From a virus: a stretch of DNA of 36,896 nucleotides. The notes under the pieces were generated by a model. It saw nothing but the letters and a program-made list of their open reading frames with translations, did no database searches and was not told where the DNA came from. The stretch lies in the IMG/VR virus record IMGVR_UViG_3300010354_000013, positions 1 through 36,896 of that record. The stretch is one strand, 5' to 3'. The translations under genes and the position numbers were made by a program. This document shows positions 1-36,896 of the stretch, piece by piece; within the stretch, counting starts at the first letter, position 1, and the number at the start of each line of letters is the position of its first letter.

Positions 1-123
1 GCCTTGCCCAGCGTCACCAGCGGCACGATGCGCGACTGATCCTTCTCAGCCTGCTCGGCCACGGCCAGCGCCAACGCCTTCACGGCGTTCTTGCCACCGA
101 CGGAGGTCGTCGTGAAACGCGCC
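1..123. repeat. Left copy of 123-bp terminal direct repeat
   Basis: Bases 1-123 are identical to 36774-36896. The repeat lies inside a coding gene that reads continuously across the join. This is what a circular or circularly permuted molecule looks like when linearised by an assembler. A true packaging repeat is less likely, because P22-type phages package by headful. Confidence 0.95.
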
Positions 124-497
124 TCCATGCCGGCGTCGTCGCCGCTGACGCACTTGAGGGACAGACCAAGCTGAAGCTCCCAGCCCTTGCTCGCGCCCGG
201 AGGCGCGGCATCGACCTCGGGCAGCGGCTCGGTCATCGGCGCCAGCTTCTCAGCCAACACCACGCCATCACCCCACGCGATGTAGCCGTGCAGGAACGAG
301 AACGGGTTAACGGCCCACTTGGAGCCGGCCTCCACCTCTTCCTGATCGGCGCCAAAGACCCAATGGCCGGTGCGATCCATTTTGAGGATCACCACGCCAC
401 CGGCAGGCGCGGCGTTTTGCGCCGCGACCCGCAGAGCGGTCGAGAGAGACTGAACTGAAGGAAGACCCGCAGACTTAAATGCAACAAGACTAGACAT
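1..497 (-). CDS. Putative ssDNA-binding / recombination accessory protein (N-terminal part, continues across contig join)
   Basis: ATG at 497-495 opens a frame that runs off base 1 and continues at 36773 to a stop at 36623, giving 215 residues once the contig is circularised. The protein begins MSSLVAFKSAGLPSVQSL and has a mixed beta-rich body. It ends in an acidic Asp/Glu/Ala stretch followed by an Arg cluster and VAA. I do not recognise a firm domain. It starts 12 bp after the stop of the Cas4-like nuclease gene. In many phages a nuclease of that kind (DUF2800) is paired with a DUF2815-type ssDNA-binding protein next to polymerase, SNF2 helicase and VRR-NUC genes. The single-strand-binding role is inferred from this context only. 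The reading frame is secure. Confidence 0.8.
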   Translation of the reverse strand, partial: MSSLVAFKSAGLPSVQSLSTALRVAAQNAAPAGGVVILKMDRTGHWVFGADQEEVEAGSKWAVNPFSFLHGYIAWGDGVVLAEKLAPMTEPLPEVDAAPPGASKGWELQLGLSLKCVSGDDAGMEARFTTTSVGGKNAVKALALAVAEQAEKDQSRIVPLVTLGK

Positions 498-509
498 GAT
501 TGATACCTT

Positions 510-1619
510 TCACTGAACACGAGTGAGAGCAGCTTTCAACTGCTCGCCGATCACCGCCACGCTGGGCCGGGGGTCCGACTCCTGCGCGATGGTGTTGCCA
601 GACGACACGGCCACGACCTGATGGGCCGGGAACGCGACGCCTTGCTTCTTGCAGACCTTTTCGGCTTGCGCAGGACTGAGCAACTCACGCTTGTAAGCGT
701 CTTCGCCCAGCAGCGCAAGTGAAGCGGCTGCGTTTTCTTCATTCGCCCACTGGCGCGTAGCGCGCTTGGGCACCAGCTTGTAGCCGGGCACGGGCATACC
801 CTTCTCCAGCCGCGCCTGGGCCAGTGTACGGGCGTCGTTGATGAACGACTCCAGCGCCTCGGCGCGGCGCAGCACCTCACCCAGCAGCGCGCCGTCGATG
901 TCCTTTAGCGCCGTATGCACCACGCGGTCGATGCTGCCGTTGAACTGCGGGCAGATGGGCTTGGCCGTACACCAGCGGCAGTGGTCGCCGATGGCCAGAG
1001 GCGCGTCGGGCTTGGCCGACAGCTTGACGGCCTCGACCAGTTCGCGCTCGAACGCATCGACGCGCCGCCAAGTCGTCACCCAACGCCGCACCATCGGCGG
1101 CTGAACGATGATGATCTCGACCTCTGACGTGCCCTGCGCCGCCCAGTGCAGGCTACTGGTCTTCTTAACGGCAGCGGCGTAGAAGAGGCCTTGCGGGTTC
1201 TCTTCGGCCTCGACCATCACGCCGTCGCCGAACTTCCAGTCCAACACCACGCAGCGCTCGCCGATGCGGCCCACGACGTCGGCGCTGCCGAACACGCCCT
1301 CCAGCGCCTTGACGCCCTCGAACTCGACCTTCGCCTCGGTGACGTAAGTCATCTCGCGCTTGGGGTCGATCTGATCCAGCGCGTTGAGGCAAAAGGAGAG
1401 CTTTTCCTTCTGGCCATCGTCGAGGCACATCTCGTCCGCAACGACCCCGAGCGTGTCCTCGGTGTCCAGCAAACGCTGGACGGCCTCGTGCAGCCGCGTG
1501 CCCTCGGCGGCGTACTTGCTTTCGACCTGCGGCGGCATACGCTGGACGAGCGCCACCGAGCCGGGGCAGTTGATGACGCGCTTGGCGGTGCTGCCGCCGA
1601 CGATTGAACTGTGTGCCAT
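510..1619 (-). CDS. Cas4/RecB-like PD-(D/E)XK nuclease with Fe-S cysteines (DUF2800-like)
   Basis: The protein has 369 residues starting at MAHSSIVGG; the frame is open further upstream, but this ATG has a GGAG motif. The nuclease core is visible: Asp114 in GSADVVG, Asp127 and Lys129 in LDWKFG, then a QxxxY motif at Gln143-Tyr147. Four cysteines match the Cas4/AddB-type iron-sulphur pattern: Cys18 near the N-terminus, and Cys214, Cys217 and Cys223 in CRWCTAKPIC. Family members are exonucleases that process DNA ends in phage recombination and replication. The gene is first in the leftward replication operon, just downstream of a consensus promoter, and is followed closely by the putative ssDNA-binding protein. 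Confidence 0.88.
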   Translation of the reverse strand: MAHSSIVGGSTAKRVINCPGSVALVQRMPPQVESKYAAEGTRLHEAVQRLLDTEDTLGVVADEMCLDDGQKEKLSFCLNALDQIDPKREMTYVTEAKVEFEGVKALEGVFGSADVVGRIGERCVVLDWKFGDGVMVEAEENPQGLFYAAAVKKTSSLHWAAQGTSEVEIIIVQPPMVRRWVTTWRRVDAFERELVEAVKLSAKPDAPLAIGDHCRWCTAKPICPQFNGSIDRVVHTALKDIDGALLGEVLRRAEALESFINDARTLAQARLEKGMPVPGYKLVPKRATRQWANEENAAASLALLGEDAYKRELLSPAQAEKVCKKQGVAFPAHQVVAVSSGNTIAQESDPRPSVAVIGEQLKAALTRVQ

Positions 1620-1650
1620 GACTGGACTCCACTGGATTGATGAGGACTCC

Positions 1651-1678
1651 AGTATAGCCGTTGACAACGATCTGTCAA
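1651..1678 (-). promoter_or_regulatory. Sigma70-type promoter of the leftward replication operon
   Basis: On the minus strand TTGACA (1678-1673) is a perfect -35. After a 16-bp spacer comes TATACT (1656-1651), a 5/6 match to the -10 consensus. It lies about 30 bp upstream of the nuclease start codon. The -35 is one arm of the palindrome at 1660-1679. Confidence 0.75.
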
Positions 1679-1679
1679 C
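1660..1679. promoter_or_regulatory. Perfect inverted repeat, candidate operator between divergent promoters
   Basis: GTTGACA, six bases, TGTCAAC form a perfect 7-bp dyad. The arms contain both -35 elements, so a dimeric protein bound here would block both operons at once. No regulator for it is identified; the sigma-like protein at 36127-36588 is the only obvious helix-turn-helix protein in the genome. Confidence 0.6.
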
Positions 1680-1689
1680 ACACTACAGT
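1661..1689 (+). promoter_or_regulatory. Sigma70-type promoter of the rightward early operon
   Basis: On the plus strand TTGACA (1661-1666), 17 bp and TACAGT (1684-1689) form a good promoter 25 bp upstream of the VRR-NUC start codon. Its -35 is the other arm of the palindrome. The two promoters point away from each other and overlap, so polymerase should occupy only one at a time. Confidence 0.68.
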
Positions 1690-1713
1690 GTCGAAAAATT
1701 TTTTGGAGCGGTC

Positions 1714-1998
1714 ATGCTTGAGAAGGACATTGAAAAGCGCCTCATCCGAGGCGTCACCGCCATCGGCGGCCAGGCGTACAAGTTCGTGTCGCCAGCCAAC
1801 CGAGGCGTGAGCGACCGCATCGTCGTGCTGCCCGGCGGGCGGGTGTGGTTCGTCGAGGTGAAGACGGAAGTCGGCAAGCTGACGCCGTTGCAGGAAGTGT
1901 TCCGGCGCGAGGTGCAGCAGCTCGGCTGCAACTATGTGTGCCTGTACGGCGAGAAGGATGTCGATCAGTGGTTAGTTTATGCGGAGGTAGTGAAATGA
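1714..1998 (+). CDS. VRR-NUC domain nuclease
   Basis: This 94-residue protein starts at MLEKDIEKRL, preceded by GGAG. The upstream extension of the frame is antisense to the nuclease gene and is ignored. It is a stand-alone VRR-NUC (PD-(D/E)XK superfamily) domain: GVSDRIVVLPGG carries the metal-binding Asp34, WFVEVKT supplies Glu48 and Lys50, and Gln60 follows in the next helix. Stand-alone VRR-NUC proteins are common in phage replication modules and are thought to cut branched DNA. It is the first gene of the rightward operon and overlaps the next by ATGA. Family assignment is firm; the substrate is inferred. Confidence 0.88.
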   Translation: MLEKDIEKRLIRGVTAIGGQAYKFVSPANRGVSDRIVVLPGGRVWFVEVKTEVGKLTPLQEVFRREVQQLGCNYVCLYGEKDVDQWLVYAEVVK

Positions 1999-2216
1999 CT
2001 AATGGAGAAGCCCGCGCGCTGGCGCAAGAGTTCAACAAGACTGTTGAGCAGGGCCGCGTGCTATGGGAGCATGCGTCTGAGTTGTGCAAACGGTGCAACG
2101 ATATACGCGAGCGACTTGACGCGGCTGGCGTTCAGTACGACGAGATCGCGCTGTTGTTCGGCGGCACGTTAGACCCCGAACTGGTGGGGCCGGACGATAG
2201 GGATGTGAGCGCATGA
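1995..2216 (+). CDS. Small hypothetical protein
   Basis: A 73-residue, mostly helical, charged protein starting MTNGEARALAQEFN, with two cysteines in LCKRCND. It is linked by ATGA overlaps to the VRR-NUC gene before it and to the following gene, so it is probably translationally coupled. No family recognised. Confidence 0.65.
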   Translation: MTNGEARALAQEFNKTVEQGRVLWEHASELCKRCNDIRERLDAAGVQYDEIALLFGGTLDPELVGPDDRDVSA

Positions 2217-2593
2217 CCACACTACGCGAAGCCGCCCAGCAGGCGCTGGAATTTATCAAAGCGACAAACGCAAGTTCTAGCTTCTGGCTTGTACCGGAAA
2301 GCAATCTCAACAAGACAGTCAAAGCCCTCCGCGCCGCGCTGGAGCAGCCGGAGCAGGAGCCGGTGGCGTCCATCTACGTGACGATAGGTGGAGATCGAGA
2401 GTTTGACGACTGGCGCTGCCCGCTGCCTGTAGGAAGAAATCTTCTCTACACCCACCCACCCCGCCGCGAGTGGCGAGGGCTGACGGAGGAGGAAATGAAA
2501 CCGTTCTGCGATGAGAACTTCATCATGTATGGCGCGTACACCGTTGATTTCATCCGCGCCGTCGAGCAGGCGCTGAAGGAGAAGAACACATGA
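2213..2593 (+). CDS. Hypothetical phage protein, tandem paralog 1
   Basis: A 126-residue protein. It opens MTTLREAAQQALE, has a middle part with KALRAALEQPEQEP and ends with a segment of the type PPRREWRGLTEEEMKPF followed by FIRAVEQALKEKN. The same layout (helical start, RAAL-EP linker, Pro-rich joint, LT-EE motif, FxRAIE/V helix) is seen in the next gene, which is also 126 residues, so the pair arose by duplication. Such modular small early proteins are common in beta- and gammaproteobacterial phages; their function is unknown. It has ATGA overlaps at both ends. Confidence 0.75.
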   Translation: MTTLREAAQQALEFIKATNASSSFWLVPESNLNKTVKALRAALEQPEQEPVASIYVTIGGDREFDDWRCPLPVGRNLLYTHPPRREWRGLTEEEMKPFCDENFIMYGAYTVDFIRAVEQALKEKNT

Positions 2594-2970
2594 CCACACT
2601 ACGCGAAGCCGCTGAAGCGGCGCTGGAGGCGTTGGAATACCACGTTGAACAGACGCGGCCAATCGACAAAACAGGCGAGGCCATCGCCGCCCTCCGCGCC
2701 GCGCTGGCAGAGTCGGTGCAGGAGCCGGTGCAGGAGCCGGTGCATGAACACGAAAAATGGTGCGCTTCAGTAACACAGTTATTGCTGTGCGATCCACCGA
2801 GAAAAGCCCCGTGTAACTGCAAGCCCACCGCCCCGCCCCAGCGCAAGCCGCTGACGGATGAAGAGATAAAACGCATCGATGACAGCACACATTTCCACGA
2901 GTCGCCTGATTGGAGCCTGCGTTTTGCCCGCGCCATCGAGCGGGCGCATGGGATTGGGGAGAAGGAATGA
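2590..2970 (+). CDS. Hypothetical phage protein, tandem paralog 2
   Basis: A 126-residue protein that begins MTTLREAAEAALEALE and ends with RKPLTDEEIKRIDD then FARAIERAHG, mirroring its neighbour upstream. The middle holds a direct repeat of QEPV and a Cys-rich stretch (WCAS, LLCD, CNC) that the sister protein lacks. The first bases of the two genes are nearly identical, which supports recent duplication followed by divergence of the centre. Function unknown. Confidence 0.75.
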   Translation: MTTLREAAEAALEALEYHVEQTRPIDKTGEAIAALRAALAESVQEPVQEPVHEHEKWCASVTQLLLCDPPRKAPCNCKPTAPPQRKPLTDEEIKRIDDSTHFHESPDWSLRFARAIERAHGIGEKE

Positions 2971-3200
2971 ATCTGACCCCTTGGTTTTATCCGACCGAGA
3001 CGCCCCCGCGCGTCGGCGTCTACCAGCGCATCCGCTGGGGCGAGGACGTTCCCTTCTTCAGTTACTGGGACGGGCGCCAGTGGTGGCCGTCTGGCATGAC
3101 GCCTGACGGCGCGCTGCAAGCGTACACGGCCTACCTGTCCTACGGCGTGCCGCGCTGGGTCAGCCAAGTGCTGCAGTGGCGGGGGGTCAGCCGTGCTTAA
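2967..3200 (+). CDS. Small hypothetical protein, Trp/Tyr-rich
   Basis: A 77-residue protein starting MNLTPWFYPTETPPRVGVY, rich in Trp and Tyr (for example SYWDGRQWWPSG). The ATG overlaps the preceding stop and the end overlaps the helicase start by 8 bp. The pattern PWF-P---PP--GVY resembles short early proteins seen in many phages, without a known activity. Confidence 0.65.
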   Translation: MNLTPWFYPTETPPRVGVYQRIRWGEDVPFFSYWDGRQWWPSGMTPDGALQAYTAYLSYGVPRWVSQVLQWRGVSRA

Positions 3201-4491
3201 GCTGCGACCCTACCAAGAAGACGCCGCCGACTTCCTCTTCGAACATGACCGGGCGATGGTGCTGGCGCCCGTGGGCGCAGGCAAGACCGCCGCGACGCTC
3301 GTGGCAATGGACGCGGCAGTCAAGCAGATGAGCGCACGCTGGCTCGTCATCGCGCCCCTGCGCGTGGCCACGACCGTCTGGCCAGCCGAGGCCGCTCGCT
3401 GGGCGCCGGGGCTTACGGTGCGCGTGGCCGTCGGCACGCCCAGACAGCGCGTTGAAGCGTTTTACGACAGCAACGCCCACGTCGTCGTCATCAATTACGA
3501 CAACCTGCAATGGCTGGCCGAGCACGACCTGAGCGAATTCACTGGCGTCGTGTTCGACGAGTTGACGCGGCTCAAGAACCCATCAGGCAAGCGCTTCAAG
3601 GCGCTGGAGAAGGTCATCAAGGACATCGGCATCCGTTGGGGCCTGACCGGCAGCTTCACCAGCAACGGTCTGGAGGACGTCTTTGGTCAGGTGAAGATCA
3701 TCGACCAGAAGCTGCTGGGCCGCAGCAAGGGCGCGTTCCAGCAGCAGTATTTCTTCTCGTTCTTGCGCGGCAACTACGTCGAATACGAACCGCGCCGGGG
3801 CGCGCTGGAGCAGGTCATGGAGCGCATCAAGCCGGCCACCTATGTGCTGGAGCCGGGCGTCTACGCCGACACGCTGCCGCCGTTGCACACGGTGCCGGTC
3901 GAGGTCGAGATGGACATGACCGAGTACGAATTGATGCGCAAGAACTTTGTGTTGAAGTTTCCCGATGCCGAGGCCATCGCGCAGAACGCTGCCGTCGTCA
4001 CGCAGAAGTTGCAGCAGTTGAGCGCCGGGTTTATCTACACCAACGAAGACGTACGCTGGCTATCTCACCACAAGCTCGACCGCTTGGAGGAGATCATCGA
4101 CGAGAACCAGCGCGCGCCAACGATCATCTGGTATCAGTACATTGGCGAACTCATGGCGCTTAAGCGCCGGTTCCCGCACGCCGTGGACGTCAAGACCGAC
4201 GGCGCAATTGCGGATTGGAACGCGGGCAAGGTCGAGGTGCTGCTGGCGCATCCGGCTAGCGCAGGCCACGGACTTAACCTCCAGCACGGCGGCTGCCACA
4301 TGATCTGGCTGTCGTTGCCGTGGTCGCTGGAGCTTTACGAACAGGCCGTTGGGCGGTTGCACCGCTCCGGCCAGGCGCGTGACGTGTGGTGCTACGTCAT
4401 GCAGACCAAGGGCACCGTGGACGAACGGATACTGGCCGCGCTACGCGACAAGCGCAGCCTGTCTGACATAGCAATGGAAGCACTCAAATGA
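3193..4491 (+). CDS. SNF2-family DEAD/DEAH-type helicase / translocase
   Basis: A 432-residue protein with GTG start. Superfamily 2 motifs are in order: LRPYQEDAADFL (Q-like, residues 4-15), Walker A APVGAGKT (25-32), WLVIAPLRV (Ia), FDELTRLKN (motif II, Asp122-Glu123), LTGSFTSN (III, about 151-158), and the SNF2 hallmark EQAVGRLHRSGQ (383-394) with its arginine finger. It is short compared with cellular Swi2/Snf2 proteins and lacks added domains, as in other phage versions. Phages often carry such a helicase next to VRR-NUC and DUF2800 genes, probably to remodel forks or drive recombination. Confidence 0.92.
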   Translation: MLKLRPYQEDAADFLFEHDRAMVLAPVGAGKTAATLVAMDAAVKQMSARWLVIAPLRVATTVWPAEAARWAPGLTVRVAVGTPRQRVEAFYDSNAHVVVINYDNLQWLAEHDLSEFTGVVFDELTRLKNPSGKRFKALEKVIKDIGIRWGLTGSFTSNGLEDVFGQVKIIDQKLLGRSKGAFQQQYFFSFLRGNYVEYEPRRGALEQVMERIKPATYVLEPGVYADTLPPLHTVPVEVEMDMTEYELMRKNFVLKFPDAEAIAQNAAVVTQKLQQLSAGFIYTNEDVRWLSHHKLDRLEEIIDENQRAPTIIWYQYIGELMALKRRFPHAVDVKTDGAIADWNAGKVEVLLAHPASAGHGLNLQHGGCHMIWLSLPWSLELYEQAVGRLHRSGQARDVWCYVMQTKGTVDERILAALRDKRSLSDIAMEALK

Positions 4492-4736
4492 CTCAGAAAC
4501 ACCCGAACTCTTACCGGGCGCTGACGCGCCGGTTGAACGCCATGTCCGAAGACGAGGTGAAGGCGACGCTGCTGGCCGAGCTGGACGGCGAGCGCCGCGT
4601 CACCGTCGTCGAACGACTGCACCAGCGCTTCACCGCGCTGCGTGCAACCCGAGAGCGCCTCGAACTCATGAAGGAGATTAGCAATGCAACTGCTCAGAAC
4701 CGCGATCCGTCTGTACCGCAACCCTCTAGCGCCTAA
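4488..4736 (+). CDS. Small hypothetical helical protein
   Basis: An 82-residue protein starting MTQKHPNSYRALTRRLN. It is rich in Arg, Glu and Leu and predicted mostly helical, with a Ser/Pro-rich tail. The ATG overlaps the helicase stop (ATGA). The last 50 bp overlap the next small gene in another frame. No family recognised. Confidence 0.65.
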   Translation: MTQKHPNSYRALTRRLNAMSEDEVKATLLAELDGERRVTVVERLHQRFTALRATRERLELMKEISNATAQNRDPSVPQPSSA

Positions 4737-4833
4737 GCGCACGCAGCGTCACAACCAGCGCGCATGGCTGCGCTCGATACAGTTCCTCGGCGACCGCTGG
4801 CTGCTGGCGCGCAAGGTGGGACGGATCGAATGA
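4684..4833 (+). CDS. Small basic hypothetical protein
   Basis: A 49-residue protein starting MQLLRTAIRLYRN, very rich in Arg and Trp. It has a strong AAGGAG site at 4671-4676, 7 bp before the ATG. The stop overlaps the next ATG (ATGA), so it keeps the coupled gene chain intact. That chain is the best evidence that it is real, because the protein is too short for family recognition. A nucleic-acid-binding role would fit its charge but is a guess. Confidence 0.6.
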   Translation: MQLLRTAIRLYRNPLAPKRTQRHNQRAWLRSIQFLGDRWLLARKVGRIE

Positions 4834-5027
4834 ACTGTCCCGAGTGCGGCGTCTGGTCGATGGTCAAGGAAACCCGAAAAGCCGTAGGCTACACATACCG
4901 GAGGTACGAATGCGCGAACCTGCATCGGTTCACGACGAACGAGATCGTCGTCTCGGGACGGAGGTCGAAGGCCAACCCGAAGGAGCTTCTTGCTGCACTG
5001 AGATTGGCTGCGAAGAGCCCGAAATGA
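4830..5027 (+). CDS. Zinc-ribbon protein
   Basis: A 65-residue protein with CPEC (Cys3, Cys6) and a second knuckle of C---H type (Cys28, His32) before RFTTNE. The arrangement CPxCG, RRYEC, HRFTT resembles the N-terminal zinc ribbon of NrdR and of small phage zinc-finger regulators. The start at 4830 is set by the ATGA overlap and puts the zinc knuckle at the very N-terminus, as in relatives. It could be a small DNA-binding regulator of the early operon; this is inference. Confidence 0.72.
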   Translation: MNCPECGVWSMVKETRKAVGYTYRRYECANLHRFTTNEIVVSGRRSKANPKELLAALRLAAKSPK

Positions 5028-5116
5028 AGTGGCCTATCGCCGAGATGGTCGGCACCGCCGTCTTCGTTGTTGTCGTCTGTCTGGGCACCGCTGCCCTCAT
5101 TTCATGGATCGCATGA
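5024..5116 (+). CDS. Single-span membrane micropeptide
   Basis: A 30-residue protein, MKWPIAEMVG followed by a hydrophobic span of about 19 residues. It is joined to both neighbours by ATGA overlaps. It is almost certainly membrane-inserted if translated. Function unknown; small early membrane peptides can act in superinfection exclusion or host takeover. Confidence 0.5.
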   Translation: MKWPIAEMVGTAVFVVVVCLGTAALISWIA

Positions 5117-5289
5117 CCGAACTCGAACATGAGGTCGAGCGCCTGCGCGCTGACCTGCGCGCCGCGCTTGACGGCTGGCGCTGGGCGCTTGCCCGCGCCG
5201 ACGCTAGTACGACCAGATCGCCGGATGCTCGCGGATATCCAGATGCAGAAAGCGACCGTTCCCCTTCTGCTGCACCCCGATCCCGGTGA
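5113..5289 (+). CDS. Small coiled-coil protein at end of rightward operon
   Basis: A 58-residue protein starting MTELEHEVERLRADLRAAL, an amphipathic coiled coil for about 30 residues, then a low-complexity Ser/Asp/Arg tail. The tail overlaps the 3' end of the opposing M15 peptidase gene by 86 bp. The ATGA overlap supports the start; the tail may be non-adapted sequence. An N-terminal coiled coil next to a membrane micropeptide could mean a two-part lysis-control or membrane complex, but nothing proves it. Confidence 0.5.
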   Translation: MTELEHEVERLRADLRAALDGWRWALARADASTTRSPDARGYPDAESDRSPSAAPRSR

Positions 5290-5569
5290 AGTTGGCGTCC
5301 AGCGCCAGCCGCAGCAGCGCCACGGCGTCCGCACCGCTGATGCCGATATCGGCGGCGATGCCTTGGGCGTGCGCGCCGGGCGTGGCCTTGGCCTTCTCGA
5401 CTGGATGGTCAGGGCAGCGGTAGCCGCTGGTGATGATCATGGGCTTGCCCCAGATCATGCGCAGCGCCTGCAACCGGCCTAGGAAAAGCGGCTGCATGTC
5501 GGCCCGACCGCAACCGCACTTGCACGCGAACTCGCCGCGCGAGAAGTGCTTGTAGACCGACCAGTCCAT
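5204..5569 (-). CDS. Endolysin: M15-family D,L-peptidase
   Basis: A 121-residue protein. The zinc site of M15 (D-Ala-D-Ala carboxypeptidase/VanY-like) enzymes is clear: PGAHAQGIAADI gives His67 and Asp74, and RFLHLDI gives His109. SGYRC before it is the usual lead-in strand. It cleaves peptidoglycan stem peptides and is the lysis enzyme. It has no signal peptide, so it needs the holin encoded immediately upstream, with which it overlaps by ATGA. The start at MDWSVYKHF is fixed by that overlap. The Cys-rich CKCGCG near the N-terminus is typical of small phage M15 proteins. Confidence 0.9.
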   Translation of the reverse strand: MDWSVYKHFSRGEFACKCGCGRADMQPLFLGRLQALRMIWGKPMIITSGYRCPDHPVEKAKATPGAHAQGIAADIGISGADAVALLRLALDANFTGIGVQQKGNGRFLHLDIREHPAIWSY

Positions 5570-5970
5570 CACTTGGTGACGCCCTTGATCTTCTCGACAC
5601 TGCGCAAGCCGCCGATGCCCAACATGCCGGTGATGACGACCCACAGCAGGTCGAGGTTTAGCGCAGGGGGCGCGGGCCAGCCCTTGATCGCTGCGCCCCA
5701 GGCCAGCAGCGGTTGGCCGATGGTGGCGTACAGGAAACCAGCGCCGCCGGCCCAGCCGAAGAACGGGCGCCAGCCGGCCACCCAGACGCTGGCGTGCTGC
5801 GCCTCGCGGGCGTTGATCTCAAGCTGCGCGACGACCTGCTTGAGTTCGCCGTCGGCGGCCATGCGCACCAGTTCCATCTCGGCTTGGCGCTTGGCCTCGG
5901 GGTCGGGCACGAAGCGGTCCAGCAGCGTCTTGCCCATCTCGAAGAGAGGGCCAAGGATCAGTGGGTTCAT
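5569..5970 (-). CDS. Holin of GTA/3-TM type
   Basis: A 133-residue protein starting MNPLILGPLFEMGK. A charged helix (PDPEAKRQAEMELVR) is followed by a hydrophobic region after WVAGWRPFFGW with two to three membrane spans, and by a C-terminal GMLGIGGLRSVEKIKG. This layout matches the three-TM holin family described for gene-transfer-agent release. It should make the membrane lesion that lets the M15 endolysin reach the cell wall. It sits directly before the endolysin and overlaps it. Confidence 0.82.
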   Translation of the reverse strand: MNPLILGPLFEMGKTLLDRFVPDPEAKRQAEMELVRMAADGELKQVVAQLEINAREAQHASVWVAGWRPFFGWAGGAGFLYATIGQPLLAWGAAIKGWPAPPALNLDLLWVVITGMLGIGGLRSVEKIKGVTK

Positions 5971-6155
5971 TTCTGGCTCAACGGTTGGGTGGTAATGATA
6001 CGCAGGACCACGATAGCGGCAGCGATGACGCTGCCCACAACCGCGTGACCCCACGCCGGAATCGGCAACTGCAACACGAACCCTTGCAGGACCGACAGCA
6101 CCGCCAGCGCAATAGCGAACCAAACGGTGCGGGACTTTAGAGCCTGAACAATCAT
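5967..6155 (-). CDS. Small two-span membrane protein of the lysis region
   Basis: A 62-residue protein starting MIVQALKSRTVWF, with two hydrophobic spans separated by LPIPAWG and a short polar tail ITTQPLSQK. ATGA-type overlaps connect it to the holin downstream and the membrane protein upstream. It may be an antiholin or a second holin. There is no lipobox and no clear spanin signature. Confidence 0.7.
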   Translation of the reverse strand: MIVQALKSRTVWFAIALAVLSVLQGFVLQLPIPAWGHAVVGSVIAAAIVVLRIITTQPLSQK

Positions 6156-6499
6156 TTGCGTGCCTCCGATTTGATGTGTTCCCAAATCGCGGCGGCGATG
6201 AAGGCCATCGTCACCCACAGGCCAGCGGTGATCGTTTTGCTGGCCGCCTCTGACTTGATCTTGTCCCACCACGATGCGTTGCGAATCGCCTTCTCATGCG
6301 CGATGCGATGGCCGTGCGGGTCGCCGCCGGGGAAGGCTTCGGAGAAGGCGCGGCGCAGCAGATCAAACTGTTTGTCCATGTGCAGCATCAGGTGCTGCTC
6401 GTGCGACGTCAGCGCCTTGCTAACCGCCTCTTGGATCATCAACGCCACCTTGTCTTCCGTCAGCGCGTCGTGTCGCCGTTCGGCTCCTTCATAACTCAT
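6152..6499 (-). CDS. Membrane-anchored helical protein of the lysis region
   Basis: A 115-residue protein starting MSYEGAERRHDAL. A long helical soluble part (residues about 15-60) is followed by HGHRIAHEKAIRNASWWDK, a single hydrophobic span near residues 88-106 (TITAGLWVTMAFIAAAIW) and a basic tail. It resembles small phage proteins with a C-terminal membrane anchor encoded before holins. A role in lysis timing is inferred from position only. Confidence 0.7.
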   Translation of the reverse strand: MSYEGAERRHDALTEDKVALMIQEAVSKALTSHEQHLMLHMDKQFDLLRRAFSEAFPGGDPHGHRIAHEKAIRNASWWDKIKSEAASKTITAGLWVTMAFIAAAIWEHIKSEARK

Positions 6500-6522
6500 C
6501 GCTCGACCTCGTATGCAGGCGT

Positions 6523-8238
6523 TTACGGTGCAAGTGCGTTGGTGGACGGCTGGTTAGTAAACGTCGGCACGCCCATCATGGCGCGCATCAACGCTTCGTT
6601 GCTGCCCGCCAGCGCGTTGACGCCGGCGCGGTCGTATGTCGGTATAGCGCGGCCTTGCGCAAACGGCGACAGCAGGTAGTTGCGCGCCGCAGCCGACACA
6701 GCTTGCGGCGCGTACATTCCCGCCATAGTGGCCGCGCCTACCGTGCCTGGGCCACCGCCCATTGTGTAGGCGCCAAGTCCGCCCAAACCACCACCGATGC
6801 CGCCCAGCATAGTTTGAGCGCCGGGCGTGCCTTGCGTGCCGGGCTGCACCATGACAGGCCGCGAGATGTTGGCAAAACGAGCAATCAGATCAAGGTCGCC
6901 GGTGAAGTAACGCCCCCGCGTCTGCAGGTCGTTGGCCAGTTGTCGGGCGTTAACCGAGCCGCCGCCTTCAACAATGGCGTCCTCGACCGCGTGGCTAATT
7001 GCCATGCGCTGCCGCGATGCGCGGAACTGATCCAGCATTGCCTGCGCGTTGGGATTGCCCGCCTGCGCAAGCTGGCGCTCGATCTGGTCTTCAAGCGCGT
7101 CGCTGACGGCGCGCTGCGCCAGCCCCAGCGCGTTGTCGCCCCGCGATATGTTCGCGTTGCCTTGCTCGCGCAAAGTACGAGTGGCGGCGATTGCGTCGGC
7201 GGACCTGAATTGCCCAACCCGGTAGCTGTTAACCAAATCCACCACCGGCTGCGGGATAGCGTTAGGGAACGATTGCCCGGCGCCTCGGTAGCGATTCAGC
7301 ACGTCATCAAGCGCTTGGTTGAATTGCGCGTCTGCCTGCACCGGCCCGATCTGATTGAGCGGCGCGTACCCACGCTGGAACTCTTGCGCGCGGATTTGCT
7401 GCATGTTGGCGCGCGTCAGCGGATCGTTCTCGCCAATGCCTACCGCTCGCCGCGCCAGCCGGTCTGTGACCTGTTGGTTGCGCACCGCTGCCTCTTGCTG
7501 CGTGCGCGTCTTGCCGGCCAGCCGTTCGGCCAGCACATTCTGTGTGCTGGGCGTGACGCTGCCCGGCGTAGTGACGTAGCCTTCTTGCTGCCCTGCGCGA
7601 ATAGTCAGATCACGCACGGCGTTGCGCTGCTGCTCGGCTTGCAATTGCGCCTGCCGCGCTTGCGCGCGAGAAATGGCCATGCCTGGCACCGCCATAGACG
7701 TCGCCGCGCCGTACAACGGCTCGCCAGTCACTTCCGTAACGGCCTGCCCTGCGGCGCCTGCGCCCGCCCCCATTGTGGCCAGCCCCGCAGCGCCTCGGGT
7801 TTGCCCGGCCAGCGTCGGCGCCGCGCGCCCTAACGCCGGTGCGCCCCCCATCAACGCGCCTGTAGCGCCTTGAATGGCCACATCCAACCCACGTTGCAAC
7901 GGTGTCGTTTCACCCGACGGTTGCCGGATCAACCCTGCGCGTTGAAACAACTCCGCGACAGGCTGACGCGGCGCAGTGACTTCCGGCGCCAGATCAGGCC
8001 GCCCCATCGCGGTGGCCGCCGTACCAAAACCCATCTTGGCAAGGTTGGCGATGTTCTGCGGCGCGGTCAACAAAACGTCCGCCGCGCCCGCCACTGCCTT
8101 GTACGGAGCGCTGGTGATGATGTCCATTGTGGACGCGGGAGCCGCAGCCCGAGGACCAGGAATGCCCGAGGCAGGAATTTTCGCGGCTTGCTCGCGTTCC
8201 AACCGAGCGCGAAATTCAAACTCTTCCTGTTCGGTCAT
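6523..8238 (-). CDS. Ejection-type internal virion protein (C-terminal of three)
   Basis: A 571-residue protein. The N-terminal part has charged helices and a Pro/Ala hinge. Then comes a long Gly/Ala-rich hydrophobic region with membrane-active character (GAAGLATMGAGAGAAGQ), a central helical segment with many Gln and Arg, and another Gly-rich stretch toward the C-terminus. Size, composition and position, last of three large genes after the tail accessory genes, match the P22 gp7/gp20/gp16 ejection proteins, which leave the capsid and build a conduit through the envelope. Sequence identity to a named protein is not claimed. It overlaps the preceding gene by ATGA. Confidence 0.62.
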   Translation of the reverse strand: MTEQEEFEFRARLEREQAAKIPASGIPGPRAAAPASTMDIITSAPYKAVAGAADVLLTAPQNIANLAKMGFGTAATAMGRPDLAPEVTAPRQPVAELFQRAGLIRQPSGETTPLQRGLDVAIQGATGALMGGAPALGRAAPTLAGQTRGAAGLATMGAGAGAAGQAVTEVTGEPLYGAATSMAVPGMAISRAQARQAQLQAEQQRNAVRDLTIRAGQQEGYVTTPGSVTPSTQNVLAERLAGKTRTQQEAAVRNQQVTDRLARRAVGIGENDPLTRANMQQIRAQEFQRGYAPLNQIGPVQADAQFNQALDDVLNRYRGAGQSFPNAIPQPVVDLVNSYRVGQFRSADAIAATRTLREQGNANISRGDNALGLAQRAVSDALEDQIERQLAQAGNPNAQAMLDQFRASRQRMAISHAVEDAIVEGGGSVNARQLANDLQTRGRYFTGDLDLIARFANISRPVMVQPGTQGTPGAQTMLGGIGGGLGGLGAYTMGGGPGTVGAATMAGMYAPQAVSAAARNYLLSPFAQGRAIPTYDRAGVNALAGSNEALMRAMMGVPTFTNQPSTNALAP

Positions 8239-10028
8239 TTCGCCCCCTGTTTAGCTTTCCACTCCCGATACCGCCGTTCTTTGTCTGGGTCACTATACGG
8301 CCCAGCGCCCGCAGGCGCGGCGGCAGGCGCGGTTGCAGGTTGACGCGCAGGTGCAGCAAAACGCTTGAGTTCTGGCGACTCAAACAACGATTTGTTGCCT
8401 TCGCCGGTAGCCCAAGCGTCCTCCGCGCCGTCATAAGTGCCGTTGTCTTTCCACCACTTATCGTAAAAGTTGCGCTGCGCAATGTCACGTTTAAGTTGGG
8501 CACGGGCCACGGCGATGATGAACCGATTGGCGTCCGCAGTGTTGGTAAGTTGCGCGCCGGTCTGCGTGATGCGGTCCGCGTCGGCCTGCGTCTGAACGCC
8601 CTTCTGCTCAAGCTGTTTCTGCAACACGGCTTGGTTCATAGCCGCTGAAAACGCTTGCGCGTTGGTGGCGTACTCTTTCGCTTCCGGCACACCCAAGGCC
8701 GCGAGAAGAGACGCGCCGGCTTTCTGGGCTTCAGCACCAAAGCCTGTGCGGAAACCGGCGTCCAAAATACGCTCTTGCGTTTCCAGAGTCGGCAACGTGC
8801 GAGTCGCAAGCCGCGCGGCGTTTGACACGTCTTTGTACTGTTCAACCAACATCGTCCCCCGCGCCTCTTGTTCTTTGCGCGGTTGCGGCGGCAGTTTGAC
8901 TTCAACTTTAGCCGGCTCGACTTGCGTCGTCGCCTTCTTGATAGCCTCGTCGTACAGTTTGCGGTTCGGGTCAGTGGGCGGCAGCCGGTCACGCTCGTCG
9001 ATCAGACGCGACAACGCTGACATCGCTGCGGGGCGCTGCTTCAACTCGTTAAATTTAGCGAACCCGGCTTCCGTGCGCGGGATGCCCAGCGCGTCCATCA
9101 TTCGCAAATCGACGGGCACCTCGGCTGGTTTGGCGGCTTTCTCAACGTCTTCCGCTCGCTTGTACAGCCGTTCAATCGGCTTGTCCAACTCTTTAGCGCG
9201 CTCTTGGTTGGCCTTGAATCCAGACTGCCGCAGACGCTGTTGTTGCGCCTCAAGTCGTTGGGCCTCAGCGCGCAGGGCGGCAGCGTCGTCCTTGGCCGGT
9301 GCAGGTGTGGGCGCGGCAACCGGTGCAGGCGCGGGAGCTGCGGCTAGCTGATTGACGGGCGGCGCAGCGGGAGCTTGGGGCGCCAGCATATTGGCGCCAG
9401 CCGGTGCCATCGGCGCGGGCGGCGGCGCCACAGCAAACGACACCGCGCCGCCAGGGCTGACCTCGCCCGCGCCATAAGTTTCACGAGCGCCAAACGGCGG
9501 CGGTTCCGGCGCCGCCATAGGAGCGGGAGCCATAGGAGCGGGAGCCATAGGCGCGGGAGCCATAGGCGCGGGTGCCGCAACCATCGGTGTGGCCATCGGC
9601 GCCGGCGCTGGCGCTGGCGCGCCGCCGCCCATGATGCCTTGGTACTCGGCACCCGCCGCGCGCGACTGCGCAGTTTCCCGCGCTAGCGACAGCCAGTCCT
9701 TGGCGGCAGCGATAGCAGTCGGCTCGTTAGCCTCCAACGCGGCAGCGTAAAACTGCGTAGCGGACTGCATGTCCGACGGGTCCATGCCCGACTGCCGCAG
9801 CAGTTGCGCCAACTGGCCTCGGCGAGCGACTTGCGCTGCAGCGGCTTCGCGCTGCATACGCCGCTCTTCCATAGCCAGCTTACGCTCTTCCTGCGCCTGC
9901 TGGAACTCCAACGCCCGCTGCTGGAGCAGCATGTTGCGGGCGGCGGCTTCGCGGCCAGCCTCTTGGCCGGCCATGATCTGCGACCCGATGGTCGGGACGC
10001 GAGCGAGGATGCTAAAGTCAACCGCCAT
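8235..10028 (-). CDS. Ejection-type internal virion protein (middle of three)
   Basis: A 597-residue protein starting MAVDFSILARVPTIG with a GGGAGG site. Residues about 20-80 form a Gln/Arg/Glu coiled coil. Residues about 140-250 are a Pro/Ala/Met low-complexity linker with APAPM repeats. The rest is helical and charged, with a conserved-looking DAGFRTGFGAEAQKAG segment and a region rich in Ala, Gln and Asn (NAQAFSAAMNQAVLQKQLEQ). Long coiled coils and a flexible linker suit a protein that unfolds during ejection. Assignment rests on position and composition. Confidence 0.6.
   Translation of the reverse strand: MAVDFSILARVPTIGSQIMAGQEAGREAAARNMLLQQRALEFQQAQEERKLAMEERRMQREAAAAQVARRGQLAQLLRQSGMDPSDMQSATQFYAAALEANEPTAIAAAKDWLSLARETAQSRAAGAEYQGIMGGGAPAPAPAPMATPMVAAPAPMAPAPMAPAPMAPAPMAAPEPPPFGARETYGAGEVSPGGAVSFAVAPPPAPMAPAGANMLAPQAPAAPPVNQLAAAPAPAPVAAPTPAPAKDDAAALRAEAQRLEAQQQRLRQSGFKANQERAKELDKPIERLYKRAEDVEKAAKPAEVPVDLRMMDALGIPRTEAGFAKFNELKQRPAAMSALSRLIDERDRLPPTDPNRKLYDEAIKKATTQVEPAKVEVKLPPQPRKEQEARGTMLVEQYKDVSNAARLATRTLPTLETQERILDAGFRTGFGAEAQKAGASLLAALGVPEAKEYATNAQAFSAAMNQAVLQKQLEQKGVQTQADADRITQTGAQLTNTADANRFIIAVARAQLKRDIAQRNFYDKWWKDNGTYDGAEDAWATGEGNKSLFESPELKRFAAPARQPATAPAAAPAGAGPYSDPDKERRYREWKAKQGAK
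9514..9573 (-). repeat. Four tandem 15-bp units coding APAPM repeats
   Basis: Four nearly identical copies of a 15-bp unit start at 9514, 9529, 9544 and 9559. The length keeps the reading frame, so copy number can change without breaking the protein. Confidence 0.85.
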
Positions 10029-12102
10029 ACGGCCTCCCACCCAGATAGTTGATCACCGGCTGCGGGGCGAAATACTGGCCCCACGCTTTGCCGACGTCAC
10101 CATACGCCGACTGCCGCGCCGCCGCGCCGCTCAACAGCGCGTTGGCCGCCGTGCTGCCTTGTTGCGTCGCAAGGTTACTGACATTTGTTGCGTAAGTTTG
10201 CCCCAGCCCCGTAAGTTGTTGAGCCGTGGTGCCACCTACATTAGCTATACCCGCCAGCCGGTTGTACTCCTCGGCCTCACGCTGTCGCAGCGCGTTGTAC
10301 TCGGTGACCGCTCGGTTGTAAGCGTTGGTGTACTCTTGCGACGCGGCCTCTTGACCGAAGCGCGTCAACGCCTTGCCTGTTGCGCCAGACATCAGACCGC
10401 CCCGCGCCGCCGCGCTGCGCTCAAGCCCCTTCAACCCCTCGCTTAAGCGGAACGCATAACCCGGATCGCGGGTCAGGTCCACTTGGCCCGTAAACGCCGG
10501 CGGCATCGCGCCGGTCATAGTTTCTATTTTTGCAAGCGCATTTTTGCCAGCGGTGTACCAATCTTTTTGTCGCTCAACGCCTTCATCATATATTTTTTTC
10601 TGAAGGGCAATTGCACGGTCACTCGCCGCAGCCGCGATCTCTGCGGCTTCTTTAGATGCGCTAGTTACCTGCGATGCGCCGTAAAGCGACGCAAGGCTTG
10701 TAATTAACGGCGCCCAAAAACTACTGTCGGTTGCAGCAGGAAGCATAGATGAGGCTCCCGTTGCGGCGGCGGGCGCGGCGGCGGGGGCGGCGGCTGCCGC
10801 AGGCGCAGCAGCCGACACGGCAGGCGCGGCGGCTGCCGCTGCTGCAGGCGCGGTCATGGTGTTGACAAACGACGTCGGGTCGCCTAACGCAGGAGACGCG
10901 CCAGGGGTCAAGGCCAACCCCGCGCCCGTGCCAACAATCGGTGCAGTGCCAGCCGCGAGCCCCGCACCTGTACCGTAGACGGGCTGCGTGGCCAGACTGT
11001 AATCAATTGCGCCCGGCGCACCAGTAGTTGGTGGCGGGGGCACAAGCCCCGCGCTAGCCCCCGGCGCACTGGCGAGACTGTAATCGACCGCTGCAGGCGC
11101 AACAGGAGGCGCAACAGGAGGCGCAACAGGAGGCGCACTGGCGAGACTGTAATCGACCGCTGCAGGCGCAACAGGAGGCGCAACAGGAGGCGCACTGGCG
11201 AGACTGTAATCGACCGGCGGGGGCGGTAGAGTCAGCGCGTTGACCGCCGCAAGCTCTGCGGGCGTTGCTGGCGCCACCACGCCAGGGGCCATACCCTCTG
11301 CAACACCCGCGCCACCAGTTGCGTCGCCGACCAAAGCATTCTGGGCGTACCCACCGGCAGCACCCAGCAAAGCGCTCTTAGCTATATCGCCAATATCGCC
11401 GCCACCAAACGCTGCAACACCGCCACCGATAGCCGCGCCGCCCAACGCGCTAGCCGCTGCTGAACCCGCCGGCGCGCCAAGCGCCGCCCCCAAAGGCGCG
11501 CCGAAGCCAGCGGTCAAAACCGTGGTAATAATCGGGCCTATATCTTTAATAGCCTCGGTAAAAGTGCTCCAAGTGCTTTGCCCGTACTTAATAGACTTGG
11601 GCTCGTTGACAGGCTGTCCATTTTGCGTGATGGCGACATCGTAATAGTATCGCCGCCCCGGCGTACCCTTAACAGAGACGTCCAGCCCGGTGGCTTTTTG
11701 CTCCTTAACGTAGTTAACAAAATCTGGGTTGATAAACGAAATAGACGTTGCGTCTTCTCCCGTGCCTGTTGTAATAGTTTTTGTAGGCGTGATGCCCTGT
11801 GCTTGCGCAAGTTCTCCCCAAACGTCGTCGTAAAGAGACGTTGGCCGGTAAATAGACCCTTCGGAATCGTATTTAATTTCGGCAAGCCCAGCGCTCGCCG
11901 GATCATTCAAAGCAATTTGGTTTGGTTTGACAGTTGTGGTTACATAATAAAAACCTTCGGGATCGCGCTGAGAAATACGGTCTATTTGATCGGCGTTATA
12001 AACTAGACCAGTGTCTTTGTTATAGAACTGATTTGATCCTGGTATTTGTTCAACAGATAAGCGACCGTAAACCGGCGCTACAAACAGTTTGCTAGTGGCC
12101 AT
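10018..12102 (-). CDS. Ejection-type / DNA-transfer virion protein (first of three)
   Basis: A 694-residue protein. The N-terminal ~200 residues look folded (FYNKDTGLVYNADQIDRIS). Next is a Gly/Ala-rich, membrane-like stretch (about 200-270), then a repeat region with DYSLASAPPVAPP units, then Ala/Pro low complexity. The C-terminal ~230 residues are a conserved helical domain (QKKIYDEGVERQKDWYTAG, DPGYAFRLSEGLKGLERSA, SAAARGGLMSG, YNRLAGIANVGG). That domain is familiar from phage proteins annotated as DNA transfer or internal virion proteins; the wording DPGYxFRxxEG is a frequent signature. It probably acts in genome delivery. Confidence 0.7.
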   Translation of the reverse strand: MATSKLFVAPVYGRLSVEQIPGSNQFYNKDTGLVYNADQIDRISQRDPEGFYYVTTTVKPNQIALNDPASAGLAEIKYDSEGSIYRPTSLYDDVWGELAQAQGITPTKTITTGTGEDATSISFINPDFVNYVKEQKATGLDVSVKGTPGRRYYYDVAITQNGQPVNEPKSIKYGQSTWSTFTEAIKDIGPIITTVLTAGFGAPLGAALGAPAGSAAASALGGAAIGGGVAAFGGGDIGDIAKSALLGAAGGYAQNALVGDATGGAGVAEGMAPGVVAPATPAELAAVNALTLPPPPVDYSLASAPPVAPPVAPAAVDYSLASAPPVAPPVAPPVAPAAVDYSLASAPGASAGLVPPPPTTGAPGAIDYSLATQPVYGTGAGLAAGTAPIVGTGAGLALTPGASPALGDPTSFVNTMTAPAAAAAAAPAVSAAAPAAAAAPAAAPAAATGASSMLPAATDSSFWAPLITSLASLYGASQVTSASKEAAEIAAAASDRAIALQKKIYDEGVERQKDWYTAGKNALAKIETMTGAMPPAFTGQVDLTRDPGYAFRLSEGLKGLERSAAARGGLMSGATGKALTRFGQEAASQEYTNAYNRAVTEYNALRQREAEEYNRLAGIANVGGTTAQQLTGLGQTYATNVSNLATQQGSTAANALLSGAAARQSAYGDVGKAWGQYFAPQPVINYLGGRPYGG
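11063..11216 (-). repeat. Direct repeats coding DYSLASAPPVAPP units
   Basis: A 28-bp core recurs at 11063-11090, 11132-11159 and 11189-11216, separated by variable numbers of a 12-bp GGCGCAACAGGA unit (three and then two copies). A degenerate fourth core lies near 10,988. All lengths are in frame. The nested repeat structure suggests slippage or recombination expanding a linker. Confidence 0.85.
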
Positions 12103-12110
12103 ACTTCACC

Positions 12111-13112
12111 TCACCCAATTCGCCAGTTGGTGCCGTCGCTGTAGACCGGCACGCCGTTCGCGCCGCCTGCGGCGACGATGGACGCAAACGTCGTGGCGTT
12201 GGCGTCCGTGACAAACGCCCGCGCGCCCGCGCCTGCGGTCGCGGCTGCCGGCAGCGTGGCCACCGTCAGCGTCCCGTGGTTGAAATACTTGACGCTGAAC
12301 GTCAGCGTCAGGCCGGGAATGCGAAACGACGTCACGCTCGCGTTACCCAACGTCACCTCGTTGCTGACCGTCGCGCTCGACGCATCCGCGCCGTGACCGA
12401 TGATCGTGTTGTTGCTGCCGGTCGTCAGCGCATCGCCCGCCAGATACCCAATTGCGGTGTTGTTCGCGCCCGTGGCCAGCAGCAGCGCGTCGGCCCCCAC
12501 GCCCGTGTTGCCCGCGCCCGTCACCGTGGCGTTCACCGCCCGGTAACCAAACCCGGTGTTGTAGTTGGCCGTCGTCGCGGTCGTCAGGGCGCTGTAACCG
12601 ACGGCGGTGTTGTAGTCGCCGCCGGTGTTGGCATCCAGCGCCAACGAACCAACGGCAGTGTTCTGCACCCCGTCAGTGTTGGCCGTTAGCGCGTCATAGC
12701 CAACAGCGGTGTTGTTGGTGCCGGTCGTGTTGGAGTCCAGCGCCGTGTCACCGACGGCGATGTTGGTGGCGATCTGGTTGCCGCCCTTGCCGACCGCGAC
12801 GTCCACCACCTTGTCCAACTCAAAGGACGCGAAGATGTTGTCGTCGGTCTTGATGGTGACGCCATCCGACGTCTTGAGGATGAACTTGTACGAGCTGCCC
12901 GCCGTCAGCCAAATCTGCGCCGGCGTGCGCCCGGCGCTGTCCAACACGATGGGGTTGGTGTTGTTGGTGACCGCGCTGGAGTCGGTGTACGTCGCAGCCG
13001 GCGTGGTCGTGCCAGCATCGTAAACGTAGATCAGCCCGCCCGCCAGCGGCACGCCGTCGTTGTCAAAAAACTGCCAGCCGGCGCCAGCGTAGAGGGAAAG
13101 CGAAATGGCCAT
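12111..13112 (-). CDS. Tail fibre / adhesin with YadA-like head repeats
   Basis: A 333-residue protein. The N-terminal ~110 residues (GWQFFDNDGVPLAGGLIYVYDAGT) resemble the virion-anchoring domain used by podovirus tail fibres. Residues about 110-240 hold repeated NTAVGYDAL-type units (NTAVG, NTGFG, NTGVG, NTAIG, NTIIG) every 14-23 residues, like the left-handed beta-roll head of trimeric autotransporter adhesins. The end is a small globular tip. This suggests a trimeric fibre that touches the cell surface. It lies downstream of the gp10-like gene, where P22 carries tail components. Confidence 0.75.
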   Translation of the reverse strand: MAISLSLYAGAGWQFFDNDGVPLAGGLIYVYDAGTTTPAATYTDSSAVTNNTNPIVLDSAGRTPAQIWLTAGSSYKFILKTSDGVTIKTDDNIFASFELDKVVDVAVGKGGNQIATNIAVGDTALDSNTTGTNNTAVGYDALTANTDGVQNTAVGSLALDANTGGDYNTAVGYSALTTATTANYNTGFGYRAVNATVTGAGNTGVGADALLLATGANNTAIGYLAGDALTTGSNNTIIGHGADASSATVSNEVTLGNASVTSFRIPGLTLTFSVKYFNHGTLTVATLPAAATAGAGARAFVTDANATTFASIVAAGGANGVPVYSDGTNWRIG

Positions 13113-13121
13113 GACGACCTC

Positions 13122-14090
13122 TTACTGTTGAATCTGGGTGACTGTGACCAGCACCGAAGCCGCAGCCGGAGCATACCCCGTTGCAGCCGCTGCGGCTAGT
13201 GACAGCGCAGTGTCCGTTACCGCCCACATCAACTGGATGTAGTCGTTAGCGGCCAGCGAGAAAAACTCCGACACTGTGATTGTCGCGTAGTCGCCGTTGC
13301 CCGTCACTGTGACAAGCGCGGTGCTGTTGGCGTAGTCCGACGTGCCGTTCTTGCGGAACCAAAATCGCGCGACTTTGGGTGATGAGTTGCTGGACGTTAG
13401 CTGATACCGAACTGTGAATTGATACAGCCCCGACTGCGGCACTTTGATCTGATCCAGCGGCGAGCCTTGCAGCACCACGCCTTCGGCGATCTCGGTAGTA
13501 GTCAGCGGGATGGCGTAAGCAGTGTTGCTTACGGCAGCAACTAGGTCAGTTGTGCGTGTGAACTCGCCGTAGTACGACTGCTGCTCAATCGTCGGGCGGA
13601 CAAAAATCACGCCGTCAGTGGCGCTTTTGAGCAGCACGGCAGCCACAGGGATGACGTTATCCGGCGCCGTCGGCTTGACGTTGGTGAACCCGCCAGCCAC
13701 TGTCGGGCTGGCGTAGAGGATGTCACCGACGTTGAACGCGCTGGTGTCCACGCCCGTCAGCGGCCCCCACGTCAGCACAAGGCCAACCGAGCCGCTGTCA
13801 GGCAACGTCTCTGCTAGGACGCCAAGGATATACAGCGTCGGTGTGCTGCCGTCAGCAAGGTACTTAGAGATTGACAAGTAGTTGTTGGAGCCGACACCGG
13901 CAAAACCAACAACGGAGCCCTTGAGAATCGTCGCGCCGGTGCTGTTCTGCACCAGCGCCGTGGTCTGCTGGCTAGCCCCCTCAATCGCGTCCGGGACAAG
14001 CGAAAAGAACCGGAACCAAGAGCGTGTGGTTAGCTGACCGCCATCGACCAGCGGGTCACGCGACGACGGGGTGCGCGGCGCCAGCAGCAT
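13122..14090 (-). CDS. Virion structural protein, probable fibre or tail component
   Basis: A 322-residue, Ser/Thr/Val-rich beta protein starting MLLAPRTPSSRDPLVDGG. The first ~60 residues (TRSWFRFFSLV) look like an attachment peptide. The middle (QNSTGATILKGSVVGFAGV) is a beta domain often found in phage structural proteins. The last ~140 residues, with GLYQFTVRYQLTSSNSSPK and RFWFRKNG, look like a C1q/TNF-like jelly roll used as a trimeric fibre tip. It sits between the gp10-like gene and the adhesin gene. Exact role unknown. Confidence 0.68.
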   Translation of the reverse strand: MLLAPRTPSSRDPLVDGGQLTTRSWFRFFSLVPDAIEGASQQTTALVQNSTGATILKGSVVGFAGVGSNNYLSISKYLADGSTPTLYILGVLAETLPDSGSVGLVLTWGPLTGVDTSAFNVGDILYASPTVAGGFTNVKPTAPDNVIPVAAVLLKSATDGVIFVRPTIEQQSYYGEFTRTTDLVAAVSNTAYAIPLTTTEIAEGVVLQGSPLDQIKVPQSGLYQFTVRYQLTSSNSSPKVARFWFRKNGTSDYANSTALVTVTGNGDYATITVSEFFSLAANDYIQLMWAVTDTALSLAAAAATGYAPAAASVLVTVTQIQQ

Positions 14091-14091
14091 G

Positions 14092-15615
14092 TCATGCTCG
14101 GGTGGGCGACGCGAGCAACTCCGCGCCCATGATGGCGATTTTGACCGGATTGGTGCCGCTGATCTCGTACACCCGGTCGCGCAGCTTTAGCGTCATGCCC
14201 AAACGGCGCCAAAACACGCGGTGGTAATACTCACCGATCTTGCCCATCTCGGCCCAATGCTCGTTAGACCATGTGTGGCCGCCGTCGTCGCTCCACCGCA
14301 GCATCACTTGCGGGTTGGAACCCAACACCGGCGCAGAGTTGCTGGACGACAAATAGTCGCCGTTTTCGGTGATGAGAAAGTCGTCGTTTTCGGCCAATAG
14401 CAAAAACGTCTCGGCGTCCAACATTCCCACGCCCGCCTCGCAATCAAGCTGTAACGCGTGGTGTGCGGAACGCTTCAAATTGTTTTGGCCAGTCGGCAAC
14501 GCCCGCCACGAGCGCAACCACCGCTGCGGAGCGTTGTTGTCGCTGTAGACCGTCGGATCGAAAGCGTAGATCAACCCCAGCAGCCAGTCGCCGACAAGAA
14601 TCTCGCCGTTGAAATTGACCTGGCAGTTGCTGCGGTGCCGCACGAACTTCGTCCCGTCCCAGCCGGCACGCTCGTGCCACGCGCCCGTGCTGACGTCGTA
14701 CACCCAAGTCGCGTCGGCGGTGGGGAACGTCAGCACATAGAACGAATGGCCGTCCTGCTGGTACGAGTAGCCGATGGCGTCGTTGAGAACGTCATACGAT
14801 TGAATCTGCCATTCGACCGCGTGCGTGCTGATGCGCTGGCCGTTGTAGCCGTTGTTGCGGTAAACGATGCCGTTGCCGCGAGCGTCCGCCCCTAACCAGA
14901 ACACGCTGTTGTCGAGCTTGGCCACGCTGTACGGCGCAAGGCAGCCCAACTCCATGAACGCGCCTTCTAGCCGCGCCAGCGGGAAGTCAGGCGTGCCCGC
15001 GTTGTACCAGACCTCAATCGTGCTGTTGCCGAACAACCACACCTCGCGGTGGTTGACGTTCAGCGACACAATGTCGTCGGGGTTGCCCTCCGCGCTGGCA
15101 AAGTCCAACGGGTCGATCAACGTGCCGTCGTTGAGCGACGTCACCCAGAAACGCTGGCTGTTCGGCTGGTTGAAAACAAAGTATCCGTCGATGTAACCCA
15201 CCGTCACCGCGCCGGGGAAATCGGCGTCGGTGATCTGGCTGAAGACGCCGGTCGCGTTGTTGTAGATGAAGGCATCAGGGTTGCAGGCGACAAACAACTG
15301 CGTGCCGTTGTCCACCATGCTGACCGGCCCGCTGCCATTGATATAGCCGAGGAACGTCGAGTTGTAGTTGGTGTCCATGCGGAACAGGCTGCCGCCCGAA
15401 GCCACATAAACGTAATCGCCAAACCTCCACAGCCCTCGAATCGGGCCGTCGCCGACCGTGGCCACATAACGCAGCCCAGGCGCCCGCTGCAGAAACGCCG
15501 GCTCCTTGCCGGCCTCGGGCACCAGCTCGGGTATGAGGTTGACCATCCGGCTGTCCGCAGCATTGACGCTGCGGGCAACATAGGACGACCCGAGAATTGG
15601 CGTCTTCACGATCAA
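14092..15615 (-). CDS. P22 gp10-like tail accessory / DNA-stabilisation protein
   Basis: A 507-residue protein starting MIVKTPILGSSYVARSVN. The N-terminal motif with NLIPE and GLRYVATVGDGPIRGLWRF, followed by beta-propeller-like repeats (YVYVASGGSLFRM, TQLFVACNP, YFVFNQPNSQRFWVTS, EVWLFGNSTIEVWYN), is characteristic of the P22 gp10 family. These proteins form the tail hub below the portal and close the channel after packaging. Its start overlaps the stop of the gp4-like gene by ATGA, the same gene order as in P22. The last ~40 residues hold RVFWRRLGMTLKLRDRVYE, also typical. Confidence 0.9.
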   Translation of the reverse strand: MIVKTPILGSSYVARSVNAADSRMVNLIPELVPEAGKEPAFLQRAPGLRYVATVGDGPIRGLWRFGDYVYVASGGSLFRMDTNYNSTFLGYINGSGPVSMVDNGTQLFVACNPDAFIYNNATGVFSQITDADFPGAVTVGYIDGYFVFNQPNSQRFWVTSLNDGTLIDPLDFASAEGNPDDIVSLNVNHREVWLFGNSTIEVWYNAGTPDFPLARLEGAFMELGCLAPYSVAKLDNSVFWLGADARGNGIVYRNNGYNGQRISTHAVEWQIQSYDVLNDAIGYSYQQDGHSFYVLTFPTADATWVYDVSTGAWHERAGWDGTKFVRHRSNCQVNFNGEILVGDWLLGLIYAFDPTVYSDNNAPQRWLRSWRALPTGQNNLKRSAHHALQLDCEAGVGMLDAETFLLLAENDDFLITENGDYLSSSNSAPVLGSNPQVMLRWSDDGGHTWSNEHWAEMGKIGEYYHRVFWRRLGMTLKLRDRVYEISGTNPVKIAIMGAELLASPTRA

Positions 15616-16325
15616 TAGTTTCCGGCGTAGATTGAGTAGCGTTGCCGCGTCGCAATCAGCGAGTACGGCATCGACATCACGTCATCCGGGTTGTTGATAC
15701 GCTTCAGATTGCGCTTGCTCGTCATAGCGATACGCACGACCTGCGGCGAAGGCTCGACGCCAAACTCAGGCGCAATCTCCATCGCCAAGTTGTAGACGAA
15801 GGCGCGCAGGTAGCCCGGCGGGAACGACAGAACAGTGTCCAGCGTCGCAGGGTTCGACAACTCCGACACCGAGATGAAATGCCACTCCAGCAGCCGCGTA
15901 GGCACCGGGTAGATGTACATCTCGAAGTTGGGGTAAGTGTTGTTGACCCAGATAACCTGCGGGTACGTCGAGGTGACGGTCTTGACCGCGATGCCGTCGT
16001 ACTGCTGCTGGTTGATGATCTTGATGCCGTAACTGACGTTCGTCGTCGGGTCGCGGAAATACGTCGCGTCGTCCAGCAGAATGGGGCGATTGCCAACAAA
16101 GTCGCCCGACGGCCCCAGCGTGCGGCTGATCGTGCTGGTAGGCCAGTTAAACGTCTGATCTTGCGTTGAGAACACCGACAACCGCTCGGTGTTCCACGAG
16201 TCGATCATCTGGTTCAGCGCCGTCAGCGCGTCCTGCGAGACGGAGGCGGATGTGGTTTCGCCCTCTGCCAGAACGCCCAGCAGCCGCAGCGCCCGGTTGA
16301 TCTGATCACCCGCCGTGGTAGCCAT
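15612..16325 (-). CDS. P22 gp4-like tail accessory factor
   Basis: A 237-residue protein with a near-perfect AAGGAGGT ribosome site. It starts MATTAGDQINRALRLLGVL and has LNQMIDSWNTERLSVFS and, later, LSFPPGYLRAFVYNLAMEIAPEFG, both hallmarks of the gp4/tail-completion (connector) family. In P22, gp4 binds the portal after DNA filling and gives a platform for gp10. No muramidase-type active site is evident here. It is followed directly by the gp10-like gene. Confidence 0.88.
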   Translation of the reverse strand: MATTAGDQINRALRLLGVLAEGETTSASVSQDALTALNQMIDSWNTERLSVFSTQDQTFNWPTSTISRTLGPSGDFVGNRPILLDDATYFRDPTTNVSYGIKIINQQQYDGIAVKTVTSTYPQVIWVNNTYPNFEMYIYPVPTRLLEWHFISVSELSNPATLDTVLSFPPGYLRAFVYNLAMEIAPEFGVEPSPQVVRIAMTSKRNLKRINNPDDVMSMPYSLIATRQRYSIYAGNY

Positions 16326-16506
16326 TCTGAACCTCCTTGCGACGGCGGCGGCCCAGCGCGTTCACTGGCGGCGGCGCGTCGTCCGGGTCGTCCTCGACGC
16401 CGGGAGTATAGCGCTGCCACCCGTTGCGCTCGTCGTATTCCGCTTCCATGTCCATCGTGGCGACTTTAGCGCCGTGGACGGGATGTCTCAAGTAGATGAC
16501 GGGCAT
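16306..16506 (-). CDS. Small conserved structural-region protein
   Basis: A 66-residue protein starting MPVIYLRHPVHGAKVATMD, then EAEYDERNGWQRY and a basic RRRRKE. Short proteins of this pattern (HP-HG-KVA--E-EA--DE--GW--Y) recur beside gp4 and capsid genes of podoviruses. It overlaps the glycosyltransferase gene by 19 bp and the gp4-like gene by 20 bp. Function unknown; the position suggests a head-tail component. Confidence 0.75.
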   Translation of the reverse strand: MPVIYLRHPVHGAKVATMDMEAEYDERNGWQRYTPGVEDDPDDAPPPVNALGRRRRKEVQNGYHGG

Positions 16507-17180
16507 AAATCGCCTCCTGGCTGTTGCCGCAAGTACATGTGAAAGTTGCCGGGGTACGCCTTGTCCACGCTGTGATGCGTAAGGTCAAGGTCAGGCACCA
16601 GCCACGCCTCGCCGCCACACTCTTCCCAGCGCCGACAGAACGCATAGTCCTCGCCCCACCACAGCCCTTTGTGCGCGCCGTGGTTGAACAGATCAACACT
16701 TAGGCGGTACTTCTCGCCGTAGCACAGCTCAGGGTACGCCGTCATGAACTTGTCCACGGCTTCTTTGGTGACCTTGAGAAACCCCGCCGGCAACAGCCGC
16801 GCTTGGATGGCCCCGTCAGCCCGCACAACAGGCGTGCCCGCCGGCGTGCTGTGGATCGTGCCCATGTAGCTGACCTCATCGGCCTTAAACCGATAGGTGC
16901 CGCCTACGACGTCGCCTTCGGTTTGGATGAGCGTCAAAAGATCGGCTGGACGCCAAGACAAGTCGTGGTCGATGAACACAACCACGTCCGCCTTGGCGTC
17001 CAGCGCTTTACGCAGCATGGTCGCCCGCGCTGCGCTGATGTAAGGGTTGCCTACTTCGTTGACCATCCCCTCATCCCAGCCAGCGGCTTGAATAAGGGGT
17101 AAGGACGCCTCGATGCTATCAAGACACTGCTGGTACGGTCGTTTAACCGTGGGCAGGCAGAAGACAACCTTTTTCGTCAC
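16488..17180 (-). CDS. Glycosyltransferase, GT-A fold (family 2-like)
   Basis: A 230-residue protein with GTG start. The Rossmann-like start KKVVFCLPTVKRPYQQC is followed by ISAARATMLRKAL, a metal/nucleotide-binding DxD-type motif in VVVFIDHDLSW (about residues 88-98), GGTYRF, and a likely catalytic acidic pair in GLWWGEDYAFCRRW. This is the layout of small family-2 glycosyltransferases. It is encoded inside the head gene cluster, between the decoration-like proteins and the gp4-like gene. A role in modifying virion proteins or host glycans is possible; the substrate is unknown. It has no membrane span. Confidence 0.82.
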   Translation of the reverse strand: MTKKVVFCLPTVKRPYQQCLDSIEASLPLIQAAGWDEGMVNEVGNPYISAARATMLRKALDAKADVVVFIDHDLSWRPADLLTLIQTEGDVVGGTYRFKADEVSYMGTIHSTPAGTPVVRADGAIQARLLPAGFLKVTKEAVDKFMTAYPELCYGEKYRLSVDLFNHGAHKGLWWGEDYAFCRRWEECGGEAWLVPDLDLTHHSVDKAYPGNFHMYLRQQPGGDLCPSST

Positions 17181-17462
17181 TTAGGCCGCGCCTTTCCACA
17201 GGCCCAAGCCGGTCAGCGTCGCGCTCACTTCAGCGGCCCACGCAGCAAGGTTGCTGGCCACAGAGATGTAAGACGAAGCAGACACCACGGATGCGGCCTG
17301 GATGGCCGCAGCGCGCTGGGCAGCGGGGGTCTTGCCATAAAAGCCGAGAGTTGCGCCAGTCTGCGCCACTTCGACAGGTTGCGTACCCGCGCCAACGTTC
17401 AGGGTTTCGTCGCGGTTGCCGTCGCCGACTTGGTAGCCGTCACCGACTTTGGGGAGAGCCAT
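17181..17462 (-). CDS. Decoration/head-fibre-like protein, paralog 2
   Basis: A 93-residue protein. The N-terminal ~35 residues (LPKVGDGYQVGDGNRDE) differ from the sister gene. The C-terminal ~57 residues are almost identical: GFYGKTPAAQRAAAIQAA, then SVVSASSYISVASNLAAW and LTGLGLWKG. The GFYGxTPxxQ motif is common in phage head-decoration and fibre-tip proteins. Position next to the coat gene and high expression context fit a capsid surface protein. The role is inferred. Confidence 0.7.
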   Translation of the reverse strand: MALPKVGDGYQVGDGNRDETLNVGAGTQPVEVAQTGATLGFYGKTPAAQRAAAIQAASVVSASSYISVASNLAAWAAEVSATLTGLGLWKGAA

Positions 17463-17480
17463 GATAGTTTCCTTTCCGAA

Positions 17481-17738
17481 TTAAGCCCCGCCCTTCCACA
17501 GACCGAGGCCCGTGAGAGTGGCGTTCACTTCGGCAGCCCAAGCTGCCAGGTTAGAACCAACCGTGATGTAGGACGAAGCCGACACCACAGACGCGGCTTG
17601 CACAGCCGCAGCGCGTTGAGTAACAGGCGTCTTACCGTAGAAACCGACCTTGCCGCCGGCACTGGCAGACTTGCCAATGGTCGCGTCGTCAAGGTCTTGG
17701 TCTTCATACGCGACACCAATAGGCTTGGTGTACGACAT
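17481..17738 (-). CDS. Decoration/head-fibre-like protein, paralog 1
   Basis: An 85-residue protein starting MSYTKPIGVAYEDQDLDD. It ends with GFYGKTPVTQRAAAVQAA, VVSASSYITVGSNLAAW and LTGLGLWKG, shared with the next gene. It starts directly after the coat gene stop (3-bp gap). Two copies with distinct N-termini but one shared C-terminal module suggest one module for trimerisation or exposure and two different anchors. Function inferred from motif and position. Confidence 0.7.
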   Translation of the reverse strand: MSYTKPIGVAYEDQDLDDATIGKSASAGGKVGFYGKTPVTQRAAAVQAASVVSASSYITVGSNLAAWAAEVNATLTGLGLWKGGA

Positions 17739-17741
17739 GAA

Positions 17742-19198
17742 TTACCCCCAGAGGCGGCAAGCCATTTGCGGACGAATGACGCTGTAGCCATACAGCACGT
17801 CAATCCGGCACGGCATACGGTCGTTGTTGATGTCGTACTGGCGCACGACACGCAGCGAGATGCCGTTGTGGACAGCGCGAGCGGCCATGTCAACGCCTTG
17901 CGGCAGCAGCAGGTCAGCGGTCGCAAACGTGATCGCGTCCTTGTGGTACACGAGGTTCTGCGGGTACGTCGTGCTGGCAGAGCCAATGAACGTCACCGTA
18001 GCCAAGTTTACCGGGAAGGCGTTGATCGTCGCCAGCGCGTGCGCAGAGGTGTACAACGACGGGAAGATTTCCACGTCGGTGAACTTGCTGGCAGCAGCGG
18101 TGTTCGCGGCGGTAACCACGAACTGCTGCAGCGCGCCAGTGGACTCACGGGTTTGCGGGTTCACCGCGTACACGTTGTCAATCGTGAACACGTCGCCGAC
18201 AGCCAAGGTGTTACCCGTGGTGCCGTTCAGCGTGATCTTCGATGCGCCTTGCGTGGAGTAAGTGCCATCAACCGTGATGGCGCCCGTGCGCGAGCCGGTG
18301 GTGAACTGCTTGATCGACTGAGACATGTTGATCTCTTCGTACCCAAGCACACCAGTACCCATCAAGCCGTTCTTGAACTGCTTGCTGATGGTGTCCGTGG
18401 GGTTGAAGAGGCCCTTCATGCCTTCGACCAGACCCGCGTTGGCAGCCGGGTTTACGGTTGCGTAACGCGGCGACATCACAGCGGCGTTCTCGTTGAGCTT
18501 CTGCTGGGCTTGCAGCAGAACCAGCGAGGTAGCCGGCGTGGTGCCGGGGGTGCCCACCGAGTTGCCGATGCTCTTGAAAGCGTTGGCGACGTCGGCGTCG
18601 ATGCTGGAGGCAAGCTGGCTGATACGAGGCTTCAGCACACGCTCTGCAAAGTCGTCCAACTGCATCGTCAATTCGGCGGACGTGAAGTTCACGCCGATAT
18701 GCTTTTGCGTGGAAACAGCCAGAGTGGTGAACTGCTCGTTGTCGTCCTGCACTTGCAGCGCAGCGCCGTCCGTGACCAGAGCGCGGTCAGGCAGACGGAT
18801 ACGGAGAGTCGAACCAATCTTCGCACCTTCGACAGCAAAACTGTCGTCGTACTGACGGTTTACGTTGCGGGTGAGCACAAGGTTGTTCTCTAGGCCAAAT
18901 GTTCGCCAAGGTTCGTTACGCCTTGACCGCCCTTTCGGGCTGCTGCATGTCACCATGCAGAGCAGACTATCTCTTCACCCTCTTACGAGGGGCTGTGCGC
19001 TTCCAGCCACTTGGCTGTACTCCCTTTCGGGATAGTCGTTACACCTTCCGGTTACCCGGCTTGGTTCGGTGTTGTCTTTACAGATGTCCACCGAATTCAC
19101 ACAGTTTTTTTCCTAGGGTTACCCCTAGGGGAGACCGATTAGTTAATCTCCAGAGCCTTCCTCGTGATCATGTCAATGGTAAGCAGGCTATTCGCCAT
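17742..19198 (-). CDS. Major capsid (coat) protein, P22 gp5-like; split gene join(17742..18894, 18895..19145 excised, 19146..19198)
   Basis: The coat gene starts at ATG 19198-19196, with an AAAGGA site. After 53 nt (MANSLLTIDMITRKALE plus two bases of the next codon) it is interrupted by a group I intron, and exon 2 begins at 18894. The spliced product is 401 residues. The junction reads ALEI-LENNLVLTRN-VNRQYDDSF, which aligns without a gap to the P22-coat pattern as I remember it (ITREALRVL, NRQYDDSFAK, GAKIGDTLRIRLP). The remainder shows the family's FTSAELTMQLDDF and a C-terminal domain. Unspliced RNA hits TAA after codon 19. A start at 18956 inside the intron would give a false N-terminus. 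The gene follows the scaffold gene, as expected. Confidence 0.9.
18895..19145 (-). ncRNA. Group I self-splicing intron (IA2-like, td-like core), no homing endonuclease
   Basis: A 251-nt intron within the coat gene, with the fold traced by eye. P1: exon GGAGAU (19151-19146) pairs with guide GUCUCC (19135-19130), giving U.G at the 5' splice site. P2: 19129-19112 with GUAA loop. P3: CUGUGUG (19104-19098) with CGCACAG (18999-18993). P4/P5: UUCGGUG (19095-19089) with CACCGAA (19071-19065). P6: CCGG-GUAA-CCGG (19059-19048). P7: GACUAU (19037-19032) with AUAGUC (18970-18965). P7.1 and P7.2 inserts mark class IA. P8: CCCUC-GUAA-GAGGG (18991-18978). P9: CUGCAUG-GUGA-CAUGCAG (18960-18943). P9.1 and P9.2 follow. 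It ends in G at 18895. The stretch AUAGUCUGCUCUGCAUGG matches the T4 td intron as I recall it. P10 is weak. Confidence 0.93.
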
Positions 19199-19216
19199 GA
19201 TCAAAGTCCTTTCAAA

Positions 19217-19993
19217 TTAACGGGCCTGGGCCTGCAACTTCCGAATCTGGCGCTGGCGCTCGGCTTCAATCCACTCTGACGTGCTCAAGGACTTGATTGA
19301 CCTTGGGTCCGTGGTGTCAATGACACCTGTGGTTGAGGCCCGCGCCGACACCGGACGCAGCGGTGCAGGTGCAGAAGTGGTTTTCTTGACCGGAGGTTCC
19401 GAGGCCACTTTGACCTCGATCTTTCCAATCTCCTTGGCTTGCAAAATTGGCGACAGTCGGGAGATGCGTTCCGCTTCCTTAGGGTTGGCACCGAGGTAAT
19501 AAGCTACGTCAGGGCCTATATCTGAAGCGCGGATCGTTTCAGCCATCACGTTCGTGATCGGCAACTTGGGGTTCAACGCGACTTGTTCAAAGTCTTCGTA
19601 CTTTTCCCGAGCTTGCTCTTCGCGGTCCTGATAAGCCTCCAGCATTTCTGCCTGACGCTTCTGCGCCTCGCGTTGCGCAAGCAGTTGTTCAGCCTTTTGA
19701 AGCGCTAACGCATCTGCGTAGGCTTCCGTAGACTCAAACTGATCCGCTGACGGGGGCGTGGCTGGCTTCGGCGCGGGCTGCTGTACCCGCTCTCTTTCCC
19801 ACTTACGCTGCTCTCTTGCAAGCCGTTTTGCAACGATGGCGTCTAACTCTTCTTGAGTAAACGTCTTCGATGCTGGCTTTTCTTCCGGCGATTCTGACGT
19901 GGCCTCTTGAACCACAGGCATCTCGGGCGCAGCCGTTGCGTCCGGTGCCGGCGCGGTGTCGATCTCCGCTACAACTTCTGGATTTGTGTCCAT
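19217..19993 (-). CDS. Scaffolding protein
   Basis: A 258-residue protein from the ATG at 19993; a GTG one codon earlier is also possible. It is acidic and Pro/Ala-rich for the first ~45 residues. Then come TFTQEELDAIVAKRLAREQ and long charged helices (KAEQLLAQREAQKRQAEML, YQDREEQAREKYEDF), a hinge, and a basic C-terminus (SEWIEAERQRQIRKLQAQAR). A charged helical rod with a basic tail directly upstream of the coat gene is the pattern of phage scaffolds, whose basic end binds the coat protein during procapsid assembly. Sequence families diverge, so identification uses layout and position. Confidence 0.82.
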   Translation of the reverse strand: MDTNPEVVAEIDTAPAPDATAAPEMPVVQEATSESPEEKPASKTFTQEELDAIVAKRLAREQRKWERERVQQPAPKPATPPSADQFESTEAYADALALQKAEQLLAQREAQKRQAEMLEAYQDREEQAREKYEDFEQVALNPKLPITNVMAETIRASDIGPDVAYYLGANPKEAERISRLSPILQAKEIGKIEVKVASEPPVKKTTSAPAPLRPVSARASTTGVIDTTDPRSIKSLSTSEWIEAERQRQIRKLQAQAR

Positions 19994-20042
19994 CACGATT
20001 CCGAAGAACCCCTGGTCAACGGGCCAGTACGTTTACATAGTA

Positions 20043-21416
20043 TCACTTGGCCTCCAGCGCCGCAACACGGGCGCGGAGAGATTGGATTTCCTTGATGAGC
20101 ATCGGGACCAGCTTGGAGTAGTCCACGCCCCAAGTACGCTCAATTTCGTCGCCGTCATCGCCAGGAGTGACGGCCTCCGGGGCTACTGCGTGCAAGTCTT
20201 GGGCGATGACACCAAACCGTGTATGCCCGCCAGCTTTCCAGTCGTGTTGGACGATTTCAATCGCGTCAATCACGGGTGCTGCATTGGCAGCAGGCTGGAT
20301 GTTTTCTTTGAGTCGGCGGTCTGAGGATGTATTGAACGCAGTGGCAGACCCGTTTGTAGAGATGCTGCCTACCGTCCCGTTTCCGTTGACAAACTCAAAG
20401 TGCGTGCGGGAGGTTGTGATGGTGCAGGCATTTCGCAGGTATGTGCCACTAGCATCCTTGGCTAAGATAAATCCCGCGTTTGAAGAGGTTGGGGTTGTCG
20501 TCGTCCCCACCAGCAATTCGCCCCCACTCGTCAGCGTCATGGCCTGCGTGAAGCTGATCGCGTTGCCTGCGGTGCCGGAGGGGGCGATGTACCAAGTAAA
20601 CGCGCCGTTTTCTAAACCAAACCTTTGCGCCGCCAATCCGGATGTTTTATAGCGCCATTGCCCACTTCCGTAATAAGTGTTTAAGCCAACGGTGTTGGTG
20701 TTAGAACTATAGGTACTTCCATTTCCGATAGAACCGTTGCCAGGGAAATCAATGTAGCCACCGGAAAGCCAAGCACTCGGCGTCACCCCCAGGCCGAGGT
20801 TGCCGGAGGAGTCGAGGGTCATCTTCAGGCTGTTGCTGACTCCGAAATGCAAGTTGGTGGACGCGGTGTCCAGCCCATAGATTCCATTCGCCCCAGCAGT
20901 CAGATAAACGTCCGCAACCCCCAAGCGATTGACGCGCAGCGTGGTTGTTGAGTTGGAGCTAATGTCCAGCTTAGTCGTCGGCGAACTCGTCCCAATCCCG
21001 AGGTTGCCGGAGGAGTCGAGGCGCATGCGTTCGGTGCTTCCGGTGTTGAAAGCCAACACTCCCGCAGTTCCCCAAATGCCCGTATTGATAGTTGTAGAAC
21101 CGCCAGTAACTTGAAATCCGTTGTTTGACTGAACAATTCCAACCACATCTAGTTTTGTTCCCGGCGAACTCGTCCCAACCCCGAGGTTCGTGCCGTCAAA
21201 CGTCAGCGCCGAGCTGCTGGACTCGACCTTGCTGCCGTTCAGATAGACAACCGTGTTGGCCGTGCCGCCCGACACCGGCGCCAGTTGATACTGGCCGACG
21301 GTGATCTTCTTGGACCCGGCAGCACCTGCCGACGAGTCCACGATGTACAGCAGATCGGCAGGATCAACATCTGCGCCATTAAGCGACGGAAGATCCGAGA
21401 CTTTTTTATCAGCCAT
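20043..21416 (-). CDS. Tail fibre / spike with C-terminal S74 intramolecular chaperone
   Basis: A 457-residue protein. The N-terminal domain MADKKVSDLPSLNGADVDP with DLLYIVDSSAG is a common phage fibre anchor. The middle contains repeats of the type LDSSGNLGIGTSSP and TKLDI. The C-terminus begins at about Ser365 in SSDRRLKENIQP, the cleavage site of the peptidase S74 endosialidase-type chaperone, which trims itself off after trimer folding. It ends in a coiled coil (SLRARVAALEAK). It likely binds host receptors. It is unusual that it lies between portal and scaffold genes and not at the tail end of the operon. Confidence 0.85.
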   Translation of the reverse strand: MADKKVSDLPSLNGADVDPADLLYIVDSSAGAAGSKKITVGQYQLAPVSGGTANTVVYLNGSKVESSSSALTFDGTNLGVGTSSPGTKLDVVGIVQSNNGFQVTGGSTTINTGIWGTAGVLAFNTGSTERMRLDSSGNLGIGTSSPTTKLDISSNSTTTLRVNRLGVADVYLTAGANGIYGLDTASTNLHFGVSNSLKMTLDSSGNLGLGVTPSAWLSGGYIDFPGNGSIGNGSTYSSNTNTVGLNTYYGSGQWRYKTSGLAAQRFGLENGAFTWYIAPSGTAGNAISFTQAMTLTSGGELLVGTTTTPTSSNAGFILAKDASGTYLRNACTITTSRTHFEFVNGNGTVGSISTNGSATAFNTSSDRRLKENIQPAANAAPVIDAIEIVQHDWKAGGHTRFGVIAQDLHAVAPEAVTPGDDGDEIERTWGVDYSKLVPMLIKEIQSLRARVAALEAK

Positions 21417-21419
21417 GAT

Positions 21420-21707
21420 TTACGCCCACATCCTTGCAGGTGTTGCAGGGAAAACTTGGAAAGCCTCCAATTCTGGAGCGTCGGCAGTGTGTCTAATATT
21501 AACATGCCACCCTTCGACCGGAGCCATCTCGTCCACCGCGTCACCGCTGCCGTCCGGGGCAGGCAGCACCTTGCCCGTGGGCTTGTAGATCGTGCCGATG
21601 ACATCGACAGCGGTGTACTTGGCTCGGCGCTCTTCGCCGTCGCCCTCGAACAGCACGCCGTTGGCCTCGGCCTCGTCAGCAAAACGCAGGAAGTAGTCGG
21701 TGTACAT
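21420..21707 (-). CDS. Small protein of the fibre cluster
   Basis: A 95-residue protein starting MYTDYFLRFADEAEANGVLF, with VDVIGTIYKPTGK and a C-terminal GWHVNIRHTADAPEL and VFPATPARMWA. Short proteins of this type (YxDYFLRF--E-EA, GWHVN-R) are frequent next to phage fibre genes and may be a fibre assembly or structural partner. No catalytic motif seen. It is 3 bp from the S74 fibre gene. Confidence 0.72.
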   Translation of the reverse strand: MYTDYFLRFADEAEANGVLFEGDGEERRAKYTAVDVIGTIYKPTGKVLPAPDGSGDAVDEMAPVEGWHVNIRHTADAPELEAFQVFPATPARMWA

Positions 21708-21716
21708 GGCTGTTCC

Positions 21717-23027
21717 TTACGCTGTGATGCTTTCGAGTTCTGCTTGACTCAGGCGACGGGGGTAATAAGTCACGCGCTTAAGCCAGCCGTTTAGCGGGGT
21801 AATGTCGTCTCGTTTGCCAATATAAAGTGTAGCCAACAGATCCGGCAAGGTGACGCTTGTATCTGTGGCGCTGGCTGTGCCGTCAAAAGCAGCTTGCGAA
21901 TCATTTTCTTTATACGCCAAAGCGCCTTTAGTGCTAAATCGTTCAGGCGTTGGCTGATATTGAAACTGAGTTGTAGACGCAAGAATAGTTGCCACTGGTA
22001 ACCCAGGCGCCCCGGTGCTTGTTATGTTGAGGATTAATTCATAAGCACTCGCAACCGCCCTGCCAATAGACGCCATTGTCCTGCCTGTCTGCGTAATTAC
22101 AGGTACCTCCGCCTGAGCAAACAGAGTTCCTTCAGTCGCATTAAACCAAGGCGTCAACGTATTCACTGTCGCCACATCAGTCGAGCGGGTGAGCGCGGTG
22201 GCGACGGTGGGGATGTAGCTGGTGGGGAAGGCTCCGGCTTCGAGTTGAGCGCCCCACAGGAATAGGCCGGAAGTGCCGTTGCCGGTGTATGAACCCGTAC
22301 TACTTGGCAAATCCAACAGATACAACAATATGGTTGACGAAGCTGTTGTTGTTGCGGTTGCCGTTACACTGATTCTGTACCAGCCATTATTTATGGTTTG
22401 AACCGCAAGAGTTAAACCTGCTGACGGCGAAGGGGATGTTGTGCGCCATGCCCCTGTTGATATATCAAAATTGGCGGTTAAATTGCTAGTAAACGCAGCG
22501 GCAGGGAACAAAATGCGAACCGCTGTTCGTTCCCCTTGTTTAACAAATATTGAGTATGTGTACGTTGTACCAGATACAAATGAAGATAATTGGGCAATTG
22601 TATGTGTGCTAGACGCTGTGGTGTCTTCAACCAACTTGTCACCATTTGATTCGCCGTCTGGCGAAACAACTGTGTTGGCCGTAATGCTTGAACGCGTTTT
22701 TGTCCAAACAGGGTCGTCAAAAGTTGCGCTGTATGTGTAGTTATTCGCCCTCTGCTCCTCAATCAGCAGACCCCGAGCCGCCAGGGTGGAGGGGTTGTAG
22801 TCAAAACGAGCTTCATTAATGGCGGCGCTGGTCAGCGTGCCCGCAGAGTTGAAGTACGTCGCTGTGCTGGCGCGGGTGAAAGTAACCGTGCCCGGCAGCC
22901 CGCCGGTAATGAAATTAAAGTCCAACGACGGTATGGCCACACCGCCGGACACAACAACACCCTCGCCCACGAGCCAGGGCTCTTGGCTGTTGTTGACAGC
23001 GACTGGTGAGGTGTACTGCTCAATCAT
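21717..23027 (-). CDS. Fibre / carbohydrate-binding-like structural protein
   Basis: A 436-residue beta-rich protein. It has FITGGLPGTVTFTRASTATYF and LLIEEQRANNYTYS, then W and Y-rich strands, FLWGAQLEAGAFPTSYIPT, and a C-terminal IGKRDDITPLNGWLKRVTYYPRRLS with QAELESIT. The middle resembles the phage LamG/concanavalin-like carbohydrate-binding family (the GAQLEAGxxPTSYIPT signature is typical), and the end matches the LamG closing strand. It probably binds glycans on the host surface. Codon use is less GC-rich than neighbours, which suggests recent acquisition. Confidence 0.78.
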   Translation of the reverse strand: MIEQYTSPVAVNNSQEPWLVGEGVVVSGGVAIPSLDFNFITGGLPGTVTFTRASTATYFNSAGTLTSAAINEARFDYNPSTLAARGLLIEEQRANNYTYSATFDDPVWTKTRSSITANTVVSPDGESNGDKLVEDTTASSTHTIAQLSSFVSGTTYTYSIFVKQGERTAVRILFPAAAFTSNLTANFDISTGAWRTTSPSPSAGLTLAVQTINNGWYRISVTATATTTASSTILLYLLDLPSSTGSYTGNGTSGLFLWGAQLEAGAFPTSYIPTVATALTRSTDVATVNTLTPWFNATEGTLFAQAEVPVITQTGRTMASIGRAVASAYELILNITSTGAPGLPVATILASTTQFQYQPTPERFSTKGALAYKENDSQAAFDGTASATDTSVTLPDLLATLYIGKRDDITPLNGWLKRVTYYPRRLSQAELESITA

Positions 23028-23299
23028 GCGTAATAGCTCACGTTTAGCGTGGCGCTGGCTGCTTGTTGGATAAACCGAATACGGCTCAGGTCGCCGTCAT
23101 AGCTCAACGTCACCAGCACCGGCAAAGGCATACCGACACTGGCCGTCGGAGCCGTGCCGTCGTCCCGCCAACGCACGCCTTGCGACTCGGCAATGATGAT
23201 GGCCCGCGTGGCGCCAGCCGGCACCGTCAGCCCGGTCGAAGCCGACAACGAAGTAATCTGCTGGTAGCCCAAGCAGTTGGTGGTGTATTTCAGGCCCAT
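23024..23299 (-). CDS. Small beta-rich structural protein
   Basis: A 91-residue protein starting MGLKYTTNCLGYQQ, with LTVPAGATRAIIIAESQGVRWRDDG and a final RFIQQAASATLNVSYY. The wording PAGAT-A-I-AE---VRWRDDG is common in small phage proteins encoded near portal and fibre genes. It overlaps the LamG-like gene by ATGA. It is likely a minor virion protein; function unknown. Confidence 0.72.
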   Translation of the reverse strand: MGLKYTTNCLGYQQITSLSASTGLTVPAGATRAIIIAESQGVRWRDDGTAPTASVGMPLPVLVTLSYDGDLSRIRFIQQAASATLNVSYYA

Positions 23300-23308
23300 G
23301 ATGCGTCC

Positions 23309-23671
23309 TTATGCCAAAAACTTCAGCTTGTACAGGCTGCTCAAATACAGCCCCACGATCTCGTCGATGATGTTCTGCAACGGCGTGTCGTCTTTCTTGC
23401 AGACCTCGTAGCGCATCTTTTCGACGTCAGCCAACGAGTCCTCCAAAAACTCCACGATGTTGCCAGTCTTTTTGGCGCTCATCAAGGAGATCGGGCCGAT
23501 CAGCCCGTGCCGCCCTTGATACGCCTCGGCAAACTTGTCCGCCAGATCGACAATGCCGTCGTAGAACTCGTTGAGCGCCGAGTGCTTGGCAAACGACCGA
23601 GTGTTTAAATGCACGCTGTGCGCAACGTCCCGCGCCAAAAACAGCGTGCCAATAAAGTCCGCACAGCTCAC
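23309..23671 (-). CDS. DUF5856-like helical protein
   Basis: A 120-residue helical protein. FIGTLFLARDVAHSVHLNT, FAKHSALNEFYDGIVDLAD and FAEAYQGRHGLIGPI are characteristic of a phage family (DUF5856) with a Dps-like four-helix appearance. It overlaps the portal stop by ATGA. Family members sit next to portal or terminase genes. Conserved His residues in AHSVHL and KHSALNEFYD are compatible with metal binding, but function is unknown. Confidence 0.8.
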   Translation of the reverse strand: MSCADFIGTLFLARDVAHSVHLNTRSFAKHSALNEFYDGIVDLADKFAEAYQGRHGLIGPISLMSAKKTGNIVEFLEDSLADVEKMRYEVCKKDDTPLQNIIDEIVGLYLSSLYKLKFLA

Positions 23672-25836
23672 TGCATACCTCCTTGCGGCATTTCAGGAAC
23701 GATAGGCGTCTGCCGCATCTGAGGCGAGCCGGCCACGATGTCGCCAGTGTCCATTGCCGCAGCAATCGTGCCCATTACGATGTCCTGAATCTGCTCAGGC
23801 GACATACCGGCCTGCACCGCGCTGATTCGAGCCGTTTCAGCCTGATACGCCTTGATCTTGGCCTCGAACTCCTTGATCATCAGGTCGCGGGCTTCCATGC
23901 TCTGATTGACGTTCTGGAGCATGTTGAACATCTGCTCCATCTCGGCGGCCATCGCCTGCATCTGCATCTGAGCTGCCTGCAGCGCCGGGTTGTTGTCGCC
24001 GTCTTCCATCAGCTTCGGGTCGATGGTGCGTGCGAAGCGCTTGGCCAACTGCTGTGCGCCCGGCCAGTCCATGTTCTTGACGAACAAGTCACCCGCCACC
24101 GCCCACAGTTGCGGGTTGGTCTGCAGCAACTGAGCCATCGCCTCCAGCGCTTCTTGGCGCTTGGTCGCATAGCCCGGACCCGTCACGATACGCACGTCGT
24201 ACTTACCCACGCCGGGGTTGTAGACCTTGCGCATCACCACGCCTTGCTCATTGACCATCTTGCGCACGGGCTCTGGCTGAGTCGGATCGACCTCTACCAT
24301 CTCCGTCTCGCCGTCTTCGCCAACGATGCGCAAGATACGCTGCGTGTCGTAAATCTTCGGTGCCAGATCGACAATCTGACGCACGATGTGCCGGATGGCC
24401 CGCGCCAGGTTGTCGCCGTAGTGGTAGGTGCCGACGTCGCCCTCGCGCTGGCGGGCGAGGATCGCCTTGCCCGAACGCTCGTTGGACTGCATCCCCAACG
24501 AGGCGTTGTACTGCCCCGTGACGGCCTTCAAGTCCTCCGAGGCGCCCATCTTGGCCTGAATCAGGCCCGTTTGAGCCATCGGCGGCTGAGCACGCATCGG
24601 CAGCGGCAGCACGGCGCCGGAGCCGTCGGTCACATCAGGGTTGACCTCAAGGTACGGCCAGTTCTGCGTGTTGGCCGTCTTCCATTGCATCTCGTAGCCT
24701 TCAAACTGGCCACCGTATCCAATGAAAGGCGCTTTTGGAGCCAGCGCCAGCATCTCTGCCTCTTGGCTCGTCCAGTAGTTGTACATGCGCTGCGCGTCTT
24801 TGGCGTTGCGCACCAGACCGCTGACGTAGATGCGACCCTCGACCTCAAATTCGTTACCAACGACTCGCACGACCGGGATGTACTTGCCGGCCCACTCCTG
24901 CTCTTCAAGAATTTCGTAGCCGTTGATCTTGCACCACTTGATGCGCTTGCGGTCGGCCTCGCGGCTGCGCAACGGCTTGCCGTAAATCGCCTTTAAGTCG
25001 CGGTCTTCTGGCGTGTTGGCAAACACCGACTGCCCGTTCGGGTACAGGTGCAGCTTCTCGCGGCTGTACTCGATGTAGAAATACTCCGCAATCCGCACCG
25101 TGTTTTCATTCAACCACTGACTGATCGACTGGTCGCCCACACCCAGGCTCATCAGCGTAGACATCGGCGCGGCGTTCGGGTACAGGCGCTCGTACTCTTC
25201 TTTTGTCAGGTCTTCGGTGATGAAGCACCACTTCGCATCCGCCCCGCACGGGTCTTGGATGGTGGGGTCCATGTAGACGCTGAACGAGTTGCGAATGCGC
25301 CCGATCTTGATGTCCTGATCGAACGTGTCCTCGTCGCAATACTCCGTCAGCAGCCGGATGTAGCCCTCGCCGTAAGAGACTTGGTTTTCGCACGCAGTGT
25401 CGTAGGCGACGTCGGCGTCGGAGATGTACTCGATGTGCCGCACAAGGCCGTTGAAGATTTCCGCGACCTCGATGTCCGCTTTGTCGTCCGCCGGAATGAC
25501 CTTGCCCATCGGGCGGTTCATCCGCTGGTCGTTTGTGACCTGTCGGACGTGCTGCGGCAACTTGTTGATCGTCAGGCAGGGCCGGGCGTTGATCGTCTGC
25601 CCTTGCACCGCGCCGCGTGTGGCCAGCACGTCCGCTGGCCATTGCCAGTTGTTGTCCGGGCTGCCTGCGTAGAACCGCAGGTCGTCGAGCTGATCTTCCC
25701 GCGATTCAGAATACGCCGAGATGGCCATCGACAGCCGCGAACGTGCTGTGGCCAGCACGTCGGAGTCCGTTTTGTCCTTGGCCGAGCCGCCAACGGCGAC
25801 AGCCGCTACGGCGTTTATCCCGGTGTAGTCAGCCAT
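23668..25836 (-). CDS. Portal protein, P22 gp1-like
   Basis: A 722-residue protein. P22-type portal signatures include DLRFYAGSPDNNWQWP near the N-terminus, PCLTINKLPQHVRQVTNDQR, YGEGYIRLLTEYCDEDTFDQ, TGQYNASLGMQSNERSGKA and a C-terminal helical tail (MQMQAMAAEMEQMFNMLQ) like the P22 barrel. Twelve copies form the DNA channel, bind terminase during packaging and later the gp4-like factor. Size is close to P22 portal (about 725). The last ~30 residues are Pro/Met-rich. Confidence 0.92.
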   Translation of the reverse strand: MADYTGINAVAAVAVGGSAKDKTDSDVLATARSRLSMAISAYSESREDQLDDLRFYAGSPDNNWQWPADVLATRGAVQGQTINARPCLTINKLPQHVRQVTNDQRMNRPMGKVIPADDKADIEVAEIFNGLVRHIEYISDADVAYDTACENQVSYGEGYIRLLTEYCDEDTFDQDIKIGRIRNSFSVYMDPTIQDPCGADAKWCFITEDLTKEEYERLYPNAAPMSTLMSLGVGDQSISQWLNENTVRIAEYFYIEYSREKLHLYPNGQSVFANTPEDRDLKAIYGKPLRSREADRKRIKWCKINGYEILEEQEWAGKYIPVVRVVGNEFEVEGRIYVSGLVRNAKDAQRMYNYWTSQEAEMLALAPKAPFIGYGGQFEGYEMQWKTANTQNWPYLEVNPDVTDGSGAVLPLPMRAQPPMAQTGLIQAKMGASEDLKAVTGQYNASLGMQSNERSGKAILARQREGDVGTYHYGDNLARAIRHIVRQIVDLAPKIYDTQRILRIVGEDGETEMVEVDPTQPEPVRKMVNEQGVVMRKVYNPGVGKYDVRIVTGPGYATKRQEALEAMAQLLQTNPQLWAVAGDLFVKNMDWPGAQQLAKRFARTIDPKLMEDGDNNPALQAAQMQMQAMAAEMEQMFNMLQNVNQSMEARDLMIKEFEAKIKAYQAETARISAVQAGMSPEQIQDIVMGTIAAAMDTGDIVAGSPQMRQTPIVPEMPQGGMQ

Positions 25837-25837
25837 G

Positions 25838-26017
25838 TCACTTGATCTTGCTCAGAACCTTGGCCACCGTCGCCTTGACGTTGACGCTGCCGTCGTTCTT
25901 ACCGCTGCACATGGCCATGTGGGCGTTGGTCGGCGTGTTGCGCGCCGGCATACCGCCGTTGCTGACTTTGGGCTGCTTGGCCTCGATCATGCGAATCTGC
26001 TGCGTGGTGGACTTCAT
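25838..26017 (-). CDS. Small Lys-rich hypothetical protein
   Basis: A 59-residue protein starting MKSTTQQIRMIEAKQ, with a strong AGGAG site at 26023-26027. Basic, with NGGMPARNTPTNAHMAMCSG and a basic C-terminus. It is 1 bp from the portal gene and overlaps the next small gene by ATGA. It belongs to a run of four short basic genes between terminase and portal. Function unknown. Confidence 0.7.
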   Translation of the reverse strand: MKSTTQQIRMIEAKQPKVSNGGMPARNTPTNAHMAMCSGKNDGSVNVKATVAKVLSKIK

Positions 26018-26178
26018 TTCTTGCTCCTGGGCATGGGCTTGGCGCCCGACTTCTTTGCGGCCTCGCGCTGCGTGCTGTAGGCAATGGCTACAGCCTGTTT
26101 TTGAGGCTTGCCAGCAGCCATCTCGGCCTTCACGTTCTTGCGAAACGCCTCTTTAGAGGCCGATTTGACGAGAGGCAT
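26014..26178 (-). CDS. DUF6496-like small basic protein
   Basis: A 54-residue protein starting MPLVKSASKEAFRKNVKAE, followed by GKPQKQAVAIAYSTQREA and a Lys/Arg tail. This is a well-known phage pattern (KSKSK-AFSKNV--EM-AGKPQKQA-AIAY). Start set by GGGGAAG and by alignment to that pattern. Strong positive charge; possibly DNA-associated. Function unknown. Confidence 0.8.
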   Translation of the reverse strand: MPLVKSASKEAFRKNVKAEMAAGKPQKQAVAIAYSTQREAAKKSGAKPMPRSKK

Positions 26179-26179
26179 G

Positions 26180-26338
26180 TTACTTCCCCTTCGGTTTAGC
26201 CGTTTTGGCCGACTCGCGGAAGGCTTTGGCCGTCGGCGCGCCCGGAGTGCCCGGTTTGCGCATTTTCTCACCAGAACCGGCTTTAATGCGCTCGCGTTTG
26301 GCGTGAATATTACTGTAGAGCCCTGGTTTGGTAGCCAT
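26180..26338 (-). CDS. Small basic hypothetical protein
   Basis: A 52-residue protein starting MATKPGLYSNIHAKRERIK, then GSGEKMRKPG and KAFRESAKTAKPKGK. The pattern GLY-NIHAKR-RI--GSGE-MR--G recurs in phage genomes beside DUF6496-type genes. Lys-rich; function unknown. It lies 1 bp from the DUF6496-like gene. Confidence 0.75.
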   Translation of the reverse strand: MATKPGLYSNIHAKRERIKAGSGEKMRKPGTPGAPTAKAFRESAKTAKPKGK

Positions 26339-26340
26339 TT

Positions 26341-26601
26341 TCAGCACTTCCACCGTTTGAGCGCCGCTTTAGCGCGTTCGCCGTCTTTGGCCTTGGCCGC
26401 TACGGACCCCATGCGGGCGCAAAACGACGCTTTGCGGCCTTTGTCGGCCTCGGTCTTGGGGTTTGGCGCTGGCGCCTTGAGGTTGGAGCCCGTTTCGCGG
26501 TTGTACTTCTCGCGGCCCTTGGCCGTCAGCCCCGCGCCCTTGCTGACGGGCAGCTTTTCGCCGCGCCCGACGCTCAAAGAGACTGACTTTTTCGTGGCCA
26601 C
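26341..26601 (-). CDS. DUF6321-like small basic protein
   Basis: An 86-residue protein with a GTG start (reading MATKKSVSLSVGRG), preceded by a G-rich site that overlaps the terminase end. Features: KGAGLTAKGREKYNRETGSN, PNPKTEADKGRKASFCARM and a C-terminal ALKRWKC. The GLTAxGR-KYN--TGSNL and SFCARM motifs are typical of the DUF6321 family of phages. It may bind nucleic acid or act in packaging; not shown. Confidence 0.78.
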   Translation of the reverse strand: MATKKSVSLSVGRGEKLPVSKGAGLTAKGREKYNRETGSNLKAPAPNPKTEADKGRKASFCARMGSVAAKAKDGERAKAALKRWKC

Positions 26602-26605
26602 GGGT

Positions 26606-28132
26606 TTACGCCCCCATCCATGACGCTGACGCGCCAATTCTAGACCCTGTGACGAGCGTTCTGGGCCTCTCACGCGCTTCGCGGGTGGCCACCGGGAACG
26701 CGAACGTCACCGCGATGGCGTCTGCGGCGTCTGGAGAGGCAAGGCCACGCGATTTCATGTCCTTTTTCGACTCCAAAAAGATCGTCCCGCTGCTGTCAGG
26801 CTTGGTCTGGGGGCCGGTCAGGTCGGCTTTTAGCTGCCTGTCCTCGGTCATGCTGGCTGTTTTCAGCCATTCCCGCATCGCGCCCCAGAGTTCGGCCCGC
26901 TTGTTACCCCACATGATACTGTTTTTGGCCTTCCAGCCAAAATTCACCCCGCGCACCTTATACCGCTGTTCCACCAGCCGGTCAAGGATGCCGTACCCCA
27001 GCCCGCCCTCGTCGATGACCGTCAGCGCCGGCTTGAAGTCCTCTATCGCCTCGATGACGTGCCCCACCACCGTCATCGTGTCGTCGCCCCGGTAGCGCCG
27101 CAGCTCCACCAGATCGCGCCCCTGCCTGACCGCAATGACGGTCGAGTCGGCTCCTGATCGCGCCGGATCGACGCCGATGACGATAGGTGCCTCGGGGTCT
27201 TTGTACCTAGGCCGCTTGAACGCCTGATCAACCAGCGTCGGCCCGATAAACTGACCGTCGCCGAGTGACGGAAACTCACCGTACACCTCGATCTTCGCCT
27301 GCGGGCTGTCCTCGCCGTACTCCGCAATGATCTGGTCGTAGACCTGCTTGTCGGTGTCCTCGACCGTGCGGCTGTCCACTTGCTTCGTGCGCCAGAAGTC
27401 GCGCTTGCCGTGGAAGCACTCGTAGAAGTACCCCTGCGGACGACGCGGGTTGCTGAACGCGCACCAGAACCTATGCGGCGTGTTCTCCGAAAAGAAGCCC
27501 TGCGCGACCTGCCAGATGGTGTCCGGGATACCCGACGCCTCGTCAAAGATCAGCATCACCCCATCGACGTTGTGCAGACCGGCGTAAGCGTCCGGGTTCT
27601 CTTCGCTCCACAGCCTACCTTCAGCGCCCCAGTACCGCGTGCCTTTGCGCAGGTCACGCTCGACCAGATCGGTCAGCCACTTGGCCGGCGTGATGCGCGT
27701 GGCGCTGATCTCAAACCAGTGGCTGTTAATCGACATCGCCAACCACTTGGTGATCTCCGACCAAGTGACGCTGCGTAGCTGCGCCTCGCTGTTGGCGCTG
27801 ACCATGACACTCGCGCCGATTTTGGTGGACAGCATCCACAGCACGAGCCAGGACACGAGGGCCGACTTACCGATCCCGCGCCCTGAGGCCACCGACAGCC
27901 GAAACACCTCGAACGCCTCTTTCGGGCGGTTGTTCTTGATGTGCGCCGCCATCTCGCGCAGCACCTCGCGCTGCCACTTGCGCGGGCCTTTGTGCTTGGC
28001 CAGCGGCGTGTTCGCCTCGCCCCAAGGAAACGTGAACATCACGAACGCCTCGGGATCGTCGGCAATGCTGGGCGCCCACAGGCGCACCATCAACTGCTGC
28101 TCATCGCCGGGCTGATACTTGATCGTTTGCAT
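26606..28132 (-). CDS. terL: Terminase large subunit
   Basis: A 508-residue protein. The ATPase has Walker A SGRGIGKS (83-90), Walker B VMLIFDEAS (Asp197, Glu198) and a coupling segment after it. The nuclease has GVDPARSGADS (Asp322), TVIDEGGLG (Asp374) and SPDAADAIAV (Asp468 or Asp471), the RNase-H-like triad. It cuts concatemeric DNA and drives it into procapsids. The large-subunit type fits P22-like headful packaging. It overlaps the small subunit gene by 32 bp. Confidence 0.95.
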   Translation of the reverse strand: MQTIKYQPGDEQQLMVRLWAPSIADDPEAFVMFTFPWGEANTPLAKHKGPRKWQREVLREMAAHIKNNRPKEAFEVFRLSVASGRGIGKSALVSWLVLWMLSTKIGASVMVSANSEAQLRSVTWSEITKWLAMSINSHWFEISATRITPAKWLTDLVERDLRKGTRYWGAEGRLWSEENPDAYAGLHNVDGVMLIFDEASGIPDTIWQVAQGFFSENTPHRFWCAFSNPRRPQGYFYECFHGKRDFWRTKQVDSRTVEDTDKQVYDQIIAEYGEDSPQAKIEVYGEFPSLGDGQFIGPTLVDQAFKRPRYKDPEAPIVIGVDPARSGADSTVIAVRQGRDLVELRRYRGDDTMTVVGHVIEAIEDFKPALTVIDEGGLGYGILDRLVEQRYKVRGVNFGWKAKNSIMWGNKRAELWGAMREWLKTASMTEDRQLKADLTGPQTKPDSSGTIFLESKKDMKSRGLASPDAADAIAVTFAFPVATREARERPRTLVTGSRIGASASWMGA

Positions 28133-28604
28133 GGGTGGGTTTGGTTGACTGCAACGCCTGCTGCAGCGCGTGACTGACGTCTATCTGCTTGGGCTGGCTC
28201 GGCTCGACGTCGATGACGTCGGTTTGATTGACGCGGGCGGTGGCCTGCTCCAGCGCCAGGGTGATGCTGATCGCCTGCGCGCCTGTGACCTCGACCTTCT
28301 GCGCCGCCGTCCAGTCCGCACGGTGCTTCAGATACTCCATCGCCATCTTTGCGTCGCCTGCGAGCGCGGCGTCGCGCACAACGGTCGCCATCGCGGCCTC
28401 GGCATCCGCGTGCCCCTTGGCCACTGCAAACTCAGCGATGGGGTCCATCTGACACAGACGCCGGAACTCGACCGGCAACAGACCGGCGTTGAGCGCAAGT
28501 GCGTCACCCTTCAGCCCTAACTTCGCGCTGGCGTACAAGCGCTCCAACAACGCCTCGGTCGCCTTGACCTCGCGCACCGTGAGCGGCAACGATCTGAACG
28601 TCAT
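28101..28604 (-). CDS. terS: Terminase small subunit
   Basis: A 167-residue protein from ATG 28604 (an upstream TTG would add six residues). The N-terminal half is a HTH-like DNA-recognition region (RLYASAKLGLKGDALALNAGL), followed by helices with DAEAAMATVVRDAALAGDAKMAMEYL and a Gln-rich tail. The wording KGDALALNAGL--VEFRRLCQ-DP is common to phage small terminases. It recognises the packaging site and stimulates the large subunit, which overlaps it. No clear Shine-Dalgarno sequence is seen. Confidence 0.8.
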   Translation of the reverse strand: MTFRSLPLTVREVKATEALLERLYASAKLGLKGDALALNAGLLPVEFRRLCQMDPIAEFAVAKGHADAEAAMATVVRDAALAGDAKMAMEYLKHRADWTAAQKVEVTGAQAISITLALEQATARVNQTDVIDVEPSQPKQIDVSHALQQALQSTKPTHANDQVSARR

Positions 28605-28770
28605 GCGCGGATGGTAGCGCAATTTTGTTGGACGGTGTTGGGTTTAGCTGCGGGTAAAAAATTTTGTGCGACCCCTTCGTTTTTGTTGGCCCTTGCCGCC
28701 GGCCCTCCCCCTCCCCCCCCTCCGCTTCAAGCTCGCGGCCGCCGGCCGCCAGCTGCAGCGCTGCGCGCCT

Positions 28771-28883
28771 ATGGGCCGGATGGGCCATGGCCCAGCATGT
28801 CGGCATCATGCTGGCGCCCATGGGCCGGATGGGCCATGGCCCAGCATGTCGGCGTGCATCATGGGCCGGATGGGCCATGGCCC
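28771..28883 (+). repeat. Three direct repeats with GGGCCATGGCCC palindrome
   Basis: Copies start at 28771, 28820 and 28861 and share 23 bp: ATGGGCCGG followed by ATGGGCCATGGCCC. The first two share 34 bp. A fourth 23-bp copy is at 29306-29328 and a degenerate one at 28985-29002. The 12-bp palindrome ends each unit. CCAGCATG and CATGCTGG (28792-28814) form a hairpin between copies 1 and 2. Confidence 0.85.
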
Positions 28884-28956
28884 CGCTGGCGCGTGGTCAC
28901 GCGGCCGGGTGTCGCGGCGCCGGTCCAGGGTTTGGGGCGCCGGGGCTATCGACGCA

Positions 28957-29291
28957 TGCCTAAAAATGAGGCAGTTTTAGCGCGATGGGCTGGATGGGCC
29001 ATCGGCAGCGCAGGTCGTTCTAATATTACCTAATATCCTACTATCTTACTACACTATTATTTCAATTCGCCAATCATCTAGAAACCGATAGCCCATCCGG
29101 CCCATTCCCTCGATCGCGCCTTAGCCCCACTCATAAGCCCAGGGCCCATCCTCACTGTAGCCCATCCTTACGTTGTCCTTACACTTAAAAAATCCCACTG
29201 TCTACCATTCCCCTACACTGCCTCATTTTTAAGCAATGGGCCACGTTTATGGGCTATGCAAGGGCCACGAAAAATGCCTCATTTTTGAGCA
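28957..29291. repeat. Three copies of a conserved 17-mer, one inverted
   Basis: TGCCTCATTTTTxxGCA occurs at 29219-29235 (AA), at 29275-29291 (GA) and in reverse complement at 28957-28973 (AG). Only positions 13-14 vary. The copies flank the AT-rich island with opposite orientation, like iterons or protein-binding sites. Confidence 0.8.
29018..29078. other. AT-rich island
   Basis: About 60 bp dominated by A and T (for example CTAATATTACCTAATATCC) inside an otherwise very GC-rich genome. It sits between GGATGGGC words in direct orientation on the left and inverted on the right (29091, 29144, 29160). It is a candidate DNA-unwinding element. Confidence 0.6.
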
Positions 29292-29338
29292 CATAGCCCC
29301 GGCCGATGGGCCGGATGGGCCATGGCCCAAAGAATCAC

Positions 29339-29367
29339 TTGCACACTGCCCAACAATCCGTTACAGT
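29339..29367 (+). promoter_or_regulatory. Promoter of the rightward accessory operon
   Basis: TTGCAC (29339-29344), 17 bp, TACAGT (29362-29367), 40 bp before the first ATG. The -10 and the next base (TACAGTG) are the same as in the early promoter at 1684. Confidence 0.55.
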
Positions 29368-29390
29368 GCAATCACTGCATTGTCGCAGTG
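29364..29390. promoter_or_regulatory. Overlapping inverted repeats at the promoter, candidate operator
   Basis: Half-sites CAGTG (29364), CACTG (29373) and CAGTG (29386) form two dyads: CAGTG-CAAT-CACTG and CACTGC-ATTGTC-GCAGTG. They cover the -10 and start site, a repressor-site-like position. Confidence 0.5.
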
Positions 29391-29406
29391 CCTACCGGAG
29401 CTCACC

Positions 29407-29493
29407 ATGTCCGACATCCGCATTTTTGCCCTAGCCCTCGTCACGTTCGGCGCCTTTTGGGCCATCGTTTGGGTTCTGTTCGCTGCATTCTGA
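29407..29493 (+). CDS. Single-span membrane micropeptide
   Basis: A 28-residue peptide, MSDIRIF followed by a hydrophobic span to the C-terminus. It has GGAG at 29397-29400, with good spacing to ATG, directly downstream of the promoter. It is the first gene of the accessory operon. Function unknown. Confidence 0.55.
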   Translation: MSDIRIFALALVTFGAFWAIVWVLFAAF

Positions 29494-29526
29494 TTCCAAC
29501 AATCCACACACTTCTAGGGGTTCACA

Positions 29527-30249
29527 ATGGCCGGTTTCGTTTTCTATGATGGTCCGTCTCAAATCGACGGCGCGCCGATCATCGGCGTGGCCGTTCTCAA
29601 GTCCGAGAACGGCAAAACGGGGAACATGGTTCAGACGTATATCCTGCGCGCCGACATGGCGCCGCTATCCGCGATCGTCGACGGCGCGGACGTCTCAATT
29701 TGCGGGGACTGCGCGCATCGTGGGGATAAGTCCGCCGGCCGCGCGCGGACGTGTTACGTCGACGTTGCGAAGTCCGTCCAATCCGTTTTCGCAGCGTGGA
29801 CGCGCGGCGCTTATCCGATGCTCAGTCCGGCCGACGGCGCGCGCATGCTAGTCGGCCGCGCCGTCCGCATCGGATCCTATGGTGATCCGGCCGCGATACC
29901 GGCGCGCCATTGGCGCGCGCTGATTGCGCGCGCGGCCGGCCATACGGGTTACACCCATCAGTGGCGCCGGTACTTTGCGCGCGGACTGCGGACGATGGTT
30001 ATGGCGTCCGCCGATAGTGCGGCCGACCGCGACGTCGCGCGCGCCATGGGCTGGCGGACGTTCCGCGTCCGGAGCGCCGACGAGACGCTAGGCGCGCGCG
30101 AGATAGTTTGTCCCGCATCGGATGAAGGCGGGTTCAAACGCCAATGCATCAGCTGCAGGGCATGCGACGGCGCGCCGCGCGGCGCCACTCAAGCCAGTGT
30201 GGCCATCATCGTTCACGGCGCCATGGCGCGCCACTTCGCAACTGTCTGA
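29527..30249 (+). CDS. Conserved phage protein with cysteine clusters, unknown function
   Basis: A 240-residue protein. Cys clusters: CGDC (59-62) with Cys76 in RARTCYVDV, then VCPAS, and CISCRAC near the C-terminus, likely metal (zinc or iron-sulphur) ligands. Between them are AWTRGAYPM, GRAVRIGSYGDPAAIP, HTGYTHQWR, and ARAMGWRTFRVR, which I associate with a widely spread family of uncharacterised phage proteins. The regular order of Cys, aromatic and GYTHQW motifs suggests an enzyme. The gene is extremely rich in GC-palindromic words. Confidence 0.8.
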   Translation: MAGFVFYDGPSQIDGAPIIGVAVLKSENGKTGNMVQTYILRADMAPLSAIVDGADVSICGDCAHRGDKSAGRARTCYVDVAKSVQSVFAAWTRGAYPMLSPADGARMLVGRAVRIGSYGDPAAIPARHWRALIARAAGHTGYTHQWRRYFARGLRTMVMASADSAADRDVARAMGWRTFRVRSADETLGAREIVCPASDEGGFKRQCISCRACDGAPRGATQASVAIIVHGAMARHFATV

Positions 30250-30261
30250 GGAGAACCTAAC

Positions 30262-30513
30262 ATGCCCGTACTGTCGAATTCCATCTTTCAGGCGCGCCTA
30301 TCGTCCGGCGCGCTCGCAGTGTACGAAGTGCAACCCCAACATTTGAACCCGACTGATTCCGGATGGACCTTAAATCGGTCCACGATCGAGCACGGCCGCC
30401 AGCTTGCGCACGAGCACGCCGGCCGATGGTTCAAGCCCGGCGGATGGGAGGAAATCACGGACGCGCGCACGATAGCGCTATTGGAGCGCGCACCTAACGT
30501 TTGGGAGGACTGA
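30262..30513 (+). CDS. Small hypothetical protein
   Basis: An 83-residue protein starting MPVLSNSIFQARLSSGALAVYEV, ending RTIALLERAPNVWED. It has a GAGGAG site 6 bp before the ATG. No family recognised. It belongs to the coupled accessory operon. Confidence 0.65.
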   Translation: MPVLSNSIFQARLSSGALAVYEVQPQHLNPTDSGWTLNRSTIEHGRQLAHEHAGRWFKPGGWEEITDARTIALLERAPNVWED

Positions 30514-30517
30514 CATC

Positions 30518-30868
30518 ATGCCCTTTACCGCACGCTATCCCGGCCGCTGCAGCGCTACCGGCGCCGCTATCCGCCCTGGAGACACTATCGCATCGGCCGG
30601 ACGCGGCCGCTATACCCTCGTGTCGCGCGCGGCGCCATCGGCGCCGGCCGACGATGCGACCGATGCCGATATCGCGATCGCGGACGCGATCGATCCCGGT
30701 ATCGCGGCCGATGATCCGGATGCTGCAGCGGCCGCCGGCCGCTATCTCCGCCAGTCGATCGCGCGCGGCGTGTCCGACATATGGCGGACGTCCGGCGGCC
30801 GCGAGTTCTATCGGAACCGGCGTGGACTATGTGAGGACGCCCCATGTTGCGGATGCTGTAACGCCTAG
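30518..30868 (+). CDS. Protein with N-terminal ARYPGRCSATG module and C-terminal Cys cluster
   Basis: A 116-residue protein. The start FTARYPGRCSATGAAIRPGD is a module seen in phage proteins (A-Y-G-C---G--I-PGD), then an acidic, Ala/Asp-rich linker, then IWRTSGGREFYRNRRG and CEDAPCCGCCNA at the end. The CEDAPCCGCC ending is a recurring phage motif, probably metal-binding. Function unknown. Confidence 0.72.
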   Translation: MPFTARYPGRCSATGAAIRPGDTIASAGRGRYTLVSRAAPSAPADDATDADIAIADAIDPGIAADDPDAAAAAGRYLRQSIARGVSDIWRTSGGREFYRNRRGLCEDAPCCGCCNA

Positions 30869-30890
30869 CCCGTCACCATGGCCACGAGCC

Positions 30891-30911
30891 TATGCGGCCG
30901 CCGGCCGCATA
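30891..30911. repeat. Intercistronic hairpin
   Basis: TATGCGGCC, GCC, GGCCGCATA form a 9-bp perfect stem in the 83-bp gap between two accessory genes. There is no U-run, so it is not a classical terminator; it may stabilise or process the mRNA. Confidence 0.55.
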
Positions 30912-30951
30912 CGCGCGCGGCCGCCCGGACGCGCATAACCCGGAGGAAACG

Positions 30952-31128
30952 ATGTCTTATTCCAACCCGATGCACCACGAGCCCGGCGCACGCCGGCCGG
31001 CGCCACCTCGAGCCCGGCCGTGGCCCTTCCCCGCGCGCCTATTGGATTACCCGTCGGCGCCGCCACTGGCGCGGCCACCGGTCGCGCCCGTCACCCCGCC
31101 ACCTAATGCGCCTGAAGCGCCTTTCTGA
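30952..31128 (+). CDS. Small Pro-rich hypothetical protein
   Basis: A 58-residue protein starting MSYSNPMHHEPGAR, followed by Pro/Arg/Ala-rich low complexity. GGAGGA precedes the ATG at ideal spacing, which is the main support for the start. No family. Confidence 0.55.
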   Translation: MSYSNPMHHEPGARRPAPPRARPWPFPARLLDYPSAPPLARPPVAPVTPPPNAPEAPF

Positions 31129-31138
31129 GGACCAGACC

Positions 31139-31336
31139 ATGCGTAGACACTTTGGACAAACGAAAGCCCAGCGCCAGGCCGAATGGCTCGCGCAGTTCAA
31201 CGACCTATTGACCACGCGCAAACCCGCGCTATCAGGCCGGATCGAATGGCCAGCGGCACTCCACTATTTCCATTCAGGGGTGACCCCGCAGGATGCGGTG
31301 GATCAGTATTGCATCGCGCGCAACATCGAGGACTGA
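31139..31336 (+). CDS. Small hypothetical protein
   Basis: A 65-residue protein starting MRRHFGQTKAQRQAEWLAQF, with PAALHYFHSGVTPQDAVDQY at the C-terminus. GAGGA lies over the preceding stop codon. Predicted helical; no family recognised. Confidence 0.62.
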   Translation: MRRHFGQTKAQRQAEWLAQFNDLLTTRKPALSGRIEWPAALHYFHSGVTPQDAVDQYCIARNIED

Positions 31337-31339
31337 ATC

Positions 31340-31666
31340 ATGCCGACCACTATCACGCGCCCCGACGGCGCCCGCAGCACCTATACAAACATCACGCCCG
31401 CGTCATGGGCGGCGCTGGAAAAGATCAAGCCCCTCAAAAAGGCGCCGCGCGCTAAGGGTGAAAAACGCCGATACCCGCAGTGGATCGAAAGCTGGTCCAC
31501 GCGCCAGTACATCGACGCCTATTTCGAGCTGAACACGGGGCGCCGCGGGGGAATCAACGCCTACCCTTATCACGCCGACCAAGCGCACCTGGCCCTGTAC
31601 GCGCCACTGCCGGACAAGCCCGCGTCATGGGCGCCCGACACCGTGGAGGTGGAGGTGATCGAGTGA
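31340..31666 (+). CDS. Small hypothetical protein
   Basis: A 108-residue protein starting MPTTITRPDGARSTYTNITP. The central region is basic (KIKPLKKAPRAKGEKRRYPQ), followed by STRQYIDAYFELNTGRRGG. GAGGAC precedes the ATG. No family recognised. The stop overlaps a downstream GTG (GTGA). Confidence 0.68.
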   Translation: MPTTITRPDGARSTYTNITPASWAALEKIKPLKKAPRAKGEKRRYPQWIESWSTRQYIDAYFELNTGRRGGINAYPYHADQAHLALYAPLPDKPASWAPDTVEVEVIE

Positions 31667-31725
31667 TCCTCGCCCTACTGGCCATCGCGCTAGCGCTTGC
31701 GCTAGCGGTCCTATTGGACCTATGA
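31663..31725 (+). CDS. Possible 20-residue membrane peptide
   Basis: GTG start overlapping the preceding stop; the 20-residue peptide is entirely hydrophobic (ILALLAIALALALAVLLDL). It contains a DNA palindrome (GCTAGCGCTTGCGCTAGC). Too short to confirm. Confidence 0.35.
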   Translation: MILALLAIALALALAVLLDL

Positions 31726-31769
31726 TCGCGGCGCGGGGAAACCCGCGTCACGTCTCCCTAGAAGTTTCA

Positions 31770-31797
31770 GGCCCGCCACCCGGCGGGCCTTTTTTTT
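31770..31797 (+). terminator. Rho-independent terminator of the accessory operon
   Basis: GGCCCGCC, ACCC, GGCGGGCC form an 8-bp stem, followed by eight T (31790-31797). It acts on the plus strand; the opposite strand lacks a T-run. Confidence 0.92.
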
Positions 31798-34112
31798 CAC
31801 TTCACGCGGGCCAGGGGCGCCAGTGGTGATACGGTCGCGGCCGGCGCCGCCAGCATCCGGCGGATATCGGAGTGAGAACCCATCTTTTCCAGAATCTCGG
31901 CCGCCACGAGGATATGCACCCTCGAAGGGTGCTCGATCGTCTTCACGCGGCCGATATCAACCCATCCGGCCTCTCTGGCGGCGTGAAATAGCGTCATGGG
32001 GCTGCACCGTACCCCGGCCGGCATAAAGGCGCCCAAACGGTCGCATAGGGGCTGCCACGGCCCCATCACGGCGCCGCGCGAGAATTCCCCCTGCCGGTCC
32101 TGCATCATCTGGCAGATGATGGCCTCGGATGCCGACATGCCGGCCGACACCATCGCGGCCTTCGCCTCGGTCACCATCGGCGGCGCCGCAGGGTTCCAGG
32201 CGCTGACGTCACGCGCAGCCAGCCACCCGGCCACCGCATCGCGGCCGCCGGCCTCATACCATCCCCAAAGCGCCACCGCCTCGACCTCGGGCATCCGCCC
32301 GGCGTGCGACCATAGGACAAACCATCGGCGATCGTCGGACGGTAACGTAATGGCCATACGCTCGTTCGAGAACGCCACCACGCCGAGGCGGTTAGGCAGA
32401 TCAAACGGGTGCAAGCCCTTACGGTTGACCGATAACAGCTCCGGGGGCGCCGCGAGCAGGGGCTTAAGGCGGTTCTCCAGCCCGCGACGGTCCACAGCGT
32501 CGGCCTGGCGCAGCTCGTTGACGACCAGCACCTCGCACATGAGCGAGTAGCCCCAGCTACTGTTGATCTCCTCGTTGCGGACTAAGGCGATGTTTTCCCG
32601 CGACCGGCCGCCGATCGCGTACAGGAACGGCTCCCACAGCGTATCCTTGCCGGACCCCGGCGTCCCGCCGTGCAACACGCCGTGATTGATCTTCACCGCC
32701 GGATATTGCACCTTGAACGCCATCCAGTTCAGCAAGTGCTCGCGCTCGGCGTCATCGGGCACCATCCGCTGGACGTGGCGAAGCCAGGGGCGGACGTCCT
32801 GCCCAGGCGCGCCGGCCGGCCGGGCGTTGCGCCAGAGGTTAGCGAACACGTCGCCGGCGCGCGTCACCATCACGTCCTCGCCGGCCGCGTAGGTCACGCC
32901 CTGCAGCACCTGGGCGCCCATCGCCACGCGGTTCTCGTCGAAGCTGACCGACGCCTCGACCCGGCGGCGCTTGCCTGCGGCCGTCAGGTGGACTGACAGG
33001 CACGCGACGTGACGGAACACGGCGTTGAAGTTATTGCGCGAATACTGCTTACGCTCGATCAGGTCGAAGTACCCGTCATCGGCCAGCAGGTACGCAAAGC
33101 GCTCATACCACTGCGCCTGTTCGAGGCGCCCCGCCTCGCGGCGCTCCACCTCGGCGATCACGGCCTGAGCGTCGGCCGCCTGCTCAGGCGTCGGCGTCGG
33201 CAACGCCCCCTTCAGCAGCGCGCTGACCAACTCCTCGCGGATGCCGGACGTCTGCGACGGCCCGCCCTTCGAAGTGACCCACGTCAGGAAACGCTCACTG
33301 CCCCACTCGGTGCAATGGCCGTGCAGGCAGCAGAACGCGCGTAAGGCGGGGTTGTAACGGCCCTCGGGCGAGCCGTCGGTATGCTCCTCGGCGTTCGGGC
33401 ACAGCACGCCCGCCCAGCCCTCGCCGTTAGGCCGGCTATAAACCATCCCCTGCTCGTTCAGCCACGCGAAGACGTCATCGCCGCCGTCATCGCGCACGCG
33501 CATGGGGCGGGGGCCGTCGCCCTCCACCGGGCCGGGCGTCACGCCCAGCGCATCGCATATCTGCGCGAGGGTGAACGTGCGCTCGGGCGCGAACTCCACC
33601 AGACGCGACACGAACCCATCACGGTTCTGCTTCAAGTTGACCGACCCAGGCAGACGGAAGTTGCGGACCGGGTTGCAGGCACCTGGGTCCGTGTAACCGG
33701 CGTCGGCGATGGCCCTGATCGCAGCGGCAAACTCGCCCTTCCTCGGCTGCGCGTCGAACTCGAACGCATAGCCCCATTGGTAGTTCCCCGGCGACGTCTC
33801 CATCTTCCACGTCGGCTCCAGCGGCGGCGTCTTCGATTTGGTGCCGATGTCGTCCAGTACCATCACCAGCACGAATTCGCAGTTGGCCGCCGCCGCGCTC
33901 ACGCGCTCGGTCATGCGGTCGGTGATGAAAGCGGCAGTGTTCGCGTACCACGCCTGCCCCTCACGGCGTTTCTTTCCCGGCAAGAACGCCGGCCATGTGG
34001 CCTTGATCGCGCCATCGGCGTGGAAGCTGACGGGCTGCAGTGGCTTTTGCAACACGTAGAGAAGGGTCTCCCCTTCCGCTGCCAGCGATTCGAGGTAAGA
34101 TTCAAACGTCAA
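31797..34112 (-). CDS. Primase-helicase (AEP/RepB-type primase fused to SF3-like helicase)
   Basis: A 771-residue protein from a TTG start at 34112, chosen because AAGGAG sits 7 bp before it and the upstream frame is hairpin sequence. The N-terminal part has primase-like motifs: VMVLDDIG (Asp87, Asp88), SPGNYQW (107-113) and RNFRLPGSVNLK (150-161). A likely zinc region follows (LCPN, FCCLHGHC). The C-terminal ATPase has Walker A GGTPGSGKDT (482-491), EVLVVNEL in the Walker B place (about 527-534, with Asn-Glu instead of Asp-Glu) and FSNERMAITLPSDDRRW as sensor/arginine finger. It starts and unwinds forks for the family A polymerase encoded upstream. Confidence 0.88.
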   Translation of the reverse strand: MTFESYLESLAAEGETLLYVLQKPLQPVSFHADGAIKATWPAFLPGKKRREGQAWYANTAAFITDRMTERVSAAAANCEFVLVMVLDDIGTKSKTPPLEPTWKMETSPGNYQWGYAFEFDAQPRKGEFAAAIRAIADAGYTDPGACNPVRNFRLPGSVNLKQNRDGFVSRLVEFAPERTFTLAQICDALGVTPGPVEGDGPRPMRVRDDGGDDVFAWLNEQGMVYSRPNGEGWAGVLCPNAEEHTDGSPEGRYNPALRAFCCLHGHCTEWGSERFLTWVTSKGGPSQTSGIREELVSALLKGALPTPTPEQAADAQAVIAEVERREAGRLEQAQWYERFAYLLADDGYFDLIERKQYSRNNFNAVFRHVACLSVHLTAAGKRRRVEASVSFDENRVAMGAQVLQGVTYAAGEDVMVTRAGDVFANLWRNARPAGAPGQDVRPWLRHVQRMVPDDAEREHLLNWMAFKVQYPAVKINHGVLHGGTPGSGKDTLWEPFLYAIGGRSRENIALVRNEEINSSWGYSLMCEVLVVNELRQADAVDRRGLENRLKPLLAAPPELLSVNRKGLHPFDLPNRLGVVAFSNERMAITLPSDDRRWFVLWSHAGRMPEVEAVALWGWYEAGGRDAVAGWLAARDVSAWNPAAPPMVTEAKAAMVSAGMSASEAIICQMMQDRQGEFSRGAVMGPWQPLCDRLGAFMPAGVRCSPMTLFHAAREAGWVDIGRVKTIEHPSRVHILVAAEILEKMGSHSDIRRMLAAPAATVSPLAPLARVK

Positions 34113-34137
34113 TTGTTCTCTCCTTGGGTTGAGTGAA

Positions 34138-34165
34138 ACGCCCGGCGGCCCCGCCGGGCGTTTTT
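34138..34165. terminator. Hairpin between polymerase and primase genes
   Basis: ACGCCCGGCG, GCCC, CGCCGGGCGT is a 10-bp stem. Read on the plus strand it is followed by TTTT. Read leftward, in the operon's direction, it is followed by a short TTT, so it may only partly stop transcription between polymerase and primase. Confidence 0.65.
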
Positions 34166-34168
34166 GTT

Positions 34169-36130
34169 TCAGCCTTTGCCGTAGCGGTCCATCACCTTGA
34201 TGTCGATGTCCAGCGGCAGGCCCTGCGCCCACGCTGGCGCGGTCGTCATCACCTCGCGCATCAGTGACAGCACCCGGTCAGGTTCGGGAGTTTCCACCAC
34301 GATTTCGTCGTGAACGTGCAGAACCACGCCGTGCGGCTCCAGCGCCCGCAGCGCGTGACGCAGCACATCATTCGCTGAGGCTTGGGTGATGTTCTCGCAC
34401 GCAAGCCCACGCCAGAGGCGACCACGGGGCCATTCCTTCGCATCTGCTGCTGGCTTCCACGCCGCCTTGGCATAGGTGACGCCCTCGTCCTCCAATCGCG
34501 CAAAGGGATAGCACAGCACGCGACCGGAAGGAAGAGCGTACCAGAGGTGCTGCTTGTCGAACAGATAGACCACGCGGCCTGCGGGAAACTCCTTACCCGG
34601 ATGGCGCATGGCGCGTGTGTACGCGGCCTCCAGCGCCTGCCCGTGCGCCATCGCCCACGGATTCGCCCTGCGCCAGCCGTTGACGGCGCGGGCCACCTCG
34701 GCATCCGTCAGCCGCACGCCGTAGATGCGCCCGAACGTCTCGAACGCGCCAGGGCCGCCGAGGAACCCCAGCGCGAGTTCTTGGACTTTGCCAACCTGAC
34801 GCTGGTCGCCGGTGACGTCCTCGTACCGCACGCCGAACGTGGCGGCGGCGTTGACCTTGTACGGGTCCAGTTTGGAGCGGAACACGTCCAGCTTAGCCTC
34901 GCCGCTGGCGCAGTTGGACAGCCACGGGTGGACGCGGCCTTCGATAGCGGACCAGTCCGCAACGACAAAAGTGTGCCCTGCGCGAGGGACCAGCGCAGGC
35001 CGTAGCATACCCTTCAGGACGTCGGTCGTGCGCTTGCCGAACGCAGGAACGATCTGATGTCCGCGCACCATCGCATGGCGGACGGCTTGCGCGTCGCTGG
35101 CGCTCTTGCGGGGGAAATTGTGGACCTGCAACCCGTAGCTTGACGCGCGGCCAGTGGCAGAGCCGCCAGCAAAGACGAACGCCCCACGGACACGACTATC
35201 TTCCTCATCCGCAAGGTTGGCCATACGCTCGAACTTAGCGACGGACGAAGCCCACAGGTCGTCAGCCGCTTGGATGACTTCGGCCACGTCGGGCGGGACT
35301 TCTTCATGGTCTTCCTCCGCGAGCGCCAGCAGCGACGCCCGCACTGATTTGTCAATCGAATCCTTCGATTCGCCGTCCTTATGGACGACGCAGAGCTTGC
35401 GCGCCTGCGGCCCGAGGCGCTCCAGCACCCAGGCGCGCATACGCGGTGAGCGCACGCTCGGCACGGCCCCAGCCGTCACCTCGACGACACGGTGCTGGAT
35501 CTCTTGCAGTTCGACGTCGGCGTACCGCTGCGCGGCCTGCGCCAGCGGCACGTCCACCAGCACCCCACGGTCGTTGATGCGCTCGTTCGTGTGGTAGTCG
35601 GCCAGCTCGTCGTCCGACAGGGGCCGCATCGCCTTCGAGATAGCGCGCATGGCGCGCACGTCTTGGGCGCAGTACGCGAACAAGTCCTGCATGTCCTGCT
35701 CGGTGTGCTTGAACGGCGGGCAACAGCACTTGCGCACCAGCACGTTGCCACGGTGATCCTTGCGCATGTCAGCGCCCGCGAAGCGCCCCACGTCCTCCAA
35801 CGAGCCTGGGGCGCAGTTAGCGCGGGCCTGCGTCGCGGTGCAATAGAACTGCTCCAGCTTGGGCACCGGCACGCCGTGGTCAGGCCCCAGCACATACGAC
35901 CAGATCAGCCGCTCGAACGCGGCGTTGTGGGCGTAGATGCGGTCACCGGCCAGCACCGCACGGGTGACGGGCATGGGGAACTCTTGCCCCGGCGTCCAGA
36001 CACTCACCTCGCCGTCGTCCAGCGCCCACGCCAGGCACAGCACGCGGGTGGACGGATCGCGGGCGTAGTTGTACACGCCGCGAGCGGGCAGGTCGCACTC
36101 GCTGCGGGTTTCGAAGTCGATCCAGATCAC
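34169..36130 (-). CDS. DNA polymerase, family A, with 3'-5' exonuclease
   Basis: A 653-residue protein with GTG start. The exonuclease has WIDFET (Asp5, Glu7), YAHNAAFE (Asn69, Phe72) and YCAQD (Tyr153, Asp157). Polymerase motif A is VVADWSAIEGR (Asp392, Glu397, Arg399), B is RQVGKVQELALGFLGG (Arg444, Lys448) and C is HVHDE (Asp608). There is no 5' nuclease domain, as in T7-type enzymes. Motif A reads DWSAIEGR where the common form is DYSQIELR. It is the replicative polymerase, translationally coupled to the sigma-like gene by GTGA. Confidence 0.95.
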   Translation of the reverse strand: MIWIDFETRSECDLPARGVYNYARDPSTRVLCLAWALDDGEVSVWTPGQEFPMPVTRAVLAGDRIYAHNAAFERLIWSYVLGPDHGVPVPKLEQFYCTATQARANCAPGSLEDVGRFAGADMRKDHRGNVLVRKCCCPPFKHTEQDMQDLFAYCAQDVRAMRAISKAMRPLSDDELADYHTNERINDRGVLVDVPLAQAAQRYADVELQEIQHRVVEVTAGAVPSVRSPRMRAWVLERLGPQARKLCVVHKDGESKDSIDKSVRASLLALAEEDHEEVPPDVAEVIQAADDLWASSVAKFERMANLADEEDSRVRGAFVFAGGSATGRASSYGLQVHNFPRKSASDAQAVRHAMVRGHQIVPAFGKRTTDVLKGMLRPALVPRAGHTFVVADWSAIEGRVHPWLSNCASGEAKLDVFRSKLDPYKVNAAATFGVRYEDVTGDQRQVGKVQELALGFLGGPGAFETFGRIYGVRLTDAEVARAVNGWRRANPWAMAHGQALEAAYTRAMRHPGKEFPAGRVVYLFDKQHLWYALPSGRVLCYPFARLEDEGVTYAKAAWKPAADAKEWPRGRLWRGLACENITQASANDVLRHALRALEPHGVVLHVHDEIVVETPEPDRVLSLMREVMTTAPAWAQGLPLDIDIKVMDRYGKG

Positions 36131-36588
36131 AACTGATTCCGCTTCGCAAACTCACGGTTTTCTTGCTGTAGTCGGCACCAAGCGCGCCATGTCAGCACGT
36201 CCCCCTCATAAAAGCCAGAAATGTCAGGCCGTTTACCAATCACATCGTTTGCTTTTAAGCGCAACAGCCGCAACGTGCGGTGGAGCAGTTGGTGTACCCG
36301 CGATCTAGTGATGCTCAAGCAAGCACCTACTTCGCTCTCTGTCATGCCTTGCACACAAATGCAATGCAATATCAGACGATCTCTTGCGGTTAATTCCGTG
36401 CAGGCAAGAAGTTTGCCTAGCAACTCGGCATTTTCAACGCGCTCATCCAACCGATCTTCATACTCAAACGACCACTTTTCTGAGGGTGGTTCGTCGTCTG
36501 GTTCTTTATGGCGGCTGTACCAAATATCCCTTACTTCAGACGACAGCGTTGCTACGCCGATCTTGCCGTAATACGCTCTGTTGCTCAT
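36127..36588 (-). CDS. Sigma-factor-like protein (region 4 type HTH)
   Basis: A 153-residue protein starting MSNRAYYGKIGVATL. Residues 64-112 (LTARDRLILHCICVQGM, ESEVGACLSITRSRVHQ, LLHRTLRLLR) form the helix-turn-helix of sigma70 region 4. No region 2 is visible, so it is a partial sigma or region-4-like regulator. It probably switches transcription from early to late genes; the virion operon shows no plain sigma70 promoter. It lies 3 bp after a terminator, with no obvious Shine-Dalgarno sequence, and overlaps the polymerase by GTGA. Confidence 0.78.
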   Translation of the reverse strand: MSNRAYYGKIGVATLSSEVRDIWYSRHKEPDDEPPSEKWSFEYEDRLDERVENAELLGKLLACTELTARDRLILHCICVQGMTESEVGACLSITRSRVHQLLHRTLRLLRLKANDVIGKRPDISGFYEGDVLTWRAWCRLQQENREFAKRNQL

Positions 36589-36591
36589 AGT

Positions 36592-36613
36592 AAAAGACGG
36601 GGCCGAAGCCCCG
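36592..36613 (-). terminator. Intrinsic terminator with UUCG loop inside the replication operon
   Basis: On the minus strand CGGGGC, TTCG, GCCCCG (36613-36598) is followed by TCTTTT. It lies between the putative ssDNA-binding gene and the sigma-like gene, so it may lower expression of the sigma-polymerase-primase part. Confidence 0.8.
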
Positions 36614-36622
36614 CCCCCCTGC

Positions 36623-36896
36623 TTACGCAGCGACCCGACGGCGACGCTTCGGCTCGTCGGCTGGCGCCTCATCGGCGTCAGCGTCGGCCTCGGCAGGACC
36701 GTCGAGCGTCACCCACTCCTTGACTTGGAAGTCAGGGGTGTAGATGGTGCCGTAGCTCTTGTGCTTGTACGACGCCTTGCCCAGCGTCACCAGCGGCACG
36801 ATGCGCGACTGATCCTTCTCAGCCTGCTCGGCCACGGCCAGCGCCAACGCCTTCACGGCGTTCTTGCCACCGACGGAGGTCGTCGTGAAACGCGCC
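36623..36896 (-). CDS. Putative ssDNA-binding / recombination accessory protein (C-terminal part)
   Basis: Continuation of the gene that starts at 497 on the minus strand. The bases 36774-36896 duplicate 1-123, so the frame joins exactly. This part shows VKALALAVAEQAEKDQSR, a beta segment with KASYKHKSYGTIYTPDFQ and VKEWVTLDG, an acidic ADADADEAPADE run and an Arg-rich end. An internal ATG at 36856 is not the true start. Confidence 0.82.
   Translation of the reverse strand, partial: ARFTTTSVGGKNAVKALALAVAEQAEKDQSRIVPLVTLGKASYKHKSYGTIYTPDFQVKEWVTLDGPAEADADADEAPADEPKRRRRVAA
36774..36896. repeat. Right copy of the 123-bp terminal direct repeat
   Basis: Identical to bases 1-123, as described at the left end; it marks the circle junction. 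Confidence 0.95.

Follow-up and report, generated by a model that had tools for sequence, protein, structure and literature searches.

A putative iteron-type replication origin and its probable reading loop in a group of uncultivated podovirus-like phages

Genome and gene setting

The stretch of DNA analysed here (the window) spans an entire virus record of 36,896 bases, in which positions 1-123 and 36774-36896 are identical; the genome is therefore very probably complete and circularly assembled, with a length of about 36,773 bp. Genes for a P22-like coat protein, the portal, TerL and a TerS-like protein lie on the minus strand, and a DUF5906 primase-helicase, a family-A DNA polymerase, an exonuclease and an SNF2-type helicase are also encoded. 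TerS was named by its place before TerL and by the gene order in relatives, and family searches gave it no match of its own. A group I intron (Rfam RF00028, 64.3 bits) was found at 18943-19155 on the minus strand, just upstream of the P22-like coat ORF, the start of which it slightly overlaps. Upstream of the polymerase gene, positions 36127-36672 of the minus strand encode a small protein that contains a sigma-70 region 4 domain and may act as a phage transcription factor. A perfect 57/69-bp tandem repeat (11063-11216) lies inside ORF 10018-12102, the C-terminal part of which matches a DNA-ejection protein family.

The region of interest is a gap of about 550 bp, flanked by TerS (minus strand, start 28622) and by the rightward early genes, the first of which encodes a DUF7227-like protein at 29527. 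The original prediction had described the gap as a gene-free region between divergent operons, and indeed only mechanical ORFs cross it. An Rfam scan of the gap gave zero family matches, and a similarity search of its DNA against deposited phages found none. The putative origin ends at 29328 and the primase-helicase gene at 31797, a distance of about 2.5 kb that is occupied by early ORFs.

Repeats and AT-rich island

It was originally reported that GGATGGGC occurs in direct orientation on the left of the gap and inverted on the right. All eight copies were recovered at the positions and on the strands given (plus strand: 28778, 28827, 28868, 28992 and 29313; minus strand: 29091, 29144 and 29160); they lie within 28778-29320 and none is found elsewhere in the 36.9-kb window. 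The chance expectation for the whole window is 1.86, and none of 100 shuffles reached eight. Among the 8-mers of the genome, GGATGGGC shows the strongest local clustering, with eight copies in 560 bp against five for the next unrelated word; when one mismatch is allowed, the window shows no overall excess (43 vs 41 expected). The true repeat unit is smaller and more numerous, namely ATGGGC, of which 17 copies (12 plus, 5 minus) are present in 28601-29530, largely as pairs exactly 9 bp apart. Most copies of GGATGGGC are the second of two such units, a point missed by the original prediction. The AT-rich tract that it placed between the direct and the inverted repeats does hold the AT-richest 50-mer of the genome (29018-29067, 78% AT). 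The features of the region are as follows.

28640-28720, minus strand: A-rich plus GC-rich block by the TerS start, conserved across relatives
28771-28785, plus strand: iteron pair 1, ATGGGCCGGATGGGC (units 28771/28780, 9 bp apart)
28820-28834, plus strand: iteron pair 2 (units 28820/28829)
28861-28875, plus strand: iteron pair 3 (units 28861/28870)
28957-28973, plus strand: TGCCT-N7-AGGCA palindrome, possible operator (further copies at 29219-29235 and 29275-29291)
28985-28999, plus strand: iteron pair 4, directly left of the AT island (units 28985/28994)
29015-29085, no strand: AT-rich island, the genome's AT-richest stretch and a putative DNA-unwinding element, at the same place in relatives
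29091-29105, minus strand: inverted iteron pair 5, directly right of the AT island (units 29091/29100), position kept in relatives
29144-29167, minus strand: two more inverted iterons (29144, 29160)
29236-29254, plus strand: two weaker direct ATGGGC units (29236, 29249)
29306-29320, plus strand: iteron pair 6, beside the presumed early promoter (units 29306/29315)

The early promoter was placed by eye (TTGCAC near 29339 and TTACAG near 29361) and was not found there by a promoter scan. The block at 28640-28720 is a possible late promoter or packaging site. The 17-mers of the form TGCCT-N7-AGGCA, which occur with at most one mismatch in 18 of 169 related loci as compared with 4 for a control motif, are possibly the operators of some regulator.

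An above-chance array of short direct repeats and an adjacent AT-rich element, two features of an iteron-type theta origin, are present in the gap. A turn in GC skew is a supporting sign of an origin, though not a strictly defining one in small phages. The cumulative skew proposed as a check has no turning point here (the detrended extremes are at 1337 and 23093) and therefore gives the origin reading no support; the skew of this genome probably follows gene direction. No DnaA box (TTATCCACA) is present in the origin gap of the window.

Shared layout and divergent words in relatives

To gather relatives, TerL, the DUF7227-like protein and the C-termini of five primases were used as queries, which gave about 400 loci; after duplicate removal, 169 of these contained the gap as well as the primase C-terminus. 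The gene order terS, gap, early genes, primase recurs among them, and most of the 169 share a layout of 9-bp-spaced iterons, an AT island and opposite-strand iterons to its right. The island lies at a median of 442 bp from terS (interquartile range 391-508), and 9 bp is by far the commonest iteron spacing (262 of 624), with up to 10-14 iterons per locus. When the words found without the geometry rule were counted, 520 iterons left of the island were on the plus and 193 on the minus strand, as against 44 and 132 just to its right; some word classes are mirror-reversed in orientation. A perfect DnaA box was found in 35 of the 169 loci (1 after shuffling), at a near-fixed place, most frequently some 100-125 bp to the left of the island.

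The iteron word itself varies between lineages, and 27 classes, set partly by a geometry rule and without regard to the protein, were assigned over 135 loci. The original prediction had counted absence of the repeats from relatives with the same replication genes as evidence against an origin; such absence is true of the exact word and false of the architecture. The deposited phage MW202483 (L408), from outside the set used, has the same layout with yet another word, TTGGTAGTG.

Other repeats were also noted in the gaps of relatives. Inverted CACTAAC/GTTAGTG arrays, which differ from the iteron word and lie left of the iterons in one clade (e.g. L061, L251, L223, L229), were first picked as iterons by the word finder; they were rejected as lying far left of the island, and the loci concerned were left out of the word classes. 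GC-rich minisatellites with a period of 6-8 bp or 17 bp occur in the origin gap of, for example, L141, L146, L142 and L050, mostly on the side of the iterons that faces terS. In MW202483, a homing endonuclease gene (2645-3091) and a TGTAAAC repeat array (about 3220-3590) lie between terS and the iterons.

The primase-helicase and its C-terminal wing

Three features of the proposed initiator are relevant here.

31797-34232, minus strand: DUF5906 primase-helicase, the proposed initiator, from family, sequence and structure matches
31800-32159, minus strand: C-terminal winged-helix domain, residues 692-811, from an AlphaFold2 prediction
31920-31946, minus strand: codons of the covarying wing segment, residues 763-771 (VKTIEHPSR), from covariation and the AlphaFold2 model

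The protein has an SF3 helicase with a D5/DUF5906-type core, which matches the SF3 primase-helicases of phage NrS-1, SaPI5 and poxviruses. Its C-terminal half was matched to the NrS-1 phage polymerase both in structure (6k9c, E 5.8e-16) and in sequence (E 3.4e-12), and the SaPI5 primase-helicase (7ola) is also among the structural matches of this half. For the N-terminus, only a weak RepB_primase match was obtained (E 3e-4, below the Pfam cut-off). In the AlphaFold2 model, the winged helix has a strand at 757-763, a loop at 764-771 and a strand at 772-777, with a pLDDT of 93-95 for the block, so that residues 763-771 are predicted to sit in the wing between two strands. The isolated domain matched many winged-helix chains (best Foldseek E 0.03, best VIA Z 6.6), too weakly for its closest solved relative to be named; the P4 origin-binding domain, expected as a fold match, was absent among the matches listed.

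Covariation of the iteron word with the wing

Among pairs of proteins with 90-97% identical cores, which are not independent of one another, residues 763-771 had a mismatch of 0.07 when the iteron word was the same (n=129) and 0.41 when it differed (n=80), whereas the rest of residues 660-800 gave 0.07 in both cases. The windows starting at 762-764 ranked first of 365 along the primase-helicase, with an excess of 0.30 against a median of 0.004, and none of 2000 shuffles of word labels within clades reached the observed wing value. After collapsing by clade, the effect was clear in clades 11, 18, 22 and 24 and weak or lacking in others. Phages with the word GAGGGGACA, for example, have the wing VRCPEHPVK, and those with GAGGGGTAT have VKANDLPQK or IKTADIAQK, while their helicase cores are otherwise about 93-98% identical. 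Across distant clades, the wing was no more than the best of three predictors of the word, which it gave correctly in 59 of 77 cases, the rest of the C-terminus in 53, the core in 45 and chance in 5.

The correspondence is not complete. Wings vary inside some same-word groups (GAGGGGTAT, 0.30; GTGGGTCAT, 0.44) and are nearly equal in some pairs with different words (GTGGCAA/GTGGCAG and ATGGGCA/ATGGGCAG). One locus, L030, is a clear exception, as it combines a AATGGGTCA word and origin with a GTGGGGTA-type wing and primase, and is either a natural mosaic or a chimeric contig.

Two other proteins were considered as readers of the iterons and are disfavoured. The best window of TerS reached 0.14, as compared with 0.30 for the primase-helicase wing. 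For the DUF7227-like protein, the gene of which lies between wing and origin, the values were 0.120 for the same word and 0.147 for different words where the wing gave 0.133 and 0.583, from only 20 and 8 pairs. Among the three proteins compared, the primase-helicase alone tracks the word strongly, chiefly at residues 763-771, and these residues are probably the part that reads the iterons. A limited literature search for covariation of a phage initiator with its iterons through a winged helix returned nothing.

Alternative readings

The repeats might instead be operators through which the primase-helicase or another early protein controls the divergent TerS and early promoters, with replication starting elsewhere. 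The gap does separate divergent operons, iteron pair 6 directly adjoins the presumed early promoter, and the TGCCT-N7-AGGCA palindromes resemble a separate operator set. However, the iterons are ordered around a near-fixed AT island and not around promoters, are as numerous per locus as given above, and track a helicase-primase domain rather than a dedicated regulator; we consider this reading unlikely. Less probable still is a role in packaging, with TerS binding the repeats as pac/cos sites. Their position immediately upstream of terS fits such a role, as does the conserved block beside the TerS start, but this block is separate from the iterons and TerS follows the word less closely than the wing does.

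Equally improbable is that the association of word and wing reflects linkage, the 3' end of the primase gene and the origin recombining as a unit without any binding. In favour of this, the two lie about 2.5 kb apart, and L064 and L067 have a common C-terminal domain and word with cores that are only 68% identical. Against it, covariation is confined to about ten residues and spares those that flank them in the domain, and it is slight in the DUF7227-like protein, the gene of which lies between wing and origin. A partition or centromere-like site, also raised in the original prediction, gains nothing and is very improbable: repeat arrays by an AT tract can be centromeres, but the covarying partner is a primase-helicase, and no ParA/ParB family appeared among the ORFs scanned, which include part of the small ORFs.

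Proposed mechanism

The region 28771-29328 is thus very probably the site where copying of the phage DNA starts, as far as can be read from sequence. The original proposal of a replication origin draws support from the conserved geometry, the word-wing covariation, the winged-helix model and, in part of the clade, the DnaA box. We favour with high confidence the reading of an origin bound by the primase-helicase wing, with putative two-sided loading, melting and priming. We infer that the DUF5906 primase-helicase would use the loop in the wing of its C-terminal winged helix to bind the 9-bp-spaced ATGGGC iterons. As these iterons point towards each other over the AT-rich island, binding would take place to its left and to its right. 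Once assembled, the SF3 helicase would melt the island, load and unwind; the N-terminal primase domain would prime, and the phage family-A polymerase would extend. Assembly, melting, two-sided loading and priming are modelled on P4 alpha, SaPI Rep and Cch2 (PMC4234260, PMC7581432). The rightmost iteron pair, beside the presumed early promoter, may also serve autoregulation.

It is rare for the origin of an uncultivated phage to be located; in this case, the repeats point to an origin and to its likely reader. Variation across more than 100 relatives pinpoints the probable reading loop, the specificity of which could therefore be predicted and tested from sequence. The frequent change of such an essential contact also becomes a testable question. 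We tentatively suggest, with rather more doubt than conviction, a natural recognition code in which a short hypervariable wing and the iterons change their spelling in step. One phage group would then contain dozens of replicons that exclude one another, perhaps under diversifying pressure. Satellites that parasitise origins, nucleases directed at origins or superinfecting relatives might exert such pressure.

Comparison with known systems

In the lambda origin, iterons by an AT-rich tract are bound by the O protein, and specificity differs between relatives. There, the host helicase is recruited through P, whereas initiator, helicase and primase would here be one phage protein. The closest solved structure of the C-terminal half is the NrS-1 phage polymerase (primase, polymerase and helicase; 6k9c), the Tail domain of which was described as a novel fold; an iteron origin is not reported for it in the parts of the source drawn on here (PMC7102993), while the window phage has iterons.

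The alpha protein of satellite phage P4 unites a primase, an SF3 helicase and a C-terminal winged-helix origin-binding domain that reads repeats (as summarised in PMC4234260), and the present protein is similar in having a primase, an SF3 helicase and a predicted C-terminal winged helix. The P4 primase is of the Toprim type according to the same summary (PMC4234260), whereas the N-terminus here weakly matches a RepB-type primase. In SaPI Rep and SCCmec Cch2, an SF3 (D5-type) helicase-initiator binds short iterons by its C-terminal domain (PMC7581432); the combination of helicase-initiator and iterons is the same here, with binding by the C-terminal domain putative. Unlike SaPI and SCCmec, the system here belongs to a podovirus-like phage that is complete and encodes a family-A polymerase of its own, and 27 iteron word classes occur inside one phage group. 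The SaPI origin lies directly downstream of rep, whereas early genes intervene here.

In the RepA_N/ori modules of PLE, the Vibrio cholerae phage satellites, the DNA-binding domain covaries with the origin and modules are swapped (PMC8263062). Covariation between otherwise similar elements is common to both systems, but RepA_N is a different initiator and covaries as a whole domain, whereas the change here is concentrated in a 9-residue wing. Satellites that replicate at the cost of the phage, and nucleases that cut origins by copying initiator specificity, are documented (PMC8263062), and by analogy such elements could select for re-spelling of the word. The best reading by comparison is that this putative origin works in the manner of the P4 alpha or SaPI Rep origins, except that the recognition loop is strongly diversified. 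Self-loading primase-helicases that read iteron origins are already known; what appears to be new is that changes in specificity are concentrated in a single wing loop, and that the setting is a large group of uncultivated podovirus-like phages.
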